From NCBI RefSeq assembly GCF_040546585.1, contig NZ_JBEPOC010000001.1, positions 2,914,001 to 2,978,000 on the forward strand: DNA of 64,000 nt. The letters run 5' to 3'. The translations under genes were made by a program, and so were the position numbers. The DNA comes from Marmoricola sp. OAE513. GTDB lineage: Bacteria > Actinomycetota > Actinomycetes > Propionibacteriales > Nocardioidaceae. The notes under the pieces are model-generated. The model worked only from the letters and a program-made list of their open reading frames with translations, searched no databases and was not told the DNA's origin. Of this stretch, positions 1 to 64,000 are shown in pieces (position 1 is the first letter of the stretch; each line of letters opens with the position of its first letter).

Positions 1-212
1 AAGTTGCTGCCGTCGCCGAGCAGCTCCTCGAAGCGGGCCGCCTCCTGGGGGCTGGTGATGATCAGGATGTCGTTGATCCCGGCCATCATCAGGGTCGACA
101 GCGGGTAGTAGATCATCGGCTTGTCGTAGACGGGGACGAGCTGCTTGCTGGTCACCAGGGTGAGCGGGTGGAGCCGAGAACCGGTACCTCCGGCAAGGAT
201 GATTCCGCGCAT
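1..212 (-). CDS. rmlA: Glucose-1-phosphate thymidylyltransferase, N-terminal part (cut by window edge)
   Basis: The reverse strand from the ATG at 212 opens with [18 protein letters not shown], the nucleotide-binding signature of RmlA/RfbA, then [20 protein letters not shown], which is diagnostic for dTDP-glucose pyrophosphorylases. The enzyme joins dTTP and glucose-1-phosphate to give dTDP-glucose, first step to dTDP-rhamnose for cell-wall glycans. Only about 70 of some 290 residues lie in the window; the gene continues leftward past base 1. The start lies 22 bp beyond the stop of maf, on the same strand. Confidence 0.93.
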
Positions 213-233
213 GGCGTCAGTCTGCCGTGTTAC

Positions 234-845
234 TCAGGTGACGGAGGCGTTAGTCCAGAACTCGTGCCAGACGAAGCCCAGCTCGTCGAACATCAGACGC
301 AGCAACGGGACCGAGATGCCGACCACGTTGTGCGGATCGCCCGTGATCCCGGACACGTACGCGGCTCCCCGACCATCGAGCGTGAAGGCCCCGGCGACGT
401 GCAGCGGCTCCCCGCTGGCGACGTACGCCTCGATCTCCTCGTCGTCGATGTTGGCGAAACGCACCTGGGTCGCGGCCGACCGGGCCAACCAGACCTCGCG
501 GTGCGTGTCGATGAGGCAGTGCCCGGTGTGCAGCACACCGGAGTTGCCACGCATCCGCCGCCAGCGGTCCACGGCGTCGGCAGCGTCGGCCGGCTTGCCG
601 AGGATCTCGCCCTCGAACTCGAGCACGGAGTCGCAGCCGATGACCAGGGCGCGGGGCTGGTCCGCGGCGACCGCGATGGCCTTGAGCTGCGCGAGCTTGA
701 GCGCGTACTCGGCCGGGTCGCTGAGCTCGACGATGTCCTCGTCGACCCCGCTCACGATGACCTCGGGGTCCAGGCCGACAGCGCGCAGCGTCGCGAGCCG
801 GGCGGGGGAGGCGGAGGCGAGGATCAGGCGGGTCGGTGCAGGCAC
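234..845 (-). CDS. maf: Maf-family nucleotide pyrophosphatase
   Basis: This 203-residue protein starts with LILASASPARLATL, the Maf substrate loop, and has GCDSVLEFEGEILGKP in the middle with the conserved Asp and Lys. The family hydrolyses non-canonical or modified nucleoside triphosphates to monophosphates in the cytosol as a housecleaning step. Length is normal. GTG at 845 is chosen because a TAGGCT -10 element lies 6 nt upstream (852-857), which predicts a leaderless mRNA. It follows accE by 20 bp in the same direction, so it may also be read through from the carboxylase genes. The maf-accE-accD-birA order matches M. tuberculosis. Confidence 0.93.
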   Translation of the reverse strand: MPAPTRLILASASPARLATLRAVGLDPEVIVSGVDEDIVELSDPAEYALKLAQLKAIAVAADQPRALVIGCDSVLEFEGEILGKPADAADAVDRWRRMRGNSGVLHTGHCLIDTHREVWLARSAATQVRFANIDDEEIEAYVASGEPLHVAGAFTLDGRGAAYVSGITGDPHNVVGISVPLLRLMFDELGFVWHEFWTNASVT

Positions 846-851
846 GGGTGG

Positions 852-857
852 AGCCTA
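852..857 (-). promoter_or_regulatory. -10 element of maf (TAGGCT, leaderless)
   Basis: TAGGCT on the minus strand ends 6 nt before the GTG of maf, so transcription should begin at or next to the start codon. It fits the TANNNT pattern seen before many genes here. Confidence 0.6.
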
Positions 858-865
858 CGGCGTGT

Positions 866-1165
866 TCAGCGCGGAAGGCCGCTGGCGCGCCAGCCGCCCG
901 GGCCGTGCGGGTGCTGCGGGCGCAGGCGGGCGTGGTTCGAGGACCAGGCGGGGGTGGGCTTCTTGGTGGGGGCGGCTTCTCCGCCACCCATCGCGGAGAA
1001 CACCGCGACGATGGCGGCGATCTGCTCAGGGGTGGCGTTGGCGTCCACGATGCGGAGAGTGGGTGGGGTCGCCGACACGTCGCTTGCTGACGCCTCCGCT
1101 GGCGCTCCGGCATCACCAACCGACGGGTCGGCTCCGCTCCCGCTGTTCCCTCCTACGTCGGTCAC
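866..1165 (-). CDS. accE: Acyl-CoA carboxylase epsilon subunit
   Basis: The 99-residue product ends in the epsilon-subunit signature: [20 protein letters not shown], then W-x-x-N-H-A-R-L-R and a [12 protein letters not shown] tail. Epsilon subunits bind and stimulate the biotin-dependent acyl-CoA carboxylase (alpha AccA3-type, beta AccD5-type) in actinobacteria. GTG at 1165 overlaps the accD stop by 4 nt (GTGA), so translation is coupled. Residues 1-35 are a low-complexity Gly/Ala/Ser extension. The DNA for this extension shares two exact blocks (1069-1085 and 1118-1135) with the intergenic region before manC near 36.3 kb, so it looks derived from a dispersed repeat. The conserved domain begins near residue 36, and a later GTG could be used instead. 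Confidence 0.85.
1069..1135. repeat. Dispersed repeat inside accE (copy 1; copy 2 at 36295-36377)
   Basis: A 17-nt block (1069-1085, tcgccgacacgtcgctt) and an 18-nt block (1118-1135, aaccgacgggtcggctcc) recur exactly and in the same order at 36295-36311 and 36360-36377. Only the central spacer differs. Here the repeat encodes part of the flexible N-terminus of AccE. Confidence 0.7.
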
Positions 1166-2781
1166 AGCGGGATGTTCCCGTGCTTCTTGGCCGGGAGCGT
1201 CTCGCGCTTGGACTCCAGCAGGCGCAACGCCCGGACGATCTCCTTGCGGGACTCGTGCGGCGCGATCACCGCGTCGACGTAACCGCGCTCGGCAGCGATG
1301 TACGGGTTGGCCAGCGTCTCCTCGTACTCGTCGATCAGCTGGGCACGCTTGGCCTCGACGTCGCCGCCCTCGGCCTCGACGGCCGCCAGGGTCTTGCGGT
1401 GGATGATGTTCGCCGCACCGGAGGCGCCCATCACGGCGATCTGCGAGGTCGGCCAGGCGAGGTTGATGTCGGCGCCGAGGTGCTTGGACCCCATCACGTC
1501 GTAGGCGCCGCCGTAGGCCTTGCGGGTGATCAGCGTGACCAGCGGGACCGTCGCCTCGGCGTACGCGTAGATCAGCTTGGCGCCGCGGCGGATGATGCCG
1601 TTCCACTCCTGGTCGGTGCCTGGCAGGAAGCCGGGGACGTCGACCAGGGTGAGGACGGGGATGTTGAACGCGTCGCAGGTCCGGATGAACCGGGCGGCCT
1701 TCTCGGAGGCGTCGATGTCCAGCGTGCCGGCGAACTGCATCGGCTGGTTGGCCACGACGCCGACCGACTTGCCCTCGACCCGGCCGTACCCGATCAGGAT
1801 GTTCGGGGCGAACAGCGGGCTGACCTCGAGGAACTCCTGGTCGTCGAGCAGGGCCTCGATGACCTCGTGCATGTCGTAGGGCTGGTTCGGGGAGTCCGGG
1901 ATGATCGTGTCGAGCGACAGGTCCAGGTCGGTGAACTCCAGGTCGGCGACCTCGTCGTACGAGGGCGCCGGGTCCAGGTTGTTCTGCGGGAGGAAGCTCA
2001 GCAGCGCCTTGGTGTACTCGATGGCGTCGTCCTCGTCGGAGGCCATGTAGTGCGCGTTGCCCGACTTGGTGTTGTGCGTGCGCGCACCGCCGAGGTCCTC
2101 CATCGTGACGTCCTCGCCGGTGACGGTCTTGATGACGTCGGGACCGGTGATGAACATGTTCGACGTGCCGTCGACCATGATCGTGAAGTCGGTGACGGCG
2201 GGGGAGTACACGTGGCCGCCGGCGCAGGAGCCCATGATCAGGCTGATCTGCGGGATGACGCCCGAGGCGTGCACGTTCCGGCGGAAGATCTCGCCGTACA
2301 GGCCGAGCGAGACGACGCCCTCCTGGATGCGCGCGCCGGCGCCCTCGTTGATGCCGACGATCGGGCACCCGGTCTTGATCGCGAGATCCATGACCTTGGT
2401 GATCTTCTCGCCGTACACCTCGCCGAGGGAGCCGCCGAAGATCGTGAAGTCCTGGGAGAACACGCAGACCTGACGGCCGTCGACCGTGCCGTAGCCGGTG
2501 ATGACGCCGTCGCCGTACGGGCGGTTCTTCTCCAGGCCGAACGCGACCGAGCGGTGCCGGGCGAGCTCGTCGAGCTCGACGAAGGAGCCCTCGTCGAAGA
2601 GCTGCTCGATGCGCTCCCGGGCGGTCTTCTTGCCCTTGGCGTGCTGCTTCTCCACGGCCTTCTCGGACGCGGCGTGCACGGCCTCGTCGATCCGTCGTTC
2701 CAGGTCCGCGAGCTTGCCTGCGGTGGTGTGGATGTCGATGTCCTGAGGAACTTCGGTGCCCTGGCCGGGAACTGCACTCAC
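1162..2781 (-). CDS. accD5: Acyl-CoA (propionyl-CoA) carboxylase beta subunit
   Basis: A 539-residue carboxyltransferase of the PccB/AccD5 family. It transfers CO2 from carboxybiotin to propionyl- or acetyl-CoA, giving methylmalonyl- or malonyl-CoA for branched lipids and propionate metabolism. The crotonase-like half sites are visible: [10 protein letters not shown] near 146-154 and GSCAGG at 184-189 in the N-domain, [15 protein letters not shown] near 420-434 in the C-domain. Asp428 in AYDVMGS sits where Asp marks propionyl-CoA preference in Streptomyces PccB (from memory of that family). GTG at 2781 has AAGGAG 8 nt upstream. It lies beside birA, which would biotinylate the alpha subunit, and overlaps accE. 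The alpha subunit is outside the window. Confidence 0.95.
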
Positions 2782-2993
2782 GCTGACGACTCCTTCTGAG
2801 AACGGGGGATCGGGGTCAATCTAGTGCCCCGCGGCCGGACAGGCGCGACTGCATCCGCACTCCGGGCACGTGCCTCGCTGCGTGGTCGGAACCCGAGCCG
2901 CCTCCCGTGCCCTCGCACTCCTCTCCCCAGGGCTGCGCGCGGCCGGAGCCCGGGCTGCTGACACGCCCCGCCCGGCCGCGACACACTAGGCCC

Positions 2994-3779
2994 ATGCCGA
3001 CACCCGACGCCACCTGGACCCCCCTCGAACTCGATGCGCTCGTCGACGCCGCCGGCCCGAGCTGGTCGGTCTACCTGCACCCGACCGCGACGTCGACGAA
3101 CGCGTTGGCCGCCGAGAACCCCGTCCCGGGGACGATCGTCGTCGCCGACCACCAGACCGCCGGCCGCGGACGACTGACCCGGAGCTGGGACACCCCGCCC
3201 GGGACGGCACTGACCTTCTCCGCCGTCGTGGACCCGGGGCTCGCTGACCACGACTGGCCGCTGCTCCCGCTGGGGGTGGCGCTGGCCGTGGCCGACGGGG
3301 TCACCGGTGCCTCGGGGGTCCGGCTCGACCTGAAGTGGCCCAACGACCTGCTGGTCCCGGATCCGGACGGCGAGCAGCGCAAGCTGGCGGGGATCCTGCT
3401 CGAGCGGGTCACCGGAGCCGAGGGGCGACCGCTGGCCGTCATCGGGATCGGGATCAACGTCGGTCTGCAGGAGGCGGAGCTGCCGGTCCCGACCGCCACG
3501 TCGTTGGCCATCGCCGGGTCCTCGGTCGACCGGACCGAGGTGTTCGGGGCGGTCGCCCTGGCGCTCCGGCTGATGCTCGGGTCGCTGCGCCGCGAGCCGC
3601 TGGCGATCCTGGAGCGGTACCGGACCGAGTGCGACACGATCGGGCGGGAGGTCTCGGTCGAGCTGCCGGACGGAGGGTCGTTCACCGGCACCGCGACCGG
3701 TTTGGACCGGAACGGGCGGCTTCTCGTGGGGGACCAGGCGATTAGTGCCGGAGACGTCCTCCACGTCCGCCCCACGTGA
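2994..3779 (+). CDS. birA: Biotin--[acetyl-CoA-carboxylase] ligase
   Basis: A 261-residue biotin protein ligase that activates biotin with ATP and attaches it to the lysine of biotin carboxyl carrier domains. Motifs run in order: TSTN near 34-37, the biotinyl-AMP loop HQTAGRGRLTRSW with GRGR at 57-60, KWPNDLL at 114-120, KLAGIL at 130-135 and GIGINV at 151-156, then a small SH3-like C-domain. There is no N-terminal helix-turn-helix, so it is the non-repressor type. ATG 2994 is preferred because the catalytic domain begins soon after it and the upstream extension is low complexity. It is divergent from accD, with about 210 bp between that holds the promoters. Confidence 0.93.
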   Translation: MPTPDATWTPLELDALVDAAGPSWSVYLHPTATSTNALAAENPVPGTIVVADHQTAGRGRLTRSWDTPPGTALTFSAVVDPGLADHDWPLLPLGVALAVADGVTGASGVRLDLKWPNDLLVPDPDGEQRKLAGILLERVTGAEGRPLAVIGIGINVGLQEAELPVPTATSLAIAGSSVDRTEVFGAVALALRLMLGSLRREPLAILERYRTECDTIGREVSVELPDGGSFTGTATGLDRNGRLLVGDQAISAGDVLHVRPT

Positions 3780-3791
3780 CATGATTCGCCC

Positions 3792-4292
3792 GTGGTCAAA
3801 AACACCCTGAATCCCGGCGAGAGCATCGTCTTCTCGACCCGGACCCATGTGAAGGCGCTGTTCCTCCCGGCGTTCATCCTGATCGTCGTCGCAGGCGCTG
3901 CCGGCTACCTGGCCAGCCTGCCGTCCAGCGAGAACGACAACCGGAAGGCGATCTGGATCGCGATCGCAGTCGTCGCGGCGGCGCTCATCGTGTGGTTCTG
4001 CCTGCGGCCGTTCCTGACCTGGCTGACCGCGACCTACACCGTCACGAACCGACGGCTGACCACCCACCAGGGCGTGATCACCCGCACCGGTCACGACATC
4101 CAGCTCACCCGGATCAGTGACGTCTCCTACGAGAAGGGTCTGGTCGACCGGCTCTTCGGGTGCGGCACCCTGGTGATCTCCGACGCCAGCGACCTGGGCG
4201 TGAAGCTGCCCGACGTCCCGAAGGTCGCCGAGCGCCAGCGGATCATCTCGGACCTGCTGTACCAGCGCGACGCCAACAATGACGGGACCTGA
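3792..4292 (+). CDS. PH-domain membrane protein (bPH2/DUF304 type)
   Basis: A 166-residue protein with two hydrophobic segments near 22-43 and 52-72, followed by YTVTNRRLTTHQGVITR and IQLTRISDVSYEKGLVDRLF, the pattern of bacterial PH-like DUF304 domains. The loop GCGTLVISDAS completes the fold. It is an inner-membrane protein with a cytosolic domain; its molecular role is unknown. The orthologous slot in M. tuberculosis (Rv3278c) is also between birA and purK. The GTG start at 3792 has CATGAT about 6 nt upstream, a weak leaderless -10. The 3' end overlaps the cyclase gene by 14 nt, suggesting co-translation. Confidence 0.82.
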   Translation: MVKNTLNPGESIVFSTRTHVKALFLPAFILIVVAGAAGYLASLPSSENDNRKAIWIAIAVVAAALIVWFCLRPFLTWLTATYTVTNRRLTTHQGVITRTGHDIQLTRISDVSYEKGLVDRLFGCGTLVISDASDLGVKLPDVPKVAERQRIISDLLYQRDANNDGT

Positions 4293-5289
4293 GCCGACCG
4301 ACCAGGACGGTCCGTCGATCTCCGACCTCGAGACGGCGATCCTCGGCGAGGCACCTTCCCTGCGGGGCAGCGAGATCGCCGCCGCCTCCGGCATGTCCAA
4401 CGACGAGGCGCGTCGGCTGTGGCGCGCCCTCGGCTTCCCCGACGCGGCGAACCAGACCGCGTTCAACACCGCCGACGTCGAGGCGCTCCAGCTGGTCAAG
4501 CGCACGGTCGCCGAGTCCGGCATCGACTTCGAGACCATGCTCCGGCTGACCCGCGCGATCGGGCACACGGTCGCGCGGCTCGCCGACTGGCAGATGGCCA
4601 CGATCTCCACCGCGTTGGAGGAGTTCTCCGGCAACGACCTGAACACCCCCGAGGCGCTGGCCTCGGCCATGCACCTGGTCGAGACCCAGGTGCCGCACTT
4701 CGACCATCTGCTCGTCTACGCCTGGCGCCGTCACCTCGCCGCCGCCGTGGGCCGGATCGAGATGCTCGGCTCGAACGACGAGGACCTGCACGTCGCCCAG
4801 GCGACCGTCGGGTTCGCCGACCTGGTCTCGTTCACCGCGCTGAGCAACGAGCTCGACGAGCACCAGATCGGCGAGCTGGTCGAGGTCTTCGAGACCCGGT
4901 GCAGCGACATCATCGCCGACCACAACGGCCGGGTGATCAAGACGCTGGGCGACTCGGTGCTGTTCCTCGAGAACGACCCCGTGCAGGCCATCGACATCGC
5001 CCTGGACATCATCGCGGTGATCGGCGGCGACGAGCGGTTGCCCGACGTCCGACTCGGTCTGGCGACCGGACCCGTCGTGCTGCGCATGGGCGACGTCTAC
5101 GGCCCGCCGGTCAACCTCGCCGCCCGGTTCACCGCGGTCGCGCGCCGCAACCGGGTGATCATCGACGACCGCACGGCCGAGCTGCTGCCGCCGACGGACT
5201 TCGAGACCCGTCCGCTGCCGGCCAGGCCGATCCGCGGGTTCGGGGACATCGAGCCGGTGACGGTGCGCAGGACCCGGCCGCGCCACTAG
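4279..5289 (+). CDS. Class III adenylate cyclase with N-terminal regulatory domain
   Basis: A 336-residue soluble cyclase making cAMP from ATP. Residues 1-160 form a helical regulatory region resembling the autoinhibitory domain of mycobacterial Rv1264-type enzymes. The catalytic domain spans about 165-325. All six canonical residues can be placed: metal ligands Asp181 (GFADLVSFT) and Asp225 (KTLGDSV), adenine-selecting Lys221 and Asp272, and transition-state Asn279 and Arg283 (NLAARF). An active ATP-specific cyclase is therefore expected, working as a dimer. It overlaps the PH-protein gene by 14 nt. In Rv1264 the N-domain confers pH response; whether that holds here is inference. Confidence 0.88.
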   Translation: MTGPEPTDQDGPSISDLETAILGEAPSLRGSEIAAASGMSNDEARRLWRALGFPDAANQTAFNTADVEALQLVKRTVAESGIDFETMLRLTRAIGHTVARLADWQMATISTALEEFSGNDLNTPEALASAMHLVETQVPHFDHLLVYAWRRHLAAAVGRIEMLGSNDEDLHVAQATVGFADLVSFTALSNELDEHQIGELVEVFETRCSDIIADHNGRVIKTLGDSVLFLENDPVQAIDIALDIIAVIGGDERLPDVRLGLATGPVVLRMGDVYGPPVNLAARFTAVARRNRVIIDDRTAELLPPTDFETRPLPARPIRGFGDIEPVTVRRTRPRH

Positions 5290-5336
5290 TCCTCCCGATC
5301 GTCGGGCCTGTTTCCGGTCGTCGAGGTTCCCCCGGT

Positions 5337-5400
5337 CGTCGAGCTTGCCGAGACGTGGTGAGCCTGGCGCCTAGGTCACCACATCTCGGCAAGCTCGACG
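5337..5400. repeat. Palindromic repeat family 1, copy 1
   Basis: Two 25-nt arms (5337-5361 and 5376-5400) pair at 24 of 25 positions around a 14-nt loop. Related sequence occurs at 37531-37595 (full hairpin) and 62703-62730 (left arm only). It sits between the convergent ends of the cyclase gene and mug and could serve as a bidirectional terminator. Confidence 0.8.
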
Positions 5401-5411
5401 AACGGGCCGGT

Positions 5412-5978
5412 TCAGAGAACTCCGGCCTCGCGCGCGGGCTCGGCGTACGCCGCGGCCAGCGACGCTGCGGTCTCGTGGGCGTTGAGGCCCGACGGGTTCG
5501 GCACCACCCAGAGCACGGCGCCGCCGAACACCCCCGGCTGCCGTCCGGGCTTCGCAGCAGGAACCTTGAACGCCGACCGGTACGCCGTGATCCCGGCGAC
5601 CGCGACGACCGCCGGCTTCCGCTCGACCACGAAGGCGTGCAGCCGCTTCCCGCCCTCGCGCAGCTCGGCAGGACTCAGCTCGTCGGCGCGGGCCGTCGCC
5701 CGGCGGACCAGGTTGGTCAGTCCGAGACCGCGACCGGTGAAGTGCTCGCGGTCGGCAGCGGTCATGCCGGTCACCGGGTCGATCGGCTCGGTGATGATCC
5801 CGGCGGCGTACAGGGCGGGGTAGAAGCGGTTGGACGGGTGCGCGAAGTGGGTCTGCACCGCGGCGGTCCAGAGCCCCGGGTTGATGCCGACGAAGAGCAG
5901 CCGGAGGTCTTCGCCGTACAGGTCGGGGACCTCGGTGTCGCGGAACGCGTCCAGCTCGGCACGGGTGAAGGCAACCAC
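5412..5978 (-). CDS. mug: G/U mismatch-specific uracil-DNA glycosylase
   Basis: A 188-residue enzyme of the MUG/TDG family that removes uracil or ethenocytosine opposite guanine in base-excision repair. The active-site segment GINPGLWTAA near 31-40 with HFAHPSNRFYPAL after it, and VVPNPSGLNAH near 158-168, are the two family motifs; Asn33 aligns with the catalytic Asn. The GTG at 5978 is chosen because TAGGCT (5986-5991) lies 7 nt upstream and the family begins there. An upstream extension in the same frame is low-complexity and antisense to purK. It is divergent from purK with only 27 bp between starts. Confidence 0.9.
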   Translation of the reverse strand: MVAFTRAELDAFRDTEVPDLYGEDLRLLFVGINPGLWTAAVQTHFAHPSNRFYPALYAAGIITEPIDPVTGMTAADREHFTGRGLGLTNLVRRATARADELSPAELREGGKRLHAFVVERKPAVVAVAGITAYRSAFKVPAAKPGRQPGVFGGAVLWVVPNPSGLNAHETAASLAAAYAEPAREAGVL

Positions 5979-5985
5979 GGGTGCC

Positions 5986-5991
5986 AGCCTA
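5986..5991 (-). promoter_or_regulatory. -10 element of mug (TAGGCT, leaderless)
   Basis: Seven nt before the mug GTG. It sits 2 bp from the oppositely oriented -10 of purK, so the two promoters overlap. Confidence 0.6.
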
Positions 5992-5993
5992 GA

Positions 5994-5999
5994 TAGTCT
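5994..5999 (+). promoter_or_regulatory. -10 element of purK (TAGTCT, leaderless)
   Basis: TAGTCT ends 6 nt before GTG 6006, predicting a leaderless purKE mRNA. It is back to back with the mug -10. Confidence 0.6.
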
Positions 6000-6005
6000 T
6001 CGCCT

Positions 6006-7193
6006 GTGCCTGCCCCCTCGACCCCGCTGAGCCTCGCCCCCAAGATCGCCGTCATCGGCGGCGGCCAGCTGGCCCGGATGATGGCCGAGCCCGCCGCGGC
6101 GCTCGGTCTTCCGCTGCGTCTGCTCGCCGAGGCCGAGGGCGTCTCCGCGGCCCAGGTGATCCCCGACCACGAGGTCGGCGACCACACCTCGCTGGCGGAC
6201 CTGCGTCGGATCACCGCGGGCTGCGCCGCGGTCACCTTCGACCACGAGCACGTGCCCAACGACCACCTGCGCGCGCTCGCCGCCGACGGCATCGCCGTCC
6301 ACCCCGGGCCCGACGCCCTGGTGCACGCCCAGGACAAGGGCGTCATGCGCGAGGTGCTCGGCCGCCTGGGCATCCCGTGCCCGCGCAACGCAATCGTCAC
6401 CGACGCTGCCGGCGTGGCGGAGTTCGGTTTTCCGTGCGTCATCAAGACCACCCGCGGCGGGTACGACGGCAAGGGCGTCTGGTTCGTGAAGACGGAGGCC
6501 GACTGCGCCGACGCCTTCGAGACCGCCGCTCGCGCCGGCGTCGAGATCCTCGCCGAGGAGCTGGTCGACTTCCGTCGGGAGCTGTCGGCCCTGGTGGCGC
6601 GCTCACCCTCGGGGCAGGTTGCCGCCTGGCCCGTGGTGGCCTCCGAGCAGCGCGACGGGATCTGTCGCGAGGTGATCGCGCCCGCGCCGGACCTGTCCGC
6701 CGAGCTGTCTACGCAGGCCCAGCAGATCGCGATGACGATCGCCGGGGAGCTCGACGTCACCGGGGTGCTTGCCGTCGAGCTGTTCGAGACCAACGACGGC
6801 CGGATCCTCGTCAACGAGCTGGCGATGCGTCCGCACAACACCGGGCACTGGACCCAGGACGGCTCGGTGACCTCGCAGTTCGAGAACCACCTGCGGGCCG
6901 TCCTCGACCTGCCGCTGGGAGCCCCCGACGCGCGCGCCCGCTGGACGGTGATGGTGAACATCCTGGGTGGCCCTGGTGACAGCACGGCCTCCGTCGCCCG
7001 CCTGTACGACGGCTACCCGCACGCGATGGCCCGGGACCCGTTCCTGCGGGTCCACCTGTACGGCAAGGAGCTGCGGCCCGGCCGCAAGGTCGGCCACGTC
7101 AACGCGTACGGCGACGACCTCGAGGACTGCTTGGAGCGAGCACGCCATGCGGCAGCATGGTTCGCAGGTGAACTAGGAGAAGAGAGCGAATGA
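6006..7193 (+). CDS. purK: N5-carboxyaminoimidazole ribonucleotide synthase
   Basis: A 395-residue ATP-grasp enzyme that carboxylates AIR with bicarbonate and ATP in purine synthesis. The N-domain holds [13 protein letters not shown]. The ATP-grasp core has [18 protein letters not shown], then [16 protein letters not shown] and the metal site [26 protein letters not shown]. Length is normal for PurK. GTG 6006 is supported by the -10 just upstream. The stop overlaps purE by 4 nt (ATGA), so the two are translationally coupled and act in consecutive steps. Confidence 0.96.
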
Positions 7194-7717
7194 GCGACGC
7201 AGCGCCCCGGGTGGGCATCGTGATGGGCTCGGACTCCGACTGGCCGGTGATGAAGGCCGCGGGGGAGGCCCTCGCCGAGTTCGGCATCTCCTACGAGGCC
7301 GACGTCGTCTCGGCGCACCGGATGCCCGAGGAGATGATCGCCTACGGCCGTGATGCCGCCGGGCGTGGGATCGAGGTGATCATCGCCGGTGCCGGGGGTG
7401 CTGCTCACCTGCCCGGAATGCTCGCCTCGGTGACGCCGCTGCCGGTGATCGGCGTCCCGGTCCCGCTGAAGTACCTCGACGGGATGGACTCGCTGCTCTC
7501 GATCGTGCAGATGCCGGCCGGCGTCCCGGTCGCCACGGTGGCGGTCGGCAACGCCCGCAACGCCGGTCTGCTCGCCGTACGGATCCTCGCCTCGGGCGAC
7601 CCGGAGCTGCAGCAGAAGATGGTCGAGTTCCAGGCCGATCTGAAGGCCTCGGCGCACGAGAAGGGCAAGGTCGTGCGCGACCAGTCCGGCTCGACGCCGC
7701 GCAAGCTGGGGTTCTGA
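7190..7717 (+). CDS. purE: N5-carboxyaminoimidazole ribonucleotide mutase
   Basis: A 175-residue class I PurE that converts N5-CAIR to CAIR, the step after PurK. The family core is intact: [66 protein letters not shown] and NARNAGLLA. The SAHR histidine is the catalytic acid/base. It starts inside the end of purK and has no separate promoter visible. The next gene begins about 90 bp downstream after a weak inverted repeat (7735-7757). Confidence 0.96.
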
Positions 7718-7808
7718 CCGCGATTTCGGACAAACTTCGCGCCTTCGGTGTGCGAAGGTTGCTGCTTACCTGTCCGTGCGGGAACAGGTCGACACGACGG
7801 GGTGTGCA

Positions 7809-8798
7809 GTGGCCAACTGGTTCAAGCGTGGTGCAGGCAAGGACGTTGCAGCGAAGGCTGAGAAGCCGGAGCTGACGAGTCGCGAGCGCGTGCTTCGCGA
7901 GTACCGGCTCGACGCCGAGCGGTTCATGAAGTACTCCATCCCCGCCGAGGAGGGCGAGGGCCCGCGCAGCGTCGAGGGGTACCAGGCCCTGCAGGGGATG
8001 AACCTCGACGCGACCACGATCCGGCACGCGCACAAGGTCGAGAAGGGACTCGCTCTCCCGGCCCCGAAGCGTCCCTTCGGGCGGTCGCTGCCGAACCGGG
8101 CGCTGTCGGCGGTGCTCGGTCGTGACGACCTTCCTGACGAGGCGTTCTACCTCGAGGAGGCGCGGATCGCGCTGGCCTCGTTGCAGCAGTGGAACGACGG
8201 CGGCGACCTGGCCGACGTCTCCGCGCCGCGGGGCGACTCGCTGCCGACGAACCCGCTCGACGCCGAGACCCTGGCGCACTTCCTGACCTCCCGGCACAGC
8301 GTCCGCAACTTCGAGCCCCGCACGATGGACCGGGAACTGGTCACCGAGGCCGTCCGGCTGGCGGCGTACGCCCCGTCGGTCTGCAACCGACAGGCGTGGC
8401 GGATCTACTACTTCGACGACCCGACCGAGATCGCGACCGTGCTCGCGCTGCACAGCGGCTCGGCCGGCTTCGCCGACAACGTCCCCGGCCTGTTCCTGAT
8501 CACCTACGACATCGGTTCGTTCGAGCGCAGCATGGAGCGCAACCAGGGCTGGATCGACGGCGGTCTCTACTCGATGAACCTGATGCTCGCGCTGCACGGG
8601 CTCGGGTTCGGCTCGGTGCCGCTCAACTGGTCGCGCAAGAACTGGGCGTCGAAGAAGATGCGGGCGCTCGTCGGGATCCCTGAGAACGAGAACATCGTCA
8701 TGCTCATCGGCGCGGGTCACCCTGCCGAGGGCTACCGGGTCGCGCGCTCAGCGCGCCGACCGCTCGAGCAGATCCTCAAGTTCGGGCTGCAGAAGTAA
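7809..8798 (+). CDS. Nitroreductase-family protein
   Basis: About 329 residues. The C-terminal half is an FMN nitroreductase fold: SRHSVRNFEP near 166, LAAYAPSVCNRQAWRIYYF, GGLYSMNLMLALHGLGFGSVPLNW and VMLIGAGHPAEGYRVARSARRP. The N-terminal 150 residues (basic start, SRERVLREYRLDAERF) are of the kind attached to nitroreductase-like proteins in polysaccharide gene clusters. Substrate is unknown; NAD(P)H-dependent reduction is the family chemistry. GTG 7809 has GGGG 6 nt upstream; GTG 7776 in the same frame is an alternative adding 11 residues. It stands alone downstream of purE. Confidence 0.75.
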   Translation: MANWFKRGAGKDVAAKAEKPELTSRERVLREYRLDAERFMKYSIPAEEGEGPRSVEGYQALQGMNLDATTIRHAHKVEKGLALPAPKRPFGRSLPNRALSAVLGRDDLPDEAFYLEEARIALASLQQWNDGGDLADVSAPRGDSLPTNPLDAETLAHFLTSRHSVRNFEPRTMDRELVTEAVRLAAYAPSVCNRQAWRIYYFDDPTEIATVLALHSGSAGFADNVPGLFLITYDIGSFERSMERNQGWIDGGLYSMNLMLALHGLGFGSVPLNWSRKNWASKKMRALVGIPENENIVMLIGAGHPAEGYRVARSARRPLEQILKFGLQK

Positions 8799-8813
8799 GC
8801 CCGGACGCCGCAC

Positions 8814-9224
8814 CTACCGCCGGGCCCACTCGATCTTCGGGCAGGTGTCCATGACCATCTTGACCCCAGCGGCGCGGGTGCGCTCGAATGCGTCCTCGTC
8901 GATCACGCCGAGCTGGAACCAGACCCCGCCGGCACCCACGGCCACCGCCTCGTCGGCGAACTGGCCGGCCGACTCCGAGCGGCGGAACACGTCGACCACG
9001 TCGATCGGGAACGGCACGTCGGCCAGCGTCGCGTAGCCCTGCTCGCCGAGGACGGTCGGAGCGTCCGGGTGGATCGGCACGATCTTCTTGCCGGCCTGCT
9101 GAAGCGCGGCCGCGATGCTGTACGCCGTCTTCGTCGGGTCGCCGGAGAGTCCGACGACAGCCCACACCTCGGCGTCGTCGAGCATCCAGTCAACTGCTCC
9201 GCGGTCCTGCCAGTCGTTGGTCAT
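8814..9224 (-). CDS. CoA-binding domain protein (YccU type)
   Basis: A 136-residue Rossmann-fold protein: VWAVVGLSGDPTKTAYSIAAALQQAGKKIVPIHP, then ATLADVPFPIDVVDVFRRSE and GVWFQLGVIDEDAFERTRAAGVKMVMDTCPKIEW. These match the single-domain CoA-binding family related to the succinyl-CoA synthetase N-domain. No catalytic function is established for the family. It converges on the nitroreductase gene and diverges from fadE across a 96-bp promoter gap. Confidence 0.88.
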   Translation of the reverse strand: MTNDWQDRGAVDWMLDDAEVWAVVGLSGDPTKTAYSIAAALQQAGKKIVPIHPDAPTVLGEQGYATLADVPFPIDVVDVFRRSESAGQFADEAVAVGAGGVWFQLGVIDEDAFERTRAAGVKMVMDTCPKIEWARR

Positions 9225-9307
9225 GACTACTTCAACAGCGCTCGGTCAGCGGGTGTTCCATGACGGAGATCACGGCGTCCGCGGTTAATGAGCGTTCACC
9301 CCAGATT

Positions 9308-9313
9308 TAGTAT
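9308..9313 (+). promoter_or_regulatory. -10 element of fadE (TAGTAT, leaderless)
   Basis: TAGTAT ends 7 nt before ATG 9321 and decides this start over upstream in-frame codons at 9288 and 9312. Confidence 0.6.
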
Positions 9314-9320
9314 GGACCCC

Positions 9321-10493
9321 ATGGATTCTGACTTCCCGCTGTACGGCCTCTCCGAGGAACACCGCGAGATCCGCAAGGTGATCCGTGAGATCGCCGAGGC
9401 GAAGATCGGCCCGTTCGCCGCTGCGGTGGACGAGGAGGCCCGGTACCCGCAGGAGGCCGCCGACGCGCTGCTCGCGACCGGCTTCCACGCTCCGCACGTG
9501 CCCGAGCAGTACGGCGGCGCCGATGCGGACGCGCTGGCCACCGTGCTCGTGATCGAGGAGGTCGCGCGGGTCTGCGTGTCCTCCTCCCTGATCCCGGCGG
9601 TGAACAAGCTGGGCTCGCTGCCGGTGCAGATCTCCGGGTCCGAGGAGCTCAAGGCGAAGTACCTGTCCAAGCTGGCTGCCGGTGAGGGCGGGTTCTCCTA
9701 CGCGCTGTCCGAGCCGGACGCCGGGTCGGACGCCGGTGGCATGACCACCCGCGCCGTCCGCGACGGCGACTCCTACGTCCTGAACGGCGTGAAGCGCTGG
9801 ATCACCAACGCCGGCGAGTCCGAGTACTACACCGTCATGGCAGTCACCGACCCCTCCTCGCGCACCCGCGGCATCTCGGCGTTCGTCGTGGAGAAGTCCG
9901 ACGAGGGCGTCTCCTTTGGCGCGCCGGAGAAGAAGCTCGGCATCAAGGGATCTCCGACCAAGGAGGTCTACCTCGACAACGTGCGGATCCCCGCGGACCG
10001 GATCATCGGCGCCGAGGGCACCGGGTTCGAGACCGCGATGCGCACCCTCGACCACACCCGCGTCACCATCGCCGCGCAGGCCGTCGGCGTCGCCCAGGGT
10101 GCGCTCGACTACGCGCTCGAGTACGCGATGGAGCGCCAGCAGTTCGGCAAGTCGATCTCGGAGTTCCAGGGCCTGCAGTTCATGCTCGCCGACATGGGCA
10201 TGAAGGTCGAGGCTGCCCGCCAGATGACGTACGCCGCCGCCGGTCGCTCCGAGCGGGGCGACACGGACCTCACCTTCTTCGGCGCCGCGGCCAAGTGCTT
10301 CGCCTCCGACGTCGCGATGGAGGTCACCACCAACGCGGTGCAGGTCCTCGGTGGCTACGGCTACACCCGCGACTACCCGGTCGAGCGGATGATGCGCGAC
10401 GCCAAGATCACCCAGATCTACGAGGGCACCAACCAGGTCCAGCGCATCGTGATGGCTCGCCAGCTGCTGGCTGGTGTCCAGGCGATGCTCTGA
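9321..10493 (+). CDS. Acyl-CoA dehydrogenase
   Basis: A 390-residue FAD-dependent dehydrogenase that introduces the alpha-beta double bond in acyl-CoA and passes electrons to ETF. The family motifs are [81 protein letters not shown] and [10 protein letters not shown]. Glu368 in YEGTNQ is the expected catalytic base. It resembles short/branched-chain enzymes (butyryl- or isobutyryl-CoA type), though specificity cannot be read reliably. A strong hairpin follows the stop. Confidence 0.92.
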
Positions 10494-10529
10494 CGCTGCG
10501 GACACCTCTGGCTCCGTCCCACGAACATC

Positions 10530-10574
10530 ACGACGGGCTCTGACCGGCTCAGGAGAGCGGTCAGAGCCCGTCGT
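10530..10574. terminator. Bidirectional terminator, 17-bp perfect stem
   Basis: Bases 10530-10546 and 10558-10574 are perfect reverse complements around an 11-nt loop, in the gap between the convergent fadE and alcohol dehydrogenase genes. No U-tract follows, as usual in high-GC actinobacteria. Confidence 0.85.
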
Positions 10575-10586
10575 GCACGTTCGGCG

Positions 10587-11636
10587 TCAGCCGACCTTGA
10601 TCGTGCTGGTGTCGATGACGACCCGGTAGCGGACGTCGCCGGCCACCACGCGCTCGTATGCCGCGTCGACCTCGTCGGCGGTGATGGTCTCGATCGTTGC
10701 GCCGATGCCGTGCTCGGCGCAGAAGTCGAGCATCGCCTGGGTCTCCGGGATGCCGCCGATGTTCGAGCCGGCGAGCACCTTGGAGCCGCCGACGACCGCG
10801 AACGGCGCGACGTCGTAGTTCTCGCTCGGGATGCCGACGTTGACCAGCGCGCCCTGCGGCTTGAGCAGGCCGAGGTAGTCGTTCATCGCCAGCGGAGCGC
10901 TCACGGTGTTGATGATCAGGTCGAACTTGCCGCGGTTCTCGGCGAGCGTGCGGCGGGTGGCCGCGATGTAGCCGGTCGCGCCCAGAGCGGTCGCGTCGTC
11001 CTTCTTGTCCTCGCTGCGCGAGATGCCGGTAACCTCGGCACCCAGGGCGGCAGCGAGCTTCACGGCCATGTGGCCCAGGCCGCCGAGGCCGACCACGGCG
11101 ACCTTCTTGCCCGGACCGGCGCCCCAGCGCTGGAGCGGCGACCACACGGTGATGCCGGCGCACAGCAGCGGGGCGGCCTCGTCGAGCTCGATGCCCTCGG
11201 GGATTTTGACGGCGAACCGCTCGGTGACGACGACCTGCTGGGCGTAGCCGCCGAGCGTCGGGTTCCCGTCGTAGCCGCGCCCGTTGTAGGTCATCACGTT
11301 GCCGTTCAGGCAGAACTGCTCCTGGCCGTCCTTGCACTGCTCGCAGTCGCCGCAGGAGTCGACCATGCAGCCGACGCCGACCCGGTCGCCGACCTTGTGG
11401 CGCGTGACGGCACTCCCGACAGCGGCAACGGTGCCAGCGATCTCGTGACCCGGGACCATCGGGAAGATGGCCCGGCCCCACTCCTCGCGGACCTGGTGGA
11501 TGTCGCTGTGGCAGATGCCGGCGTACGCGATGTCGATGAGGATGTCGTTGTCGCCGAGGTCGCGGTGCTCGACGGTGCGCTGGACGAACGGTGCGCCGGC
11601 GGACTCGGCGACGAGGGCAGAAGTCTGGATGCTCAT
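10587..11636 (-). CDS. Zinc-dependent alcohol dehydrogenase (cinnamyl-alcohol-dehydrogenase type)
   Basis: A 349-residue MDR-family dehydrogenase. Catalytic zinc ligands Cys42 (GICHSD), His64-Glu65 (VPGHE) and the Cys of PLLCAGITVWSPL are present, and the structural zinc lobe uses Cys95, 98, 101 and 109. The dinucleotide fold has VVGLGGLGHMAVK, followed by ISRSEDKK; a Ser-Arg after the second strand is typical of NADP use. It oxidises primary alcohols or reduces aldehydes; physiological substrate unknown. ATG 11636 begins the conserved domain; a GTG five codons earlier (11651) is the alternative. It follows the isomerase gene on the same strand behind a hairpin. Confidence 0.9.
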   Translation of the reverse strand: MSIQTSALVAESAGAPFVQRTVEHRDLGDNDILIDIAYAGICHSDIHQVREEWGRAIFPMVPGHEIAGTVAAVGSAVTRHKVGDRVGVGCMVDSCGDCEQCKDGQEQFCLNGNVMTYNGRGYDGNPTLGGYAQQVVVTERFAVKIPEGIELDEAAPLLCAGITVWSPLQRWGAGPGKKVAVVGLGGLGHMAVKLAAALGAEVTGISRSEDKKDDATALGATGYIAATRRTLAENRGKFDLIINTVSAPLAMNDYLGLLKPQGALVNVGIPSENYDVAPFAVVGGSKVLAGSNIGGIPETQAMLDFCAEHGIGATIETITADEVDAAYERVVAGDVRYRVVIDTSTIKVG

Positions 11637-11660
11637 GACTTCATCGAACACCCGCGGTCA

Positions 11661-11679
11661 ACCCGGCATTCCGCCGGGT
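11661..11679 (-). terminator. Hairpin downstream of the isomerase gene
   Basis: ACCCGGC (11661-11667) pairs perfectly with GCCGGGT (11673-11679) over a 5-nt loop, directly after the isomerase stop and before the dehydrogenase start. It is terminator-like but has no T-run. Confidence 0.5.
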
Positions 11680-11682
11680 GCC

Positions 11683-12057
11683 TCACTCGAAGGTGAGGTC
11701 CCCGTCGTTCCACCACGCGCGCATGGTCGTGATCAGACCGGCCTCGTCGAAGGTCATGACCTCCATCGGCTGCATGACCGCGAAACCGGCGCCGGTGTCG
11801 GTGGAGATGTGGAAGTGGAACGCCGCCTCGCCACCCGCGGTGCGGATGGTCAGCAGCTCGGTCGTGATCTTCAGCGACTCGATGGTCGCGTAGAAGCCGC
11901 GGATCGCGTCACGTCCGTGCAACGGGTCCGAGCCGACCGGGTCCTCGAGGGTGGCGTCCTCGGCGTACAGCGCCGCGATCTCGTCAGCGGTCCCGGTCGC
12001 GACCAGGCCCAGGTAGGTGCGGACGGTGGCCTCGGCCTGCTCGTTCGTGATTGACAT
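11683..12057 (-). CDS. Steroid delta-isomerase homologue (ketosteroid isomerase, NTF2-like)
   Basis: A 124-residue NTF2-like protein very close in pattern to Comamonas 3-oxo-delta5-steroid isomerase (125 residues). VRTYLGLV places Tyr15 at the oxyanion Tyr14, DATLEDPVGSDP places Asp39 at the catalytic base Asp38, and QPMEVMTF puts Glu99 where that enzyme has Asp99. The reaction would move the delta5 double bond to delta4 in 3-ketosteroids. The start codon overlaps a 14-bp palindrome matching the KstR operator consensus (12057-12070), which supports a sterol-catabolic role. No other steroid genes flank it. A SnoaL-like function on another substrate remains possible. Confidence 0.8.
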   Translation of the reverse strand: MSITNEQAEATVRTYLGLVATGTADEIAALYAEDATLEDPVGSDPLHGRDAIRGFYATIESLKITTELLTIRTAGGEAAFHFHISTDTGAGFAVMQPMEVMTFDEAGLITTMRAWWNDGDLTFE

Positions 12058-12070
12058 AGAACATGTTCTA
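12057..12070 (-). promoter_or_regulatory. KstR-type operator over the isomerase start
   Basis: The perfect palindrome tagaacatgttcta fits TNNAACNNGTTNNA, the sterol-catabolism repressor KstR motif of mycobacteria and rhodococci. It ends on the A of the ATG and contains the only plausible -10 (TAGAAC, 7 nt upstream), so a bound repressor would block initiation. Confidence 0.65.
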
Positions 12071-12091
12071 CCGCAGATACGGACGCGGCGC

Positions 12092-14530
12092 CTACCACCC
12101 GGCACCGAAGCAGAGCAGCGGCACGATGTCGTCGGTCTCCGCGCTGACCTGGGCCAGCGCGTCCGCCGGCGCGGTGCCAGCGGCGACCAGCTGGTGCCAG
12201 GACGCGAACACCTCGCAAGCCAGGTCGTCGGCCAGCAGCGCGAGCGAGGAGATCACGGTGCGGGCACCGGCGTGCAGCCAGACCGCGCTCATCCCGACGG
12301 ACTCCTCGCCGTGCAGCACCGAGGACTGCCCCAGGTCGCAGGCCGACAGGACGACCACCTCGGGGACGCGGGGCAGCAGGTCGATGTCGTGGCCGAACCA
12401 CGGACCGTCGGCCAGCTCGACCGCCGCGAAGAGCGGGTGGTCCCCGGGGTGCGATCCGTGTCCGGCGATGTGCAGCAGGTCGGTCCGTGCGGCCAGCCAC
12501 CCGGCGCGGGCGGAGTCGGCCTCGGGGCCGGCGAGGACGTGACCGCGCGGCCAGCTGTCGTTCGCGCGGCGTACCTCCTCCTCGGCACGGGCCAGCCGTG
12601 GCCCGGCCAGGAACCCCGCTTCCCGTACGGCGGCGATCGGGCGGTCTGCGGCGTTGAGCCAGCTGGTCGCCGACGTCGGGACGGTGACCGGGCGTCCGAC
12701 CAGGCCGGGGAGCTCGGTCCAGGGGGTACCGGTCAGCAGGGCCGACGGCGTGAGCACCAGTCGTCGGTAGCCGACCGTCGCGAGGGTCGGGCGGATAAGC
12801 ACGTCGGCGACCTTGGCGAGGTCGGCACGCAAGGAGGTCTTCACGGTGTCGCCCATCGGGGTGCCGCGGTTCTGTGCGGCGAAGTCGAGGTCGGCGGCGA
12901 TGCGGTCGAGCAGGGTGCGGACCGGCGCGGCATCGCCGAGCGGGATCACCACCGCCTGGTCCGCGGTCACGGCGAGCGCGGTGAGCGTGCCGTCCAGGAC
13001 GATGTGCGCGATCAGGGCGCTGTCGTCCACGGCCAGCCGGGTCTGCAGTGTCGCGAGGTCGGCCGGCTCACCGACGGTGCCCTGCGCCGCGAACCAGCTG
13101 TGCGCGCGGATGCGCTCGCGGAGCCGGCGTCGGGTGGCCAGGTCGGACGGATCGGCAACGCGGAGCGCAGTCAGGTCGGCCGCGAGCTCAGGGTCCGGCG
13201 GTGGCCGCAGCGAGGTCACCCGGGACGCCAGCGCGCGAGCGCGTTCGGACCACTCGAAGACCACTGTGGGGCTGCCGTCGGCCATCGCGGCCCGGAGCCC
13301 GAGGCGCGCCAGGTGCTGGCCGTGGCCGACGGCAGATGTCTGCAGGTCCAGGCTGCCGAAGGTGGACTGCCAGGCGTGCAGCTCGGCGAGGCCCTTGCGG
13401 GCGTAGTCCCGAGCGCGACCGTGGTGCTCGTGAGCGGCCGCGATCTCGGCCCGCACCTCCCGCGCGAGAAGGCGGGAGGTGATGGGGGAGTCCTGCGTCG
13501 TCCGAACCCTGGCCGCGCGGACGGCTGCCTCGACGAGGTCGCGCTTGCGCACAGCGTGGCGGGCCGAGTGCAGGATCAAGCGGTCGGCATCCTGCCGGTG
13601 GCCGGTAGTACGCAGCGCCTCGGCGAGCTTGTCCGCGCGACCGAGCAGGCTAGGGGCCGGGCGACCGCCCTCTACCTCGGCGATCACGGCGAATGCGCGG
13701 GCTCGGTCGGCCCACGCCGTGCTCCCGTGCGTGGCGAAACGGCGTGCTGCGCTCTGGGCGAGCGAGCGGCTGCGAGCTGGGTCGTCGAGGAGCAGGGTCC
13801 TTGCCAGTATCAACTCGCACTCGGCCTGGAAACGGGGCAGCTTCTCGCGCCCGTACGCCGCCGCCGCCTCTTCGAGGGCGGCCGCGGCCTCATGTGTGCG
13901 ACCCGACGCCAGCAGTACTTCCGCGCGATCCTGTTGGACGATGGCAGCGTTCACCCTCGACACCTTGGACAGGGTGTCCGCCGCAGCGTCCATTCCACGG
14001 ATGGCCGCAACCAGGTCGTTGCGCAGCAGGTGGGTGTACCCGACGTTGAACAAGGCTTTGGCATGCTCGATCTCGTCGCCGGCCCGTTCGAAGTAGTGAG
14101 CGGCGTTTGAGAAGTCCGACGCTGCATCGGCCGCAGAGCCACGTTGGAGGTGAAGCCCCCCTCGGTTCAAATAGGTTCGGCCGAGATGATCCGGCTCATC
14201 TCGCAAGCGGTCGATCGCCGAGTCGAAGTGCTGGGTCGCGCTGACCTGGTCACCCCCACGCATGAGAAGCAGGGCGAGTTGGGACTCAGCCAACCCCAAA
14301 GAGAGCGGAGACGCACCCGGCCGAGAAAGCACCCGTTCGCACAGAAGGACCGCATCGCGGAGATGACCAGTCTCCGCGGCGCCGTATGCCTCCGTCACGT
14401 CGAGGCGATCGATCAGGTCCGGATCAGCCGTGAGAAGTCGTGCGCGCCCAACGAGTTCCAACGCCGTCGCGTAGTCGTTGGCGTTTCCGGCCGCGACCGC
14501 CCTGCTGTGAAGCTCTTCAGCGCTACTCAC
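12092..14530 (-). CDS. TPR-CHAT protein (caspase-like protease)
   Basis: An 812-residue protein. Residues 1 to about 400 are tandem helical repeats of TPR type (for example FNVGYTHLLRNDLVAAI, AEVLLASGRTHEAAAALEEA). Residues about 520-812 form a CHAT domain with the protease dyad in place: His691 in LLHIAGHGSHPG and Cys731 in VVVLSACDLGQS. CHAT domains are clan CD cysteine proteases related to caspases and separases, often activated by the attached repeats in signalling or defence. There is no signal peptide, so it is cytosolic. GTG 14530 lies 6 nt after the subtilase stop, with GAGG overlapping that stop. It is the last gene of the sigma-subtilase-CHAT operon. Substrate unknown. Confidence 0.88.
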   Translation of the reverse strand: MSSAEELHSRAVAAGNANDYATALELVGRARLLTADPDLIDRLDVTEAYGAAETGHLRDAVLLCERVLSRPGASPLSLGLAESQLALLLMRGGDQVSATQHFDSAIDRLRDEPDHLGRTYLNRGGLHLQRGSAADAASDFSNAAHYFERAGDEIEHAKALFNVGYTHLLRNDLVAAIRGMDAAADTLSKVSRVNAAIVQQDRAEVLLASGRTHEAAAALEEAAAAYGREKLPRFQAECELILARTLLLDDPARSRSLAQSAARRFATHGSTAWADRARAFAVIAEVEGGRPAPSLLGRADKLAEALRTTGHRQDADRLILHSARHAVRKRDLVEAAVRAARVRTTQDSPITSRLLAREVRAEIAAAHEHHGRARDYARKGLAELHAWQSTFGSLDLQTSAVGHGQHLARLGLRAAMADGSPTVVFEWSERARALASRVTSLRPPPDPELAADLTALRVADPSDLATRRRLRERIRAHSWFAAQGTVGEPADLATLQTRLAVDDSALIAHIVLDGTLTALAVTADQAVVIPLGDAAPVRTLLDRIAADLDFAAQNRGTPMGDTVKTSLRADLAKVADVLIRPTLATVGYRRLVLTPSALLTGTPWTELPGLVGRPVTVPTSATSWLNAADRPIAAVREAGFLAGPRLARAEEEVRRANDSWPRGHVLAGPEADSARAGWLAARTDLLHIAGHGSHPGDHPLFAAVELADGPWFGHDIDLLPRVPEVVVLSACDLGQSSVLHGEESVGMSAVWLHAGARTVISSLALLADDLACEVFASWHQLVAAGTAPADALAQVSAETDDIVPLLCFGAGW

Positions 14531-14536
14531 GCGACC

Positions 14537-16294
14537 TCACGGCTCGAGCTTCTTCTTCTGGTCGCTGCCCTGGGTGATGAGAGGCCAGGCCCTGGCGACT
14601 GCCGACTTGCTGTCGTCCGCAGTCTTCGGGACGGGGCCCATCCACTGGGCCATCAGACCGGCCCACAACGGCGCCGCGAACGAGGTTCCACTCCATAGCC
14701 CGAACCCGCTGCGGTAGTCGTCCGGGTCGATGGACTCCCGGATCCGGCCGTCGAGGTTGATCCGGGCCACCGGTTCGTAGCCGCCCTCGAAGTTCGTCGG
14801 CACGGTGCTCATCACGGCCGCGCCGGGCGCGAAAGCGCGCACCCAGTCCCCGGCGTTGCTGAACAACGCGTCGCTCCCGTTCGGGTTGAGGGCGCCGACG
14901 GAGACGACCGGGACCACCGAGCCGTCGACCTTGTAAGGCCCGTTCCCCGAGATCCACGGCGAGAACGCAGCAGGGAAGCAGGGGCGCAGCGTCGAGTCGT
15001 TCCCGGCCGAGACCACCACAGTGACGCCCAGCGCGCTGAGGTCCGCGAGCGGCTTGTGCAGCGAGGCGTCAAAGGCGATGTCCTCGGCCGTCTCGTGGTA
15101 GTAGCCGAGCGAGAGCGCGAGGATGTCGATGGCACGACCGCCCTCCTGGTTCTTGCGGTATCGGTTGACCAGCTCGGCGATCTTGCCGAGCGCGGTGAGC
15201 AGGTCGCTCTCGGTGATCGGTCCGGCCGACGGGGTGATTCGCCACGCGAGGATGTCGGCGTCCGGGCAGGCCTGGTGCACCAGGCCAGCCATGAAGGTCC
15301 CGTGGCCGGAGAAGGTGTCGAGATCGCCGTCGAGCATGCCCGCCTGGTCCGGGATGACGTCGGGTTCGAGCGGGTTGGTCTTGCTCGCTTTCCCGTAGCC
15401 GATGTCCTCGCCGTCCAGCTGGATGCCCTTCTGGACCACGTCGTCGAGCCACGGGTGCGTGCCGCAACCCGTGTCCAGTAGCGCAACCACCGGGCGACGT
15501 CCCCCGCCGAGCGCATCCTCCGAGATCCTTCGAGGCTCCGGCCCGACGTAGGCGATGGGCTGACGACCGCCCGACCCCGGGTAGCCGTAGGAGTCGACGG
15601 CGCCGCCTGACCCTTCAGTCCACGGATGCCCGGAGGTGAACGGGTGGCCGGAGGTGAACGGGTGGCCGGACGTGAACGGGTGACCGGAGGTGAAGGGGTG
15701 ACCCGAAGTGAAGGGGTGACCCGAAGTGAACGGGTGACCCGAGGTGAACGGGTTGGCCGTGACATCACCGATCATCAACAAGTGGTCCAGGCCGAGCCCG
15801 CCGACCCGGCTGCCACGGTGCCGACGCACGCGTTGGAGAAGCACCCAGGCATCGGGTGCTTCGGGAGCGCTGTCGTCAGGAGCCAGGCGGAGCACGGCGA
15901 AGTGAGTCCGGTACTCCGGCGGAGCGTCCTCCTCGAGAGGTTCGATCGCTGCGAGACGGTCGGCGTCGTCGGTGTCGACGACGATGCCGAGCTCGCCGGC
16001 GATCAGGACGATATCCGCCAGCAGATTGCTCTCGGTGAGGAGTGCCTCCTGCGAGACCATGAGCCGCGTGGCGGCGTACCAGGTCGGTTTGGGCGCGAAC
16101 CCGCCCGGTGCTGGGGGCAGCGCCTTCGCCGGGTCCAGGCCGCGCGGTCGGATCTCCTTCAGGCGGGCTTCCTTGGCGGCCGCGACCGCGGCCATCCGTG
16201 CTTCTCGTCGTGCGGCAGACGCGTCCGCGTCCTCGCGACTGAGCCGTTCTGCGCGACGGTCGAGCCAGGTGGGCTTGTTCTTCTCATCAGGCAT
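14537..16294 (-). CDS. Intracellular S8 subtilisin-like protease with PFTSGH repeats
   Basis: A 585-residue subtilase. The catalytic set is intact: Asp274 in VALLDTGCG, His331 in SGHGTFMAGL, Asn432 in VVVSAGND and Ser538 in SGTSFAAPLWAG. The N-terminus (MPDEKNKPTWLDRRAER) is charged and has no signal peptide or membrane segment, so it should work in the cytosol. Between the N-terminal domain (1-180) and the protease lie seven exact PFTSGH hexapeptides at 182-223. ATG 16294 has GAGG 7 nt upstream. It lies 9 nt after the small beta-rich protein gene and 6 nt before the CHAT gene, so co-expression is near certain. The repeats could be a tether, an inhibitor segment or an autocleavage site; none is shown. 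Confidence 0.9.
   Translation of the reverse strand: MPDEKNKPTWLDRRAERLSREDADASAARREARMAAVAAAKEARLKEIRPRGLDPAKALPPAPGGFAPKPTWYAATRLMVSQEALLTESNLLADIVLIAGELGIVVDTDDADRLAAIEPLEEDAPPEYRTHFAVLRLAPDDSAPEAPDAWVLLQRVRRHRGSRVGGLGLDHLLMIGDVTANPFTSGHPFTSGHPFTSGHPFTSGHPFTSGHPFTSGHPFTSGHPWTEGSGGAVDSYGYPGSGGRQPIAYVGPEPRRISEDALGGGRRPVVALLDTGCGTHPWLDDVVQKGIQLDGEDIGYGKASKTNPLEPDVIPDQAGMLDGDLDTFSGHGTFMAGLVHQACPDADILAWRITPSAGPITESDLLTALGKIAELVNRYRKNQEGGRAIDILALSLGYYHETAEDIAFDASLHKPLADLSALGVTVVVSAGNDSTLRPCFPAAFSPWISGNGPYKVDGSVVPVVSVGALNPNGSDALFSNAGDWVRAFAPGAAVMSTVPTNFEGGYEPVARINLDGRIRESIDPDDYRSGFGLWSGTSFAAPLWAGLMAQWMGPVPKTADDSKSAVARAWPLITQGSDQKKKLEP
15627..15752 (-). repeat. Seven tandem 18-bp units encoding PFTSGH
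   Basis: Seven consecutive 18-nt units, each differing from its neighbours at a few synonymous positions, in frame in the subtilase gene. Synonymous divergence with an identical peptide in every unit implies selection on the hexapeptide. Confidence 0.95.
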
Positions 16295-16303
16295 GGCGGA
16301 ACC

Positions 16304-16834
16304 TCAGATCCAGAAGGGAGGGGTGACAAGCGGACGGGCACTGCCGGGCCCCGAGGCCTGGTCCGAGACTGGTTCCGAGACAAAGGTGAGGCGGCACGCC
16401 CCGGTCGGCGTGACCGGGAACTCGAACCGCCCCGACTCACCGACGCGGGTCTCGTCGGTGGTGGGTTTCTTGCCCATCGAGGTCAGGAAGACCGTCATGG
16501 GCTGGGCGGGCACGACCCAGCCGTCGAGGCGCGCCTGGCGGGCACTCCGGGAGATCCGCACCTGGACGCGGAAGCCCGGCCCGAGGTACTCCAGCGACCA
16601 GGTGCCCACCTCCTCGGGTGCGCGCAGCATGGTGACCGAGCGGACACCGGAGAGCTCCTTGTCCCACTCGACCAGGGTCAGCAGCTCGGCGTCGAGGTCG
16701 TTGGTCTCGATCCGCGCGAGCACGCCCTCGGCGAGGTCGTCCGGGGGAGGGTCGAGCTCGTCCCAGAGCTCGGCGATCGCGTCGAGCAGCTCGGCGTCGG
16801 CGGGCGTCTCGGTCGGCTCCTCGGGATCAGCCAT
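16304..16834 (-). CDS. Small beta-rich protein between sigma factor and subtilase
   Basis: A 176-residue protein of unrecognised function. The acidic helical N-terminus (about 1-65, containing DPPPDDLAEGVLARIETNDLD) is followed by a beta-rich domain: EVGTWSLEYLGPGF, RLDGWVVPAQPMTVFLTS, SGRFEFPVTPTGACRLTFV, ending TPPFWI. The DGW-PAQP-SGRFEFP pattern resembles carboxypeptidase-regulatory-like or Ig-like sandwiches. Its ATG overlaps the sigma stop by 1 nt (TGATG), so it is coupled to the sigma factor; an anti-sigma or sensor role is a reasonable guess only. A paralogue lacking the N-terminal part lies at 17580-17999 (51 of 79 aligned residues identical by eye). A GTG at 16837 is an alternative start. 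Confidence 0.75.
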   Translation of the reverse strand: MADPEEPTETPADAELLDAIAELWDELDPPPDDLAEGVLARIETNDLDAELLTLVEWDKELSGVRSVTMLRAPEEVGTWSLEYLGPGFRVQVRISRSARQARLDGWVVPAQPMTVFLTSMGKKPTTDETRVGESGRFEFPVTPTGACRLTFVSEPVSDQASGPGSARPLVTPPFWI

Positions 16835-17406
16835 CACGCGGCTCCTTCGCTGACCAGCTCGGCACGGAGCTTGTCGAGGCAGCGCGCCCGGGTCGGGCCG
16901 ATGCTCCCGACCGGCATGTCCAGGGCGGCCGACACCTCGGCGTACTCGGGGCGCGGCCCCGCGGCGAGCATCCGCAATAGTGCCTGGCAGCGCTGCTCCA
17001 GCCGGCTGAGGCAGAGCCGCAGCCGAGCGCGGTCATCAGCGAGCACCACGTCGTCCTCGGGTCCGTCGACCACCGGCAACGAGGAGCCCAGGACGTCGTC
17101 GTCGGTGGCCTGCTCGCGGCGCACCTTCTTGCTCGTCCGCCAGGCCTCGCGACGCGCGGTCGTGCACAACCAGCCGGAGACGGCCATCGGGTTCTCGATG
17201 GTGGGCGCGTGGTCGACCAGCGCGAGCCACGCGTTCTGGACGACGTCCTCGGCCGAGGCCCGGTCGAGTCCTGCCGCGCGGGCGATCTGCCACAGCGTCG
17301 GACTGAGCAGCCGCACCAGCTCGTCGAGCGCCTCCCGGTCGCCGTCGCGCCACGCCGTGAACGCGGCGGCCGACGCCGTCCACCGGGTAGTACCTGGACC
17401 TTGCAC
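16834..17406 (-). CDS. ECF-like RNA polymerase sigma factor
   Basis: A 190-residue two-domain sigma-70 protein. Region 2 spans about 14-90 (AFTAWRDGDREALDELV, ASAEDVVQNAWLALVDH, GWLCTTARREAWR). Region 4 spans about 134-185 (LEQRCQALLRMLAAG, YAEVSAALDMPVGSIGPTRARCLDKLR). There is no region 1.1 or 3. It should direct RNA polymerase to its own operon and perhaps others. GTG 17406 has GGGGAA 9 nt upstream; GTG 17415 in frame is possible. It heads the four-gene operon with the small beta-rich protein, subtilase and CHAT protein. No typical zinc-binding anti-sigma gene is adjacent. Confidence 0.85.
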   Translation of the reverse strand: MQGPGTTRWTASAAAFTAWRDGDREALDELVRLLSPTLWQIARAAGLDRASAEDVVQNAWLALVDHAPTIENPMAVSGWLCTTARREAWRTSKKVRREQATDDDVLGSSLPVVDGPEDDVVLADDRARLRLCLSRLEQRCQALLRMLAAGPRPEYAEVSAALDMPVGSIGPTRARCLDKLRAELVSEGAA

Positions 17407-17461
17407 GTTGATCACTTCCCCACCGAGGAACAACGATTGCCGCGTGACACGACCTGGGGAA

Positions 17462-17467
17462 AATCTA
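17462..17467 (-). promoter_or_regulatory. Likely -10 of the sigma-subtilase-CHAT operon (TAGATT)
   Basis: TAGATT on the minus strand is the only TANNNT hexamer close upstream of the sigma gene, giving a leader of roughly 50 nt. No clear -35 is seen, so an autoregulated promoter is possible. Confidence 0.4.
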
Positions 17468-17579
17468 GTGGAGCCGACGGGGCACCGACAGACGTACGAG
17501 CAGGTCAGAAGGGGTTTTGCCGCCAGCTTCGACACGGCGAAACAGGGGCATACCGACGCAGGTGCGCACATACGGGTCC

Positions 17580-17999
17580 TCAGATCCAGAACGGCGGCGT
17601 GGCCGGTGGGCGCCCGGGGGTGGGCAGGACGAAGCTCATCCGGCACGCACCGTTGGGGGCGGTCGGGAACTCGAACCTGCCGGAGTCGCTGACCTGCGCC
17701 TCGAGCACGACGGGGTGCCGCAGCAGCGAGGTGAGGAACACCTTGATCGGTTGGGCCGGCGACATCCAGCCGTCGACCCGGACCTGACGCTGCCGGCGGG
17801 CGATCCGGAGCTGCACGTGGAAGCCGGGGCCGAGGTACTCCAGCGACCAGGTGCCGACCTCGTTGGCGATCGAGGTCGGGGCGATGCTGCGGACGTGGTC
17901 GAGGCCGGCGGGGTCGTCGACGAGCACCAGGTCCTCGGGCCAGGGGGCGTGGAAGGCAGTCACACCGACAAGGAGCCCCGGACCGGGCCGGTGATACAT
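17580..17999 (-). CDS. Truncated paralogue of the beta-rich operon protein
   Basis: A 139-residue protein sharing the C-terminal beta domain of the operon protein at 16304-16834: EVGTWSLEYLGPGF, DGW-x-x-PAQP, VFLTS, SGRFEFP, GACR and the TPPFWI ending. It lacks the acidic N-terminal helix region and has a short unrelated start. The DNA is also very similar across the shared segment, pointing to recent duplication or gene conversion. ATG 17999 is chosen for its AGGGA; GTG 17961-17963 is an alternative. It lies upstream of the sigma gene on the same strand, separated by about 170 bp that hold the operon promoter. It may regulate or be a target of the protease system. Confidence 0.65.
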   Translation of the reverse strand: MYHRPGPGLLVGVTAFHAPWPEDLVLVDDPAGLDHVRSIAPTSIANEVGTWSLEYLGPGFHVQLRIARRQRQVRVDGWMSPAQPIKVFLTSLLRHPVVLEAQVSDSGRFEFPTAPNGACRMSFVLPTPGRPPATPPFWI

Positions 18000-18010
18000 C
18001 GATCCCTGGT

Positions 18011-18016
18011 TAATCT
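18011..18016 (+). promoter_or_regulatory. -10 element of the dienelactone hydrolase gene (TAATCT)
   Basis: TAATCT ends 7 nt before GTG 18024, favouring this start over ATG 18030. Confidence 0.55.
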
Positions 18017-18023
18017 GACGAGC

Positions 18024-18764
18024 GTGCCGATGATCGAGATCGATGTCCCCGGAGGCAGGGCCGAGGCCTGGCTCAGCCGGCCCGCGGAGACCCCGGCGCC
18101 GGGAGTCCTCCTCTACATGGACGCGATCGGTCTGCGTCCGCAGATCTCGGCGATCGCCGACCGGATCGCCTCGTGGGGCTGCACGGTGCTGGCGCCGAAC
18201 GTGTTCTGGCGTGACGGCCGCACGGACCAGCTGGCACCCACCGGTGACCTTCGCGAGCCGGGAGCACGGGACGCGTTCTTCGCCGAGGTCGGGCCCCGGA
18301 TCGCCTCGCTGGCCGGGGGCCGCACGCTGGCCGACATCGACGCGTACGTCGGAGCGTTGCGGGCGCTGGAGGAGGTGGCGCCGGGCCCGATCGGGGTCAC
18401 CGGTTACTGCATGGGTGCGCGACTCGCCGTACGGACGGCCGCGCGGCACGAGGACGTCGCCGCGTGCGGCGGTTTCCACGGCGGCAACCTGGTCACCGAA
18501 GCGGAGGACAGCCCGCACCGCGGGCTCCCCACGGCCCGGGCCGAGTTCGTCTTCGGCCACGCCGACGGAGACCGGTCGATGTCACCCGAGGCGGTCGAGG
18601 CCCTGGGCGTGGCCCTGACCGAGGCCGGGCTCGCGCACAGCAACGAGATCTACCCCGGGGCACCGCACGGGTACGTCATGGCGGACACGTCGATGTACGA
18701 CGAGGCGGGTGCGGAGCGGCACTACAGCGAGCTGCGGGAGCTGCTGGAGCGCACGCTTCAGTAG
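18024..18764 (+). CDS. Dienelactone hydrolase family protein
   Basis: A 246-residue alpha/beta hydrolase of the carboxymethylenebutenolidase family. The nucleophile is Cys129 in TGYCMGARLA, the acid lies in GHADGDRSM (Asp181 or Asp183) and the base is His215 in APHGYVM. PGVLLYMDAIGLRPQ near the start is the oxyanion region. Dienelactone hydrolases open muconate lactones; many paralogues have other esterase roles, and no aromatic-ring genes flank this one. Its 3' end overlaps the convergent enoyl-CoA hydratase gene by 7 nt. Confidence 0.85.
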   Translation: MPMIEIDVPGGRAEAWLSRPAETPAPGVLLYMDAIGLRPQISAIADRIASWGCTVLAPNVFWRDGRTDQLAPTGDLREPGARDAFFAEVGPRIASLAGGRTLADIDAYVGALRALEEVAPGPIGVTGYCMGARLAVRTAARHEDVAACGGFHGGNLVTEAEDSPHRGLPTARAEFVFGHADGDRSMSPEAVEALGVALTEAGLAHSNEIYPGAPHGYVMADTSMYDEAGAERHYSELRELLERTLQ

Positions 18765-19633
18765 ATCTCGGGGGTCTCGCTCGCCTTGCCGGTGAAGACC
18801 GGGTCGCGCTTCTCGAGGAACGCGGCCACGCCTTCCTTGCCGTCGCCGACCGAGGCGTGCCACATGGCCAGGCTGTCCGCGCGGTGCGCCTCGAGCGGGT
18901 GGTCGGCCGCGGAGTTGCGGTAGAGCATCTGCTTGGCCAGGGCCAGGGCCACCGGTGACCGGCCGACGACGAAGGACCGGGCTAGGCGGTAGGCCTCCTC
19001 GAGCAGGTCCTCCGGCTCGTGCACCGAGCGCACCAGTCGTCCGGCCAGCGCCTGCTCGCCGGTCATGATCTCGGCGGAGTAGACCCACTCCAGGGCTTGC
19101 TGGATCCCGACGATGCGCGGAAGGAACCAGGTGGAGGCGGCCTCGGGGACGATGCCGAGCCGGCCGAAGACGAAACCGATCCGGGCCTTCGTCGAGGCCA
19201 GCCGCAGGTCCATCGCCAGCGTCATCGTGGCGCCGATGCCGACGGCCGGGCCGTTGATCGCGGCGATGACCGGCTTGGGGCACGCGTGGATCGCCAGCGT
19301 CACCTTGCCGCCGGTGTCCCGGACGCCGGTGTTCACGGGCTCGTCGTACAGGCGGTCGCCGGCGACGTCCGCCGGGGTCGGGGAGAGGGTCTCGTCCAGG
19401 CCGAACACGTTGCCCTCGGCAGAGAGGTCCATGCCGGCGCAGAACGCCCGGCCGGCGCCGGTGACCACGATCGCCCTGACCGCGTCGTCGGACGCGACGT
19501 CGAGGAAGAACCGTTCGAGCTCGACCGCCATGGTCACGGTGAACGAGTTCAGCGCGTCCGGTCGGTTGAGCAGCAGGGTGGCGATGCCGTCGTCGTCGAC
19601 GGAGACCTCGAGGGTCTCGTAGGTGTAGGTCAC
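18758..19633 (-). CDS. Enoyl-CoA hydratase/isomerase family protein
   Basis: A 291-residue crotonase-fold enzyme. IATLLLNRPDALNSF opens the domain, the first oxyanion segment is GRAFCAGMDLSAEG, and the second is GPAVGIGATMTLAMDLRLAS followed by FVFGRLGIVPEAASTWFLPRIVG, where the Glu is the expected catalytic residue. The family hydrates or isomerises enoyl-CoA. GTG 19633 overlaps the LCP stop by 4 nt (GTGA), so it is translated after the LCP gene, an odd functional pairing. It may be a beta-oxidation enzyme carried at the end of the metY-metX-LCP transcript. Confidence 0.88.
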   Translation of the reverse strand: MTYTYETLEVSVDDDGIATLLLNRPDALNSFTVTMAVELERFFLDVASDDAVRAIVVTGAGRAFCAGMDLSAEGNVFGLDETLSPTPADVAGDRLYDEPVNTGVRDTGGKVTLAIHACPKPVIAAINGPAVGIGATMTLAMDLRLASTKARIGFVFGRLGIVPEAASTWFLPRIVGIQQALEWVYSAEIMTGEQALAGRLVRSVHEPEDLLEEAYRLARSFVVGRSPVALALAKQMLYRNSAADHPLEAHRADSLAMWHASVGDGKEGVAAFLEKRDPVFTGKASETPEIY

Positions 19634-20811
19634 TTCGTGAATCCTGTCGGGGTGCAGAGGGTCGGACCGACGTCGTCGGTGCGGTCTTCCTTGATGAGCT
19701 GGAGCAGCTTGAGGGCACGCCCACGATCCCAGTGGATCGCCTGGTCGCGGATCGGCATCCCGCAGGTCAGACCGTCCTTGCCGTTGACCTGGGTCATCGC
19801 GCGGGCGAACTTGCCCAGGGCGATCACCCCGGTGCCGTCGCTGACCTTCAGCGTCGAGGTGCCGGCGTTGACGACCCGGGAGTAGCGCCACGGGTTGATC
19901 ACGGTCATCGGGGTGGCGACCTTCTTGCCGAGCGCCGTCACCACTTCGCGCTGGTGCTGCGCGCGGGTGATGTCGCCGTACCGCTGGACGTAGCGCGAGC
20001 GTGAGTAGGCGAGCGCGGTCACGCCGTCGACGGTCTGGCAGCCCTTCTTGATGTTGAGGTTCGCCTTCTTGTCCTTCATCCGCTTCTTCGGGCAGATCTC
20101 GACGCCGTCCACCGCGTCGACCGCCTTCACCAGACCGCCGAATCCGATCTCGACGTAGTGGTCGACGTGCAGGCCGGTGTTCTTCTCGATCGTCTTGACG
20201 AGCAGCTTCGGCCCGCCGAACGCGAACGCGGCGTTGATCTTGGTGGTGCCGTGGCCGGGCACCGGGACGAGGGAGTCACGGGGGATCGAGAGCAGCAACG
20301 GCTTCCCTCCGCCGAGGTGGAGCAGCATGATCGTGTCGGTGCGCTGACCGATGTCGCCGACGCCACCGGCGCCGTACTTCTTCAACTCCTCCTTCGTCAG
20401 CCCGGCGCGGCTGTCGGAGCCGACGATCAGGTAGGTCGTCCCGTCCTGCTCGGCGGGTCGCCCCGAGGCGGGGAACGCGTCGACGTCGTCGATCTTCTTG
20501 ATCGCGGTCATCGGCACGGCGACGAGGAAGGCGAGCCACGCGAGGATCAGCAGCGGCACGCCCCAGCGGATGATCCGCCAGACCGGCCAACGACGTCTGC
20601 CGCCCGGGCTCGAGCCCGGCTCCGGTGCCGGCGTGGGGGAAGGCGTGGGGGCAGGGCGTCGCGGCGGGGGAGGCGGGGTCGAGGACTTCCCGCGGGCAGG
20701 CGGCGACGTCGGGATCACCCGGGTCTGCTCGGGCTCCTCGCGCTGGACCGGACGGCCCTTCTTTCCGTAGAGCCAGTCGTACTCGGGTGGCTCCTGAGGG
20801 TCATCAGGCAT
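19630..20811 (-). CDS. LytR-CpsA-Psr (LCP) family cell-wall glycopolymer ligase
   Basis: A 393-residue protein: a proline-rich cytosolic tail (1-75), one membrane segment near 80-103, then an extracytoplasmic LCP domain. The domain shows YLIVGSDSRAG, QRTDTIMLLHL, LLSIPRDSLVPVPG, TKINAAFAFGG, YVEIGFGGLVKAVDAVDGVEI and ALAYSRSRYVQRYGDITRAQHQR; the Arg and Asp residues bind the lipid pyrophosphate. LCP enzymes attach secondary polymers such as galactan or teichoic acid to peptidoglycan. ATG 20811 has TAGCGT 7 nt upstream, overlapping the metX stop, so it has its own leaderless promoter as well as read-through. Confidence 0.93.
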   Translation of the reverse strand: MPDDPQEPPEYDWLYGKKGRPVQREEPEQTRVIPTSPPARGKSSTPPPPPRRPAPTPSPTPAPEPGSSPGGRRRWPVWRIIRWGVPLLILAWLAFLVAVPMTAIKKIDDVDAFPASGRPAEQDGTTYLIVGSDSRAGLTKEELKKYGAGGVGDIGQRTDTIMLLHLGGGKPLLLSIPRDSLVPVPGHGTTKINAAFAFGGPKLLVKTIEKNTGLHVDHYVEIGFGGLVKAVDAVDGVEICPKKRMKDKKANLNIKKGCQTVDGVTALAYSRSRYVQRYGDITRAQHQREVVTALGKKVATPMTVINPWRYSRVVNAGTSTLKVSDGTGVIALGKFARAMTQVNGKDGLTCGMPIRDQAIHWDRGRALKLLQLIKEDRTDDVGPTLCTPTGFTK

Positions 20812-20818
20812 GCGGAAG

Positions 20819-20824
20819 ACGCTA
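20819..20824 (-). promoter_or_regulatory. -10 element of the LCP gene overlapping the metX stop (TAGCGT)
   Basis: The TAG stop codon of metX is the first half of TAGCGT, which ends 7 nt before the LCP ATG. Confidence 0.5.
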
Positions 20825-21901
20825 CAGGGCGACCCGTTGCGCGTCGTGGACCCCGCCCCGGTCTCCGACCGCCAGGTCGAGGGTCTCGCGCACGACGGCG
20901 CCGACCTGCCCCGCCTCGACGAGGAACCCGTCGTGCCCGTACGTCGAGGTGATCACCCGGAGCGGTCCGGCGGTCGGGATCGCGGTGGCCAGCTCGCGCT
21001 GCTGGTGCAGCGGGTACAGCCGGTCGCTGTCGACGCCCGCCACCACGGTGGGCACCCGGAGGCGGGCGAGCGCTGCGCCCACGCCGCCGCGCTCGCGACC
21101 GACGTCGTGGAAGTCCATCGCCCGGGTCAGGGCGACGTACGAGCCGGCGTCGAAGCGCCCGACGAGCTTGTCGGCCTGGTGCTCGAGGTAGGAGACGACC
21201 TGGAACATCTCGTCGTCACGCTGGTCCCGACCGAACCGCAGGTCGAGCTCGGTCGCGCTGCGGTAGGTCAGGTGGGCGATCCGGCGCGCGATCCCCAGCC
21301 CGTACGCCGGGGTCTCGCCGGCCCGGTCGTAGTCGCCGCCCTGCCAGTGCGGGTCCCCGGTGATCGCGGCGACCTGGGTCGACTGGGTGCCGAGCTGGTC
21401 GGCGGACGCGGCGGCGGAGGTGGCCAGCACCAGCAGGGCACCGACCCGGTCGGGGTAGCTCAGCCCCCACTCCAGAGCACGCATGCCGCCCATCGATCCA
21501 CCGAGGACCGCGGCGAACCGGTCGATGCCGAGGTGGTCGGCCAGCCGTCGTTCGGCGCGGACCTGGTCGCGGATCGTGATCGCCGGGAAGCGCGACCCCC
21601 ACGGTCTCCCGTCGCCGGCGAGGGTGGCCGGACCGGTGCTGCCCGAGCACCCGCCCAGGACGTTGGCGGACACGACGTACCAGTGGTCGGTGTCCAACGG
21701 CTTGCCCGGGCCGACGACCTGGTTCCACCAGGTGGCGGCGTCCGCGTCGCCGGTCAGGGCGTGCAGGACCAGCACCGCGTTGCGGGGGCGTCGCGCCGGG
21801 ACGGGGGTGCCCCAGGTGCGGAAGGCGATCTCGAGCTCGTCGATCGTGCCGCCGCGCTCGGGCCGGAACGACCCGAGCACGGCGACGCGGGAGGTCGGCA
21901 C
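20822..21901 (-). CDS. metX: Homoserine O-acyltransferase
   Basis: A 359-residue alpha/beta hydrolase-fold enzyme that acylates L-homoserine, first step of methionine synthesis by direct sulfhydrylation. VLVLHALTGDADA is the oxyanion region, the nucleophile is Ser136 in LGGSMGGMRALEW, the acid is Asp293 in GVDSDRLYP and the base His323 in YGHDGFL. Acetyl- versus succinyl-CoA preference cannot be settled by eye; pairing with metY favours the acetyl form. GTG 21901 lies 5 nt after the metY stop, with AAGGAGG inside the end of metY acting as ribosome site. Confidence 0.93.
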   Translation of the reverse strand: MPTSRVAVLGSFRPERGGTIDELEIAFRTWGTPVPARRPRNAVLVLHALTGDADAATWWNQVVGPGKPLDTDHWYVVSANVLGGCSGSTGPATLAGDGRPWGSRFPAITIRDQVRAERRLADHLGIDRFAAVLGGSMGGMRALEWGLSYPDRVGALLVLATSAAASADQLGTQSTQVAAITGDPHWQGGDYDRAGETPAYGLGIARRIAHLTYRSATELDLRFGRDQRDDEMFQVVSYLEHQADKLVGRFDAGSYVALTRAMDFHDVGRERGGVGAALARLRVPTVVAGVDSDRLYPLHQQRELATAIPTAGPLRVITSTYGHDGFLVEAGQVGAVVRETLDLAVGDRGGVHDAQRVAL

Positions 21902-21906
21902 CGGCC

Positions 21907-23235
21907 TCAGGCCTCCTTGGCGGCCCGGAAGCCGGCCTCGAGGTCGGCGGTGATGTCGGCCAGGTTCTCCAGGCCGACGGCGAGCCGCACCAGGCCGGGC
22001 GTGACCCCGGTCGAGATCTGCTCCTCGGGGCTCAGCTGCGAGTGCGTCGTCGAGGCCGGGTGGATCACCAGGCTGCGCACGTCGCCGATGTTGGCGACGT
22101 GGCTGTGCAGCTCGAGCGCCTCGACGAAGCGCTTCCCGGCCGCCACGCCCCCGGCGATCTCGAAGGCGAGGACGCCTCCGACGCCGCGGGGCGCGTACTT
22201 CTGCGCGCGCTCGTGCCAGGGGCTCGACGGCAGTCCGGCGTAGTTGACCGAGAGCACCTCGTCGCGGCCCTGCAGCCACTCGGCGACGGCCTGGGCGTTG
22301 GCGACGTGCCGCTCGACGCGCAGGCTCAGGGTCTCGATGCCTTGGGCCAGCAGGAAGGCGTTGAACGGCGCGATGGCGGCACCGAGGTCGCGCAGCAGCT
22401 GCACCCGGGCCTTGAGGATGTAGGACAAGTTCGCGCCGAGGTTGGCCGCCAGCTCCGAGCCGACGCCGAGGTCGCGGGCGTAGACCAGGCCGTTGTAGCT
22501 CGGGTCCGGGGTGTTGAAGTTGGGGAACTTCTCGGGCTGCGCCGCGTAGTCGAAGTTGCCGCTGTCGACGATCACGCCGCCGATGGCTGCTCCGTGACCA
22601 CCGAGGTACTTGGTCGCCGAGTGCACCACGACGTCCGCGCCGTGCTCGAACGGCCGGATCAGGTACGGCGTCGCGATGGTGTTGTCGACCACCAGCGGGA
22701 CCCCGGCGGCGTGCGCGACGTCGGCGACCGCGGCGATGTCGAGGATGTCGATCTGCGGGTTCGAGATCGTCTCGGCGAAGAACGCCTTGGTGTTCGGGCG
22801 GACCGCGCGGCGCCAGGCGTCGAGGTCGTCGGGCTCGTCGACGAAGCTGACCTCGATGCCGAGCTTGGCGAAGGTGTAGTGGAAGAGGTTGTAGGTGCCG
22901 CCGTACAGGCGGGCGCTGGAGATGATGTGGTCGCCGGACTCGGCCAGGTTGAGCAGCGCGAGCGTCTCGGCGGCCTGTCCGCTGGCGGTCAGCAGCGCTC
23001 CCGCGCCGCCCTCGAGCGAGGCGATCCGGTCCTCGACCGCGGCCTGGGTCGGGTTCTGGATGCGTGTGTAGATGTTGCCGAACTCCGAGAGCGCGAAAAG
23101 GTTCGAGGCGTGCTCGGTGCTGTTGAACGTGTACGACGTGGTCTGGTAGATCGGCAGCGCGCGGGCGTTGGTCTCGCCGTCCGGGGTCTGGCCGGCGTGG
23201 ATCTGACGGGTCTCGAAGGACCAGGCGTTGGACAT
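21907..23235 (-). CDS. metY: O-acetylhomoserine aminocarboxypropyltransferase (sulfhydrylase)
   Basis: A 442-residue PLP enzyme of the Cys/Met metabolism family that makes homocysteine from O-acetylhomoserine and sulfide. SFETRQIHAGQTPD begins the family fold, LTASGQAAETLA and VVDNTIATPYLIRP line the cofactor, and Lys209 in VVVHSATKYLGGHG forms the Schiff base. GGAG sits just before ATG 23235. It heads metY-metX-LCP-enoyl-CoA hydratase. The upstream gap to the thioesterase gene is AT-rich with several -10-like hexamers on both strands; it is too short for a SAM riboswitch. Confidence 0.95.
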   Translation of the reverse strand: MSNAWSFETRQIHAGQTPDGETNARALPIYQTTSYTFNSTEHASNLFALSEFGNIYTRIQNPTQAAVEDRIASLEGGAGALLTASGQAAETLALLNLAESGDHIISSARLYGGTYNLFHYTFAKLGIEVSFVDEPDDLDAWRRAVRPNTKAFFAETISNPQIDILDIAAVADVAHAAGVPLVVDNTIATPYLIRPFEHGADVVVHSATKYLGGHGAAIGGVIVDSGNFDYAAQPEKFPNFNTPDPSYNGLVYARDLGVGSELAANLGANLSYILKARVQLLRDLGAAIAPFNAFLLAQGIETLSLRVERHVANAQAVAEWLQGRDEVLSVNYAGLPSSPWHERAQKYAPRGVGGVLAFEIAGGVAAGKRFVEALELHSHVANIGDVRSLVIHPASTTHSQLSPEEQISTGVTPGLVRLAVGLENLADITADLEAGFRAAKEA

Positions 23236-23326
23236 CGTTGTCTCCAGTTCGTGGGGTGGGTCCGATGACTATTTATACTAAGTCACTGTACTAAAGAGAC
23301 AACAGGTGGACGGCTACCGTTCTCGC
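23236..23326. promoter_or_regulatory. Divergent promoter region metY / thioesterase
   Basis: This 91-bp gap is the local AT-rich spot. It holds TACCGT at 23315-23320, 6 nt before the thioesterase ATG (leaderless). Around 23270-23295 several minus-strand hexamers such as TAGTAT could serve metY. No long operator palindrome is evident. Confidence 0.5.
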
Positions 23327-23830
23327 ATGGAGCCGCTGCCGCCGTCGTACAGCGCCGTCGCGCTGACGCTGATCGCCCGTCAGATCCACGTGAACCTGCT
23401 CGGCAACGTGCACGGGGGCGAGGTGATGCAGCTCGTCGACTCCACTGCCGGCGCCGTCGCCGGCCGGCACAGCGGGGGACCGGCGGTCACCGCAGCGATG
23501 GACGAGATGGCCTTCCTGGCGCCGGTCCGGGTCGGAGACCTGCTCCGTGCGACCGCGCAGGTGAACTGGGCAGGACGGACGTCGATGGAGGTCGGCGTCC
23601 GGGTCGAGGCCGAGCCGTGGAACCAGGCGGGGACCACTCCGGTGCACGTGGCCACGGCGTACCTGGTGTTCGTCGCCGTCGACGCCGCCAACGCTCCGCG
23701 CGAGGTCCCGCCGCTGGCTCCGCAGACCCCGGACGAGGTGCGACGGATGCGCGAGGCCGAGATCCGGCGGGCGCACCGCCTGGCCCGCAAGGCCGAGATC
23801 CTGGAGGGGCGCACGCACACGGGCGGCTGA
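23327..23830 (+). CDS. Hotdog-fold acyl-CoA thioesterase
   Basis: A 167-residue YciA/Acot-like protein. ARQIHVNLLGNVHGGEVMQLVDSTAGAVAGRHSGGPAVTAAMDEMAFLAPVRVGDLL is summarised by its signature: N-x-x-G-N-V-H-G-G-x-x-M near 26-37 and the conserved Asp soon after, then the second strand pair ending ATAYLVFVAVD. It hydrolyses acyl-CoA to acid and CoA; chain specificity is unknown. The C-terminus (about 130-167) is a basic helical tail. ATG 23327 is chosen because TACCGT lies 6 nt upstream; GTG 23306 is less likely. Confidence 0.85.
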   Translation: MEPLPPSYSAVALTLIARQIHVNLLGNVHGGEVMQLVDSTAGAVAGRHSGGPAVTAAMDEMAFLAPVRVGDLLRATAQVNWAGRTSMEVGVRVEAEPWNQAGTTPVHVATAYLVFVAVDAANAPREVPPLAPQTPDEVRRMREAEIRRAHRLARKAEILEGRTHTGG

Positions 23831-23897
23831 GAGAAGGCTGTGACAGTGCGGCGCGGCGAACCGCAAGTGACGCATGTTACTGGTGATACTTGCCGAC

Positions 23898-25364
23898 ATG
23901 CAGTCCGCCCTTCCCCTGCGGCAGAGCCCGCTGGACCACCGCGCCCAGCTCGGCAGGATCCGTTTCCGTCGCGCCGTGGCGCTCATGTTCATGACCCTGG
24001 TGCTTCCCGGGTCTGCGCAGCTGGTCGCAGGCCGCAAGGAGACGGGCCGGATCGCGATGCGCATCTGGTTCGCCCTGGTGATCACCACGCTGCTGCTGCT
24101 CGCGGCGTTCGCGATCTCGCACTCGTTCGCCATCTCGTTCTTCCTCAACACCACGGTCCTGGGTCTGATCCGGATCGTGCTGATGGGTCTGGCGGTCGGC
24201 TGGGCCTACCTCTTCGTCGACGCGTGGCGCATCGGCGAGCCGCTCGCGCTGGCGCAGAAGCAGCGTCTCGCGATGGTCGGCATCAACGGCCTGCTCTGCT
24301 TCTCGGTCGCCGGCAGCCTGCTGTTCGCCTCGCACATGGTCACCAACGGCCAGAACGTGATCTCCGCCGTCTTCACGAACGGCAAGGAGAAGGCGCCCGC
24401 CAAGGGCCGCTACAACGTGCTGCTCCTCGGCGGCGACTCCGGTGCCGACCGCTGGGGCCTGCGGCCCGACAGCATCACCGTCGCGAGCATCGACGCCGAC
24501 ACCGGCAAGACCGTCCTGTTCGGGCTGCCGCGCAACATGCTCAACTTCCCGTTCGCCAAGGGTTCGGTCATGGCCGAGCAGTTCCCGGACGGTTTCGACT
24601 GCGGCGTCACCTGCGAGCTGAACTCGCTGGCCACCTGGGCCGCTGACCACAAGCCGTTGTTCAAGGGTGTGAAGAACCCCGGCGTCGAAGCCACCAAGCA
24701 GGCAGTCGAGGGCATCACCGGCCTGAAGATCCAGTACTTCGCGATGGTCAACCTCAAGGGCTTCCAGAAGATGGTCGACGCGGTCGGCGGTGTCACGCTG
24801 AACGTCCGCGACCGCATCCCGATCGGCGGCGTCGGCGGCCCGGTCACCGGCTACATCGAGCCCGGCAAGCGCAAGCTCAGCGGCTTCGACACGCTCTGGT
24901 TCGCCCGGTCGCGCGAGTCGGCCGACGACTACTCCCGGATGGCGCGGCAGAAGTGCGTGATGAACGCGATGCTGCAGCAGATCAGCCCGCAGAAGGTGCT
25001 GTTCAACTTCGACAAGATCGCCAAGGCGAGCGCCGCGCTCGTCACCACCGACATCCCGGCCAAGTCCGCGGACGAGTTCATCAACCTCGCTCTCGCGGCC
25101 CGCAGCCACCCGGTCCGGACGATCTCGTTCGTGCCGCCCGTGATCCGGACCGGTAACCCGAACATCGCCAAGATCCAGCGGATGGTGAAGAAGGCGATCG
25201 ACCCGAAGGCTGCCAAGAAGGCCGCCAAGAAGTCCGCGAAGGCGGGCACCGGTGCCAAGGCGTCCCCGAAGAAGCAGAACGAGGGCACCACCGGCGGAGC
25301 GATCGGCAGCCTGCGCAGCGGGTACGCCGCGAACCAGGCGGAGGACCTCGGAGCAGCCTGCTGA
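23898..25364 (+). CDS. LytR-CpsA-Psr family ligase with several N-terminal membrane segments
   Basis: A 488-residue LCP protein. Hydrophobic segments near 30-45, 58-80, 88-105 and 128-148 precede the extracytoplasmic catalytic domain: YNVLLLGGDSGADRWGLRPDSI, LFGLPRNMLNFPF, FAMVNLKGFQKMVDAVGGVTL and DTLWFARSRESADDYSRMARQKC. A Lys/Ala-rich tail follows (about 430-470). It should transfer a lipid-linked glycopolymer to peptidoglycan. It sits directly upstream of the galactan genes, so galactan is the obvious substrate. ATG 23898 has GATACT 7 nt upstream, a near-consensus leaderless -10. Confidence 0.92.
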   Translation: MQSALPLRQSPLDHRAQLGRIRFRRAVALMFMTLVLPGSAQLVAGRKETGRIAMRIWFALVITTLLLLAAFAISHSFAISFFLNTTVLGLIRIVLMGLAVGWAYLFVDAWRIGEPLALAQKQRLAMVGINGLLCFSVAGSLLFASHMVTNGQNVISAVFTNGKEKAPAKGRYNVLLLGGDSGADRWGLRPDSITVASIDADTGKTVLFGLPRNMLNFPFAKGSVMAEQFPDGFDCGVTCELNSLATWAADHKPLFKGVKNPGVEATKQAVEGITGLKIQYFAMVNLKGFQKMVDAVGGVTLNVRDRIPIGGVGGPVTGYIEPGKRKLSGFDTLWFARSRESADDYSRMARQKCVMNAMLQQISPQKVLFNFDKIAKASAALVTTDIPAKSADEFINLALAARSHPVRTISFVPPVIRTGNPNIAKIQRMVKKAIDPKAAKKAAKKSAKAGTGAKASPKKQNEGTTGGAIGSLRSGYAANQAEDLGAAC

Positions 25365-25367
25365 GGT

Positions 25368-25373
25368 TAGGGT
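25368..25373 (+). promoter_or_regulatory. -10 element of the galactan cassette (TAGGGT)
   Basis: TAGGGT ends 7 nt before GTG 25381, just after the LCP stop at 25364. Confidence 0.55.
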
Positions 25374-25380
25374 TCTCGTC

Positions 25381-27201
25381 GTGCCTCCTGCGTCTGCCTC
25401 CGGTCCCGTGACCCCGGGGGCCCGCCCGGAGACCCACCCGGAAACTCGTGTGGTCGCCGTGGTCGTGACCTGGAACAGACGCGACCTGCTGGTCGAGTCG
25501 ATCGAGGCGTTGCGGGCGCAGACGCACCTCCCGGCGGCGATCGTCGTCGTCGACAACGACTCCACCGACGACACCGCCGGCCTGCTCGGGTCCTCCTTCG
25601 GGGACGGCCTGGACGTCGTACGGCTGCAGGAGAACACCGGAGGCGCCGGGGGTTTCACCGTCGGCGTCGAGAAGGCGCTCAACCACCACCCCGACCTGGT
25701 CTGGCTGCTCGACGACGACACCGTCCCCACCCCGACCGCCGCGGCCGAGCTGGTCGCTGCGTGGGAGAACTACCCCGGTGAGCGCCCGGCGGTCCTGGCG
25801 AGCCGGGTCGTCTGGACGGATGGTCGCGACCACCCGATGAACACGCCCCGGGCCAAGCCCGGGGCCACTGCCGAGGAGAAGGCCGCCGCGGCGACGGTCG
25901 GGGCCTTCCCGGTCCGGTCGGCCTCCTTCGTCTCGATCATGTGCGATGCCGCCACCATCCGCGAGCGTGGCCTGCCGGTGGCCGACTACTTCCTGTGGAA
26001 CGACGACTTCGAGTACTCCACCCGGCTGATCCGCGACGGCGTCGGCCTCTCGTGCCCCTCCAGCCTCGTGGTGCACAAGACCAAGGTCTTCGGCTCCACC
26101 GATGTCGATCCGGGGGAGCGGTTCTACTTCGAGGTCCGCAACAAGCTCTGGGTGTTCTCCCGCTCCGGGGGGCTCTCGCTGCCCGAGCGCGGTCTGTACT
26201 CCGCCGCCACCGCGCGGCGCTGGGTGCGCACCTTCCGGTCCTCCAGCGACCGGAAGACCCTGCGCCGTGCGCTCGGTCGCGGTCTGATCGCCGGCCTGCG
26301 TCGGCCGCGCACGAACGGTGCGGTGCTGGCGACGGCCCGCCCCGTCCCGGTTCCCGCGGCGGAACCGTTGCCGTTCTCCCTGCTGATCAGCACGTACGGC
26401 GGCGACGACCCGGCGTACCTGCGCGACGCGTTCGTATCGTCGACCGAACGGCAGACGCGTGCACCGGCGGAGGTGGTGCTGGTCCAGGACGGACCGGTCC
26501 CGCCCGCCCTGGCCGCCGAGATCGCCCGGATCGTCGAGACCAGCCCGATCCCCGTCAAGCACCTCGAGCTCGCGGAGAACCTGGGGCTCGGTCCTGCCCT
26601 GGACGCCGGACTCGCCGCGTCGAGCCACGAGGTCGTGGCGCGGATGGACTCCGACGACGTCAGCCGTCCTGACCGGTTCGCGCGACAGCTGCCGCTCATC
26701 GAGGCCGGCGCGGACATCGTCGGCTCGGGCCTCATCGAGTTCGGTTCGTCGATCGAGGACGTCGTCGGCACCCGGACGCCGCCGACGGATCCGGACGAGA
26801 TCCGTCGGGTGATCCGCTTCCGCGACCCCTTCAACCACCCGACCGTGGTCTACCGGCGCAGTGCCGTGCTGGCGGCCGGCGGCTACACCGACATGGCCCT
26901 GCTCGAGGACTACCTTCTCTTCACCCGCATGGTCGAGGGTGGCGCGGTACCGGCGAACCTGGCCGAGCCGCTGGTCTACTACCGGGTCGGCGACGGTGCC
27001 TACGCCCGTCGTGGCGGAACGAGTCTGCTGCGCAGCGAGATCGCCCTCCAGCGGCGCTTCCGGCGCCTCGGAATCACCTCACGGACCGAGTTCGTGCGCA
27101 ACGTCGCCGTGCGCGGGGGCTACCGGCTGGTTCCCGAGGGTGTGAGAAAGGTCGCCTACCGTCGCCTGTTGGCGAACCGGACCGGCGAGGCTCGCGGCTA
27201 G
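25381..27201 (+). CDS. Two-domain family 2 glycosyltransferase (GlfT1-like N-domain plus second GT2)
   Basis: A 606-residue fusion. Residues about 20-330 resemble GlfT1, which adds the first galactofuranose residues to the lipid-linked rhamnosyl primer: VVVTWNRRDLLVESIEAL, VVVDNDSTDDT, ENTGGAGGF, the metal-binding WLLDDDTVPTP with Asp111-113, and FLWNDDFEYSTRL. Residues about 345-606 form a second GT-A domain: PFSLLISTYGGDDP, VVLVQDGPV, NLGLGPALDAG and ARMDSDDVSRPDR near 420-432. The fusion is unusual, as GlfT1 normally stands alone. It may carry out two consecutive sugar additions. It precedes glf and glfT2. Confidence 0.82.
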   Translation: MPPASASGPVTPGARPETHPETRVVAVVVTWNRRDLLVESIEALRAQTHLPAAIVVVDNDSTDDTAGLLGSSFGDGLDVVRLQENTGGAGGFTVGVEKALNHHPDLVWLLDDDTVPTPTAAAELVAAWENYPGERPAVLASRVVWTDGRDHPMNTPRAKPGATAEEKAAAATVGAFPVRSASFVSIMCDAATIRERGLPVADYFLWNDDFEYSTRLIRDGVGLSCPSSLVVHKTKVFGSTDVDPGERFYFEVRNKLWVFSRSGGLSLPERGLYSAATARRWVRTFRSSSDRKTLRRALGRGLIAGLRRPRTNGAVLATARPVPVPAAEPLPFSLLISTYGGDDPAYLRDAFVSSTERQTRAPAEVVLVQDGPVPPALAAEIARIVETSPIPVKHLELAENLGLGPALDAGLAASSHEVVARMDSDDVSRPDRFARQLPLIEAGADIVGSGLIEFGSSIEDVVGTRTPPTDPDEIRRVIRFRDPFNHPTVVYRRSAVLAAGGYTDMALLEDYLLFTRMVEGGAVPANLAEPLVYYRVGDGAYARRGGTSLLRSEIALQRRFRRLGITSRTEFVRNVAVRGGYRLVPEGVRKVAYRRLLANRTGEARG

Positions 27202-27204
27202 ACT
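27199..27204 (+). promoter_or_regulatory. -10 element upstream of glf (TAGACT)
   Basis: TAGACT begins inside the end of the preceding gene (its stop is TAG). It predicts a start near 27211 and a leader of about 56 nt beginning with the hairpin at 27213-27231. Confidence 0.5.
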
Positions 27205-27212
27205 GGCTCGGG

Positions 27213-27231
27213 CTTCCCGCGCGACGGGAAG
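27213..27231 (+). other. Hairpin at the 5' end of the glf leader
   Basis: CTTCCCG pairs perfectly with CGGGAAG around a 5-nt loop. It lies between the -10 and the Shine-Dalgarno, so it is either an mRNA-stabilising 5' stem or an attenuator. Confidence 0.5.
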
Positions 27232-27236
27232 TCTGA

Positions 27237-30452
<3,216 letters not shown>

Positions 30453-30456
<4 letters not shown>

Positions 30457-31496
30457 GCAAGGCAGCAGACCGCGCCGCGAACACTGCGGCGAAGCGCAAC
30501 AAGACCGACGAGAAGGGCCGTCGCTTCAACGCGGCCCGGCGCGCTCGCAAGGTGATGGAGAAGAAGGCCGACTCGATGCCGGTTCCGCCGGCGCTCGACG
30601 GTCCCAAGCAGGTCCGCGTGGTCAACGCCGAGCTCGTCGACCCGTCGCCGCGCGGTGGCATCGCGGAGGTCTTCCAGCAGCGCTACCTGCTGCGCCTGAT
30701 CGTCGGCCGCCAGCTCGCCCAGCAGTACGCCGCCTCGGTGCTCGGTCTGCTGTGGTCCTACATCCAGCCGGCGATGCGCTTCGGGGTCTACTTCTTCGTC
30801 TTCGGTGTCGTGCTCAAGACGCACGGCGGCAACACCCCTAACTTCGCGCTGCACCTCTTCTCCGGCATGGTGATGGTCAGCTACTTCAGCGAGACCTGGC
30901 GCACCGGTACCGCCTCGGTGCGGTCCAACCGCGGCCTGCTGCTGAAGATGCGGATGCCGCGGGAGATCTTCCCGGTCGCCTCGATGGTGGTCGCGATGTA
31001 CCACACCGGCCCGCAGATCCTGATCCTGCTGGTCTGCTGCGCGATCGTCGGGTGGCACTTCTCCTTCGCCGCGATCGCTGCCGGACTCCTCGGTTTCGCG
31101 ATCCTGCTGCTCTTCGCGATGGCCGCGACGCTGTTCTTCTCCGCGCTGAACGTGCTCTACAAGGACTTCCAGAACATCGTCGCCACGTTCACCCAGTTCC
31201 TGCACTTCATGGTGCCGATGATGTACCCGTTCTCGTTCATCGCGAAGCTGCAGGACTCGCACCCGGTGATCTACCAGCTCTACATGGCCAACCCCCTGGC
31301 CGAGGCGATCCTGCTGCTGCAGCGGTTCCTCTGGTACCCGACGCTCGACGACCCGGACGGCAAGCTCCTCGACGCGCACTTCCCGCCCGACATGTGGGAG
31401 CGCGGCCTGATCATGCTGGTCATTTCGGCTGGCCTCGTCTACCTGTCCCAGAAGTTCTTCACGCGGCTCGAGCCGCAGTTCCCGGAGCGTTTGTGA
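30453..31496 (+). CDS. wzm: ABC transporter permease for galactan export
   Basis: A 347-residue integral membrane protein of the ABC-2 polysaccharide exporter type. A basic N-terminal tail (1-75) leads to six predicted membrane segments: LGLLWSYIQPAMRFGVYFFVFGVVL, LFSGMVMVSYFSETW, VASMVVAMYHTGPQILILLVCCAIVGW and others to the end are spread over 95-340. With the adjacent ATPase it would move lipid-linked galactan outward, as Rv3783/Rv3781 do in mycobacteria. The GTG overlaps glfT2 by 4 nt and its stop shares 1 nt with the wzt start. Confidence 0.9.
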
Positions 31497-32278
31497 TGTC
31501 TGAATCGATCGTGGTGCGCAACGTCACCAAGGACTTCACGATGCAGTACCACCGCTCGTTGAAGGACATGGCGGTGGCGACCCTGAAGGGCCTGCCGCTC
31601 AAGGAGCAGTTCCAGGCCATCAACGACGTGTCCTTTACCATCGAGCAGGGCGAGTCGATCGGTCTGATGGGCCTGAACGGGTCCGGCAAGAGCACCCTGC
31701 TCAAGCTGATCAACGGCGTGATGAGCCCCGACCAGGGCACCATCCGCACCCGCGGACGCATCGCCGGCCTGATCGCGACCGGTGCCGGGTTCCACCCGCA
31801 GCTCACCGGCCGCGAGAACCTCTACCTCAACGGTGCGATCCTCGGCATGAGCGAGGCCGAGATCAACAGCAAGTTCGACGCCATCGTGGAGTTCGCCGAC
31901 ATCGGCAAGTTCTTGGAGACTCCGGTGTCGCACTACTCCTCGGGCATGTACGCGCGCCTGGGGTTCTCGATCGCGATCCACGTCGACGCCGACATCTTCC
32001 TGGCCGACGAGGTCCTCGCGGTGGGGGACCGGCCGTTCAAGAAGAAGTGCGTCCAGAAGATGCAGGAGATCCGCCAGCAGGGAACGACGATCTTCTACGT
32101 CAGCCACGCGACCGCGTCGGTGCGCGCGATGTGCGACCGCGTGCTGGTGCTGGAGTCGGGGCACTTGAACTTCGACGGTGATGTAGAGGCGGGGATCCGT
32201 TACCTGCAGTACGACGATGTCGAGGACGAGATCGGTGTTGACGGGAACGATGATGAGGAGCTCGGGGCGGACATCTAA
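31496..32278 (+). CDS. wzt: ABC transporter ATP-binding protein for galactan export
   Basis: A 260-residue ABC ATPase. Walker A is GLNGSGKST near 57-65, the Q-loop region reads GFHPQLTGRENL, the signature is YSSGMYARLGFS, and Walker B is DIFLADEVLAVGD. The form is that of Wzt/TagH-type polysaccharide exporters without the extra C-terminal carbohydrate-binding domain; the acidic tail DDVEDEIGVDGNDDEE ends it. ATG 31496 overlaps the wzm stop as TGATG. It is the last gene of the galactan cassette. Confidence 0.93.
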   Translation: MSESIVVRNVTKDFTMQYHRSLKDMAVATLKGLPLKEQFQAINDVSFTIEQGESIGLMGLNGSGKSTLLKLINGVMSPDQGTIRTRGRIAGLIATGAGFHPQLTGRENLYLNGAILGMSEAEINSKFDAIVEFADIGKFLETPVSHYSSGMYARLGFSIAIHVDADIFLADEVLAVGDRPFKKKCVQKMQEIRQQGTTIFYVSHATASVRAMCDRVLVLESGHLNFDGDVEAGIRYLQYDDVEDEIGVDGNDDEELGADI

Positions 32279-32322
32279 AGTCCGCTTCGCCCTTCGCCTC
32301 ACCTTGGCCGCGTGCCGCGAAT

Positions 32323-32388
32323 CCCGGCGGCGCCAACCAGCCGTTCGCTGCGCTCACGGGTGCCAGGCCCATCCACGACGCCGCCGGG
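32323..32388. repeat. Palindromic repeat family 2, copy 1
   Basis: CCCGGCGGCG (32323-32332) pairs perfectly with CGCCGCCGGG (32379-32388). The inside carries ccaacca and ccatccac, shared with copy 2 at 62762-62835. Confidence 0.7.
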
Positions 32389-32503
32389 CTCCGCGGCCCA
32401 CGACCTGAGTGCGCCCTTCCGTCGCTGCCTCATGCCCGTAGTGTCTGTGCCGATGTATGTAGTGGTCGCTGCTGCATTTCTGTCCAGATCTGGGAATGCA
32501 TTT

Positions 32504-32521
32504 AATTACACGGTTGTAATT
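32504..32521. promoter_or_regulatory. Operator-like palindrome 1 upstream of the amidase
   Basis: AATTACA-CGGT-TGTAATT, perfect 7-bp arms with a 4-nt centre. A second copy follows 23 bp downstream, start to start. Confidence 0.6.
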
Positions 32522-32526
32522 AGAGG

Positions 32527-32544
32527 AATTACAAGGTTGTAATT
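32527..32544. promoter_or_regulatory. Operator-like palindrome 2 upstream of the amidase
   Basis: AATTACA-AGGT-TGTAATT. It differs from site 1 at one centre base; the 23-bp spacing is about two helical turns, fitting cooperative binding of two repressor or activator dimers. Confidence 0.6.
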
Positions 32545-32573
32545 GAAAAGAATGTATTGCTAAGGGCTGTTAC

Positions 32574-32579
32574 TAATGT
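32574..32579 (+). promoter_or_regulatory. Likely -10 of the amidase gene (TAATGT)
   Basis: TAATGT lies 30 bp downstream of operator 2 and would give a leader of about 44 nt with GGAG before ATG 32630. Confidence 0.4.
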
Positions 32580-32629
32580 GACTCTTGGGACTCGTGTGAA
32601 TCACTTCCCCCTCACACTGGAGTCCTTGA

Positions 32630-35623
32630 ATGCGTACGTTCCGAGCTCGCTACATCACGATCTGCCAGCAGATCCTGGTCACGGCTGTCGTGGTGGCCGT
32701 GGGTCTGTCGGCTGCTGGGGTGATGACGCTGCAGATCGTGGCGCCCGAGAACGAGTCACCGGTCGTGGACGGAGGTGCGCTCGGGATGGCGCCGGCGATC
32801 GACGTCACCGACGGGTACGCGGCGACCAAGGCGGTGACGCCGAAGGTGCGGGAGATCAAGGTCGCGCCGGTCGCGGTCAAGGCTCCGGCGAGGAAGCGCG
32901 CCCAGGCGCCCGCGAAGAAGGCCGACGCCGGGCGAACGCTCGCTGCGGTCTCGAAGCCGGAGAAGGTGCACGGCTACGCGACCGTCGGCGTGACCTGGAA
33001 GGCGGGGGAGGACCTGGCCGAGGACGACATCGAGGTGCAGGTCCGCACGAGGAAGAACGGCGCCTGGTCGGGGTGGACGACCGCGGCGTACCACGACGAG
33101 CACGGACCGGACGCAGGCACCGGTGAGGCCGAGCGGGCCACCCGTCCCGGCACGGACGCCGTCGTCATCGGCGACGTCGACGCGGTGCAGATGCGCGCCG
33201 AGACCGCCGACGGCACCGCTCCCGACGACCTCGAGCTCGCGGTCATCGACCCGGGCACCGCGGCGGTCACGAAGGAACCGGCCGCCATCGACACCGCAGA
33301 ACTTCCTGCCTCCGATCGCGACGCAACGAGCTCCGCGCCGATCGAGTCGACGGCAGGGATGGAGGGAACCGACGGGGCTGCGACCCATGGGGATGGGGCC
33401 GCAGCCTCGTCGGACCTCGAGCTGGCGGCAATGAAGGTCGCCCCGAAGCCGACGATCTACTCCCGCGCCCAGTGGGGCGCCAACGAGAAGCTCCGCGACA
33501 AGAGCTCGCTGCGCTACGGCACCGTGCAGACCGGTTTCATCCACCACACGGTGAACGCGAACAACTACACCGCCGAGCAGGTACCGGCTCTGCTCCGCGG
33601 CATCTACGCGTACCACACGCAGTCCCGCGGCTGGTCGGACATCGGCTACAACTACCTGGTCGACCGCTTCGGCCGCATCTGGGAGGGCCGCTACGGCGGA
33701 GTCGACCGCGCGGTCGTCGGGGCGCACACGCTGGGTTACAACGAGTACGCCTTCGCGATGTCCGCGATCGGCAACTTCGACATCGCCCAGCCGCCGCAGG
33801 CCGTGCTCGACGCGTACGCCAAGCTCTTCGCCTGGAAGCTGTCGCTCTACAACATCCGCGCGGACGCTTCCGGCCTGACCGTGAAGGGCAAGAAGCTCTT
33901 CGCGATCAACGGGCACCGTGACGTCGGCAAGACAGCGTGCCCTGGCAAGTACCTGTACGCGAAGATCCCCTCGATCCGGGTCGCGGCCCAGACGCTGCAG
34001 AACAAGGCCCAGGTCCCGGTCGACCCGGTGAACCGGGCCGTGATCGCGGCTCCGAAGGGCCTGGTCGCCCCGACCGCGAAGCCGACCGCGGCAGTGCCGC
34101 AGCCCAGGCTGACCCTGCCCGTACGCCGCAACCTGGCCGGCAGCGCGTGGGCGGACCTGATCGTGAAGTCGGCCAGCGGAGTCATCTCGGTGGTGCCGAC
34201 CGAGGGCGTCCTGTCCTACGCCGGCCCGATCATCTCGAAGGGCAGCTGGTCCGACCTCAGCATCATCGCGGCCGCCGGCGACCTCACCGGGGACGGGAAG
34301 GCGGACGTGGTCGGCAAGATCAAGAAGTCCGGCGCCGTCCGGGTCTTCCCGGGCGACGGCGCGGGTCACGTGTCGCGGGCCGGCGTCGGCCGCACGATGG
34401 CCTTCGACCGGGTCAAGAGCATCGTCGGGGTCAAGGACTTCACCCGCGACGGCAGGAACGACGTCGTCGGTGTGGACAAGAAGACCAGCGCGCTCCTGCT
34501 CTACCGCGGTCTGGGCAAGGGCACGTTCGCGCCGCCGGTGGTGCTCAAGAAGTCCTGGCCGTACACGAAGACGGCCGGTGTCGGTGACTTCAACGGGGAC
34601 AAGCAGGCCGACCTCATGGTCGTCTCCGGAGACCGCACGCTGTACCTGGTCCCGGGTGCCGCGAAGGGCACCAAGCTCGGCAAGCCGGTCCGCCTCGGGG
34701 CGCTGGCCGCGCCGGTCAGCGCGCTGCTCGGCTGGGGAGACCTGACCGGGGACAAGAAGGCCGACATCGTCGTCAAGGACACCGGCACCGGCCTCGGTCG
34801 GATCCGCTCGGGTCTCGGCAACGGCCGGGTCGGCACGACGTACGGGCCGTTCGAGAGCCTGCGCGGCCTCACCAAGATCACGATGGCACCGATGGTCGGG
34901 ACCGTGGCAGCGGACGCGGTCGGACGGGACGCCGCGGGTCGTCTGGTCGTCGTCCCGAACAACGGTCGGCGCAACATCAGCGCGCCGCTCCCCAGCAACC
35001 TCAAGGTCCCCGCCGCGACCCAGATCCTCAGCGTCGGCGACTGGGACAAGGACGGCAAGTCCGACGTCGTCGTCCGCCTCTCCGAGGGCAACGCCCTGCG
35101 CCTCTACCCGGGCCTGGGCAACGGGAAGTTCGGCCAGCCGCGCTCGCTGGGTCTCGGCTGGAAGTCGGTCAACCGGCTCGCCGCGGTCGGCGACGTCACG
35201 GGCGACGGCTTCCCGGACCTGATCGGGAAGATCGGCTCGGGACCGCTGACGATCTTCCCCGGCAACGGCACCAAGGCCTTCAAGGCCCCCACACTCGCTC
35301 CGGCATCGCTGCGGACGTTCAACCAGATCGGGAGCGCCGCGTGGTCGCCCCGAGGGGCGGCGTTCACCTCGTCCGACGGCTCGTTCGTGCCGTTGGCAGG
35401 AGGCGCGCTGGGCACCGCCCTGCGGGCGGCGAACGGCACGGCGACGCCCGTGTACGACACCTACGTCGGCGTGGGGGACGCCAACGGCGACGGTGTCGCG
35501 GACCTGCTGGCCAGGGAGAAGGGATCCGGCACGCTCTGGTTGCTCCCGGGGAAGACATCCGGTGGGTTCGCCCCCCGGGTGTGGGTGGCAACCGGGTTCG
35601 CCGGCTACCAGCTGCTCGGCTGA
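32630..35623 (+). CDS. Secreted N-acetylmuramoyl-L-alanine amidase with FG-GAP/VCBS repeats
   Basis: A 997-residue exported protein. The N-terminal segment (about 14-36) is a signal peptide or anchor. An Ala/Lys-rich linker and a small beta domain lead to a PGRP-type amidase near 275-450, with zinc ligands His305 (GFIHHTVN), His429 and Cys437 (GHRDVGKTACPG) and YNYLVDRFGRIWEGR between. About 500-990 carries seven FG-GAP/VCBS-like repeats such as GDLTGDGKADVV, GDFNGDKQADLM and GDANGDGVADLL, Asp-rich loops that bind calcium in propeller folds. It cleaves the peptide side chain from glycan strands at the cell surface. Regulation probably involves the twin palindromes upstream. Confidence 0.92.
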   Translation: MRTFRARYITICQQILVTAVVVAVGLSAAGVMTLQIVAPENESPVVDGGALGMAPAIDVTDGYAATKAVTPKVREIKVAPVAVKAPARKRAQAPAKKADAGRTLAAVSKPEKVHGYATVGVTWKAGEDLAEDDIEVQVRTRKNGAWSGWTTAAYHDEHGPDAGTGEAERATRPGTDAVVIGDVDAVQMRAETADGTAPDDLELAVIDPGTAAVTKEPAAIDTAELPASDRDATSSAPIESTAGMEGTDGAATHGDGAAASSDLELAAMKVAPKPTIYSRAQWGANEKLRDKSSLRYGTVQTGFIHHTVNANNYTAEQVPALLRGIYAYHTQSRGWSDIGYNYLVDRFGRIWEGRYGGVDRAVVGAHTLGYNEYAFAMSAIGNFDIAQPPQAVLDAYAKLFAWKLSLYNIRADASGLTVKGKKLFAINGHRDVGKTACPGKYLYAKIPSIRVAAQTLQNKAQVPVDPVNRAVIAAPKGLVAPTAKPTAAVPQPRLTLPVRRNLAGSAWADLIVKSASGVISVVPTEGVLSYAGPIISKGSWSDLSIIAAAGDLTGDGKADVVGKIKKSGAVRVFPGDGAGHVSRAGVGRTMAFDRVKSIVGVKDFTRDGRNDVVGVDKKTSALLLYRGLGKGTFAPPVVLKKSWPYTKTAGVGDFNGDKQADLMVVSGDRTLYLVPGAAKGTKLGKPVRLGALAAPVSALLGWGDLTGDKKADIVVKDTGTGLGRIRSGLGNGRVGTTYGPFESLRGLTKITMAPMVGTVAADAVGRDAAGRLVVVPNNGRRNISAPLPSNLKVPAATQILSVGDWDKDGKSDVVVRLSEGNALRLYPGLGNGKFGQPRSLGLGWKSVNRLAAVGDVTGDGFPDLIGKIGSGPLTIFPGNGTKAFKAPTLAPASLRTFNQIGSAAWSPRGAAFTSSDGSFVPLAGGALGTALRAANGTATPVYDTYVGVGDANGDGVADLLAREKGSGTLWLLPGKTSGGFAPRVWVATGFAGYQLLG

Positions 35624-35628
35624 GGCCG

Positions 35629-36282
35629 TCAGTTCCCTGCCCGCACGGCAGCGGTGGACCGCTCACTCTGGGAGTGGGCGGTCCACTGGTCGTCGTCGGC
35701 ACCCACGACCAGGATCATCGAGCCGCTGCCGGCGAGGAGGCCGACGACGAGGTCGCGGCCGGCGTCCGAGAGCGGGTTCACGTCGGTGATCACCCGACGG
35801 TCGTCGGCGAGCGGCTCGCCGAGGTCGGTCGGGTCGTCCGGCGAGAACACGTCGCTCTGACCTGCCCACAGGACGCCGTGGTCCAGGACGCCCTCGGGCA
35901 GCGGCTCGCTGAAGCGGGTCGCGAACGGGTGCAGCGCGCAGGCCATCGTGGTGGCGGCCCGGGTGCCGACCTCGAGACCGGTCGGGCCGACGATCGCCAC
36001 CGGGGCCGAGTCGTCGAGGCGCAACCCGGCCGAGAGCAGGCCACCCAGGAAGACGACGCCGAGCCAGTGCGGCGGCAGGTCGACGTGCAGGTCGTCACCG
36101 GGGTCGAGCATGAGCTCCTCGACGAAGAGGTTGGCGGTCTTGGACACCCAGTTCGCGTACGTCGTGACGGACAGCTCGGTCCGCTCGCCGGTGGTGTCGT
36201 CGTAGAACGTCACAAACGGGGCGGAGGGGTCGCGACGCAGGCGCTTCGTCAGGAGTTCGGGGAAGGTCGTGGGCACGTGCAC
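35629..36282 (-). CDS. TIGR03089 family protein
   Basis: A 217-residue actinobacterial protein resembling the N-terminal part of AMP-dependent acyl ligases but lacking the adenylation core: LLTKRLRRDPSAPFVTFYDDTTGERTEL and TYANWVSKTANLFVEEL match the opening of such ligases, then LGVVFLGGLLSAG. Function unknown. M. tuberculosis has this family (Rv3268) in the same neighbourhood. It converges on the amidase; its last codons contain a strong hairpin that would terminate the amidase transcript. GTG 36276 is an alternative start with a better ribosome site. Confidence 0.82.
   Translation of the reverse strand: MHVPTTFPELLTKRLRRDPSAPFVTFYDDTTGERTELSVTTYANWVSKTANLFVEELMLDPGDDLHVDLPPHWLGVVFLGGLLSAGLRLDDSAPVAIVGPTGLEVGTRAATTMACALHPFATRFSEPLPEGVLDHGVLWAGQSDVFSPDDPTDLGEPLADDRRVITDVNPLSDAGRDLVVGLLAGSGSMILVVGADDDQWTAHSQSERSTAAVRAGN
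35654..35686. terminator. Hairpin terminator of the amidase inside the opposing gene
   Basis: GTGGACCGC (35654-35662) pairs with GCGGTCCAC (35678-35686) and CACT/AGTG extend the stem inward. It lies 30 bp after the amidase stop, within the C-terminal codons of the convergent TIGR03089 gene. Confidence 0.65.
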
Positions 36283-36294
36283 ACCCTGCCAGGT

Positions 36295-36377
36295 TCGCCG
36301 ACACGTCGCTTTCCCGCAGGCAGGTCCTGTTCGCTGCGCTCATGGACCTGCCTGCGGCAAACCGACGGGTCGGCTCC
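36295..36377. repeat. Dispersed repeat before manC (copy 2 of the accE repeat)
   Basis: The 17-nt and 18-nt blocks found inside accE flank a different centre here, which is a 14-bp perfect hairpin (36314-36327 with 36344-36357, 16-nt loop). The gap lies between the divergent TIGR03089 and manC genes. Confidence 0.7.
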
Positions 36378-36410
36378 ATCAGCCTGCGGCTGATTGGCAT
36401 GATGACGCCC

Positions 36411-37493
36411 ATGGATGAGCAGTTGTGGGCAATCGTTCCGGCGGGCGGCGCAGGGACGCGTCTCTGGCCGCTGTCACGCGCAGGGGCACCGAAGTTCCTG
36501 CACGACCTCGCCGGGAGCGGCCGCACCCTGCTGCAGGGCACCTACGACCGGCTCGAGCCGCTCGTCGGCGACAGGCTTCTCGTGGTGACCGGTGTCGCGC
36601 ACCAGGACGCCGTCCGCGGTCAGCTCGACGCGCTTCCCGCCGACCAGGTGATCGCCGAGCCGAGCCCGCGCGACTCGATGGCCGCGATCGGCCTCGCCGC
36701 TGCGATCATCGAGCGCCGTGACCCCGATGCGGTCATCGGTTCGTTCGCCGCGGACCACGTGATCGCCGACCCCGAGGCCTTCCGCGCCTGCGTCACCGAG
36801 GCCGCTCAGGTCGCGCGGACCGGCGCCCTGGTCACGATCGGCATCGAGCCCGACTTCGCGTCGACCGGCTTCGGGTACATCAAGCTCGGCGACCGGCTGA
36901 GCGACTTCGCCTCCGCGCACGGTGTGGCCGCGTTCGTGGAGAAGCCCGACGCCGCCACCGCCACGGCGTACGTCGCCAGCGGCGACTACCGCTGGAACGC
37001 CGGCATGTTCGTCGCGCGCGCCAGTGTCGTCCTCGACCTGCTCGCCCGCGAGCTGCCGGATCTCGCCCGGGACCTGCGTGCGATCGCCGCGGACCCCGAG
37101 AAGTTCGACGAGCGCCTCGCCGAGCTGTGGCCCGGTCTCGCGAAGATCGCCATCGACCACGCCATCGCCGAGCCGGCGGCGGCAGCGGGCAAGGTCGCCG
37201 TCGTTCCCGGGTCGTTCGGCTGGGAGGACATCGGCGACTTCGAGGCGCTCAGCAGCCTCCTGGACGGCGCCGAAGGCATCAAGGTGCTCGGCGATGCCGG
37301 CAGGGTCGTGTCGCGCGACAGCAGCGGCCTCGTGGTGGCCGGGACGGACCGGACCGTGGCAGTGCTCGGCCTCGACGACGTGGTCGTCGTCGACACCGGC
37401 GACGCGCTGCTGGTGACGACCACGGCGCACGCGCAGGAGGTCAAGGCGATCGTGGAGGCCCTCAAGGCCGCCGGCCGCACCGACCTCGTGTAG
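36411..37493 (+). CDS. manC: Mannose-1-phosphate guanylyltransferase
   Basis: A 360-residue nucleotidyltransferase making GDP-mannose for lipoglycans and mannosylation. AIVPAGGAGTRLWPLSR with APKFL is the GTP-binding signature; IGSFAADHVI, FGYIKLGD, FVEKPD, YRWNAGMFVAR and GSFGWEDIGDF follow in family order. It lacks the C-terminal isomerase domain of bifunctional forms. ATG 36411 is chosen because the upstream in-frame region falls in a repeat hairpin and CATGAT lies 7 nt upstream. Phosphomannomutase at 46 kb supplies its substrate. Confidence 0.93.
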   Translation: MDEQLWAIVPAGGAGTRLWPLSRAGAPKFLHDLAGSGRTLLQGTYDRLEPLVGDRLLVVTGVAHQDAVRGQLDALPADQVIAEPSPRDSMAAIGLAAAIIERRDPDAVIGSFAADHVIADPEAFRACVTEAAQVARTGALVTIGIEPDFASTGFGYIKLGDRLSDFASAHGVAAFVEKPDAATATAYVASGDYRWNAGMFVARASVVLDLLARELPDLARDLRAIAADPEKFDERLAELWPGLAKIAIDHAIAEPAAAAGKVAVVPGSFGWEDIGDFEALSSLLDGAEGIKVLGDAGRVVSRDSSGLVVAGTDRTVAVLGLDDVVVVDTGDALLVTTTAHAQEVKAIVEALKAAGRTDLV

Positions 37494-37530
37494 CAGGTCC
37501 GCGACAGCCCCGGTCGTCGACAACTCCGGT

Positions 37531-37595
37531 CGTCGAGCTTGCCGAGACGGGGTGAGGCTCTGCGCCCACGTCACCACATCTCGGCAGGCTCGATG
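37531..37595. repeat. Palindromic repeat family 1, copy 2
   Basis: Arms 37531-37555 and 37571-37595 match copy 1 (5337-5400) with a few substitutions and still pair at about 21 of 25 positions. It lies between convergent manC and the DUF3105 gene. Confidence 0.75.
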
Positions 37596-37615
37596 ACCGA
37601 GCTGCTCGATAGCCG

Positions 37616-38380
37616 CTACACCAGCGGCTGACCCGGCTCCGGGCTCTGCTCGTTGGTGTACTTGTTGAAGAACGCGTCCATCACGCCACCGCTGACCGAG
37701 GTGCAGTACTGCCAGTTGCCGGCCTGCTTCGACGTGTCGCCGGGGTTCTCGGCGTCGGCGGACCAGCGCGTCAGGGCGATGTGCTTGCCGTCGGGGAAGG
37801 CCTTGCCGTCGGCGGGCAGACCGTCGTGCTCCTTGGTGTACCAGGGGACGGCGATGAAGCGACCCTGGGCGTTCTGGAACTTCTCGGCGATGGCCTTCAG
37901 CTGGTCCATCTGCTTGTCGTCCTTGGCGGCCGTCTCGTCGTACCAGGCGATGACGTAGCCGTGCTCGAGGTTGTGCACCAGGGCAGCGACCTCGGGACGG
38001 TCGGCGGAGTAGAACGGACGACCGAACGCGGTCGGCGACGGCCGGTGGTTGCCGAACGACGGCGGCGCGTCGTTGTAGGTGATCGGGGTGCCGTCGGGGA
38101 TGTGGTTCTGCTGGCCGTCGGTCTTCGTGGTCTTGATCGGGTCGCAGCCCGCGGCGGACTCGGTCTTGCCGATCGAGGCCAGCTTCTTCTTCGCCAGGGC
38201 GTCCTTGTCGCGGCTGTCCTTGATCGCGACGAACGCGGCCGAGCCGATCAGGGCACCGACGACGATGATGCAGGCGCCGAGGATCAGCAGGCTGCGGGTG
38301 CGCTCCTTGCGAGCCTGCTCGCTGCGCATCTGCTCGACCATCGCGCGACGCTCGTTGGTCTTCTGGTTCTTCTTGGCCAC
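37616..38380 (-). CDS. DUF3105 membrane-anchored protein
   Basis: A 254-residue protein with a basic cytosolic start (VAKKNQKTNERRAMVEQM), one membrane segment near 33-55, and an extracytoplasmic DUF3105 domain: YNDAPPSFGNHRPSP, LVHNLEHGYVIAWYDE, FIAVPWY and ALTRWSAD near the end. The His-rich conserved motifs suggest metal binding, but function is unknown. GTG 38380 removes 19 low-complexity residues from the longest frame. It is transcribed after fbiA-fbiB with a 40-bp gap. Confidence 0.82.
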   Translation of the reverse strand: MAKKNQKTNERRAMVEQMRSEQARKERTRSLLILGACIIVVGALIGSAAFVAIKDSRDKDALAKKKLASIGKTESAAGCDPIKTTKTDGQQNHIPDGTPITYNDAPPSFGNHRPSPTAFGRPFYSADRPEVAALVHNLEHGYVIAWYDETAAKDDKQMDQLKAIAEKFQNAQGRFIAVPWYTKEHDGLPADGKAFPDGKHIALTRWSADAENPGDTSKQAGNWQYCTSVSGGVMDAFFNKYTNEQSPEPGQPLV

Positions 38381-38420
38381 GGGGCTGCTCTCTGGCTCGG
38401 CGGTCGGATCGAGGGGAAGT

Positions 38421-39353
38421 CTACGAAAGCGGAGCAAGAGATGTGGACGTGTCCGCGTTTGACCCGGGAGCGGGGGCCCAGCCGAACGCGAACAGCAGCG
38501 CTCCGAGGCGCACGTCGGTCGCCGGAGCGGCGACCTCCAGCCGCCCGTCGAGCTCGGTGACCGCGAAGCCGCACTCTGTCAGCGCGGCCACCAGGTCGCC
38601 GACCAGTGCAGGGGCGCCGAAGGCCGTGCGGTCGCGTCCGGCCAGGGCGGCGGTGACCGCCTCGCGGCTGCCGAGGCCGAACATGTCGGTCCCGACCTCG
38701 CGGACCAGGCTGCGAGCACCGGGCCCGTGCTGGCCGCGGGGGAGCACCCGGTCGGCGAGACCGCGGACGACGGTGACCGGACGCCCGCCGAGCTTGCCGC
38801 TGACGACCTCGGCGATCCCGGTGATCTCGTCGGCGACCGCCGGCGCGGTGACCGCGAGCGGGTTGCCGTAGGAGTCGGTGCTGCCGTCGAAGGACACCAT
38901 CGGCTCGAGGCCGGCCGCCCCTACCGCGATGTCGGTCTGACCGTGCCGCCACGCGCGACCGGCGGTGTCGCTGATCAGCACGGCGACGTCGTACCCGGTG
39001 CTCGCGGCGAGGTCCTCACGGATCCGGCGGGCGGACGCGTCCGGGTCCAGGGGCAGCAGCACCAGCTTGCCGGGCTCGACGTTCGAGGCGTCGATCCCGG
39101 CCGCCGCCATCACCAGCCCGAGGTGGTTCTCCACGATGCTCGTCGGCCCGCGGCGCGCTACGAGCCGGACGGTCTCGGCGCGGATCGCGTCCTCCCGGTC
39201 GACCGCCACGACCCGGCCCTCGGCCTTGCTGACCACCTTGCTGGTGATGACCACGACGTCACCGTCCGCGACGTACGGCGCGCACAGGGCGGCCAGGTCG
39301 GTACCCGCGGTGACCTCACCGATGCCGTCGGGGGAGAAGACCTCGATGCTCAC
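38421..39353 (-). CDS. fbiB: Coenzyme F420-0:L-glutamate ligase (FbiB/CofE) without full nitroreductase domain
   Basis: A 310-residue protein that adds gamma-linked glutamates to F420-0. The CofE domain fills about 1-240: VVVITSKVVSKAEGR, SIVENHLGLVMAAAG, VLLPLDPDASARRIREDL, VLISDTAGRAWRHGQTDIAVGAAGL and EITGIAEVVSGKLGG. Mycobacterial FbiB (about 448 residues) adds a C-terminal FMN nitroreductase domain; only some 70 residues follow here (REAVTAALAGRDRTAFGAP onward), so that domain is absent or vestigial. GTG 39353 overlaps fbiA by 4 nt (GTGA). Confidence 0.9.
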   Translation of the reverse strand: MSIEVFSPDGIGEVTAGTDLAALCAPYVADGDVVVITSKVVSKAEGRVVAVDREDAIRAETVRLVARRGPTSIVENHLGLVMAAAGIDASNVEPGKLVLLPLDPDASARRIREDLAASTGYDVAVLISDTAGRAWRHGQTDIAVGAAGLEPMVSFDGSTDSYGNPLAVTAPAVADEITGIAEVVSGKLGGRPVTVVRGLADRVLPRGQHGPGARSLVREVGTDMFGLGSREAVTAALAGRDRTAFGAPALVGDLVAALTECGFAVTELDGRLEVAAPATDVRLGALLFAFGWAPAPGSNADTSTSLAPLS

Positions 39354-40345
39354 AGCCCGGCCAGGGCGATGACCTCGGCGACCATGTCGGCGGTGGCGTC
39401 GTGGTCGGTCATCATCAACGGGACGGCCCGGGCCCGGATGCCCGCGTCCTCGATCCGCTCGACCAGGCCGGCGTCGACGGTGTCGACGAGCCAGCCGTCC
39501 AGCAGGCCTTCGGCGGCGCGTGCCCCGTAGTGCTCGGCGACGCCCGCGGCGGACACCTCGACGCCGATGATGCCGAGCAGCTGTCGAGCCATCCCGCGGA
39601 CGTGGTCGGCGCCGACGATGCCCGAGACGCCGACGACCGGCGCCGAGGTGCTGCGCACGGCGTCGCGGATGCCGGGTACCGCCAGGATGGTGCCGACCGA
39701 GACGACCGGGTTGGAGGGCGGCAGGATGAGCAGGTCCGTGTCGGTGATGGCGGCGAGCACATCGGGTCCGGGCCGGGACTCCTCGGCGCCGATCGGCACC
39801 ACGGCGTACGCCGGGACGTTCGCCTGGTGCCTGATCCAGTACTCCTGGAAGTGCACGGCGCGGCGCTCGTCTGTGTCGGGGTCGTCGATGACGACGTGCG
39901 TCTCGATCCGGTCGTCGGACATGGGGAGCAGCCGGACCCCGGGCTGCCAGCGCTTGCAGAGCGCCTCGGTGACCTGGGTCAGGCCGAACCCGGCGTCGAG
40001 CATCTGGGTGCGCACCAGGTGGGTGGCGAGGTCGCGGTCGCCGAGGCCGAACCACGTCGGCTCCACGCCGTACGCCGCCAGCTCCTCCTTCGCGTGCCAG
40101 GTCTCGTCGGTGCGTCCCCACCCGCGCTCGGGGTCGATGCCGTTGCCGAGCGTGTACATCACGGTGTCGAGGTCGGGGCACACCTTGAGGCCGTGGACCC
40201 AGATGTCGTCCCCGGTGTTGGCGATCACCGTGACCTCGGTGGGGGAACCCGTTCTCTCGATCAGCCGGAGCACGCCCTGGATGAAGCGGGCGCCTCCGAC
40301 GCCTCCGGAGAGGACCGTGATCCGGTTCGGAACGTCGTTCGTCAT
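39350..40345 (-). CDS. fbiA: 2-phospho-L-lactate / phosphoenolpyruvate transferase
   Basis: A 331-residue CofD-family enzyme that joins the lactyl- or PEP-diphosphoguanosine donor to FO, giving (dehydro)F420-0. ITVLSGGVGGARFIQGVL opens the fold, then VIANTGDDIWVHGLKVCPDLDTVMYTL, GWGRTDETWHAKEEL, FGLGDRDLATHLVRT and LILPPSNPVVSVGTILAVPGIRD. Length is normal. ATG 40345 begins the conserved domain. It is divergent from whiB2, exactly as in M. tuberculosis, and overlaps fbiB. Confidence 0.95.
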   Translation of the reverse strand: MTNDVPNRITVLSGGVGGARFIQGVLRLIERTGSPTEVTVIANTGDDIWVHGLKVCPDLDTVMYTLGNGIDPERGWGRTDETWHAKEELAAYGVEPTWFGLGDRDLATHLVRTQMLDAGFGLTQVTEALCKRWQPGVRLLPMSDDRIETHVVIDDPDTDERRAVHFQEYWIRHQANVPAYAVVPIGAEESRPGPDVLAAITDTDLLILPPSNPVVSVGTILAVPGIRDAVRSTSAPVVGVSGIVGADHVRGMARQLLGIIGVEVSAAGVAEHYGARAAEGLLDGWLVDTVDAGLVERIEDAGIRARAVPLMMTDHDATADMVAEVIALAGL

Positions 40346-40389
40346 GGCAGAAGTGTGTCCCTCGGAGGATTCCAATAGCAGACCGGGGC

Positions 40390-40419
40390 TTGACTTCACC
40401 GGTACGACAGGCATGTAAT
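40390..40419 (+). promoter_or_regulatory. Sigma-A-like promoter of whiB2
   Basis: TTGACT (40390-40395), an 18-bp spacer and TGTAAT (40414-40419) give an unusually complete -35/-10 pair for this window. Start would be near 40426, leaving a leader of about 94 nt. Confidence 0.55.
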
Positions 40420-40482
40420 CACATCAGTGTGGTTTTCAACTCCGACGCACGTCGGTGAGGAAGGTCACTCTCACACAACATC

Positions 40483-40500
40483 GCAACCCGTCAGGGTTGC
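40483..40500 (+). other. Hairpin in the whiB2 leader
   Basis: GCAACCC pairs perfectly with GGGTTGC over a GTCA loop, ending 7 nt before the AAGGGGA ribosome site (40508-40514). It could modulate ribosome access. Confidence 0.5.
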
Positions 40501-40519
40501 TGGGTCGAAGGGGAACATC

Positions 40520-40774
40520 GTGCGCGAGCTGTATCTGCTCGAGGGGGACGCTGACGAGAGCGGTTGGCAGGAGCGTGCCCTGTGCGCTCAGACCGACCCG
40601 GAGGCGTTCTTCCCGGAAAAGGGTGGTTCCACCCGCGAAGCCAAGCGTGTTTGCCTGACCTGCGACGTCCGCGGGGACTGCCTGGAGTACGCACTCGGCA
40701 ACGACGAGCGCTTCGGCATCTGGGGCGGGCTCAGCGAGCGGGAGCGGCGCAAGCTCAAGAAGCGCGCAGTCTGA
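40520..40774 (+). CDS. whiB2: WhiB-family iron-sulfur regulator (WhiB2/WhmD type)
   Basis: An 84-residue protein with the four cluster cysteines Cys22, Cys45, Cys48 and Cys54 (C-x22-C-x2-C-x5-C), then GIWGG at 66-70 and a basic tail RERRKLKKR. WhiB proteins hold a [4Fe-4S] cluster and bind sigma-A region 4 to tune promoters. Position next to fbiA identifies it as the WhiB2/WhmD/WblB orthologue, required for septation and division in relatives. GTG 40520 has AAGGGGA 5 nt upstream; longer frames to 40427 are unlikely. Confidence 0.93.
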   Translation: MRELYLLEGDADESGWQERALCAQTDPEAFFPEKGGSTREAKRVCLTCDVRGDCLEYALGNDERFGIWGGLSERERRKLKKRAV

Positions 40775-40804
40775 GCCAGACGCCGTGAAATCGCGCACCC
40801 CGCC

Positions 40805-40870
40805 GCGTTCTCGTCGCTTGGCGGCCGCTTCGCTCTGAGGCCGCCTGCGCTCCTCAGCCTTGCAGGGCAC
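40805..40870. repeat. Palindromic repeat family 3, copy 1
   Basis: The stretch after whiB2 shares blocks with 58028-58102: a 16-nt opening block (15 of 16 identical) and a closing block around cgcctgcgct. GGCGGCC (40820-40826) pairs with GGCCGCC (40839-40845). It may terminate whiB2. Confidence 0.65.
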
Positions 40871-40915
40871 ACGATTTGACGACGTCTGGATTCTCTGGGG
40901 CTGGGAATCAGGTCC

Positions 40916-40921
40916 TAGGCT
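40916..40921 (+). promoter_or_regulatory. -10 element of the polytopic glycosyltransferase gene (TAGGCT)
   Basis: TAGGCT ends 8 nt before GTG 40930. Confidence 0.5.
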
Positions 40922-40929
40922 GACCCCTC

Positions 40930-43710
40930 GTGAAGGTCACCGCGCTCCTCGTCAGCCACAACGGTGCTCGCTGGCTTCCAGCGGTGCTCGCCGGCCTGGC
41001 TGCGTCGACGCGCAAGATCGACGCGATCGTCGCCGTCGACACCGGTTCGACCGACGACTCGGTCGCCCTCCTGGAGCGCACGATCGGTGCCCCGGCCCTC
41101 CGCCTCGACCCGCGGACGCCGTACGCCGAGTCGATCCGGGTGGCGCTCGCGCACGCCGCGCCGGCCCAGCCCGACGAGTGGATCTGGCTGCTCCACGACG
41201 ACTCGAACCCGTCGCCGGAGTGCCTCGCCACCCTGCTGGAGACGGCTGCGAGCGTCGGCCCCGAGGTCGCCGTCCTCGGCCCGAAGCTGCGGGAGTGGCC
41301 CTCGTTGAAGCGGCTGCTCGAGGTCGGCGTCACGTTGACCGGGACCGGGCAGCGCGAGACCGGCCTGGAGCGTGGCGAGTACGACCAGGGTCAGCACGAC
41401 GAGCCGCACCGGGTGCTGGCGGTCAACACTGCCGGCATGCTGGTGCGCCGCGAGGTGCTCGAGCAGGTGGGACTCGACCAGTTCCTGCCCGTCTTCGGCA
41501 CTGACATCGACTTCGGCTGGCGGGTGGCGCGCGCCGGCTACGCCACCCGGGTGGTCCCCGACGCGGTGATGTTCCACGTGGAGGCGTCCCGGCAGGGCCG
41601 CCGCGACTCCGAGCTCGTCGAGCACCCGGGCCGACAGATCCGCGAGGGCGCCCAGTACACGCTGCTGGTCAACAGCCCCGGCTGGACCATCCCGTTCCGC
41701 TCGGCCCGGATGATCCTCGGCGGTCTGCTGCGAGCCCTCGGTCTGCTGCTCGTCCGCGCGCCCGGGGAGGCCGCCGACGAGGTCGCCGCTCTGCTCAACA
41801 TCTTCAGCCACCCGCGCCGGATCCTGCGGGCCCGTCGCGGGCGTGCCGAGGGCGCGACGGTGACCCACCAGGAGATCCGTTCGCTGCTGGCACCGTTCTG
41901 GCTGCCCTACCGGCACGGCCTGGACTACGTCACCGACGTGGGCGTCGCGATCGCCGCCAGCCTGCGCGAGCAGGCCGAACGGCGCCGTCCGCCCGGCGTC
42001 ACCGAGGAGACGCCCTGGTTCACCCGGCTGCTGCGCGCCCCCGCGCTGTGGGCCCTGCTGCTCGCCGTGGTCGCGGGTCGGTCGTTCCTCGACGGCGCCG
42101 GCCCGCTGCACGGTGGCGCGCTGCTCCCGGTCCCCGAGCACGTCTCGCACTGGTGGCAGCTGTGGGGCGGGTGGCAGCACGACCTCGGCACCGGGTCCAG
42201 CGCGCCGGGGCCGGCGTACCTGTTCCCGCTCGCGCTGCTCGGAACGGCGCTGCTCGGCAAGGCCGAGCTCGTCGTCGTGGCGGTCTTCGTGCTCGCCGTG
42301 CCGGTCGCCTTCCTCGGCGCCCTGCGGTTCCTCCGCCGGATCTGCACCGGCCCGTGGGCGCCCCTGTGGGGTGCGGCCACCTTCGCGCTGATGCCGGTGG
42401 TCTCCGGTGCCGTCAGCCAAGGGCGGCTCGGCACCGTCGTCGGTGCGGCCGTGCTGCCCTACCTGGTCACCGCCGCCCTGGGCCTGGTCGTCACGGTCCC
42501 GTCCGAGAGCGGACACACCCCGGAGGTGCGCCGCTGGCGCTCGGCCTGGCGCACGGCCGTCCTGGCCGGGCTGCTGATCGCCTTCGTCCCGCCTGCCCTG
42601 ATCGTCCTGGCCCTGCTCCTGCTGTTCGCGGTGATCAGCGGACTGCTCCAGCCCCGGTCCCGGGAGCTGGTCGTCGTGCTGGTCGTCCCGGTCCTCCTGG
42701 TGCTGCCGTGGGCGATCGCGACCTTGAGCGTCCCCGGGGCCTGGCTGGTCGAGGCCGGCCGGGCCGCGGCGCTCCCGTCGTCCCCGACCTTCCTCGACCT
42801 CGTCCTGGGACGCAGCGCCGGCGTCATCGAGGCGCCGGCCTGGTTCGGGGTCGGGCTCCCGCTCGCCGCGCTGCTCGCGTTCCTGCGGCCGGACACCCGC
42901 CCGCGGGTGCTGCAGGCGTGGGCGGTCGTGCTGGCCAGCGCGACCGTGCTCGCGGCCACCTCCCGCGTCCCGGTCACCCTGCCCGGCGTCCCGGTCGACT
43001 TCCGGCCGTGGCCCGGCTTCCTGCTGATCCTGGTCCAGGGTGGCTTCATCGTCGCGGCCGCGATCGCCGCCGACGGTGCGGTCAAGCTGTTCTCCGAGGC
43101 CAGCTTCACCTGGCGGCAGCCGGTCGCGGCGCTGACCTGCGCGGCGGCACTGGCGGCGCCCGTGCTCGCCACGGGTTGGTGGCTGGCACGGGTCGACGAG
43201 GGTCCGGTGCAGCGGTCGGCGACCACCGAGCTCCCGACGTACATCAAGGAGCTGGCCCTGGACACGAACGAGGTCGGGGTCCTGCGGATCACCGGTGGAC
43301 TGCAGTCCGGCATCGAGTACCAGCTGCTGCGGTCGGGGCCGCAGCGTCTCGGCGACGACGGCGTCCTCGCCCTGACCGAGCCGGACCGCCGCTTCCGCGC
43401 CCTCGTCGAGAGGTTGCTCTCGACCGCGCGCACCGACGACGCCGACCTGCTCGCGTCGTACGGCGTGCGCTACGTCTACGCACCGGCCCCGGTCGCCGGT
43501 GTGGTGAGCGGAGGGCTCGACGCAGCACCGGGCTTCCTCGACGCCAGCGCGCCGGCGCCCGGGTCGCGCACCTGGGCCGTGCAGCCCGACCCGAGCCTGA
43601 AGGGTGTCGACAGCGACCGTGCCCTGACCCGCCCGCTCTGGGTCGCGGTCAGCGTGCTCACCCTGATCACCGCGCTGGTGCTCGCGGCTCCCGACCGGCG
43701 GCGCCGATGA
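40930..43710 (+). CDS. Family 2 glycosyltransferase with large polytopic membrane domain
   Basis: A 926-residue protein. Residues 1 to about 260 are a GT-A domain: ALLVSHNGARWLPAVL, AVDTGSTDDSVALL, WIWLLHDDSNPSPE, LAVNTAGMLVRREVL and GTDIDFGWRVARAGY. From about 365 to 720 come a dozen hydrophobic segments, then an extracytoplasmic C-terminal region and a last membrane segment near 900-920. It probably modifies a lipid-linked sugar or wall polymer at the membrane; the acceptor is unknown. Its stop overlaps the DUF5719 gene by 4 nt, so the two likely act together. The arrangement is conserved in other actinobacteria. Confidence 0.85.
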   Translation: MKVTALLVSHNGARWLPAVLAGLAASTRKIDAIVAVDTGSTDDSVALLERTIGAPALRLDPRTPYAESIRVALAHAAPAQPDEWIWLLHDDSNPSPECLATLLETAASVGPEVAVLGPKLREWPSLKRLLEVGVTLTGTGQRETGLERGEYDQGQHDEPHRVLAVNTAGMLVRREVLEQVGLDQFLPVFGTDIDFGWRVARAGYATRVVPDAVMFHVEASRQGRRDSELVEHPGRQIREGAQYTLLVNSPGWTIPFRSARMILGGLLRALGLLLVRAPGEAADEVAALLNIFSHPRRILRARRGRAEGATVTHQEIRSLLAPFWLPYRHGLDYVTDVGVAIAASLREQAERRRPPGVTEETPWFTRLLRAPALWALLLAVVAGRSFLDGAGPLHGGALLPVPEHVSHWWQLWGGWQHDLGTGSSAPGPAYLFPLALLGTALLGKAELVVVAVFVLAVPVAFLGALRFLRRICTGPWAPLWGAATFALMPVVSGAVSQGRLGTVVGAAVLPYLVTAALGLVVTVPSESGHTPEVRRWRSAWRTAVLAGLLIAFVPPALIVLALLLLFAVISGLLQPRSRELVVVLVVPVLLVLPWAIATLSVPGAWLVEAGRAAALPSSPTFLDLVLGRSAGVIEAPAWFGVGLPLAALLAFLRPDTRPRVLQAWAVVLASATVLAATSRVPVTLPGVPVDFRPWPGFLLILVQGGFIVAAAIAADGAVKLFSEASFTWRQPVAALTCAAALAAPVLATGWWLARVDEGPVQRSATTELPTYIKELALDTNEVGVLRITGGLQSGIEYQLLRSGPQRLGDDGVLALTEPDRRFRALVERLLSTARTDDADLLASYGVRYVYAPAPVAGVVSGGLDAAPGFLDASAPAPGSRTWAVQPDPSLKGVDSDRALTRPLWVAVSVLTLITALVLAAPDRRRR

Positions 43711-45059
43711 CGACCCCGAGCCCCGCCCCCGCCCCCGCCGGCGGCAGCCGCCGCGCCGCGACCCGCACGAACCCCGGCCGGATCGTGATGTTCTGGCTCG
43801 TCGTCGTCGGGCTGACCGTGGGCATGCTGACCCTGGCCGGGACGACGCCGCGCGGGATCGGCCGACCGGTCGAGGACCCGTCGCGGGTCCAGCTGGATCG
43901 ACGCACCTTCAGCTGCGCCGGGGGCATCGAGGGCGCGAGCACCCGGTCGGGCAGCGTCAAGGAGGGCCTCGCCGCCGCGAAGACGGTGCCGGTCGATCCG
44001 CGCCAGCCGGTCACCTTCGTCGCCGGGCGGGACGTCGCCACCGGTGCCTTCGCCGGGCAGCAGGCGAGCACGGCGACATCGCTGGCCTGGCTACCCTGTC
44101 CCGAGCCCCGGGCCCGGTGGTGGTTCGTCGGGGCGGGCGGCGCGGCGGTCACCCACGACACCGTGCTGACGTTGAGCAACCCGCGCGCCGGTGAGGCCAG
44201 CGTCGACATCGAGGTCTTCGGCCCCGACGGCCCGGTCGAGGCGCCGGACTTCTCCGACGTGCAGGTCCCCGCCGGTGGGCACAAGGTCATCGACCTCGCG
44301 AAGACCGCTCCGGCGGTCGGCGAGCTCGCCGTCAAGATCATCGCGCGCCGCGGGCTGGTCGCGGTCTCCGCCGTGGACCGGTTCTCGCCGGGCGCGGTGG
44401 GCGACACCGCCACCGAGTGGCTGCCCGCCCAGTCCTCGCCGGGACGGTCGACCACGATCGCCGGCATTCCGCCCGAGCGCGGCGCCTCCACCCTGGTGGT
44501 GGTCAACCCCGGTCCGGTCGAGGCGATCGTCAAGGTGTCGGTGATCGGCGCGACGGGCACGTTCACCCCCGAGGCGCTCAGCGAGTTCATCGTCGGACCG
44601 GAGTCGGTCCAGACGCTGCCGATGGCCTCGGTCATCGACGGCACGCCGCTCGCGCTGCGGATCACCTCCGCGCAGCGGGTGACCGCGACCCTCCGATCGG
44701 TCAAGGCCGGGGACACCTCCTACGCGACCGGCGTCCGGCTGATCCGGGGCAGCACGGCGTTCGCCGTCCCGGACGGGAAGGGGCAGCTGGTGCTCTCGTC
44801 GCTGCGCCAGGGCTCGACGGTCCAGGTGACGGCGCACGGCAGCGGCGGCGAGACCCTGCTCGACGACGCCGTGAAGGTGGCAGCGCGCACCAGCGTCCCG
44901 GTGGCGCTGCCGGCCGGCACCCGCTACGTGAGCCTGGAGGCCGACCGGGTCGACGCGGTCGCCGGGTTCTCGGTCCTCGGCAAGGCAGGCGTGACCGGTG
45001 CCGGCGTGATGCCGTCACGCAGGTCCGTGCTGCTTCCGCAGGTCAGCCTCGGCTGGTAG
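43707..45059 (+). CDS. DUF5719 membrane-anchored extracytoplasmic protein
   Basis: A 450-residue protein with an Ala/Pro-rich start, one membrane segment near 27-45 and a long beta-rich extracytoplasmic part with repeated Ig-like units (for example VLTLSNPRAGEASVDIEVFGPDGPV, TLVVVNPGPVEAIVKVSVIG). This matches DUF5719, of unknown function, regularly coupled to the GT2-membrane protein upstream; here ATG 43707 overlaps its stop (ATGA). It may scaffold or receive the sugar added by that enzyme. It converges with the metallopeptidase-like gene with 1 bp between stops. Confidence 0.82.
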   Translation: MTTPSPAPAPAGGSRRAATRTNPGRIVMFWLVVVGLTVGMLTLAGTTPRGIGRPVEDPSRVQLDRRTFSCAGGIEGASTRSGSVKEGLAAAKTVPVDPRQPVTFVAGRDVATGAFAGQQASTATSLAWLPCPEPRARWWFVGAGGAAVTHDTVLTLSNPRAGEASVDIEVFGPDGPVEAPDFSDVQVPAGGHKVIDLAKTAPAVGELAVKIIARRGLVAVSAVDRFSPGAVGDTATEWLPAQSSPGRSTTIAGIPPERGASTLVVVNPGPVEAIVKVSVIGATGTFTPEALSEFIVGPESVQTLPMASVIDGTPLALRITSAQRVTATLRSVKAGDTSYATGVRLIRGSTAFAVPDGKGQLVLSSLRQGSTVQVTAHGSGGETLLDDAVKVAARTSVPVALPAGTRYVSLEADRVDAVAGFSVLGKAGVTGAGVMPSRRSVLLPQVSLGW

Positions 45060-45060
45060 C

Positions 45061-45573
45061 TCAGGGAGCCTCGTACCCCGGGTGCACGTCCTCGGCCGGC
45101 AGGCCGAGGACCTCGGCGAACTGCTCGACCACGACCGTCAGCAGCAGCGCCTCCAGCTCGAAGGCACCTTCGGCGCGGTGCTCCAGCGGCCGTCGGAACA
45201 GCACCAGCCGGGGTGCGGCGGCGCCCTTGCGGTCGACGTAGGTCGCCAGCGGCACGCTGCCTGCGGCCCAGTTCTGCCCGATGATCGGGACCTCCTCGAC
45301 CGCCAGCTCGACGTCGCCGAGCTGCTCGACCCAGCGGGAGGCGACCGCACGCATCACCCGCAGAGCGATGTCGTCGAACCGTTCGGACCGGGTCTGCGCC
45401 GCCGGGACGCCCCCGGGCACCAGCGGACTGGTACCGAAAGCGGGACCGCGCATGCCGCGGTCGTGCCGGTCGCGTCGCCGGGTCCGGGCCGGCCGGCCCG
45501 GACCGGTGACGGCGCCGGAGATCGCCACCGCGATCGGCTCGGCGGCGTCGGGCGACTCTGAGGTTTCTGGCAC
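45061..45573 (-). CDS. Metallopeptidase-family protein with degenerate zinc motif
   Basis: A 170-residue protein of the minimal zincin-like family (Rv3259-like). The core FDDIALRVMRAVASRWVEQLGDVELAVEEVP and VPLATYVDRKGAAAPRLVLFRRPLEHRA is recognisable. Where active members have HExxH, this one reads VVVEQFAEVLGL, so the first zinc histidine is Val and the second is Glu. It is probably not a zinc peptidase. GTG 45573 has TAGGCT 6 nt upstream. It is divergent from DUF3499. Confidence 0.8.
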   Translation of the reverse strand: MPETSESPDAAEPIAVAISGAVTGPGRPARTRRRDRHDRGMRGPAFGTSPLVPGGVPAAQTRSERFDDIALRVMRAVASRWVEQLGDVELAVEEVPIIGQNWAAGSVPLATYVDRKGAAAPRLVLFRRPLEHRAEGAFELEALLLTVVVEQFAEVLGLPAEDVHPGYEAP

Positions 45574-45579
45574 GCCGCG

Positions 45580-45585
45580 AGCCTA
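45580..45585 (-). promoter_or_regulatory. -10 element of the metallopeptidase-like gene (TAGGCT)
   Basis: Six nt before GTG 45573; leaderless. Confidence 0.55.
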
Positions 45586-45609
45586 ATCTCCCGGGCCCCG
45601 TCCTGCGGG

Positions 45610-45615
45610 TAGCCT
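45610..45615 (+). promoter_or_regulatory. -10 element of the DUF3499 gene (TAGCCT)
   Basis: TAGCCT ends 7 nt before GTG 45623; leaderless. Confidence 0.55.
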
Positions 45616-45622
45616 CTGCTGC

Positions 45623-45982
45623 GTGAGTCTGAGCCGCCGCTGTTCGCGCACCGCGTGTGGTCGCCCTGCGGCGACCACCCTCACCTACGTGTACGCCGAC
45701 CAGACCGCTGTGCTCGGCCCGCTCGCGACGTACGCCGAGCCGCACGCCTACGACCTGTGCGTCGAGCACAGCGAGCGCCTCAGCGCGCCCCGTGGTTGGG
45801 AGGTCCTGCGCCTGGTTCACGACGACCCGCACGCGCACTCCAGCGACGACCTGCTCGCGCTCGCCGACGCGGTCCGCGAGGCCGCGCAGCCGCGTCCGGT
45901 GGCCGTCAGCCGCGAGCCGTTCGAGATGCAGGAAGGCACCCGGAGGGGACACCTGCGCAGCCTGCGTCCGACCCACGACTAG
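45623..45982 (+). CDS. DUF3499 family protein
   Basis: A 119-residue actinobacterial protein of unknown function. Cys7, Cys12, Cys46 and His49 (RRCSRTAC, YDLCVEH) form a likely zinc-binding set at the N-terminus, with a helical middle and basic tail. It always sits near phosphomannomutase in relatives (Rv3258c slot). It has its own leaderless promoter and ends 10 bp before the phosphomannomutase start. Confidence 0.85.
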   Translation: MSLSRRCSRTACGRPAATTLTYVYADQTAVLGPLATYAEPHAYDLCVEHSERLSAPRGWEVLRLVHDDPHAHSSDDLLALADAVREAAQPRPVAVSREPFEMQEGTRRGHLRSLRPTHD

Positions 45983-45985
45983 GGT
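45980..45985 (+). promoter_or_regulatory. -10 element of the phosphomannomutase gene (TAGGGT)
   Basis: The TAG stop of the DUF3499 gene begins this hexamer, which ends 7 nt before ATG 45993. Confidence 0.55.
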
Positions 45986-45992
45986 TCGACCC

Positions 45993-47339
45993 ATGTCGAC
46001 CGACCTGAACGCTTTCTTCAAGGCCTACGACGTCCGCGGCACCGTCCCGGACCAGATCAACGCCGACCTCGTCCGCAGGGTGGGCAACGCGTTCGTCGCC
46101 GAGATCGGCACCGACCCGATCGTGGTGGGTTACGACATGCGGCCTTCGTCCCCGGAGCTCGCACGGGCGTTCGCCGAGGGCGCCAACGAGGCCGGAGCCG
46201 ACGTCACGCTGATCGGGCTCTGCTCGACCGACGGTCTCTACTTCGCCTCGGGGCACCTCGGCCGCGCCGGTGCGATGTTCACCGCCAGCCACAACCCGGC
46301 GCAGTACAACGGGATCAAGATGTGCCGGGTCAACGCGGCCCCGATCGGGATGCAGACCGGGCTCGCCGAGATCCGCGACCGGGTCGCCTCGGAGGAGACG
46401 CTGACGGCCGAGACCCCGGGCCGCACCGACGAGACCGACCTGCTGGCGGACTACGCGAGCTACCTGCTGCAGCTCGCGCCCGTGACCGGTCGCCGGCTCA
46501 AGGTCGCCGTCGACGCGGGCAACGGCATGGGCGGACTGACCACGCCGGCCGTGCTCGGCCAGATCGACGCCGAGGTGGTGCCGCTCTACTTCCAGCTCGA
46601 CGGCACGTTCCCGAACCACGAGGCCAACCCGATCGAGCCGGAGAACCTGGTCGACCTGCAGGCGGCCGTACGCGAGCACGGTGCCGACATCGGTCTGGCC
46701 TTCGACGGCGACGCCGACCGCTGCTTCCTGGTCGACGAGAAGGGCGACCTGGTCAGCCCGAGCGTGCTCACCGCGCTCATCGCCGCACGCGAGCTGGCCA
46801 AGGAGCCGGGAGCACCGATCATCCACAACCTGATCACCTCCCGCGCCGTCCCCGAGATCGTCACCGAGCTCGGCGGCCGGCCGGTCCGCACCCGCGTGGG
46901 TCACTCGTTCATCAAGGCCACGATGGCCGAGGAGAACGCCATCTTCGGCGGCGAGCACTCGGGCCACTTCTACTTCCGCGACTTCTGGCGCGCCGACTCC
47001 GGCATGCTCGCCGCGTTGCACGCCCTGGCCGCGCTGGCCGAGACCGACGCCCCGCTGTCGGAGGTGCTGGCGCCGTACAGCCGGCACGTCGCGAGCGGTG
47101 AGATCAACTCCGAGGTCGCCGACCAGCAGGCAGTGGTCGACGCGATCGAGGCCGACTGGAGCACCCGCCCCGGAGTTACCACCGACCACCTCGACGGCCT
47201 CTCCGTCGTGCACGACGACTGGTGGTTCAATGTCCGGGCGTCCAACACCGAGCCCCTGCTGCGGCTCAACGCGGAGGGCAAGGACGCCGGGACGATGGAG
47301 CGGATCCGCGACGAGGTCCTCGCCGCGATCCGTTCCTGA
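45993..47339 (+). CDS. manB: Phosphomannomutase/phosphoglucomutase
   Basis: A 448-residue alpha-D-phosphohexomutase converting mannose-6-phosphate to mannose-1-phosphate, the substrate of ManC. FKAYDVRGTVPDQ opens domain 1, the phosphoserine is Ser99 in TASHNPAQYNG, the Mg2+ loop is DGDADRCF, the sugar loop GEHSGHFYF and the phosphate loop RASNTEPLLRLN. All domains are present. ATG 45993 fits both the -10 upstream and the family start. Gene names differ between organisms (manA/manB); the function is clear. Confidence 0.94.
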   Translation: MSTDLNAFFKAYDVRGTVPDQINADLVRRVGNAFVAEIGTDPIVVGYDMRPSSPELARAFAEGANEAGADVTLIGLCSTDGLYFASGHLGRAGAMFTASHNPAQYNGIKMCRVNAAPIGMQTGLAEIRDRVASEETLTAETPGRTDETDLLADYASYLLQLAPVTGRRLKVAVDAGNGMGGLTTPAVLGQIDAEVVPLYFQLDGTFPNHEANPIEPENLVDLQAAVREHGADIGLAFDGDADRCFLVDEKGDLVSPSVLTALIAARELAKEPGAPIIHNLITSRAVPEIVTELGGRPVRTRVGHSFIKATMAEENAIFGGEHSGHFYFRDFWRADSGMLAALHALAALAETDAPLSEVLAPYSRHVASGEINSEVADQQAVVDAIEADWSTRPGVTTDHLDGLSVVHDDWWFNVRASNTEPLLRLNAEGKDAGTMERIRDEVLAAIRS

Positions 47340-47367
47340 CCTCTCGACCACGACCTGGGAGATCACG

Positions 47368-47538
47368 ATGAACCTCGACCCGAAGCTGCTCGACCTGATC
47401 GTCTGCCCGGCCTGCCACGCCGGCCTGGCCGTCGACGACGCCGCGAACGAGCTGACCTGCACCGGCTGCGGGCTGGCCTACCCGGTCCGCGACGACATCC
47501 CGGTGCTCCTGGTCGACGAAGCCCGACGGCCCTCCTGA
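47368..47538 (+). CDS. Trm112-like zinc-ribbon protein
   Basis: A 56-residue protein with Cys13, Cys16, Cys31 and Cys34 (VCPACH, CTGCG) and the ending AYPVRDDIPVLLVDEARR, typical of Trm112/YcaR small proteins. Eukaryotic and archaeal Trm112 activates methyltransferases; the bacterial role is less clear. GGGAG lies 6 nt before ATG 47368. It sits between phosphomannomutase and the SIS-like gene in one run of genes. Confidence 0.88.
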   Translation: MNLDPKLLDLIVCPACHAGLAVDDAANELTCTGCGLAYPVRDDIPVLLVDEARRPS

Positions 47539-47545
47539 GCCCGAC

Positions 47546-48565
47546 GTGTTCGACGACGGACTGCTCGACGACACCGACGCGCTGAGGCTCGCCGAGCCCG
47601 ACCTGCGCCACCTGGCCGAGGCCGGCGCCCGGGTACGCCGGGAAGCGGTCTCCGCTGCCGAACCGCTGCTCTCCGCGGTGTCCCGGCTCGCCGACACCCC
47701 GCCGCGCGCGGTGGTCGCCGCCGGTCCGGACTCCCGGTTGCTGCGCGCGGTCCTCGAGCCGACCTGCCCGGTCCCGTTCGTGGCCTGGCCCGGAGCCGGA
47801 CTGCCCGGGTGGGCCGGTGCCCTGGACCTGGTCGTCGTGCTCGCTCCCGACGGCACCGACCCCGGGACGGCGGCCGGTGTCGCGGAGGCCGTCCGCCGCG
47901 GTTGCCAGCTGGTGGTGGCCACCCCCGAGGACTCCCTGGTGGGCCGGCACGTGCCGGGGCGCTACTCCACGCTGCTGCCGACGGTCACCGGCGACCAGCT
48001 CGCCACGGCGACCGTCATGCTGGACCTCCTCGACCGCATCCACCTCGGTCCGGACACCGACCCCGAGGTGGTGGCCAAGGCGCTCGACGACGTGGCCGTT
48101 GCCTGCGGACCGCACCGGGACCTGGCCACCAACCCGGCCAAGATCCTGGCCAGCGGCATCGCCGAGACCAGCCCGGTCATCTGGGGCGGGACCGTGCTCG
48201 CGGCGCGTGCCGGACGCCGGGTGGCCGAGTCGATCCGCCGCGCCACCGGGCGGGCCGCCCTGGCCGCCGACGCCGAGCACCTGCTGCCGGTCCTCGGGGC
48301 GGCGGCGCCGGTCGACGTCTTCGCCGACCCCTTCGCCGACGAGGTCGCCGACCTGCGACCGTCGCTGGTGGTTCTCGACGACGGTTCGGAGGACCCGATG
48401 GTGACCGAGACCCGGGACCGGCTGCGCGCCCAGGCCGATGCCAACGGAGTCCGCATCGAGCGGGTGACCACCGAGGCGGACGGCGAGGTCGCGCGGTACG
48501 CCTCCCTGCTCGCGACGGGGACCTTCGCCGCCCGCTACCTGGAGTTGGGGCTGTCCGGGCCCTGA
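47546..48565 (+). CDS. SIS-domain, phosphomannose-isomerase-like protein
   Basis: A 339-residue protein similar to the Rv3256c family. The N-half is sugar-isomerase-like (AVVAAGPDSRLLRAVLEP, LDLVVVLAPDGTDPGTAAGVAEAVRRGCQLVVATPEDS). The C-half has TSPVIWGGTVLAARAGRRVAESI and LRPSLVVLDDG, as in bifunctional phosphoglucose/phosphomannose isomerases. It may supply mannose-6-phosphate to the mutase upstream; catalytic residues cannot be confirmed by eye. GTG 47546 lies 7 nt after the Trm112-like stop. Confidence 0.75.
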   Translation: MFDDGLLDDTDALRLAEPDLRHLAEAGARVRREAVSAAEPLLSAVSRLADTPPRAVVAAGPDSRLLRAVLEPTCPVPFVAWPGAGLPGWAGALDLVVVLAPDGTDPGTAAGVAEAVRRGCQLVVATPEDSLVGRHVPGRYSTLLPTVTGDQLATATVMLDLLDRIHLGPDTDPEVVAKALDDVAVACGPHRDLATNPAKILASGIAETSPVIWGGTVLAARAGRRVAESIRRATGRAALAADAEHLLPVLGAAAPVDVFADPFADEVADLRPSLVVLDDGSEDPMVTETRDRLRAQADANGVRIERVTTEADGEVARYASLLATGTFAARYLELGLSGP

Positions 48566-48591
48566 GCTCGTGCCCTGAGCTCGTGCCCTGA

Positions 48592-49559
<968 letters not shown>

Positions 49560-49563
<4 letters not shown>

Positions 49564-49658
49564 GGTCGGAGCCTAGCGAGCGCCCGAGCTTGCTCGAAGC
49601 CGAGTGGGCGACGAACCGTTGACCGAGCGCAGCGAGGGATCACGGTCGGAGCCTAGCG
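49560..49658 (-). repeat. Duplicated promoter-start block of the DUF808 gene
   Basis: The 19-nt sequence tcacggtcggagcctagcg, which on the minus strand contains -10 TAGGCT, the 6-nt gap and GTG, occurs at 49560-49578 and again at 49640-49658. The 61 bp between contain gaccgagcgcagcgaggg, an inverted-repeat-rich stretch. Confidence 0.75.
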
Positions 49659-49707
49659 GGGGCGCGGGAACGCGCGGTGTTCACGCCCCGGAGTCCGGAC
49701 ATACAGG

Positions 49708-49713
49708 TACGAT
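49708..49713 (+). promoter_or_regulatory. Likely -10 of sahH (TACGAT)
   Basis: TACGAT gives a start near 49720 and a leader of about 110 nt. No good -35 is visible. Confidence 0.4.
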
Positions 49714-49769
49714 GTGACCCGCGCCTCGCGCACGAGATCGTGGCCAGACGCCCAGAACTGCTTCGTACA

Positions 49770-49798
49770 GGTCCACGCATGCCTGCATGTCCCGGACC
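49770..49798 (+). other. Stem-loop in the sahH leader
   Basis: GGTCC (49770-49774) pairs with GGACC (49794-49798), and CATGC/GCATG form an inner stem. It lies 17 nt before the ribosome site AAGGA (49816-49820). It does not match the SAH riboswitch pattern as I know it. Confidence 0.35.
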
Positions 49799-49828
49799 GA
49801 ACCCTTTCAACCTGCAAGGACTTGAGAC

Positions 49829-51268
49829 ATGGACTACAAGGTCGCCGACCTTTCCCTGGCCGCTTTCGGCCGCAAGGAGCTCACCCTCGCCGAGCACGAG
49901 ATGCCTGGTCTGATGGAGATGCGTCGCCGTTACGGCGCGTCCAAGCCGCTCGCGGGCGCCCGCATCGCGGGCTCGCTGCACATGACGATCCAGACCGGTG
50001 TCCTCATCGAGACGCTGACCGCGCTCGGTGCCGACGTCCGCTGGGCCACCTGCAACATCTTCTCGACCCAGGACCACGCCGCCGCGGCGGTCGTCGTCGG
50101 TGACGGCACCCCCGAGAACCCGACCGGTACGCCGGTCTTCGCCTGGAAGGGCGAGACCCTCGCGGAGTACTGGGACGAGGCCGAGAAGGTCTTCCAGTTC
50201 AAGGACGCCGAGGGCAACCCGATCGGCCCGAACATGATCCTCGACGACGGTGGCGACATCACGCTGCTGGTCCACAAGGGCACCGAGTTCGAGAAGGCCG
50301 GCGCCGTCCCAGGCCAGGACTCCACTGACAACGAGGAGTACAAGGAGGTCCTCCGGGTCCTCGCGCGCTCCCTCGACAACGACCCGACGTACTGGACCAA
50401 CATCGGTGCGGGCATCAAGGGTGTCACCGAGGAGACCACCACCGGTGTCCTGCGTCTGTACGACCGCTTCAAGGAGGGCTCGCTGCTCTTCCCGGCGATC
50501 AACGTCAACGACTCGGTCACCAAGTCGAAGTTCGACAACAAGTACGGCTGCCGCCACTCGCTGATCGACGGCATCAACCGTGGCACCGACGTGATGATCG
50601 CCGGCAAGACGGCCGTCATCTGCGGCTACGGCGACGTCGGCAAGGGTTCGGCCGAGTCGCTGCGCGGCCAGGGTGCTCGCGTCATCGTCACCGAGATCGA
50701 CCCGATCTGCGCTCTGCAGGCGGCGATGGACGGCTACGAGGTCAAGCGCCTCGAGTCGGTCGTCGAGTTCGCCGACATCTTCATCACCACGACCGGAAAC
50801 TTCGACATCATCCGCGTCGAGCACTTCGAGAAGATGAAGCACCAGGCGATCGTCGGCAACATCGGTCACTTCGACAACGAGATCGACATGGCCGGCCTGG
50901 CCAAGATCCCGGGCATCGTCAAGGACGAGATCAAGCCGCAGGTTCACCAGTGGATCTTCCCCGACGGCAAGAAGGTCATCGTGCTGTCCGAGGGTCGTCT
51001 GCTGAACCTCGGCAACGCGACCGGCCACCCGTCGTTCGTGATGTCGAACTCCTTCACCAACCAGGTCCTCGCGCAGATCGAGCTCTACACCAAGCTCGAG
51101 GAGTACCCGATCGGTGTCTACGTGCTGCCCAAGCACCTGGACGAGGAGGTCGCTCGCCTGCACCTCGACGCCATCGGCGTCGAGCTGACGGTGCTCAACC
51201 AGGCTCAGGCCGACTACCTCGGCGTGCCGGTCGAGGGTCCGTTCAAGTCGGACCACTACCGCTACTGA
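49829..51268 (+). CDS. sahH: Adenosylhomocysteinase
   Basis: A 479-residue NAD-dependent enzyme that splits S-adenosylhomocysteine into adenosine and homocysteine, clearing the by-product of SAM methylation. Motifs: [75 protein letters not shown]-binding [18 protein letters not shown], and C-terminal [21 protein letters not shown] ending KSDHYRY, whose Lys and Tyr reach the neighbouring NAD site. AAGGA lies 8 nt before ATG. mtrA follows after 16 bp, as in mycobacteria. Confidence 0.97.
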
Positions 51269-51284
51269 GCCTGTAGCAATCTCA

Positions 51285-52046
51285 GTGAACCAGCCGGACC
51301 AGGCCGGGCGGGCCCGCATCCTCGTCGTCGACGACGATGCGGCCCTCGCCGAGATGCTGTCGCTCGTCCTGCACAACGAAGGCTTCCAGAGCCGCATCGT
51401 TGCGCGCGGGGACGAGGCGTACGCAGCATTCGTCGAGTACAAGCCCGACCTGGTCCTGCTGGACCTGATGCTTCCCGGTACCGACGGGATCGAGGTCTGC
51501 CGCCAGATCCGCGGGACCTCCGGGGTACCGATCGTGATGCTGACGGCGAAGAGCGACACCATCGACGTCGTCGTCGGGCTGGAGTCGGGCGCGGACGACT
51601 ACGTCGCGAAGCCGTTCAAGCCCAAGGAGCTCATTGCCCGCATCCGCGCCCGGATGCGGCACTTCGAGGCGCCGGCCCTCGAGGTCCTGGACATCGGCGA
51701 CCTGACCATCGACGTCGCCGGCCACAGCGTCACCCGCAGGACCGACGCCGGCGCCCCCGAACCGATCGCGCTCACGCCGCTGGAGTTCGACCTGCTCGTC
51801 TGCCTGGCGCGCCGACCCTGGCAGGTCTTCACCCGCGAGATGCTCCTGGAGCAGGTCTGGGGCTACCAGCACGCCGCCGACACCCGTCTGGTCAACGTGC
51901 ACGTCCAACGGCTGCGGGCGAAGGTCGAGCACGACGTCGAGAACCCGGCGATCGTCGTGACGGTGCGCGGGGTCGGCTACAAGGCCGGCGCGACCGCGTC
52001 GGGCGAGGCCGAGGTCCCCAGCGATGGCGACCGTCCTCCGGCCTGA
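51285..52046 (+). CDS. mtrA: MtrA response regulator
   Basis: A 253-residue OmpR/PhoB-type regulator. The receiver has DDD near 16-18, phosphoacceptor Asp60 in LVLLDLMLPG, Thr in VMLTAKSD and Lys in YVAKPFKPKEL. The winged helix near 140-235 includes LTPLEFDLLVCLARRP and VNVHVQRLRAKVEHD. With MtrB and LpqB it controls division and wall-hydrolase genes in actinobacteria. The 3' end overlaps mtrB by 23 nt. The secreted amidase at 32.6 kb is the kind of gene it regulates, though no MtrA box was verified. Confidence 0.95.
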   Translation: MNQPDQAGRARILVVDDDAALAEMLSLVLHNEGFQSRIVARGDEAYAAFVEYKPDLVLLDLMLPGTDGIEVCRQIRGTSGVPIVMLTAKSDTIDVVVGLESGADDYVAKPFKPKELIARIRARMRHFEAPALEVLDIGDLTIDVAGHSVTRRTDAGAPEPIALTPLEFDLLVCLARRPWQVFTREMLLEQVWGYQHAADTRLVNVHVQRLRAKVEHDVENPAIVVTVRGVGYKAGATASGEAEVPSDGDRPPA

Positions 52047-53649
52047 GGCCCTCACGCGCCCGTTCGTCGCGGCGTTCGGGTTCTGGCGACGCTCCATCCG
52101 GACCCGGGTGGTCGTCGCGATCGTGCTCCTGGGTGCCCTGGTCGCCGGCACGGTCGGACTGTTCGTGAGCCGGCAGATCTCCGACGGTCTGGTGGCCAGT
52201 CGGGTCAAGGCCTCGGTGGCCGAGGCGACCAGCGAGACCAAGGCGGCGCGCGAGCGGCTCGCGTCGGCCGGCAGCAGCGACTTCGACCCGGTCACCCAGC
52301 TCAGCCAGCTCGTCGAGACCCTGGTCACGCGCGGAAAGATCCGCGGCTTCGACGTGGTCGTGCTGGGTCCCGTCACCACCTCTCCCGGGGCGAGGACGTC
52401 CGCGACCGGGATCCGGACCACGCCGGGCATCGCTGCGGACAGCGTCCCCGCACGGTTGCGCCGGGTGGTCGAGCGCGACAACAGCATCGCCTGGACCTAC
52501 ACCCGGGTCCGCCGGATCTCCGACGACCTGGGCGAGGGGCGGCCGGCCGTCGTGGTCGGCTCCCGGGTCGTGCTGCCGTCGGACGGCGGCACCTACACCC
52601 TCTACTACCTGTTCCGCATGAGCGAGGAACAGCGCACCCTGGACCTGGTCCGGCAGTCGCTGCTGACCTCCGCCGTGCTGCTCCTGCTGCTCACCGCCGG
52701 AGTGGTCTTCCTCGTCACCCGGCAGGTGATCACGCCGGTGCGGCTGGCCCGACGGGTCGCCGAGCGGATCGCCTCGGGGCGTCTGGAGGAGCGGATGCAC
52801 GTGCACGGGGAGGACGACATCGCGCGGCTCGCCGTGTCGTTCAACCAGATGGCCGACGCGCTCCAGCAGCAGATCCGCCAGCTCGTCGACGTCTCCCGGG
52901 TCCAGCGGCAGTTCGTCTCCGACGTCTCCCACGAGCTCCGCACCCCGCTCACGACCGTGCGGATGGCCGGGGACGTGCTGCACGACTCGCGCGAGGGCTT
53001 CGACCCGGTGGCCGGGCGGGCGGCCGAGCTGCTCCAGAACGAGCTGGACCGCTTCGAGAACCTGCTCGCCGACCTGCTGGAGATCAGCCGTTTCGACGCC
53101 GATGCTGCCGGCCTGGACCTGTCCGAGGTGAACCTCGTCGACGTGGCCCACCGGGTCGTCGACCAGGCCGACCCGCTGGCGCGGACCCGCGGGGTGACGG
53201 TCATCCTGCGGACGCCGATCCCGTGCATCGCCGAGGTCGACGAGCGCCGGATCGAGCGGGTGCTGCGCAACCTCGTCTCCAACGCCATCGACCACGCCAA
53301 CGTCCGCGGCGACTCGCGGGTGATCGTGACGGCCGGCGCGGACGCGCACGCGGTCTCGATCACGGTGCGCGACTACGGGGTCGGCCTCGCGCCGGGCCAG
53401 CTGCAGATGGTCTTCAACCGGTTCTGGCGCGCCGACCCGGCCCGGGCCCGCACGACCGGGGGAACCGGTCTCGGCCTGGCTATCTCGCTCGCCGACACCC
53501 AGCTGCACGGTGGTTGGCTGCAGGTCTGGGGAGCACCGGGCGCGGGGGCACAGTTCCGGATGACCGTGCCGCGCCGGGCCGGCGACCCGCTCGGCCACAG
53601 CCCGCTGCCGCTCGTACCGCCCGACGCCGACACGGGGGAGAAGTCGTGA
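52024..53649 (+). CDS. mtrB: MtrB sensor histidine kinase
   Basis: A 541-residue kinase: membrane segments near 27-48 and 211-232 enclose a sensor domain of about 160 residues, followed by HAMP (about 233-285) and DHp with phosphoacceptor His303 in SDVSHELRTPL. The ATPase domain has N-box NLVSNAIDHA, DYGVGL and GGTGLGLAIS. It phosphorylates MtrA. ATG 52024 lies inside mtrA, and the stop overlaps lpqB by 4 nt (GTGA), so the three genes are coupled. Confidence 0.95.
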   Translation: MATVLRPEALTRPFVAAFGFWRRSIRTRVVVAIVLLGALVAGTVGLFVSRQISDGLVASRVKASVAEATSETKAARERLASAGSSDFDPVTQLSQLVETLVTRGKIRGFDVVVLGPVTTSPGARTSATGIRTTPGIAADSVPARLRRVVERDNSIAWTYTRVRRISDDLGEGRPAVVVGSRVVLPSDGGTYTLYYLFRMSEEQRTLDLVRQSLLTSAVLLLLLTAGVVFLVTRQVITPVRLARRVAERIASGRLEERMHVHGEDDIARLAVSFNQMADALQQQIRQLVDVSRVQRQFVSDVSHELRTPLTTVRMAGDVLHDSREGFDPVAGRAAELLQNELDRFENLLADLLEISRFDADAAGLDLSEVNLVDVAHRVVDQADPLARTRGVTVILRTPIPCIAEVDERRIERVLRNLVSNAIDHANVRGDSRVIVTAGADAHAVSITVRDYGVGLAPGQLQMVFNRFWRADPARARTTGGTGLGLAISLADTQLHGGWLQVWGAPGAGAQFRMTVPRRAGDPLGHSPLPLVPPDADTGEKS

Positions 53650-55409
53650 GCACCTACCGCCACCGTGCGCTGCCGCTGCTGGCCCTGCTGCTCGCCGCCC
53701 TGGTCGCGGCCGGCTGCTCGACGCTGCCCTCCAGCGGCGAGGTGCACACCCAGCCGGACGCCGCGGCGGACGGGTCCGGGCAGGCGCCGTACTTCGCGCC
53801 TCCGGGCCCGGTCGCCGGGGCCGACCGCGAGGCGATCGTCCGCGGCTTCCTGCTGGCCACCCAGGCGAACCCGCCGAGCACCTCGGTGGCGCGGTCGTTC
53901 CTCACCGATCAGGCCCGGATCACCTGGAAGCCGACCAGCACGATCGTCTACGACGCCCCGACCCTGGAGACGCGGGCGGACAGCGTCCGGGCGAGGCTGT
54001 CGGGGGCGCACCGCCTCGACCAGCGCGGCAGCTGGACCGGAGGCTCCGCCCCGTCGTCGCTCGACGTGGACTTCAACCTGTCGCTGGAGAACGGCGAGTG
54101 GCGGATCTCCAACCCGCCCGCGGCGATGCCGGTCCCGTTCTCCTACTTCGGCAGCCTCTACGTGCCGTTCCTCGTCTACTTCTTCGACCGCACCGGCACC
54201 GTGCTGGTGCCGTCGCGGGTGTACCTGCCCCTGGGGGAGCAGATCCCCTCCAGCCTCGTCCGCAGCCTGCTCGCGGGACCGACCGACGTCCGGCGGGCCG
54301 CGACCGCGACCGCTTTCCGCTCGGGCATCGACCTCGACCTGTCCGTGGTGGTCAGCGACGACGGCATCGCGGAGATCCCGATGTCGAAGCAGATCCAGCG
54401 GCTCTCGCCCGGCGAGCTCTACCGGGTGGTGCTCCAGCTGACCGCGACGCTGCGTCAGCTGCCGGGCCTGGTGAAGATCAGGATCACCGTGGACGGCATC
54501 CCGGTGCCGCTGGTCAACGGCCAGACCGACGTGAGCGTCGACCTGGCCCCGGAGTTCGACCCGGTCGCGGCGGCAGGGCGCAATTTCGTCGGTGTCGCCG
54601 AGGGGCGCGTCGTACGCCAGGACGGCGACAGCACCAAGGCTGTCGGAGGTCCGCTCGGCGCGCCCGGGTTCGCGCTCCGCTCGGTCGCCGAGAGCGTGCC
54701 GCGGGCCACGTACGCCGGGGTCTCGGCCAGCGGGCGGCGCGCCTACGAGGCCCCCGCCTCGGGGTCCCCGCAGGGGTCCCGGGTCCGTAGCGTCGTCACC
54801 GGCGCCAGCAACCTGCTGAAGCCGGTCTACGACCGGTTCGGCGGGCTCTGGCTGGTCGATGCGACCCCGGCGGGCGCCGTGGTCCACCTGGTCACCGACG
54901 GTCGCGACCGGATCGTGCAGGTGCCCGGTGTCTCGGGCCGCCGGGTCTCGGCCTTCACGGTGACCCGCGACGGGACCTCCCTGGTCGCGGGGCTCGCCAC
55001 CACGCCGGCCCCGACCCTGGTGGTGGACTCGTTGATCCGGTCCGAGAACGGGCAGGTGCTGCGCGCGAAGGCGGACCAGCGGGTCGTGGTGACCCAGGCC
55101 GACCTGGCGCCGATCATCGACCTCGGCCAGGACTCGGCCACGAGCGTGGCGGTGCTCACCCAGAACGCGACCCAGGGGACGAGCGGGAGCGGACGGGTCT
55201 TCAGCGTCGAGCTCGACGGTTCTCCGGGGGTCCCCGGCGCCGTCTCGACCGATCCGGTCCCCGGCAGGTTGGCTGCCCTGCTGGCCAGCCCGGACGACCG
55301 GCTCCCGCTCCGGGTGGTCACCCAGGACGGCCGGTTGCTGACCCAGCAGGGCTCGGGGGAGTGGACCCGCAGCGGGGGCGAGATCCTCGCAGCGGCCTAC
55401 CCGCAGTAG
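53646..55409 (+). CDS. lpqB: LpqB lipoprotein
   Basis: A 587-residue lipoprotein. The signal peptide ends in the lipobox LVAAGC with Cys24 as the lipidated residue. A GerMN-like domain (about 150-330, FFDRTGTVLVPSRVYLP, SLVRSLLAGP) is followed by a C-terminal beta-propeller-like domain (TPAGAVVHLVTDG, AFTVTRDGTSLVAG). LpqB binds MtrB outside the membrane and tunes MtrA signalling. It overlaps mtrB by 4 nt. A 12-bp palindrome, ccccgatcgggg (55415-55426), follows the stop. Confidence 0.94.
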   Translation: MSTYRHRALPLLALLLAALVAAGCSTLPSSGEVHTQPDAAADGSGQAPYFAPPGPVAGADREAIVRGFLLATQANPPSTSVARSFLTDQARITWKPTSTIVYDAPTLETRADSVRARLSGAHRLDQRGSWTGGSAPSSLDVDFNLSLENGEWRISNPPAAMPVPFSYFGSLYVPFLVYFFDRTGTVLVPSRVYLPLGEQIPSSLVRSLLAGPTDVRRAATATAFRSGIDLDLSVVVSDDGIAEIPMSKQIQRLSPGELYRVVLQLTATLRQLPGLVKIRITVDGIPVPLVNGQTDVSVDLAPEFDPVAAAGRNFVGVAEGRVVRQDGDSTKAVGGPLGAPGFALRSVAESVPRATYAGVSASGRRAYEAPASGSPQGSRVRSVVTGASNLLKPVYDRFGGLWLVDATPAGAVVHLVTDGRDRIVQVPGVSGRRVSAFTVTRDGTSLVAGLATTPAPTLVVDSLIRSENGQVLRAKADQRVVVTQADLAPIIDLGQDSATSVAVLTQNATQGTSGSGRVFSVELDGSPGVPGAVSTDPVPGRLAALLASPDDRLPLRVVTQDGRLLTQQGSGEWTRSGGEILAAAYPQ

Positions 55410-55470
55410 TTATCCCCCGATCGGGGTCAGGCACCGATCGGCCCGCACGCCGTCGGGGAGCGTCTCCCGG

Positions 55471-56199
55471 GTGTGGCAGGAGTGGGTCGACCTCGCGTTC
55501 GGTGGCCGGTGCGCGGTGTGCGCGGAACCGGGGCGGCCGCTCTGCTCCGGGTGCAACGCCGCGCTGCCCGGGGACGGCCGGCGGGTACGACCGGTGCCCG
55601 AGCCGGTCGGCCTCGCCCCGACGTACGCCGCCGGTTGGTACGACGTGCCGCTGAAGCCGATGGTGCTCGCTCACAAGGAGCACCAGGTGCACGGCCTCGC
55701 GGTGCCGCTGGGCAACGTGCTCGGCGGGGTCGTCGCCTCGGCCGCCCCGGGGCGCGCGGACCTGCTCCTGGTGCCGGTGCCGTCGAGCCCGGCCAGCGTC
55801 CGCCGGCGCGGCCACGACCCGACCGCACGGATGGTGGCCGCAGCGGCCAGGACGCTGCGGCGTACCGGGAGGGTGGCGCACGCGGTCGCCCTGCTGCGCC
55901 ACCGCGGCGCCGTGGAGGACCAGGCGGGTCTGGATGCCGCCGGGCGCACCGCGAACCTGGCCGGGGCGTTCGTGGTGGTGGCACGCGCCCAACGCCGGCT
56001 GGCCGGACGTCGGCTCCTCGTGGTGGTGTGCGACGACGTCGTGACCACCGGGGCGACCGCGCGGGAGGCCCAGCGAGCCCTGGCCGGCGTCGGGCTCCCG
56101 GTCGCGGCGGTGGCCGCGGTCGCCGCCACGCGCAAACGCTCGGGGGCGGCCTCGGAGGACCCGTGGGGGACCGTCCCGCACGGTCCTCGATGTCACTGA
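55471..56199 (+). CDS. ComF-family phosphoribosyltransferase-like protein
   Basis: A 242-residue protein: zinc-binding Cys14, Cys17, Cys25 and Cys28 at the start, then a PRTase fold with LLLVPVPSSPASVRRRGHDPT and the PRPP loop VVVCDDVVTTGATAREA. ComF proteins act late in DNA uptake with replication proteins in competent bacteria; in actinobacteria the role is unproven. GTG 55471 begins the zinc region. Position after lpqB and before hpf is conserved (Rv3242c). Confidence 0.85.
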   Translation: MWQEWVDLAFGGRCAVCAEPGRPLCSGCNAALPGDGRRVRPVPEPVGLAPTYAAGWYDVPLKPMVLAHKEHQVHGLAVPLGNVLGGVVASAAPGRADLLLVPVPSSPASVRRRGHDPTARMVAAAARTLRRTGRVAHAVALLRHRGAVEDQAGLDAAGRTANLAGAFVVVARAQRRLAGRRLLVVVCDDVVTTGATAREAQRALAGVGLPVAAVAAVAATRKRSGAASEDPWGTVPHGPRCH

Positions 56200-56226
56200 C
56201 TGCTACCGCTTTGTCCCACTCCCGGC

Positions 56227-56232
56227 TAACGT
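56227..56232 (+). promoter_or_regulatory. Likely -10 for the hpf leader RNA (TAACGT)
   Basis: TAACGT lies 28 nt after the comF stop and would start a transcript near 56240. Confidence 0.45.
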
Positions 56233-56239
56233 CTGTACA

Positions 56240-56616
56240 TGGAGTCCGTCCGGGTCCGTGGTTGCGTCGGTCAAGACCTGGACGAACAGCGCCTTCCTCC
56301 GGGAGGGAGCTGTCTCGGACCAGGTTCGACCCGGCAAGCCGATGCCAGTCGCAGGCGAAACGGCCCACGTAAGGCAACGTCCGCAGCTCGCTGCGGTCCG
56401 CGCCGATCACGGAGCGGCTTAGACGTAAGTCCTGCCTGTCGCCCCTCGTCAGATACGGGGACGCGACGGAGAAGGCCAGTAGTGGCAGAAGCTGCGACCG
56501 TCTCAGCAGGCGGGTGTGGGGGAGAAGACCAGGTCGGCCGGGCGGGCTCCGCCGTACGACGCACGTAGCTGGATCCAGTAACCAACCGGACGGCTGCCAC
56601 CCAAGGACAGCCGTCC
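56240..56616 (+). ncRNA. Long structured leader upstream of hpf (candidate raiA-type RNA)
   Basis: The 435-bp gap before hpf has no convincing reading frame but many stable stems: 56248-56256 with 56275-56283 (9 bp, one G-U), 56286-56313, 56381-56396 (CCGCAG-CTCG-CTGCGG), 56438-56467 and 56588-56616 (9 bp). The last ends just before the ribosome site. A large structured RNA called the raiA motif is known upstream of hpf/raiA genes in Firmicutes and Actinobacteria; location and complexity fit, but I could not match its consensus from memory. Boundaries are approximate. Confidence 0.6.
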
Positions 56617-56634
56617 CGACAACGGGAGGTTTGT

Positions 56635-57252
56635 ATGGACGTTGTGGTGAGCAGCAGGCACTGCGAGATCTCGGAGCGTTTCCGCGAGCACGTGGAGGAC
56701 AAGCTCGTGAGGCTGGAGAAGCACGACCACCGGATCATCCGGGTCGAGGTGCTCCTGGAGCGCGAGCGCAACGCGCGGCAGCCCGAGCGCCAGGTGCGCG
56801 TCGAGCTCACCGCCAAGTCGAAGGGCCCGATCCTGCGGGCCGAGGCGGCGGCGGAGGACAAGATGGCCGCGCTCGACCTGGCCCTGGACAAGATGTCCGC
56901 GCAGATGCGGCGCGCCGCCGACCGCCGCAAGGTCCACCACGGCCAGCGTGCCCCTGAGTCGGTGCACCAGGCGATGGCTCGCGCCGGCAACGGTGAGCCC
57001 GCCGAGGTCGAGGCCGACGACGAGGTGCAGGTGCGCAAGGTCGGCCCGGTGACGGTGACCGGGGACGGTCCGCTGGTGGTGCGCGAGAAGACGCACCCGG
57101 CGACGCCGATCAACCTCGAGCAGGCCCTCTACGAGATGGAGCTCGTCGGACACGACTTCTACTTGTTCGTCGACAAGGAGAGCGAGCGCCCTTCGGTCGT
57201 CTACCGACGCCGCGGCTACGACTACGGCGTGATCTCGCTCGACGTGACCTGA
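56635..57252 (+). CDS. hpf: Ribosome hibernation promoting factor, long form
   Basis: A 205-residue protein. The N-domain (1 to about 105) is the S30AE fold that enters the 30S decoding region: VVSSRHCEISERFREHVEDKLVRLEKHD and VRVELTAKSKGPILRAEA. The C-domain (about 145-205, PATPINLEQALYEMELVGHDFYLFVDKES) dimerises 70S ribosomes into 100S particles. GGGAGG lies 5 nt before ATG 56635. The long structured leader upstream is probably regulatory. Stress and stationary-phase induction is usual for the family. Confidence 0.95.
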   Translation: MDVVVSSRHCEISERFREHVEDKLVRLEKHDHRIIRVEVLLERERNARQPERQVRVELTAKSKGPILRAEAAAEDKMAALDLALDKMSAQMRRAADRRKVHHGQRAPESVHQAMARAGNGEPAEVEADDEVQVRKVGPVTVTGDGPLVVREKTHPATPINLEQALYEMELVGHDFYLFVDKESERPSVVYRRRGYDYGVISLDVT

Positions 57253-57322
57253 GGGTGGCGCTGGTCGTGAGCTGTTGGCCCGAAGCCCCACGGGTGCACG
57301 CCGGATCTGGGATGATCTGCGC

Positions 57323-58003
57323 GTGCCAGAACTGATGGGGGAGACGGCTGCGGTCCGGGTCGTCGTGGTCGACGACCAGGAGCTTTTCCGACGCGGCCTC
57401 ACGATGCTGCTCGGCGTCGAGGCGGACATCGAGGTGGTGGGTGAGGCCGGCGACGGCGTGACCGCCGTGGACCTGGTCGTCGAGACGATGCCCGACATCG
57501 TGCTGCTCGACGTCCGGATGCCCAAGCGCAGCGGCCTCGAGGCGTGCATGCAGATCAAGGCGCAGGCCCCGTCCGCGCGGATCATCATGCTCACCGTCAG
57601 CGACGAGGAGGGCGACCTGTACGAGGCCGTCAAGAACGGCGCGTCCGGCTACCTGCTCAAGGACTCCTCGATCGACGAGGTCGCCCAGGCGATCCGGGTG
57701 GTGGCCGAAGGCCAGTCGCTGATCAGCCCGTCGATGGCAGCCAAGCTGATCGACGAGTTCAAGGAGATCTCCCGCACCGACCGCGAGGTCGGCACCGTGC
57801 CCCGGCTCACCGAGCGCGAGCTCGAGGTGCTCCGGCTGGTCGCGACCGGCCTGAACAACCGCGAGGTCGCCAAGCAGCTCTTCATCAGCGAGAACACGGT
57901 GAAGAACCACGTCCGCAACATCCTGGACAAGCTGCAGCTGCACTCCCGGATGGAGGCCGTCATGTACGCGGTGAGGGAGAAGCTCCTGGAGATCCCCCAG
58001 TAG
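57323..58003 (+). CDS. NarL/LuxR-type response regulator
   Basis: A 226-residue regulator. The receiver has VVVVDDQELFRRGL, phosphoacceptor Asp63 in IVLLDVRMPKRSG and Lys in GYLLKDSS. The LuxR helix-turn-helix near 160-215 reads RLTERELEVLRLVATGLNNREVAKQLFISENTVKNHVRNIL. No partner kinase is adjacent. GTG 57323 has GATGAT 6 nt upstream (weak leaderless -10); ATG 57335 is possible. This slot between hpf and secA is conserved in actinobacteria. Confidence 0.9.
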   Translation: MPELMGETAAVRVVVVDDQELFRRGLTMLLGVEADIEVVGEAGDGVTAVDLVVETMPDIVLLDVRMPKRSGLEACMQIKAQAPSARIIMLTVSDEEGDLYEAVKNGASGYLLKDSSIDEVAQAIRVVAEGQSLISPSMAAKLIDEFKEISRTDREVGTVPRLTERELEVLRLVATGLNNREVAKQLFISENTVKNHVRNILDKLQLHSRMEAVMYAVREKLLEIPQ

Positions 58004-58027
58004 GACCGCCAAGCGCGGCGCCTGGCT

Positions 58028-58102
58028 GCGTTGTCGTCGCTTGACGTCCGCTCCGCTGCGCTCCGCTGAAGGACGCCTGCGCTTCTCCGCCTTGCCATGC
58101 AC
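58028..58102. repeat. Palindromic repeat family 3, copy 2
   Basis: It shares the opening and closing blocks with 40805-40870. CGTCC (58045-58049) pairs with GGACG (58071-58075), so both arms changed together relative to copy 1. It follows the response-regulator stop. Confidence 0.65.
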
Positions 58103-58148
58103 CACACCTGACGATCCTCGAGTCGCTGACGATGTCCCCGGGGCCCGC

Positions 58149-58154
58149 TAGCGT
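58149..58154 (+). promoter_or_regulatory. -10 element of the YcaQ-like gene (TAGCGT)
   Basis: TAGCGT ends 7 nt before ATG 58162, favouring it over an in-frame start at 58132. Confidence 0.55.
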
Positions 58155-58161
58155 CCCTGGC

Positions 58162-59376
58162 ATGCAGTCCCTCTCGTTGGCCCAGGCACGCCGGATCGCG
58201 CTGGCGGCCCAGGGGTTCCTGGACCCGCCGCACAGCACCCCGACCCTGGCGACGCTGAACCGGACGCTGCGCCGCACGGGGGTGCTCCAGGTCGACTCGG
58301 TCAACGTGCTGCAGCGGGCGCACTACATGCCGCTGTTCAGTCGGATGGGCGGCTACGACACCGACCTGCTGCGGCGCGCCTCCAGCGGCCGGGCCCAGCG
58401 CCGCCTGGTCGAGTACTGGGCGCACGTGCAGGCCTTCATGCCAGTCGAGCTCTGGCCGCACATGCAGCACCGGATGGCGCAGCACCGGGCCCAACGGGGG
58501 AAGTGGGGGAGCGAGGGCGTCACCGAGGAGCTCGAGACCTCGCTGGTCGCCGAGATCGTCGATCGCGGCGCCAGCACGGCGCGCGACCTGGACGAGGGCC
58601 TGCCCCGGACCAAGGATCAGTGGGGCTGGAACTGGTCGGCCACCCGTCGCACGCTCGACTACCTGTACGCCGCCGGCGAGCTGGCGATCGCCGGGCGCAA
58701 CAGCCAGTTCGAGGTGCTCTACGACCTGCCCGAGCGGGTGCTGCCGGACGCGGTGCTCGTCGTACCGGTGCCCGAGCCCGCCGAGGCGCACCGCGAGCTG
58801 GTCCGCCGGGCGGCGCTCTCGCACGGCGTCGGCACCGAGCCCGACCTGCGCGACTACTACCGGATGAAACCGACCGAGTCCCAGGCTGCCGTGGCATCGC
58901 TGGTCGAGGACGGTGAGCTCGTCCCGGTGGCCCTGGAGGGCTGCCGGAAGCCGGCGTACCTGCATGCGGCAGCACGGGTCCCGCGCAAGGTCCGGACCCG
59001 GGCGCTGCTGAGCCCGTTCGACCCGCTCGTGTGGGAGCGGACCCGGACCGAGCTGCTCTTCGGATTCCGGTACCGGATCGAGATCTACGTGCCGGAGGCG
59101 CAGCGCGAGTTCGGCTACTACGTGCTGCCGTTCCTGCTCGACGAGGCGATCGTGGCGCGGGTCGACCTCAAGGCCGACCGCAAGGGGCGGGTGCTCTTGG
59201 TCAAGGCCGCGTACGCCGAGGAGCAGGCCCCGGCGGACACGGCCGACGAGCTGGCGGCCGAGCTGCGCTCGTTGGCCGACTGGTTGGGGCTCGATGACGT
59301 TTCGGTAGCGGCCCGTGGAGATCTCAGCGCGGCGCTCGACGCCGCCGTACGATCCTCGGGTGCTGCGCTTCTATGA
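58162..59376 (+). CDS. YcaQ/AlkZ-like DNA glycosylase (winged-helix family)
   Basis: A 404-residue protein of the HTH_42 family. SLAQARRIALAAQGF opens it, the active-site motif is GVLQVDSVNVLQRAHYMPLFSRMG (Q-x-D near 39), then WGWNWSATRRTLDYLYAAGELAIAGR, a winged helix, and LLSPFDPLVWERTRTELLFGFRYRIEIYVP. E. coli YcaQ removes interstrand crosslinks; Streptomyces AlkZ protects against azinomycin. This one lacks a biosynthetic context, so general repair is likely. It overlaps the next gene by 17 nt. Confidence 0.88.
   Translation: MQSLSLAQARRIALAAQGFLDPPHSTPTLATLNRTLRRTGVLQVDSVNVLQRAHYMPLFSRMGGYDTDLLRRASSGRAQRRLVEYWAHVQAFMPVELWPHMQHRMAQHRAQRGKWGSEGVTEELETSLVAEIVDRGASTARDLDEGLPRTKDQWGWNWSATRRTLDYLYAAGELAIAGRNSQFEVLYDLPERVLPDAVLVVPVPEPAEAHRELVRRAALSHGVGTEPDLRDYYRMKPTESQAAVASLVEDGELVPVALEGCRKPAYLHAAARVPRKVRTRALLSPFDPLVWERTRTELLFGFRYRIEIYVPEAQREFGYYVLPFLLDEAIVARVDLKADRKGRVLLVKAAYAEEQAPADTADELAAELRSLADWLGLDDVSVAARGDLSAALDAAVRSSGAALL
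59348..59353 (+). promoter_or_regulatory. -10 element of the PLDc_N gene (TACGAT)
   Basis: TACGAT inside the end of the YcaQ-like gene ends 6 nt before GTG 59360 and decides this start. Confidence 0.5.
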
Positions 59377-59758
59377 GGGCTGGTTCCTCGTCGTCCTGGT
59401 CCTCGACATCTTCTGCGTGATCGACATCATCCAGAGCCGCGAGGGCGAGGTCCGCAACCTGCCCAAGATCGCCTGGTTGCTGCTCGTCCTGTTCTTCCCG
59501 CTGGTCGGGTCGATCGCCTGGTTGGCCGTCGGCCGTCCGTCGCGCCAGCCGGCCGGCCGGTCTCCGTACGAGCGGTCCGCCCCGGCCTACCCGGAGTACG
59601 ACCGACCGGGTCGTGCAGCCGGGGTCTCGGCCGAGTCCGACGACGAATTCCTCCGCAAGGTCCGGGAGCGGGCCGAGGAGCAGCGCCGCCGCGCCGCCGA
59701 GCAGAAGAAGGCCGCCCAGGAGGAGTCCGAGGGCGGCGGGGACGGCAGCGAGCGCTGA
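59360..59758 (+). CDS. PLDc_N-domain small membrane protein
   Basis: A 132-residue protein with two membrane segments near 7-25 and 37-58 (GWFLVVLVLDIFCVIDII, IAWLLLVLFFPLVGSIAWLAVG), the phospholipase-D N-terminal module without any catalytic HKD domain. The cytosolic tail is a charged coiled coil (DDEFLRKVRERAEEQRRRAAEQKK). Function unknown. GTG 59360 matches the -10 upstream. It lies 73 bp before secA. Confidence 0.85.
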   Translation: MLRFYEGWFLVVLVLDIFCVIDIIQSREGEVRNLPKIAWLLLVLFFPLVGSIAWLAVGRPSRQPAGRSPYERSAPAYPEYDRPGRAAGVSAESDDEFLRKVRERAEEQRRRAAEQKKAAQEESEGGGDGSER

Positions 59759-59831
59759 GCGTCACCGGTTCGCCGCCTCTGGGTAGAGTTGGCAGCCGCA
59801 CCACCACCATCTTTCCTGGGAGCCTGAGAAC
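59759..59831 (+). promoter_or_regulatory. secA leader and promoter region
   Basis: TAGAGT at about 59784-59789 is the likely -10, giving a leader of some 36 nt with CTGGGAG before GTG 59832. Confidence 0.4.
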
Positions 59832-62696
<2,865 letters not shown>

Positions 62697-62702
62697 TCAC
62701 CC

Positions 62703-62730
62703 CGGTCGTCGAGCTTGCCGAGACGTGGTG
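62703..62730. repeat. Palindromic repeat family 1, left arm only (copy 3)
   Basis: Bases 62703-62730 match the left arm of copy 1 exactly over more than 20 nt, but no right arm follows. It is joined within 32 bp to a family 2 element. It lies 7 bp after the secA stop. Confidence 0.7.
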
Positions 62731-62761
62731 GCGGGCGCTGGGTCCGGCCACGCGCCGCGCA

Positions 62762-62835
62762 CCCCGGCGGCGCCAACCACCCCTCCGCTCGTGCCTCGCT
62801 CCGGGGGGCCAGACCCATCCACGGCGCCGCCGGGG
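62762..62835. repeat. Palindromic repeat family 2, copy 2
   Basis: CCCCGGCGGCGCC (62762-62774) pairs perfectly with GGCGCCGCCGGGG (62823-62835). Inner blocks match copy 1 at 32323-32388. It probably ends the secA transcript. Confidence 0.75.
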
Positions 62836-62911
62836 CACCCGGCGCGCGTCCTGATCTCCGCCTGGCTCGCCTCGCTGCGCCTTTGACCCGGCCGCAGGTC
62901 GGGTGGCTTGT

Positions 62912-63340
62912 CTAGCCGAACTGGATCGCTGAGCAGCGCCAGCGGCCCTCGATGCAGTCGATGCGGGCTGCGATGGCGCGGGAGCGCTGTCCGTGGCGGA
63001 CGTGGATGCTGATCTCGGCGACGTCGGGCTGGGGGCGGGACAGGTGGACGCTGCGGACCTGGGCGCGCAACCGGGGGCGACGGGGGTCGGAGGAGCGGCG
63101 CCGGAGGGCGCTGGTACGCCGGTAGAGGTCCTCGTACACGTCGTCGGTGGTCCAGCGCATCAGCTGGTAGACGCCGCGGTCCCCTCCGATCACCTCGACG
63201 ACGGCCTGGGCGAACCGGGTGGCGAAGCCCGCCAGGTCGGGGTCGTCCCCGGTCACCAGCCGCAGGTTGGGCCGGGTGGGCAGGTCGGGGCCGGTGCCCA
63301 GGTCGAGGCTGAGCAGGCCCTGGCTGGCCGGTGCGTTCAT
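62912..63340 (-). CDS. Rv3235-family protein
   Basis: A 142-residue actinobacterial protein of unknown function found near secA in relatives. After a Gly/Pro-rich start (about 1-35), a small alpha/beta domain contains FATRFAQAVVEVIGGDRGVYQLMRWTTDDVYEDLYRR and ends VHLSRPQPDVAEISIHVRHGQRSRAIAARIDCIEGRWRCSAIQFG. GGAGG lies 5 nt before ATG 63340, which decides this start against a longer frame to 63433. Confidence 0.8.
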   Translation of the reverse strand: MNAPASQGLLSLDLGTGPDLPTRPNLRLVTGDDPDLAGFATRFAQAVVEVIGGDRGVYQLMRWTTDDVYEDLYRRTSALRRRSSDPRRPRLRAQVRSVHLSRPQPDVAEISIHVRHGQRSRAIAARIDCIEGRWRCSAIQFG

Positions 63341-63370
63341 GGGTCCTCCGCGGGTGGGGTCACAGGGGAG

Positions 63371-63400
63371 ACGCGCTGGGGTGCTCGGGAGCACGCGCGT
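63371..63400. terminator. Hairpin between two leftward genes
   Basis: GTGCT-CGGG-AGCAC (63381-63394) is enclosed by ACGCGC (63371-63376) and GCGCGT (63395-63400). It lies 130 bp downstream of the membrane-protein stop, possibly its terminator. The remaining gap to 63532 shows nothing else. Confidence 0.4.
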
Positions 63401-63532
63401 CCGGCCGCGGGTTTGCGACCGTTCCGGTGCCACGTGGTCTACGGGCGGCCCGAGGCAGGCGTCAGCGCCCCGACGAGGCCCTGTGCACGGCGGCGCTCGG
63501 CGCGGTCCGGTGGAGAACGCCCGGGAGGAGGT

Positions 63533-64000
63533 TCAGGCGCCGAAGAGGAGGTACAGGCCCGAGGCGGTGAAGAACACCATCACAACCAGCAGGCCGATCT
63601 GGCCGGTGACCTGGTGCTTCTTGGGCAGAAGCGTCAGGGCGCGGTCGTGCGCGGCAACGACACCGACGATGTGTCCGAGGACCACGGCGACGACCTTGGT
63701 GCTGGCCAGGAAGGTCGGGTGCGTGGAGAGCCAGTAGTTGACCGAGTAGTCGGCCGTCCCGAACAGGTTCGAGCCGTCGGCCATCGGGTCGCTGAGCTGG
63801 ATGAGCGTGGTCTGCCCCTGCTCGACGAAGTAGCTGAGGTAGTGCGCGGTCATGTACCCGACGATGATCGGGATCACCGAGTGGGCGAACAGCCGGGGCA
63901 GGCGGGAGCGCGGGACGGCGTCCGGCGCCTCGGTGTCGATGCCGGTGGACATCGTCGCGATCGCGAACGCGCCGCCGATGACCAGGCACATCACCAGGAG
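63533..64000 (-). CDS. Polytopic membrane protein, C-terminal part (cut by window edge)
   Basis: The last 156 codons of a leftward gene open past base 64000. At least four hydrophobic segments are seen, with conserved text IPIIVGYMTAHYLSYF, DPMADGSNLFG, VVAVVLGHIVGVVAAHDRALTLLP and IGLLVVMVFFTASGLYLLFG. This resembles membrane proteins sometimes labelled fenitrothion hydrolase; that activity is not established for most members. His and Asp within the segments hint at metal or proton handling, which is inference. Confidence 0.6.
   Translation of the reverse strand, partial: LLVMCLVIGGAFAIATMSTGIDTEAPDAVPRSRLPRLFAHSVIPIIVGYMTAHYLSYFVEQGQTTLIQLSDPMADGSNLFGTADYSVNYWLSTHPTFLASTKVVAVVLGHIVGVVAAHDRALTLLPKKHQVTGQIGLLVVMVFFTASGLYLLFGA

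Follow-up and report, generated by a model that had tools for sequence, protein, structure and literature searches.

A conserved actinobacterial module of an ECF sigma factor, a small protein, a subtilase and a TPR-CHAT protease as a candidate ECF54-type proteolytic switch

The genes for an ECF sigma factor (SIG), a small protein (SMALL), a subtilase (S8) and a TPR-CHAT protease (CHAT) constitute, judging by gene content and order across genomes, one conserved module and not a chance cluster, and such a module is found in many soil actinobacteria. It was analyzed here in a 64 000-nucleotide stretch of the Marmoricola sp. OAE513 genome, referred to as the window. The gene context of the module is already known from the ECF54 section of a review, in which the neighbors of these sigma factors are given as 'carboxypeptidase, subtilase, and CHAT', control by proteolysis is proposed, and the context is credited to Huang 2015 and Casas-Pastor 2021 (PMC8999054). 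Added to that context in this study are a partial paralogue of SMALL (SMALL2), a promoter, a structured RNA located after CHAT, and a hexapeptide array within S8. About even credence is given to the proposal that the module would be a cytoplasmic, self-amplifying proteolytic switch of the ECF54 type, with SMALL as an anti-sigma factor that the proteases remove.

Layout and conservation of the module

All features described here are on the minus strand of the window. SIG (16834-17415, 193 aa) scored 57.2 bits against the sigma70-ECF model TIGR02937, where the cut-off is 42.9, and 37.9 bits against Sigma70_r2, which places it among the ECF sigma factors as originally predicted; its GTG start was chosen by the analyst, and the longest open reading frame extends to 17646. 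The SIG stop overlaps the start of SMALL (16304-16837, 176-177 aa) in the sequence GTGATGG, and gaps of 9 nt and 6 nt then separate SMALL from S8 and S8 from CHAT, in agreement with the description of four tightly joined leftward genes. S8 (14537-16294, 585 aa) is an intracellular-type subtilase with 72.2 bits to PF00082 (cut-off 21.8), and its Asp/His/Ser triad of D274, H331 and S538, together with N432, was invariant in all 19 aligned subtilases. CHAT (12092-14530, 812 aa) is the sole CHAT match in this genome, with 64 bits to PF12770 (cut-off 24), and its H691/C731 dyad was invariant in 16 of 16 aligned CHAT proteins. Both catalytic sets are thus intact, as had been claimed. TPR matches of CHAT in Pfam were below cut-off, and the CHAT profile finds TPR structures with a best E of 3.3e-19.

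The stretch up to 17999 had been assigned to the sigma gene. This was not the case: it holds a fifth gene, SMALL2 (17580-17963), and the ATG at 17999 is located at a promoter -35 element. The 127-aa product of SMALL2, for which the GTG start is uncertain, is paralogous to the C-terminal half of SMALL; it carries the same TPPFWI tail as SMALL and is missing most of the N-terminal region. Extra SMALL copies are also present in three other genomes (G004, G017, and G019). The original prediction contained neither SMALL2, the promoter, the hexapeptide array nor the published ECF54 context.

Of 94 de-duplicated loci, 88 carry all four families together, 81 of them in the same order; this count is conditional and partly by construction, since the 94 loci were chosen by a subtilase, CHAT or small-protein match. 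The linkage profiles were built from the window and loci L051-L069, the window's own entry being set by hand, and seven duplicate loci were removed before the linkage, promoter, tail, spacer, and covariation counts; L147 was left out of one further analysis. The predicted unit withstood a check for scattered homologues. S8 and CHAT occurred without SIG and SMALL in three of the 94 loci, one of them a 3.3-kb contig, and S8 occurred alone in one. Conversely, SIG-SMALL pairs with neither S8 nor CHAT were found in L166, L169, and L171, for which flanks of ~ 9-10 kb were fetched, and in genome G045 the SIG-SMALL and S8-CHAT pairs lie at separate places. Among distant loci, L167 and L170 have SMALL-like genes with no SIG match adjacent, L173 has a SMALL-like gene for which the sole SIG match is weak and on the opposite strand, and in L180 SIG is accompanied by CHAT with no SMALL match. 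No shared effector was found in Pfam scans beside the SMALL genes that lack S8 and CHAT, where several of the open reading frames are probably in the wrong frame. Within the genus, presence of the module is patchy.

SMALL comprises an N-terminal region, a C-terminal half with a weak CarboxypepD_reg-like match (16.5 bits, under the 32.3 cut-off; the SMALL protein of L166 reaches 31.1, just under it), and a conserved tail of the form Thr-Pro-x-Phe-x-Ile/Leu/Val, in which Thr-Pro was present in 77 of 85 cases. It had no match to a known anti-sigma family in Pfam or NCBIfam, and no peptidase match. The genetic linkage and the stop/start overlap make SMALL a candidate soluble anti-sigma factor of SIG, and the pairing of the two away from S8 and CHAT (L166, L169, L171, and G045) suggests that SMALL belongs to SIG first. 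Proline and phenylalanine are common to the SMALL tail and the S8 hexapeptide, and the tail was considered as a mimic of the latter; the idea is weakened by distant systems that keep a T-x-W/F-x-x-L/V-type tail with an array-free S8.

The promoter and its candidate targets

A promoter motif, GTATCA-N16/17-CTCY, was identified, and 71 of 88 loci have its core ahead of the sigma gene. Spacing was narrow: GTATC-N17-CTCY was present in 57 of the 88 upstream regions and the N18 form in 14, while each of the other spacers from 8 to 26 accounted for 0-4. The density of the motif upstream of sigma genes was 3.7 sites per kb versus a background of 0.048. In the window, a perfect match (P1, TGTATCA-N16-CTCC, 17972-17998) precedes SMALL2, which is itself upstream of SIG. 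The sole promoter before SIG itself in the window is degenerate (P2, GTGTCA-N16-CCTC, 17425-17450); it was assigned by position and motif similarity and fails the strict pattern. GTATCAN16-17CTCY has four matches in this genome, and the reversed control pattern has one. Apart from P1, the matches look fortuitous: two fall, as read by the analyst, within coding sequence, and the third is in antisense orientation where a cNMP-type gene ends.

Across the genus, the strict pattern was found at 36 sites in 13 module-bearing genomes versus one site in 10 others, and the reversed control gave four in all 23. For sites away from the operon the comparison was 24 versus 1 (binomial P 1.2e-5), with the single site of G021 counted as module-lacking and G011, which has the distant module version only, also counted as lacking. 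One module-bearing genome, G003, has no strict site. A gene of 170 aa was present in six of the 23 genomes, and in all six the motif is 34-57 nt before the matched stretch; four of these copies were found independently of the motif. In G006, an operon of Trypco1 and CHAT is preceded by the same promoter. Distal sites are also followed by genes for an ornithine-decarboxylase-like enzyme and for cNMP-binding proteins.

In Microbacteriaceae, the promoter recurs just after CHAT, and this second copy precedes a structured RNA, for which no Rfam match was obtained in the six loci searched. Three weak Rfam matches in L130 (10329-10518), all at the border between S8 and CHAT, scored below the gathering thresholds and seem to be due to chance. 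Under strict criteria, the window contained no G-loop hairpin clusters. The conserved promoter upstream of sigma genes, together with the excess of sites in the genus, makes it probable that SIG uses GTATCA-N16/17-CTCY to drive its own operon and, in certain genomes, also a small number of other genes or an RNA.

The hexapeptide array of the subtilase

The catalytic domain of S8 is preceded by ~ 260 residues that include seven tandem [N/H]-P-F-T-S-G hexapeptides (residues 181-222; 15629-15754), encoded by seven different DNA copies. At least three perfect copies were present in 81 of 93 S8 open reading frames versus 3 of 2,518 other stop-to-stop frames of at least 250 aa, many of which are not real genes. 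The number of perfect copies per S8 ranged from 2 to 11, with 56 units across 88 loci, and six of the 94 loci had no perfect array, two of these (L066 and L089) having imperfect repeats. Copies are identical in protein sequence and differ in codons, and the repeated sequence is species-specific. The pooled pS among copies was 0.479 versus a pN of 0.050 (95 rows, duplicates kept), noting that detection by identity lowers pN. Between the relatives L108 and L112, whose units are NPFSRT and NPFTRT, respectively, each of the three copies differs at one and the same residue, and a duplicated module, L164, carries two different units. Covariation was calculated over 75 loci, leaving out those that were masked, short, frameshifted or array-free. 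The unit covaried faintly with the TPR part of CHAT (mean 0.041, or 0.029 without Microbacteriaceae), slightly with S8 catalytic columns (means 0.018 and 0.026), and at about 0 with SIG and SMALL.

One interpretation, plausible if somewhat short of probable, is that the array forms the S8 pro-segment, its tandem cleavage or inhibitory segments filling the active-site cleft and setting a processing timer. All aligned sequences with an array have it directly before the catalytic domain, the catalytic columns covary slightly with the unit, and the S8 N-terminal region can be read as a beta-alpha-beta-beta-alpha-beta pattern, which is that of I9 prodomains. Against this, no Inhibitor_I9 match was obtained in Pfam for the N-terminal part at E up to 1, the covariation is tiny, and species-specific units are odd for a protease with invariant catalytic residues. 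It is rather unlikely that the array is a linker, whether neutral or of purely structural use: variable copy number and the loci with no perfect array would fit, but copies kept identical in protein despite differing codons, the coordinated change between L108 and L112, and the enrichment over other open reading frames all argue against it. Very unlikely is a scheme with indirect support, drawn from those identical peptides, the shared unit differences, the two units of L164, and the faint TPR covariation, in which S8 would act inside the cell as a source of peptide signals, cleaving itself within the array to release many copies of one species-specific hexapeptide; these would bind the CHAT TPR part, leading CHAT to destroy SMALL and the self-amplifying sigma switch to fire. 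If true, the two proteases would be linked by a peptide second messenger, and in some species the outputs would include a structured RNA.

A possible switch and its relation to known systems

In the proposed switch, the N-terminal region of SMALL, produced by translational coupling, would bind SIG, and its C-terminal half and Thr-Pro-x-Phe-x-Ile/Leu/Val tail would be recognized by another partner. S8 would be kept inactive by its own N-terminal part and the hexapeptide array beside the catalytic domain. A stress signal, possibly acting via the TPR part of CHAT, would then activate one protease, which would either activate the other or cleave SMALL, so freeing SIG to amplify the operon; SMALL2 and other copies of the C-terminal half could serve as competing substrates or decoys that set a threshold. 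The proposal draws on the linkage, the promoter, the intact catalytic sets, the SMALL tail, and the Csx30/Csx29 analogue described below. Against it stand the lack of an anti-sigma family match for SMALL, the SMALL-like genes with no adjacent SIG match, the degenerate P2, the fortuitous look of the other three matches in this genome, the absence of a strict site in G003, and the few loci with S8-CHAT but not SIG-SMALL, or with S8 alone. The original prediction of a protease cascade under a dedicated sigma factor is thus upheld in part, as regards a compact unit of SIG and two proteases with a conserved promoter; its function in defence or programmed death is no more than a possibility, and the order of action in the cascade is an inference.

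It could instead be that the proteases hold SIG low by degrading it, with SMALL as an adaptor or scaffold and not an anti-sigma factor, which is close to the published suggestion for ECF54 (PMC8999054). This is considered unlikely. The want of a detected anti-sigma family in SMALL and the SMALL-like genes with no adjacent SIG match (L167 and L170) are in its favor, but SIG and SMALL stay paired in L166, L169, L171, and G045, as would fit a direct regulator of SIG, and the review has carboxypeptidase domains where SMALL, the presumed counterpart, has no peptidase match.

The module may have a role in defence or cell death. Proteins of the CHAT and subtilase families have defence roles in other systems, presence within the genus is patchy, and in G006 the sigma promoter precedes the Trypco1-CHAT operon. 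Trypco1 is named in conflict systems in a passage of PMC7159879. An abortive-infection or programmed-death system, with S8 or CHAT as executioner and SIG as alarm amplifier, is nevertheless improbable. No system-specific PADLOC model matched; the matches were limited to a generic subtilase model (E 1.2e-6) and, weakly, BovA and IetS (E 0.007 and 0.005, respectively). Plasmid and phage copies are almost absent: at E 1e-30, a search of 72,556 plasmid records gave one S8 match, in a record of 11.8 Mb, and at E 1e-20 a search of 50,697 phage records likewise gave one. Neighbors with Pfam matches between ~ 7.4 and 25.7 kb appear metabolic or of a housekeeping type (nitroreductase, acyl-CoA dehydrogenase, SnoaL-like, dienelactone hydrolase, enoyl-CoA hydratase, LytR-type, alpha/beta hydrolase, and Cys/Met enzyme families), and the ornithine-decarboxylase-like and cNMP-binding proteins behind distal sites also argue against it.

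Returning to the proposed switch, its parts resemble several known systems. RRNPP and arbitrium receptors are TPR proteins that bind peptides of 5-10 residues with species-specific sequence; the resemblance goes no further, as the array here is inside a protease, and neither an exported precursor nor a helix-turn-helix was noted. If the array is a processed signal, it would add a novel mode of communication between bacterial proteases. S8 also resembles the intracellular subtilisins, the best PDB sequence match of its profile being the major intracellular serine protease 7xr8, but it differs in the ~ 260 residues and hexapeptide array ahead of the catalytic domain. As in RseA/DegS- and RsiW-type systems, removal of an anti-sigma factor by a protease would free an ECF sigma factor; in DegS-RseA, however, the cleaved anti-sigma factor is transmembrane, according to the account in PMC10028731, whereas the present module, inspected by eye, showed no secretion or membrane feature.

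Craspase/DiCASP, of type III-E CRISPR, likewise combines the genes of a TPR-CHAT protease, a sigma factor and a third protein: as outlined in PMC10028731, Csx30 inhibits CASP-sigma and is cleaved by the TPR-CHAT protease Csx29. The module differs in having a subtilase with a peptide array instead, and in searches of PDB sequences neither Csx30 for SMALL (up to E 10) nor Csx29 for the CHAT profile (at E 0.001) was among the matches. Should the switch prove to trigger death or defence, the Craspase-sigma circuit would have in it a counterpart outside CRISPR.

In gene context the module resembles ECF54, described in PMC8999054 as a mainly actinobacterial class of ECF sigma factors with subtilase, CHAT, and carboxypeptidase-domain neighbors. 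That neighborhood is present here, its weakest point being the third partner, given the below-cut-off CarboxypepD_reg match of SMALL. We infer that the carboxypeptidase-domain protein of the review is SMALL, which is read here as a putative anti-sigma factor with no peptidase match. The ECF54 passage of PMC8999054 says nothing of a promoter or regulon, of hexapeptide arrays or of an RNA after CHAT. ECF54-type modules have so far been known from gene context, as a sigma factor with two proteases and no recognized anti-sigma factor; what is offered here is a promoter sequence, a small set of candidate targets, a candidate anti-sigma factor, and a peptide array.

The four-gene operon and its conservation

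Computational analysis identified a conserved protease module with intact catalytic sets, a promoter, a small candidate regulon and a hexapeptide array. Rechecking of the coordinates found the four leftward genes where the original prediction had placed them, all on the minus strand: an ECF sigma factor (SIG, 16834-17415), a small protein (SMALL, 16304-16837), a subtilase (S8, 14537-16294) and a TPR-CHAT protease (CHAT, 12092-14530). Matches to sigma70-ECF, Peptidase_S8 and the CHAT family exceeded the curated cut-offs for SIG, S8 and CHAT, respectively. The catalytic residues, which had been called intact, proved invariant: D274, H331, N432 and S538 in 19/19 aligned S8 proteins, and the H691-C731 dyad in 16/16 aligned CHAT proteins. 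The operon had also been drawn up to 17999 as starting with the sigma gene; this needs correction, as 17580-17999 holds no sigma gene and instead encodes SMALL2, a second copy of the SMALL C-terminal half, with the tail TPPFWI common to both. A SnoaL/NTF2-like gene (11683-12057, minus strand) begins 34 nt past the CHAT stop.

The predicted co-occurrence of the four families was borne out in a set of 94 loci (20 found by place, 80 named actinobacterial loci found by subtilase profile and the window, less seven duplicates). All four genes were present at 88/94, a count that tells that the partners follow one another and not how frequent the module is, since the loci were picked by S8, CHAT or SMALL hits (the window being entered by hand) and the family profiles were built from the window and L051-L069. 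The order SIG-SMALL-S8-CHAT was kept at 81 of the 88 complete loci; one of the seven other orders, at L061, is owed to a frame-split small gene. That gene (L061:8005-8521, genome G030) appears split across two frames, by a frameshift or an assembly error. The six incomplete loci held S8-CHAT only (three), SIG-SMALL-S8 (two) or S8 alone (one), and two of them lie on short contigs (L094, 4.1 kb; L146, 3.3 kb). In genome G151, a tandem pair of SMALL-S8-CHAT sets was found with one sigma gene (L164:7240-18681). Of 58 relatives, including the window's genome, 24 had SMALL, 30 the subtilase and 31 CHAT, some of the subtilase and CHAT hits being distant versions; in an even draw across the phylum, SMALL was found in 10/197 genomes, again with the own genome included.

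The SIG-SMALL pair and the hexapeptide array in S8

From their distribution, SIG and SMALL seem to form the core pair of the module. They occur without S8 or CHAT at L166, L169 and L171 (within fetched flanks of ~ 9-10 kb), in genome G045 the pair (L174) lies far from an S8-CHAT pair (L062), and in distant versions (L175-L179) it has genes for CHAT and S8 close by, on opposite strands. However, L167 and L170 (a SMALL-like gene with no adjacent SIG match), L173 (a weak SIG match on the opposite strand) and L180 (SIG and CHAT with no SMALL match) count against this reading. SMALL consists of an N-terminal region (complete in no copy but the sigma-coupled one), a CarboxypepD_reg-like C-terminal half (match below cut-off; weak PDB match to SdrD, E 0.0016) and a C-terminal tail. 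Of 85 loci with both array and SMALL, 77 have Thr-Pro at tail positions -6/-5 and 78 have Phe at -3. SMALL2 retains the C-terminal half and tail and lacks most of the N-terminal region. In the close relative G019 this half occurs three times (L051:9303-9815, 10591-11103 and 12240-12587), each time ending TPPFW[I/V].

Between the S8 N-terminal part and the catalytic domain, 88/94 loci encode perfect tandem hexapeptides, in 2-11 copies and 56 different units, predominantly of the form [N/H]-P-[F/Y/L/V]-x-x-[T/S/G]. At least three copies were present in 81/93 S8 ORFs, compared with 3/2,518 among the remaining stop-to-stop ORFs (minimum 250 aa) of these loci. The copies are the same in protein but differ in codons, with more than one DNA version in 85/88 arrays and seven different DNA copies of the seven units in the window. 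Pooled pS was 0.479 and pN 0.050 (95 rows, seven duplicates included), the latter biased downwards because arrays were detected by identity. Between the close relatives L108 and L112 the same residue is changed in all three copies, and the two S8 proteins at L164 carry different units (HPMYDG x4 and PFTSGG x7). Since copies stay alike in protein despite codon change while relatives differ in every copy, the hexapeptide and its between-copy sameness appear to be under selection, with the sequence diverging between species. Covariation of the unit with partner proteins was faint. A distant subtilase of the module (L165:10357-12009) has a markedly different unit, GYGDGV x7, with no Pro-Phe core.

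Promoter, candidate regulon and post-CHAT products

The motif GTATC-N17-CTC[CT] was found upstream of 57/88 SIG genes and its N18 version upstream of 14/88, with 0-4 occurrences for each remaining spacer from 8 to 26. Motif density was 3.7 per kb upstream of SIG against a background of 0.048 per kb (80 named loci, both strands). In the window, a strict match is absent before SIG and present before SMALL2, where the ATG at 17999 falls on its -35 element.

Across the 23 genomes of the genus set, TGTATCAN16-17CTCY gave 36 sites in 13 module-bearing genomes and one in 10 module-lacking genomes, while a reversed control pattern occurred four times in all 23; G003 carries the module, yet has no site. 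With sites inside or adjacent to the operon set aside, the counts were 24 and 1, respectively (binomial P 1.2e-5); L229 (G023), among the 24, lies ~ 2.3 kb from the CHAT fragment of its genome. By our reading of all 25 distal sites, 19 precede an ORF starting within ~ 65 nt, and no convincing downstream gene was seen at L211, L217, L226 (own genome) and L230 (module-lacking G021). Gene families recur behind these sites: a 170-aa protein with no Pfam or NCBIfam match (L208:2026-2535, L210:2026-2538), cNMP-binding proteins (L209, L221, L224), a 140-aa protein (L218, L220, L223) and, by our reading, an ornithine-decarboxylase-like enzyme (L222, L229). At L215 (G006) the site is followed by two overlapping genes, for Trypco1 (Pfam, 89.4 bits) and for CHAT-TPR (91.4 bits). 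At L228:1846-3265, the two sites stand before near-identical genes arranged in tandem, with what by eye is a signal-peptide-like stretch in their product. The 170-aa family (L208, L210, L231-L236) occurs in 6/23 genomes, 6/13 module-bearing and 0/10 module-lacking (Fisher P 0.017); a slightly looser motif lies 34-57 nt before the matched stretch in 6/6 genes, four of which came to light independently of the motif. The window's genome has the operon site and three fortuitous-looking matches, so the operon alone may make up its regulon.

A slightly loosened motif recurs within 300 nt past the CHAT stop in 41/80 loci, where background density would by our arithmetic give about one. Of nine genomes searched, five from Microbacterium (G254-G258) have just two strict matches each, one ahead of the operon and one behind CHAT. 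The stretch behind this second promoter is a conserved, structured, G-run-rich and apparently non-coding RNA in 21 Microbacteriaceae sequences (L108:13120-13350, L112:13078-13308, L115:13192-13422 and 18 further loci). In the alignment 93.4% of cells pair and two-sided changes occur at 15 pairs against 7.3 in shuffles, values favoured by taking the structure from the alignment it was scored on; 0/500 shuffles reached either value, and slid structures scored much lower. Folded singly, the RNAs surpassed shuffled sequences by only a moderate margin (L115, z -2.73; L053, z -1.79). Runs of at least four G were enriched (153 against 108.8, sd 7.0; 40 sequences), but no more than 45/153 were unpaired in predicted folds. 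A search of six loci against Rfam gave no match at the RNA. At the same place, directly after the promoter, some Nocardioides loci encode a ~ 100-aa protein with a common LSRWQV-like stretch and no Pfam match (L072:13149-13448, L073:12990-13286, L077:13061-13375, L097:11556-11885). Neither product was seen in the window. At L087, L090 and L092, a sigma-type promoter 0.7-0.95 kb past CHAT (sites starting at 13955, 13926 and 13501, respectively) is followed by successive strong hairpins with GGGGGA-type loops, which resemble a protein or ribosome sponge in look only.

Defence and comparison with known systems

A place in a defence island had been put up for checking, and nothing tested links the operon to one: PADLOC gave no specific match for it, its neighbours in the window are mainly metabolic, and copies in plasmid and phage records are very few. 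In one phage record (MT838002.1:12-998), the catalytic domain of an encoded subtilase shares 40% identity with the window S8; this record ('Bacteriophage sp.', human faeces, 7.5 kb, without annotation) may be a bacterial contig with the wrong label. A defence role is still conceivable in view of the module's patchy occurrence and, in one genome, a Trypco1-CHAT target.

This gene context has already been described for the sigma group ECF54, for which PMC8999054 proposes control without an anti-sigma factor. Against that proposal, we favour, with moderate confidence, an anti-sigma factor in the control. SMALL would be the candidate anti-sigma factor of SIG, and proteolysis would remove it; which signal acts, in what order the proteases work, and what SMALL2 and the array do, we can only infer. 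PDB sequence searches detected no relation of SMALL to Csx30 or of CHAT to Csx29. Among experimentally studied systems, the TPR-CHAT/Csx30/CASP-sigma circuit (PMC10028731) is nevertheless the nearest, and on the proposed model the two would work alike.
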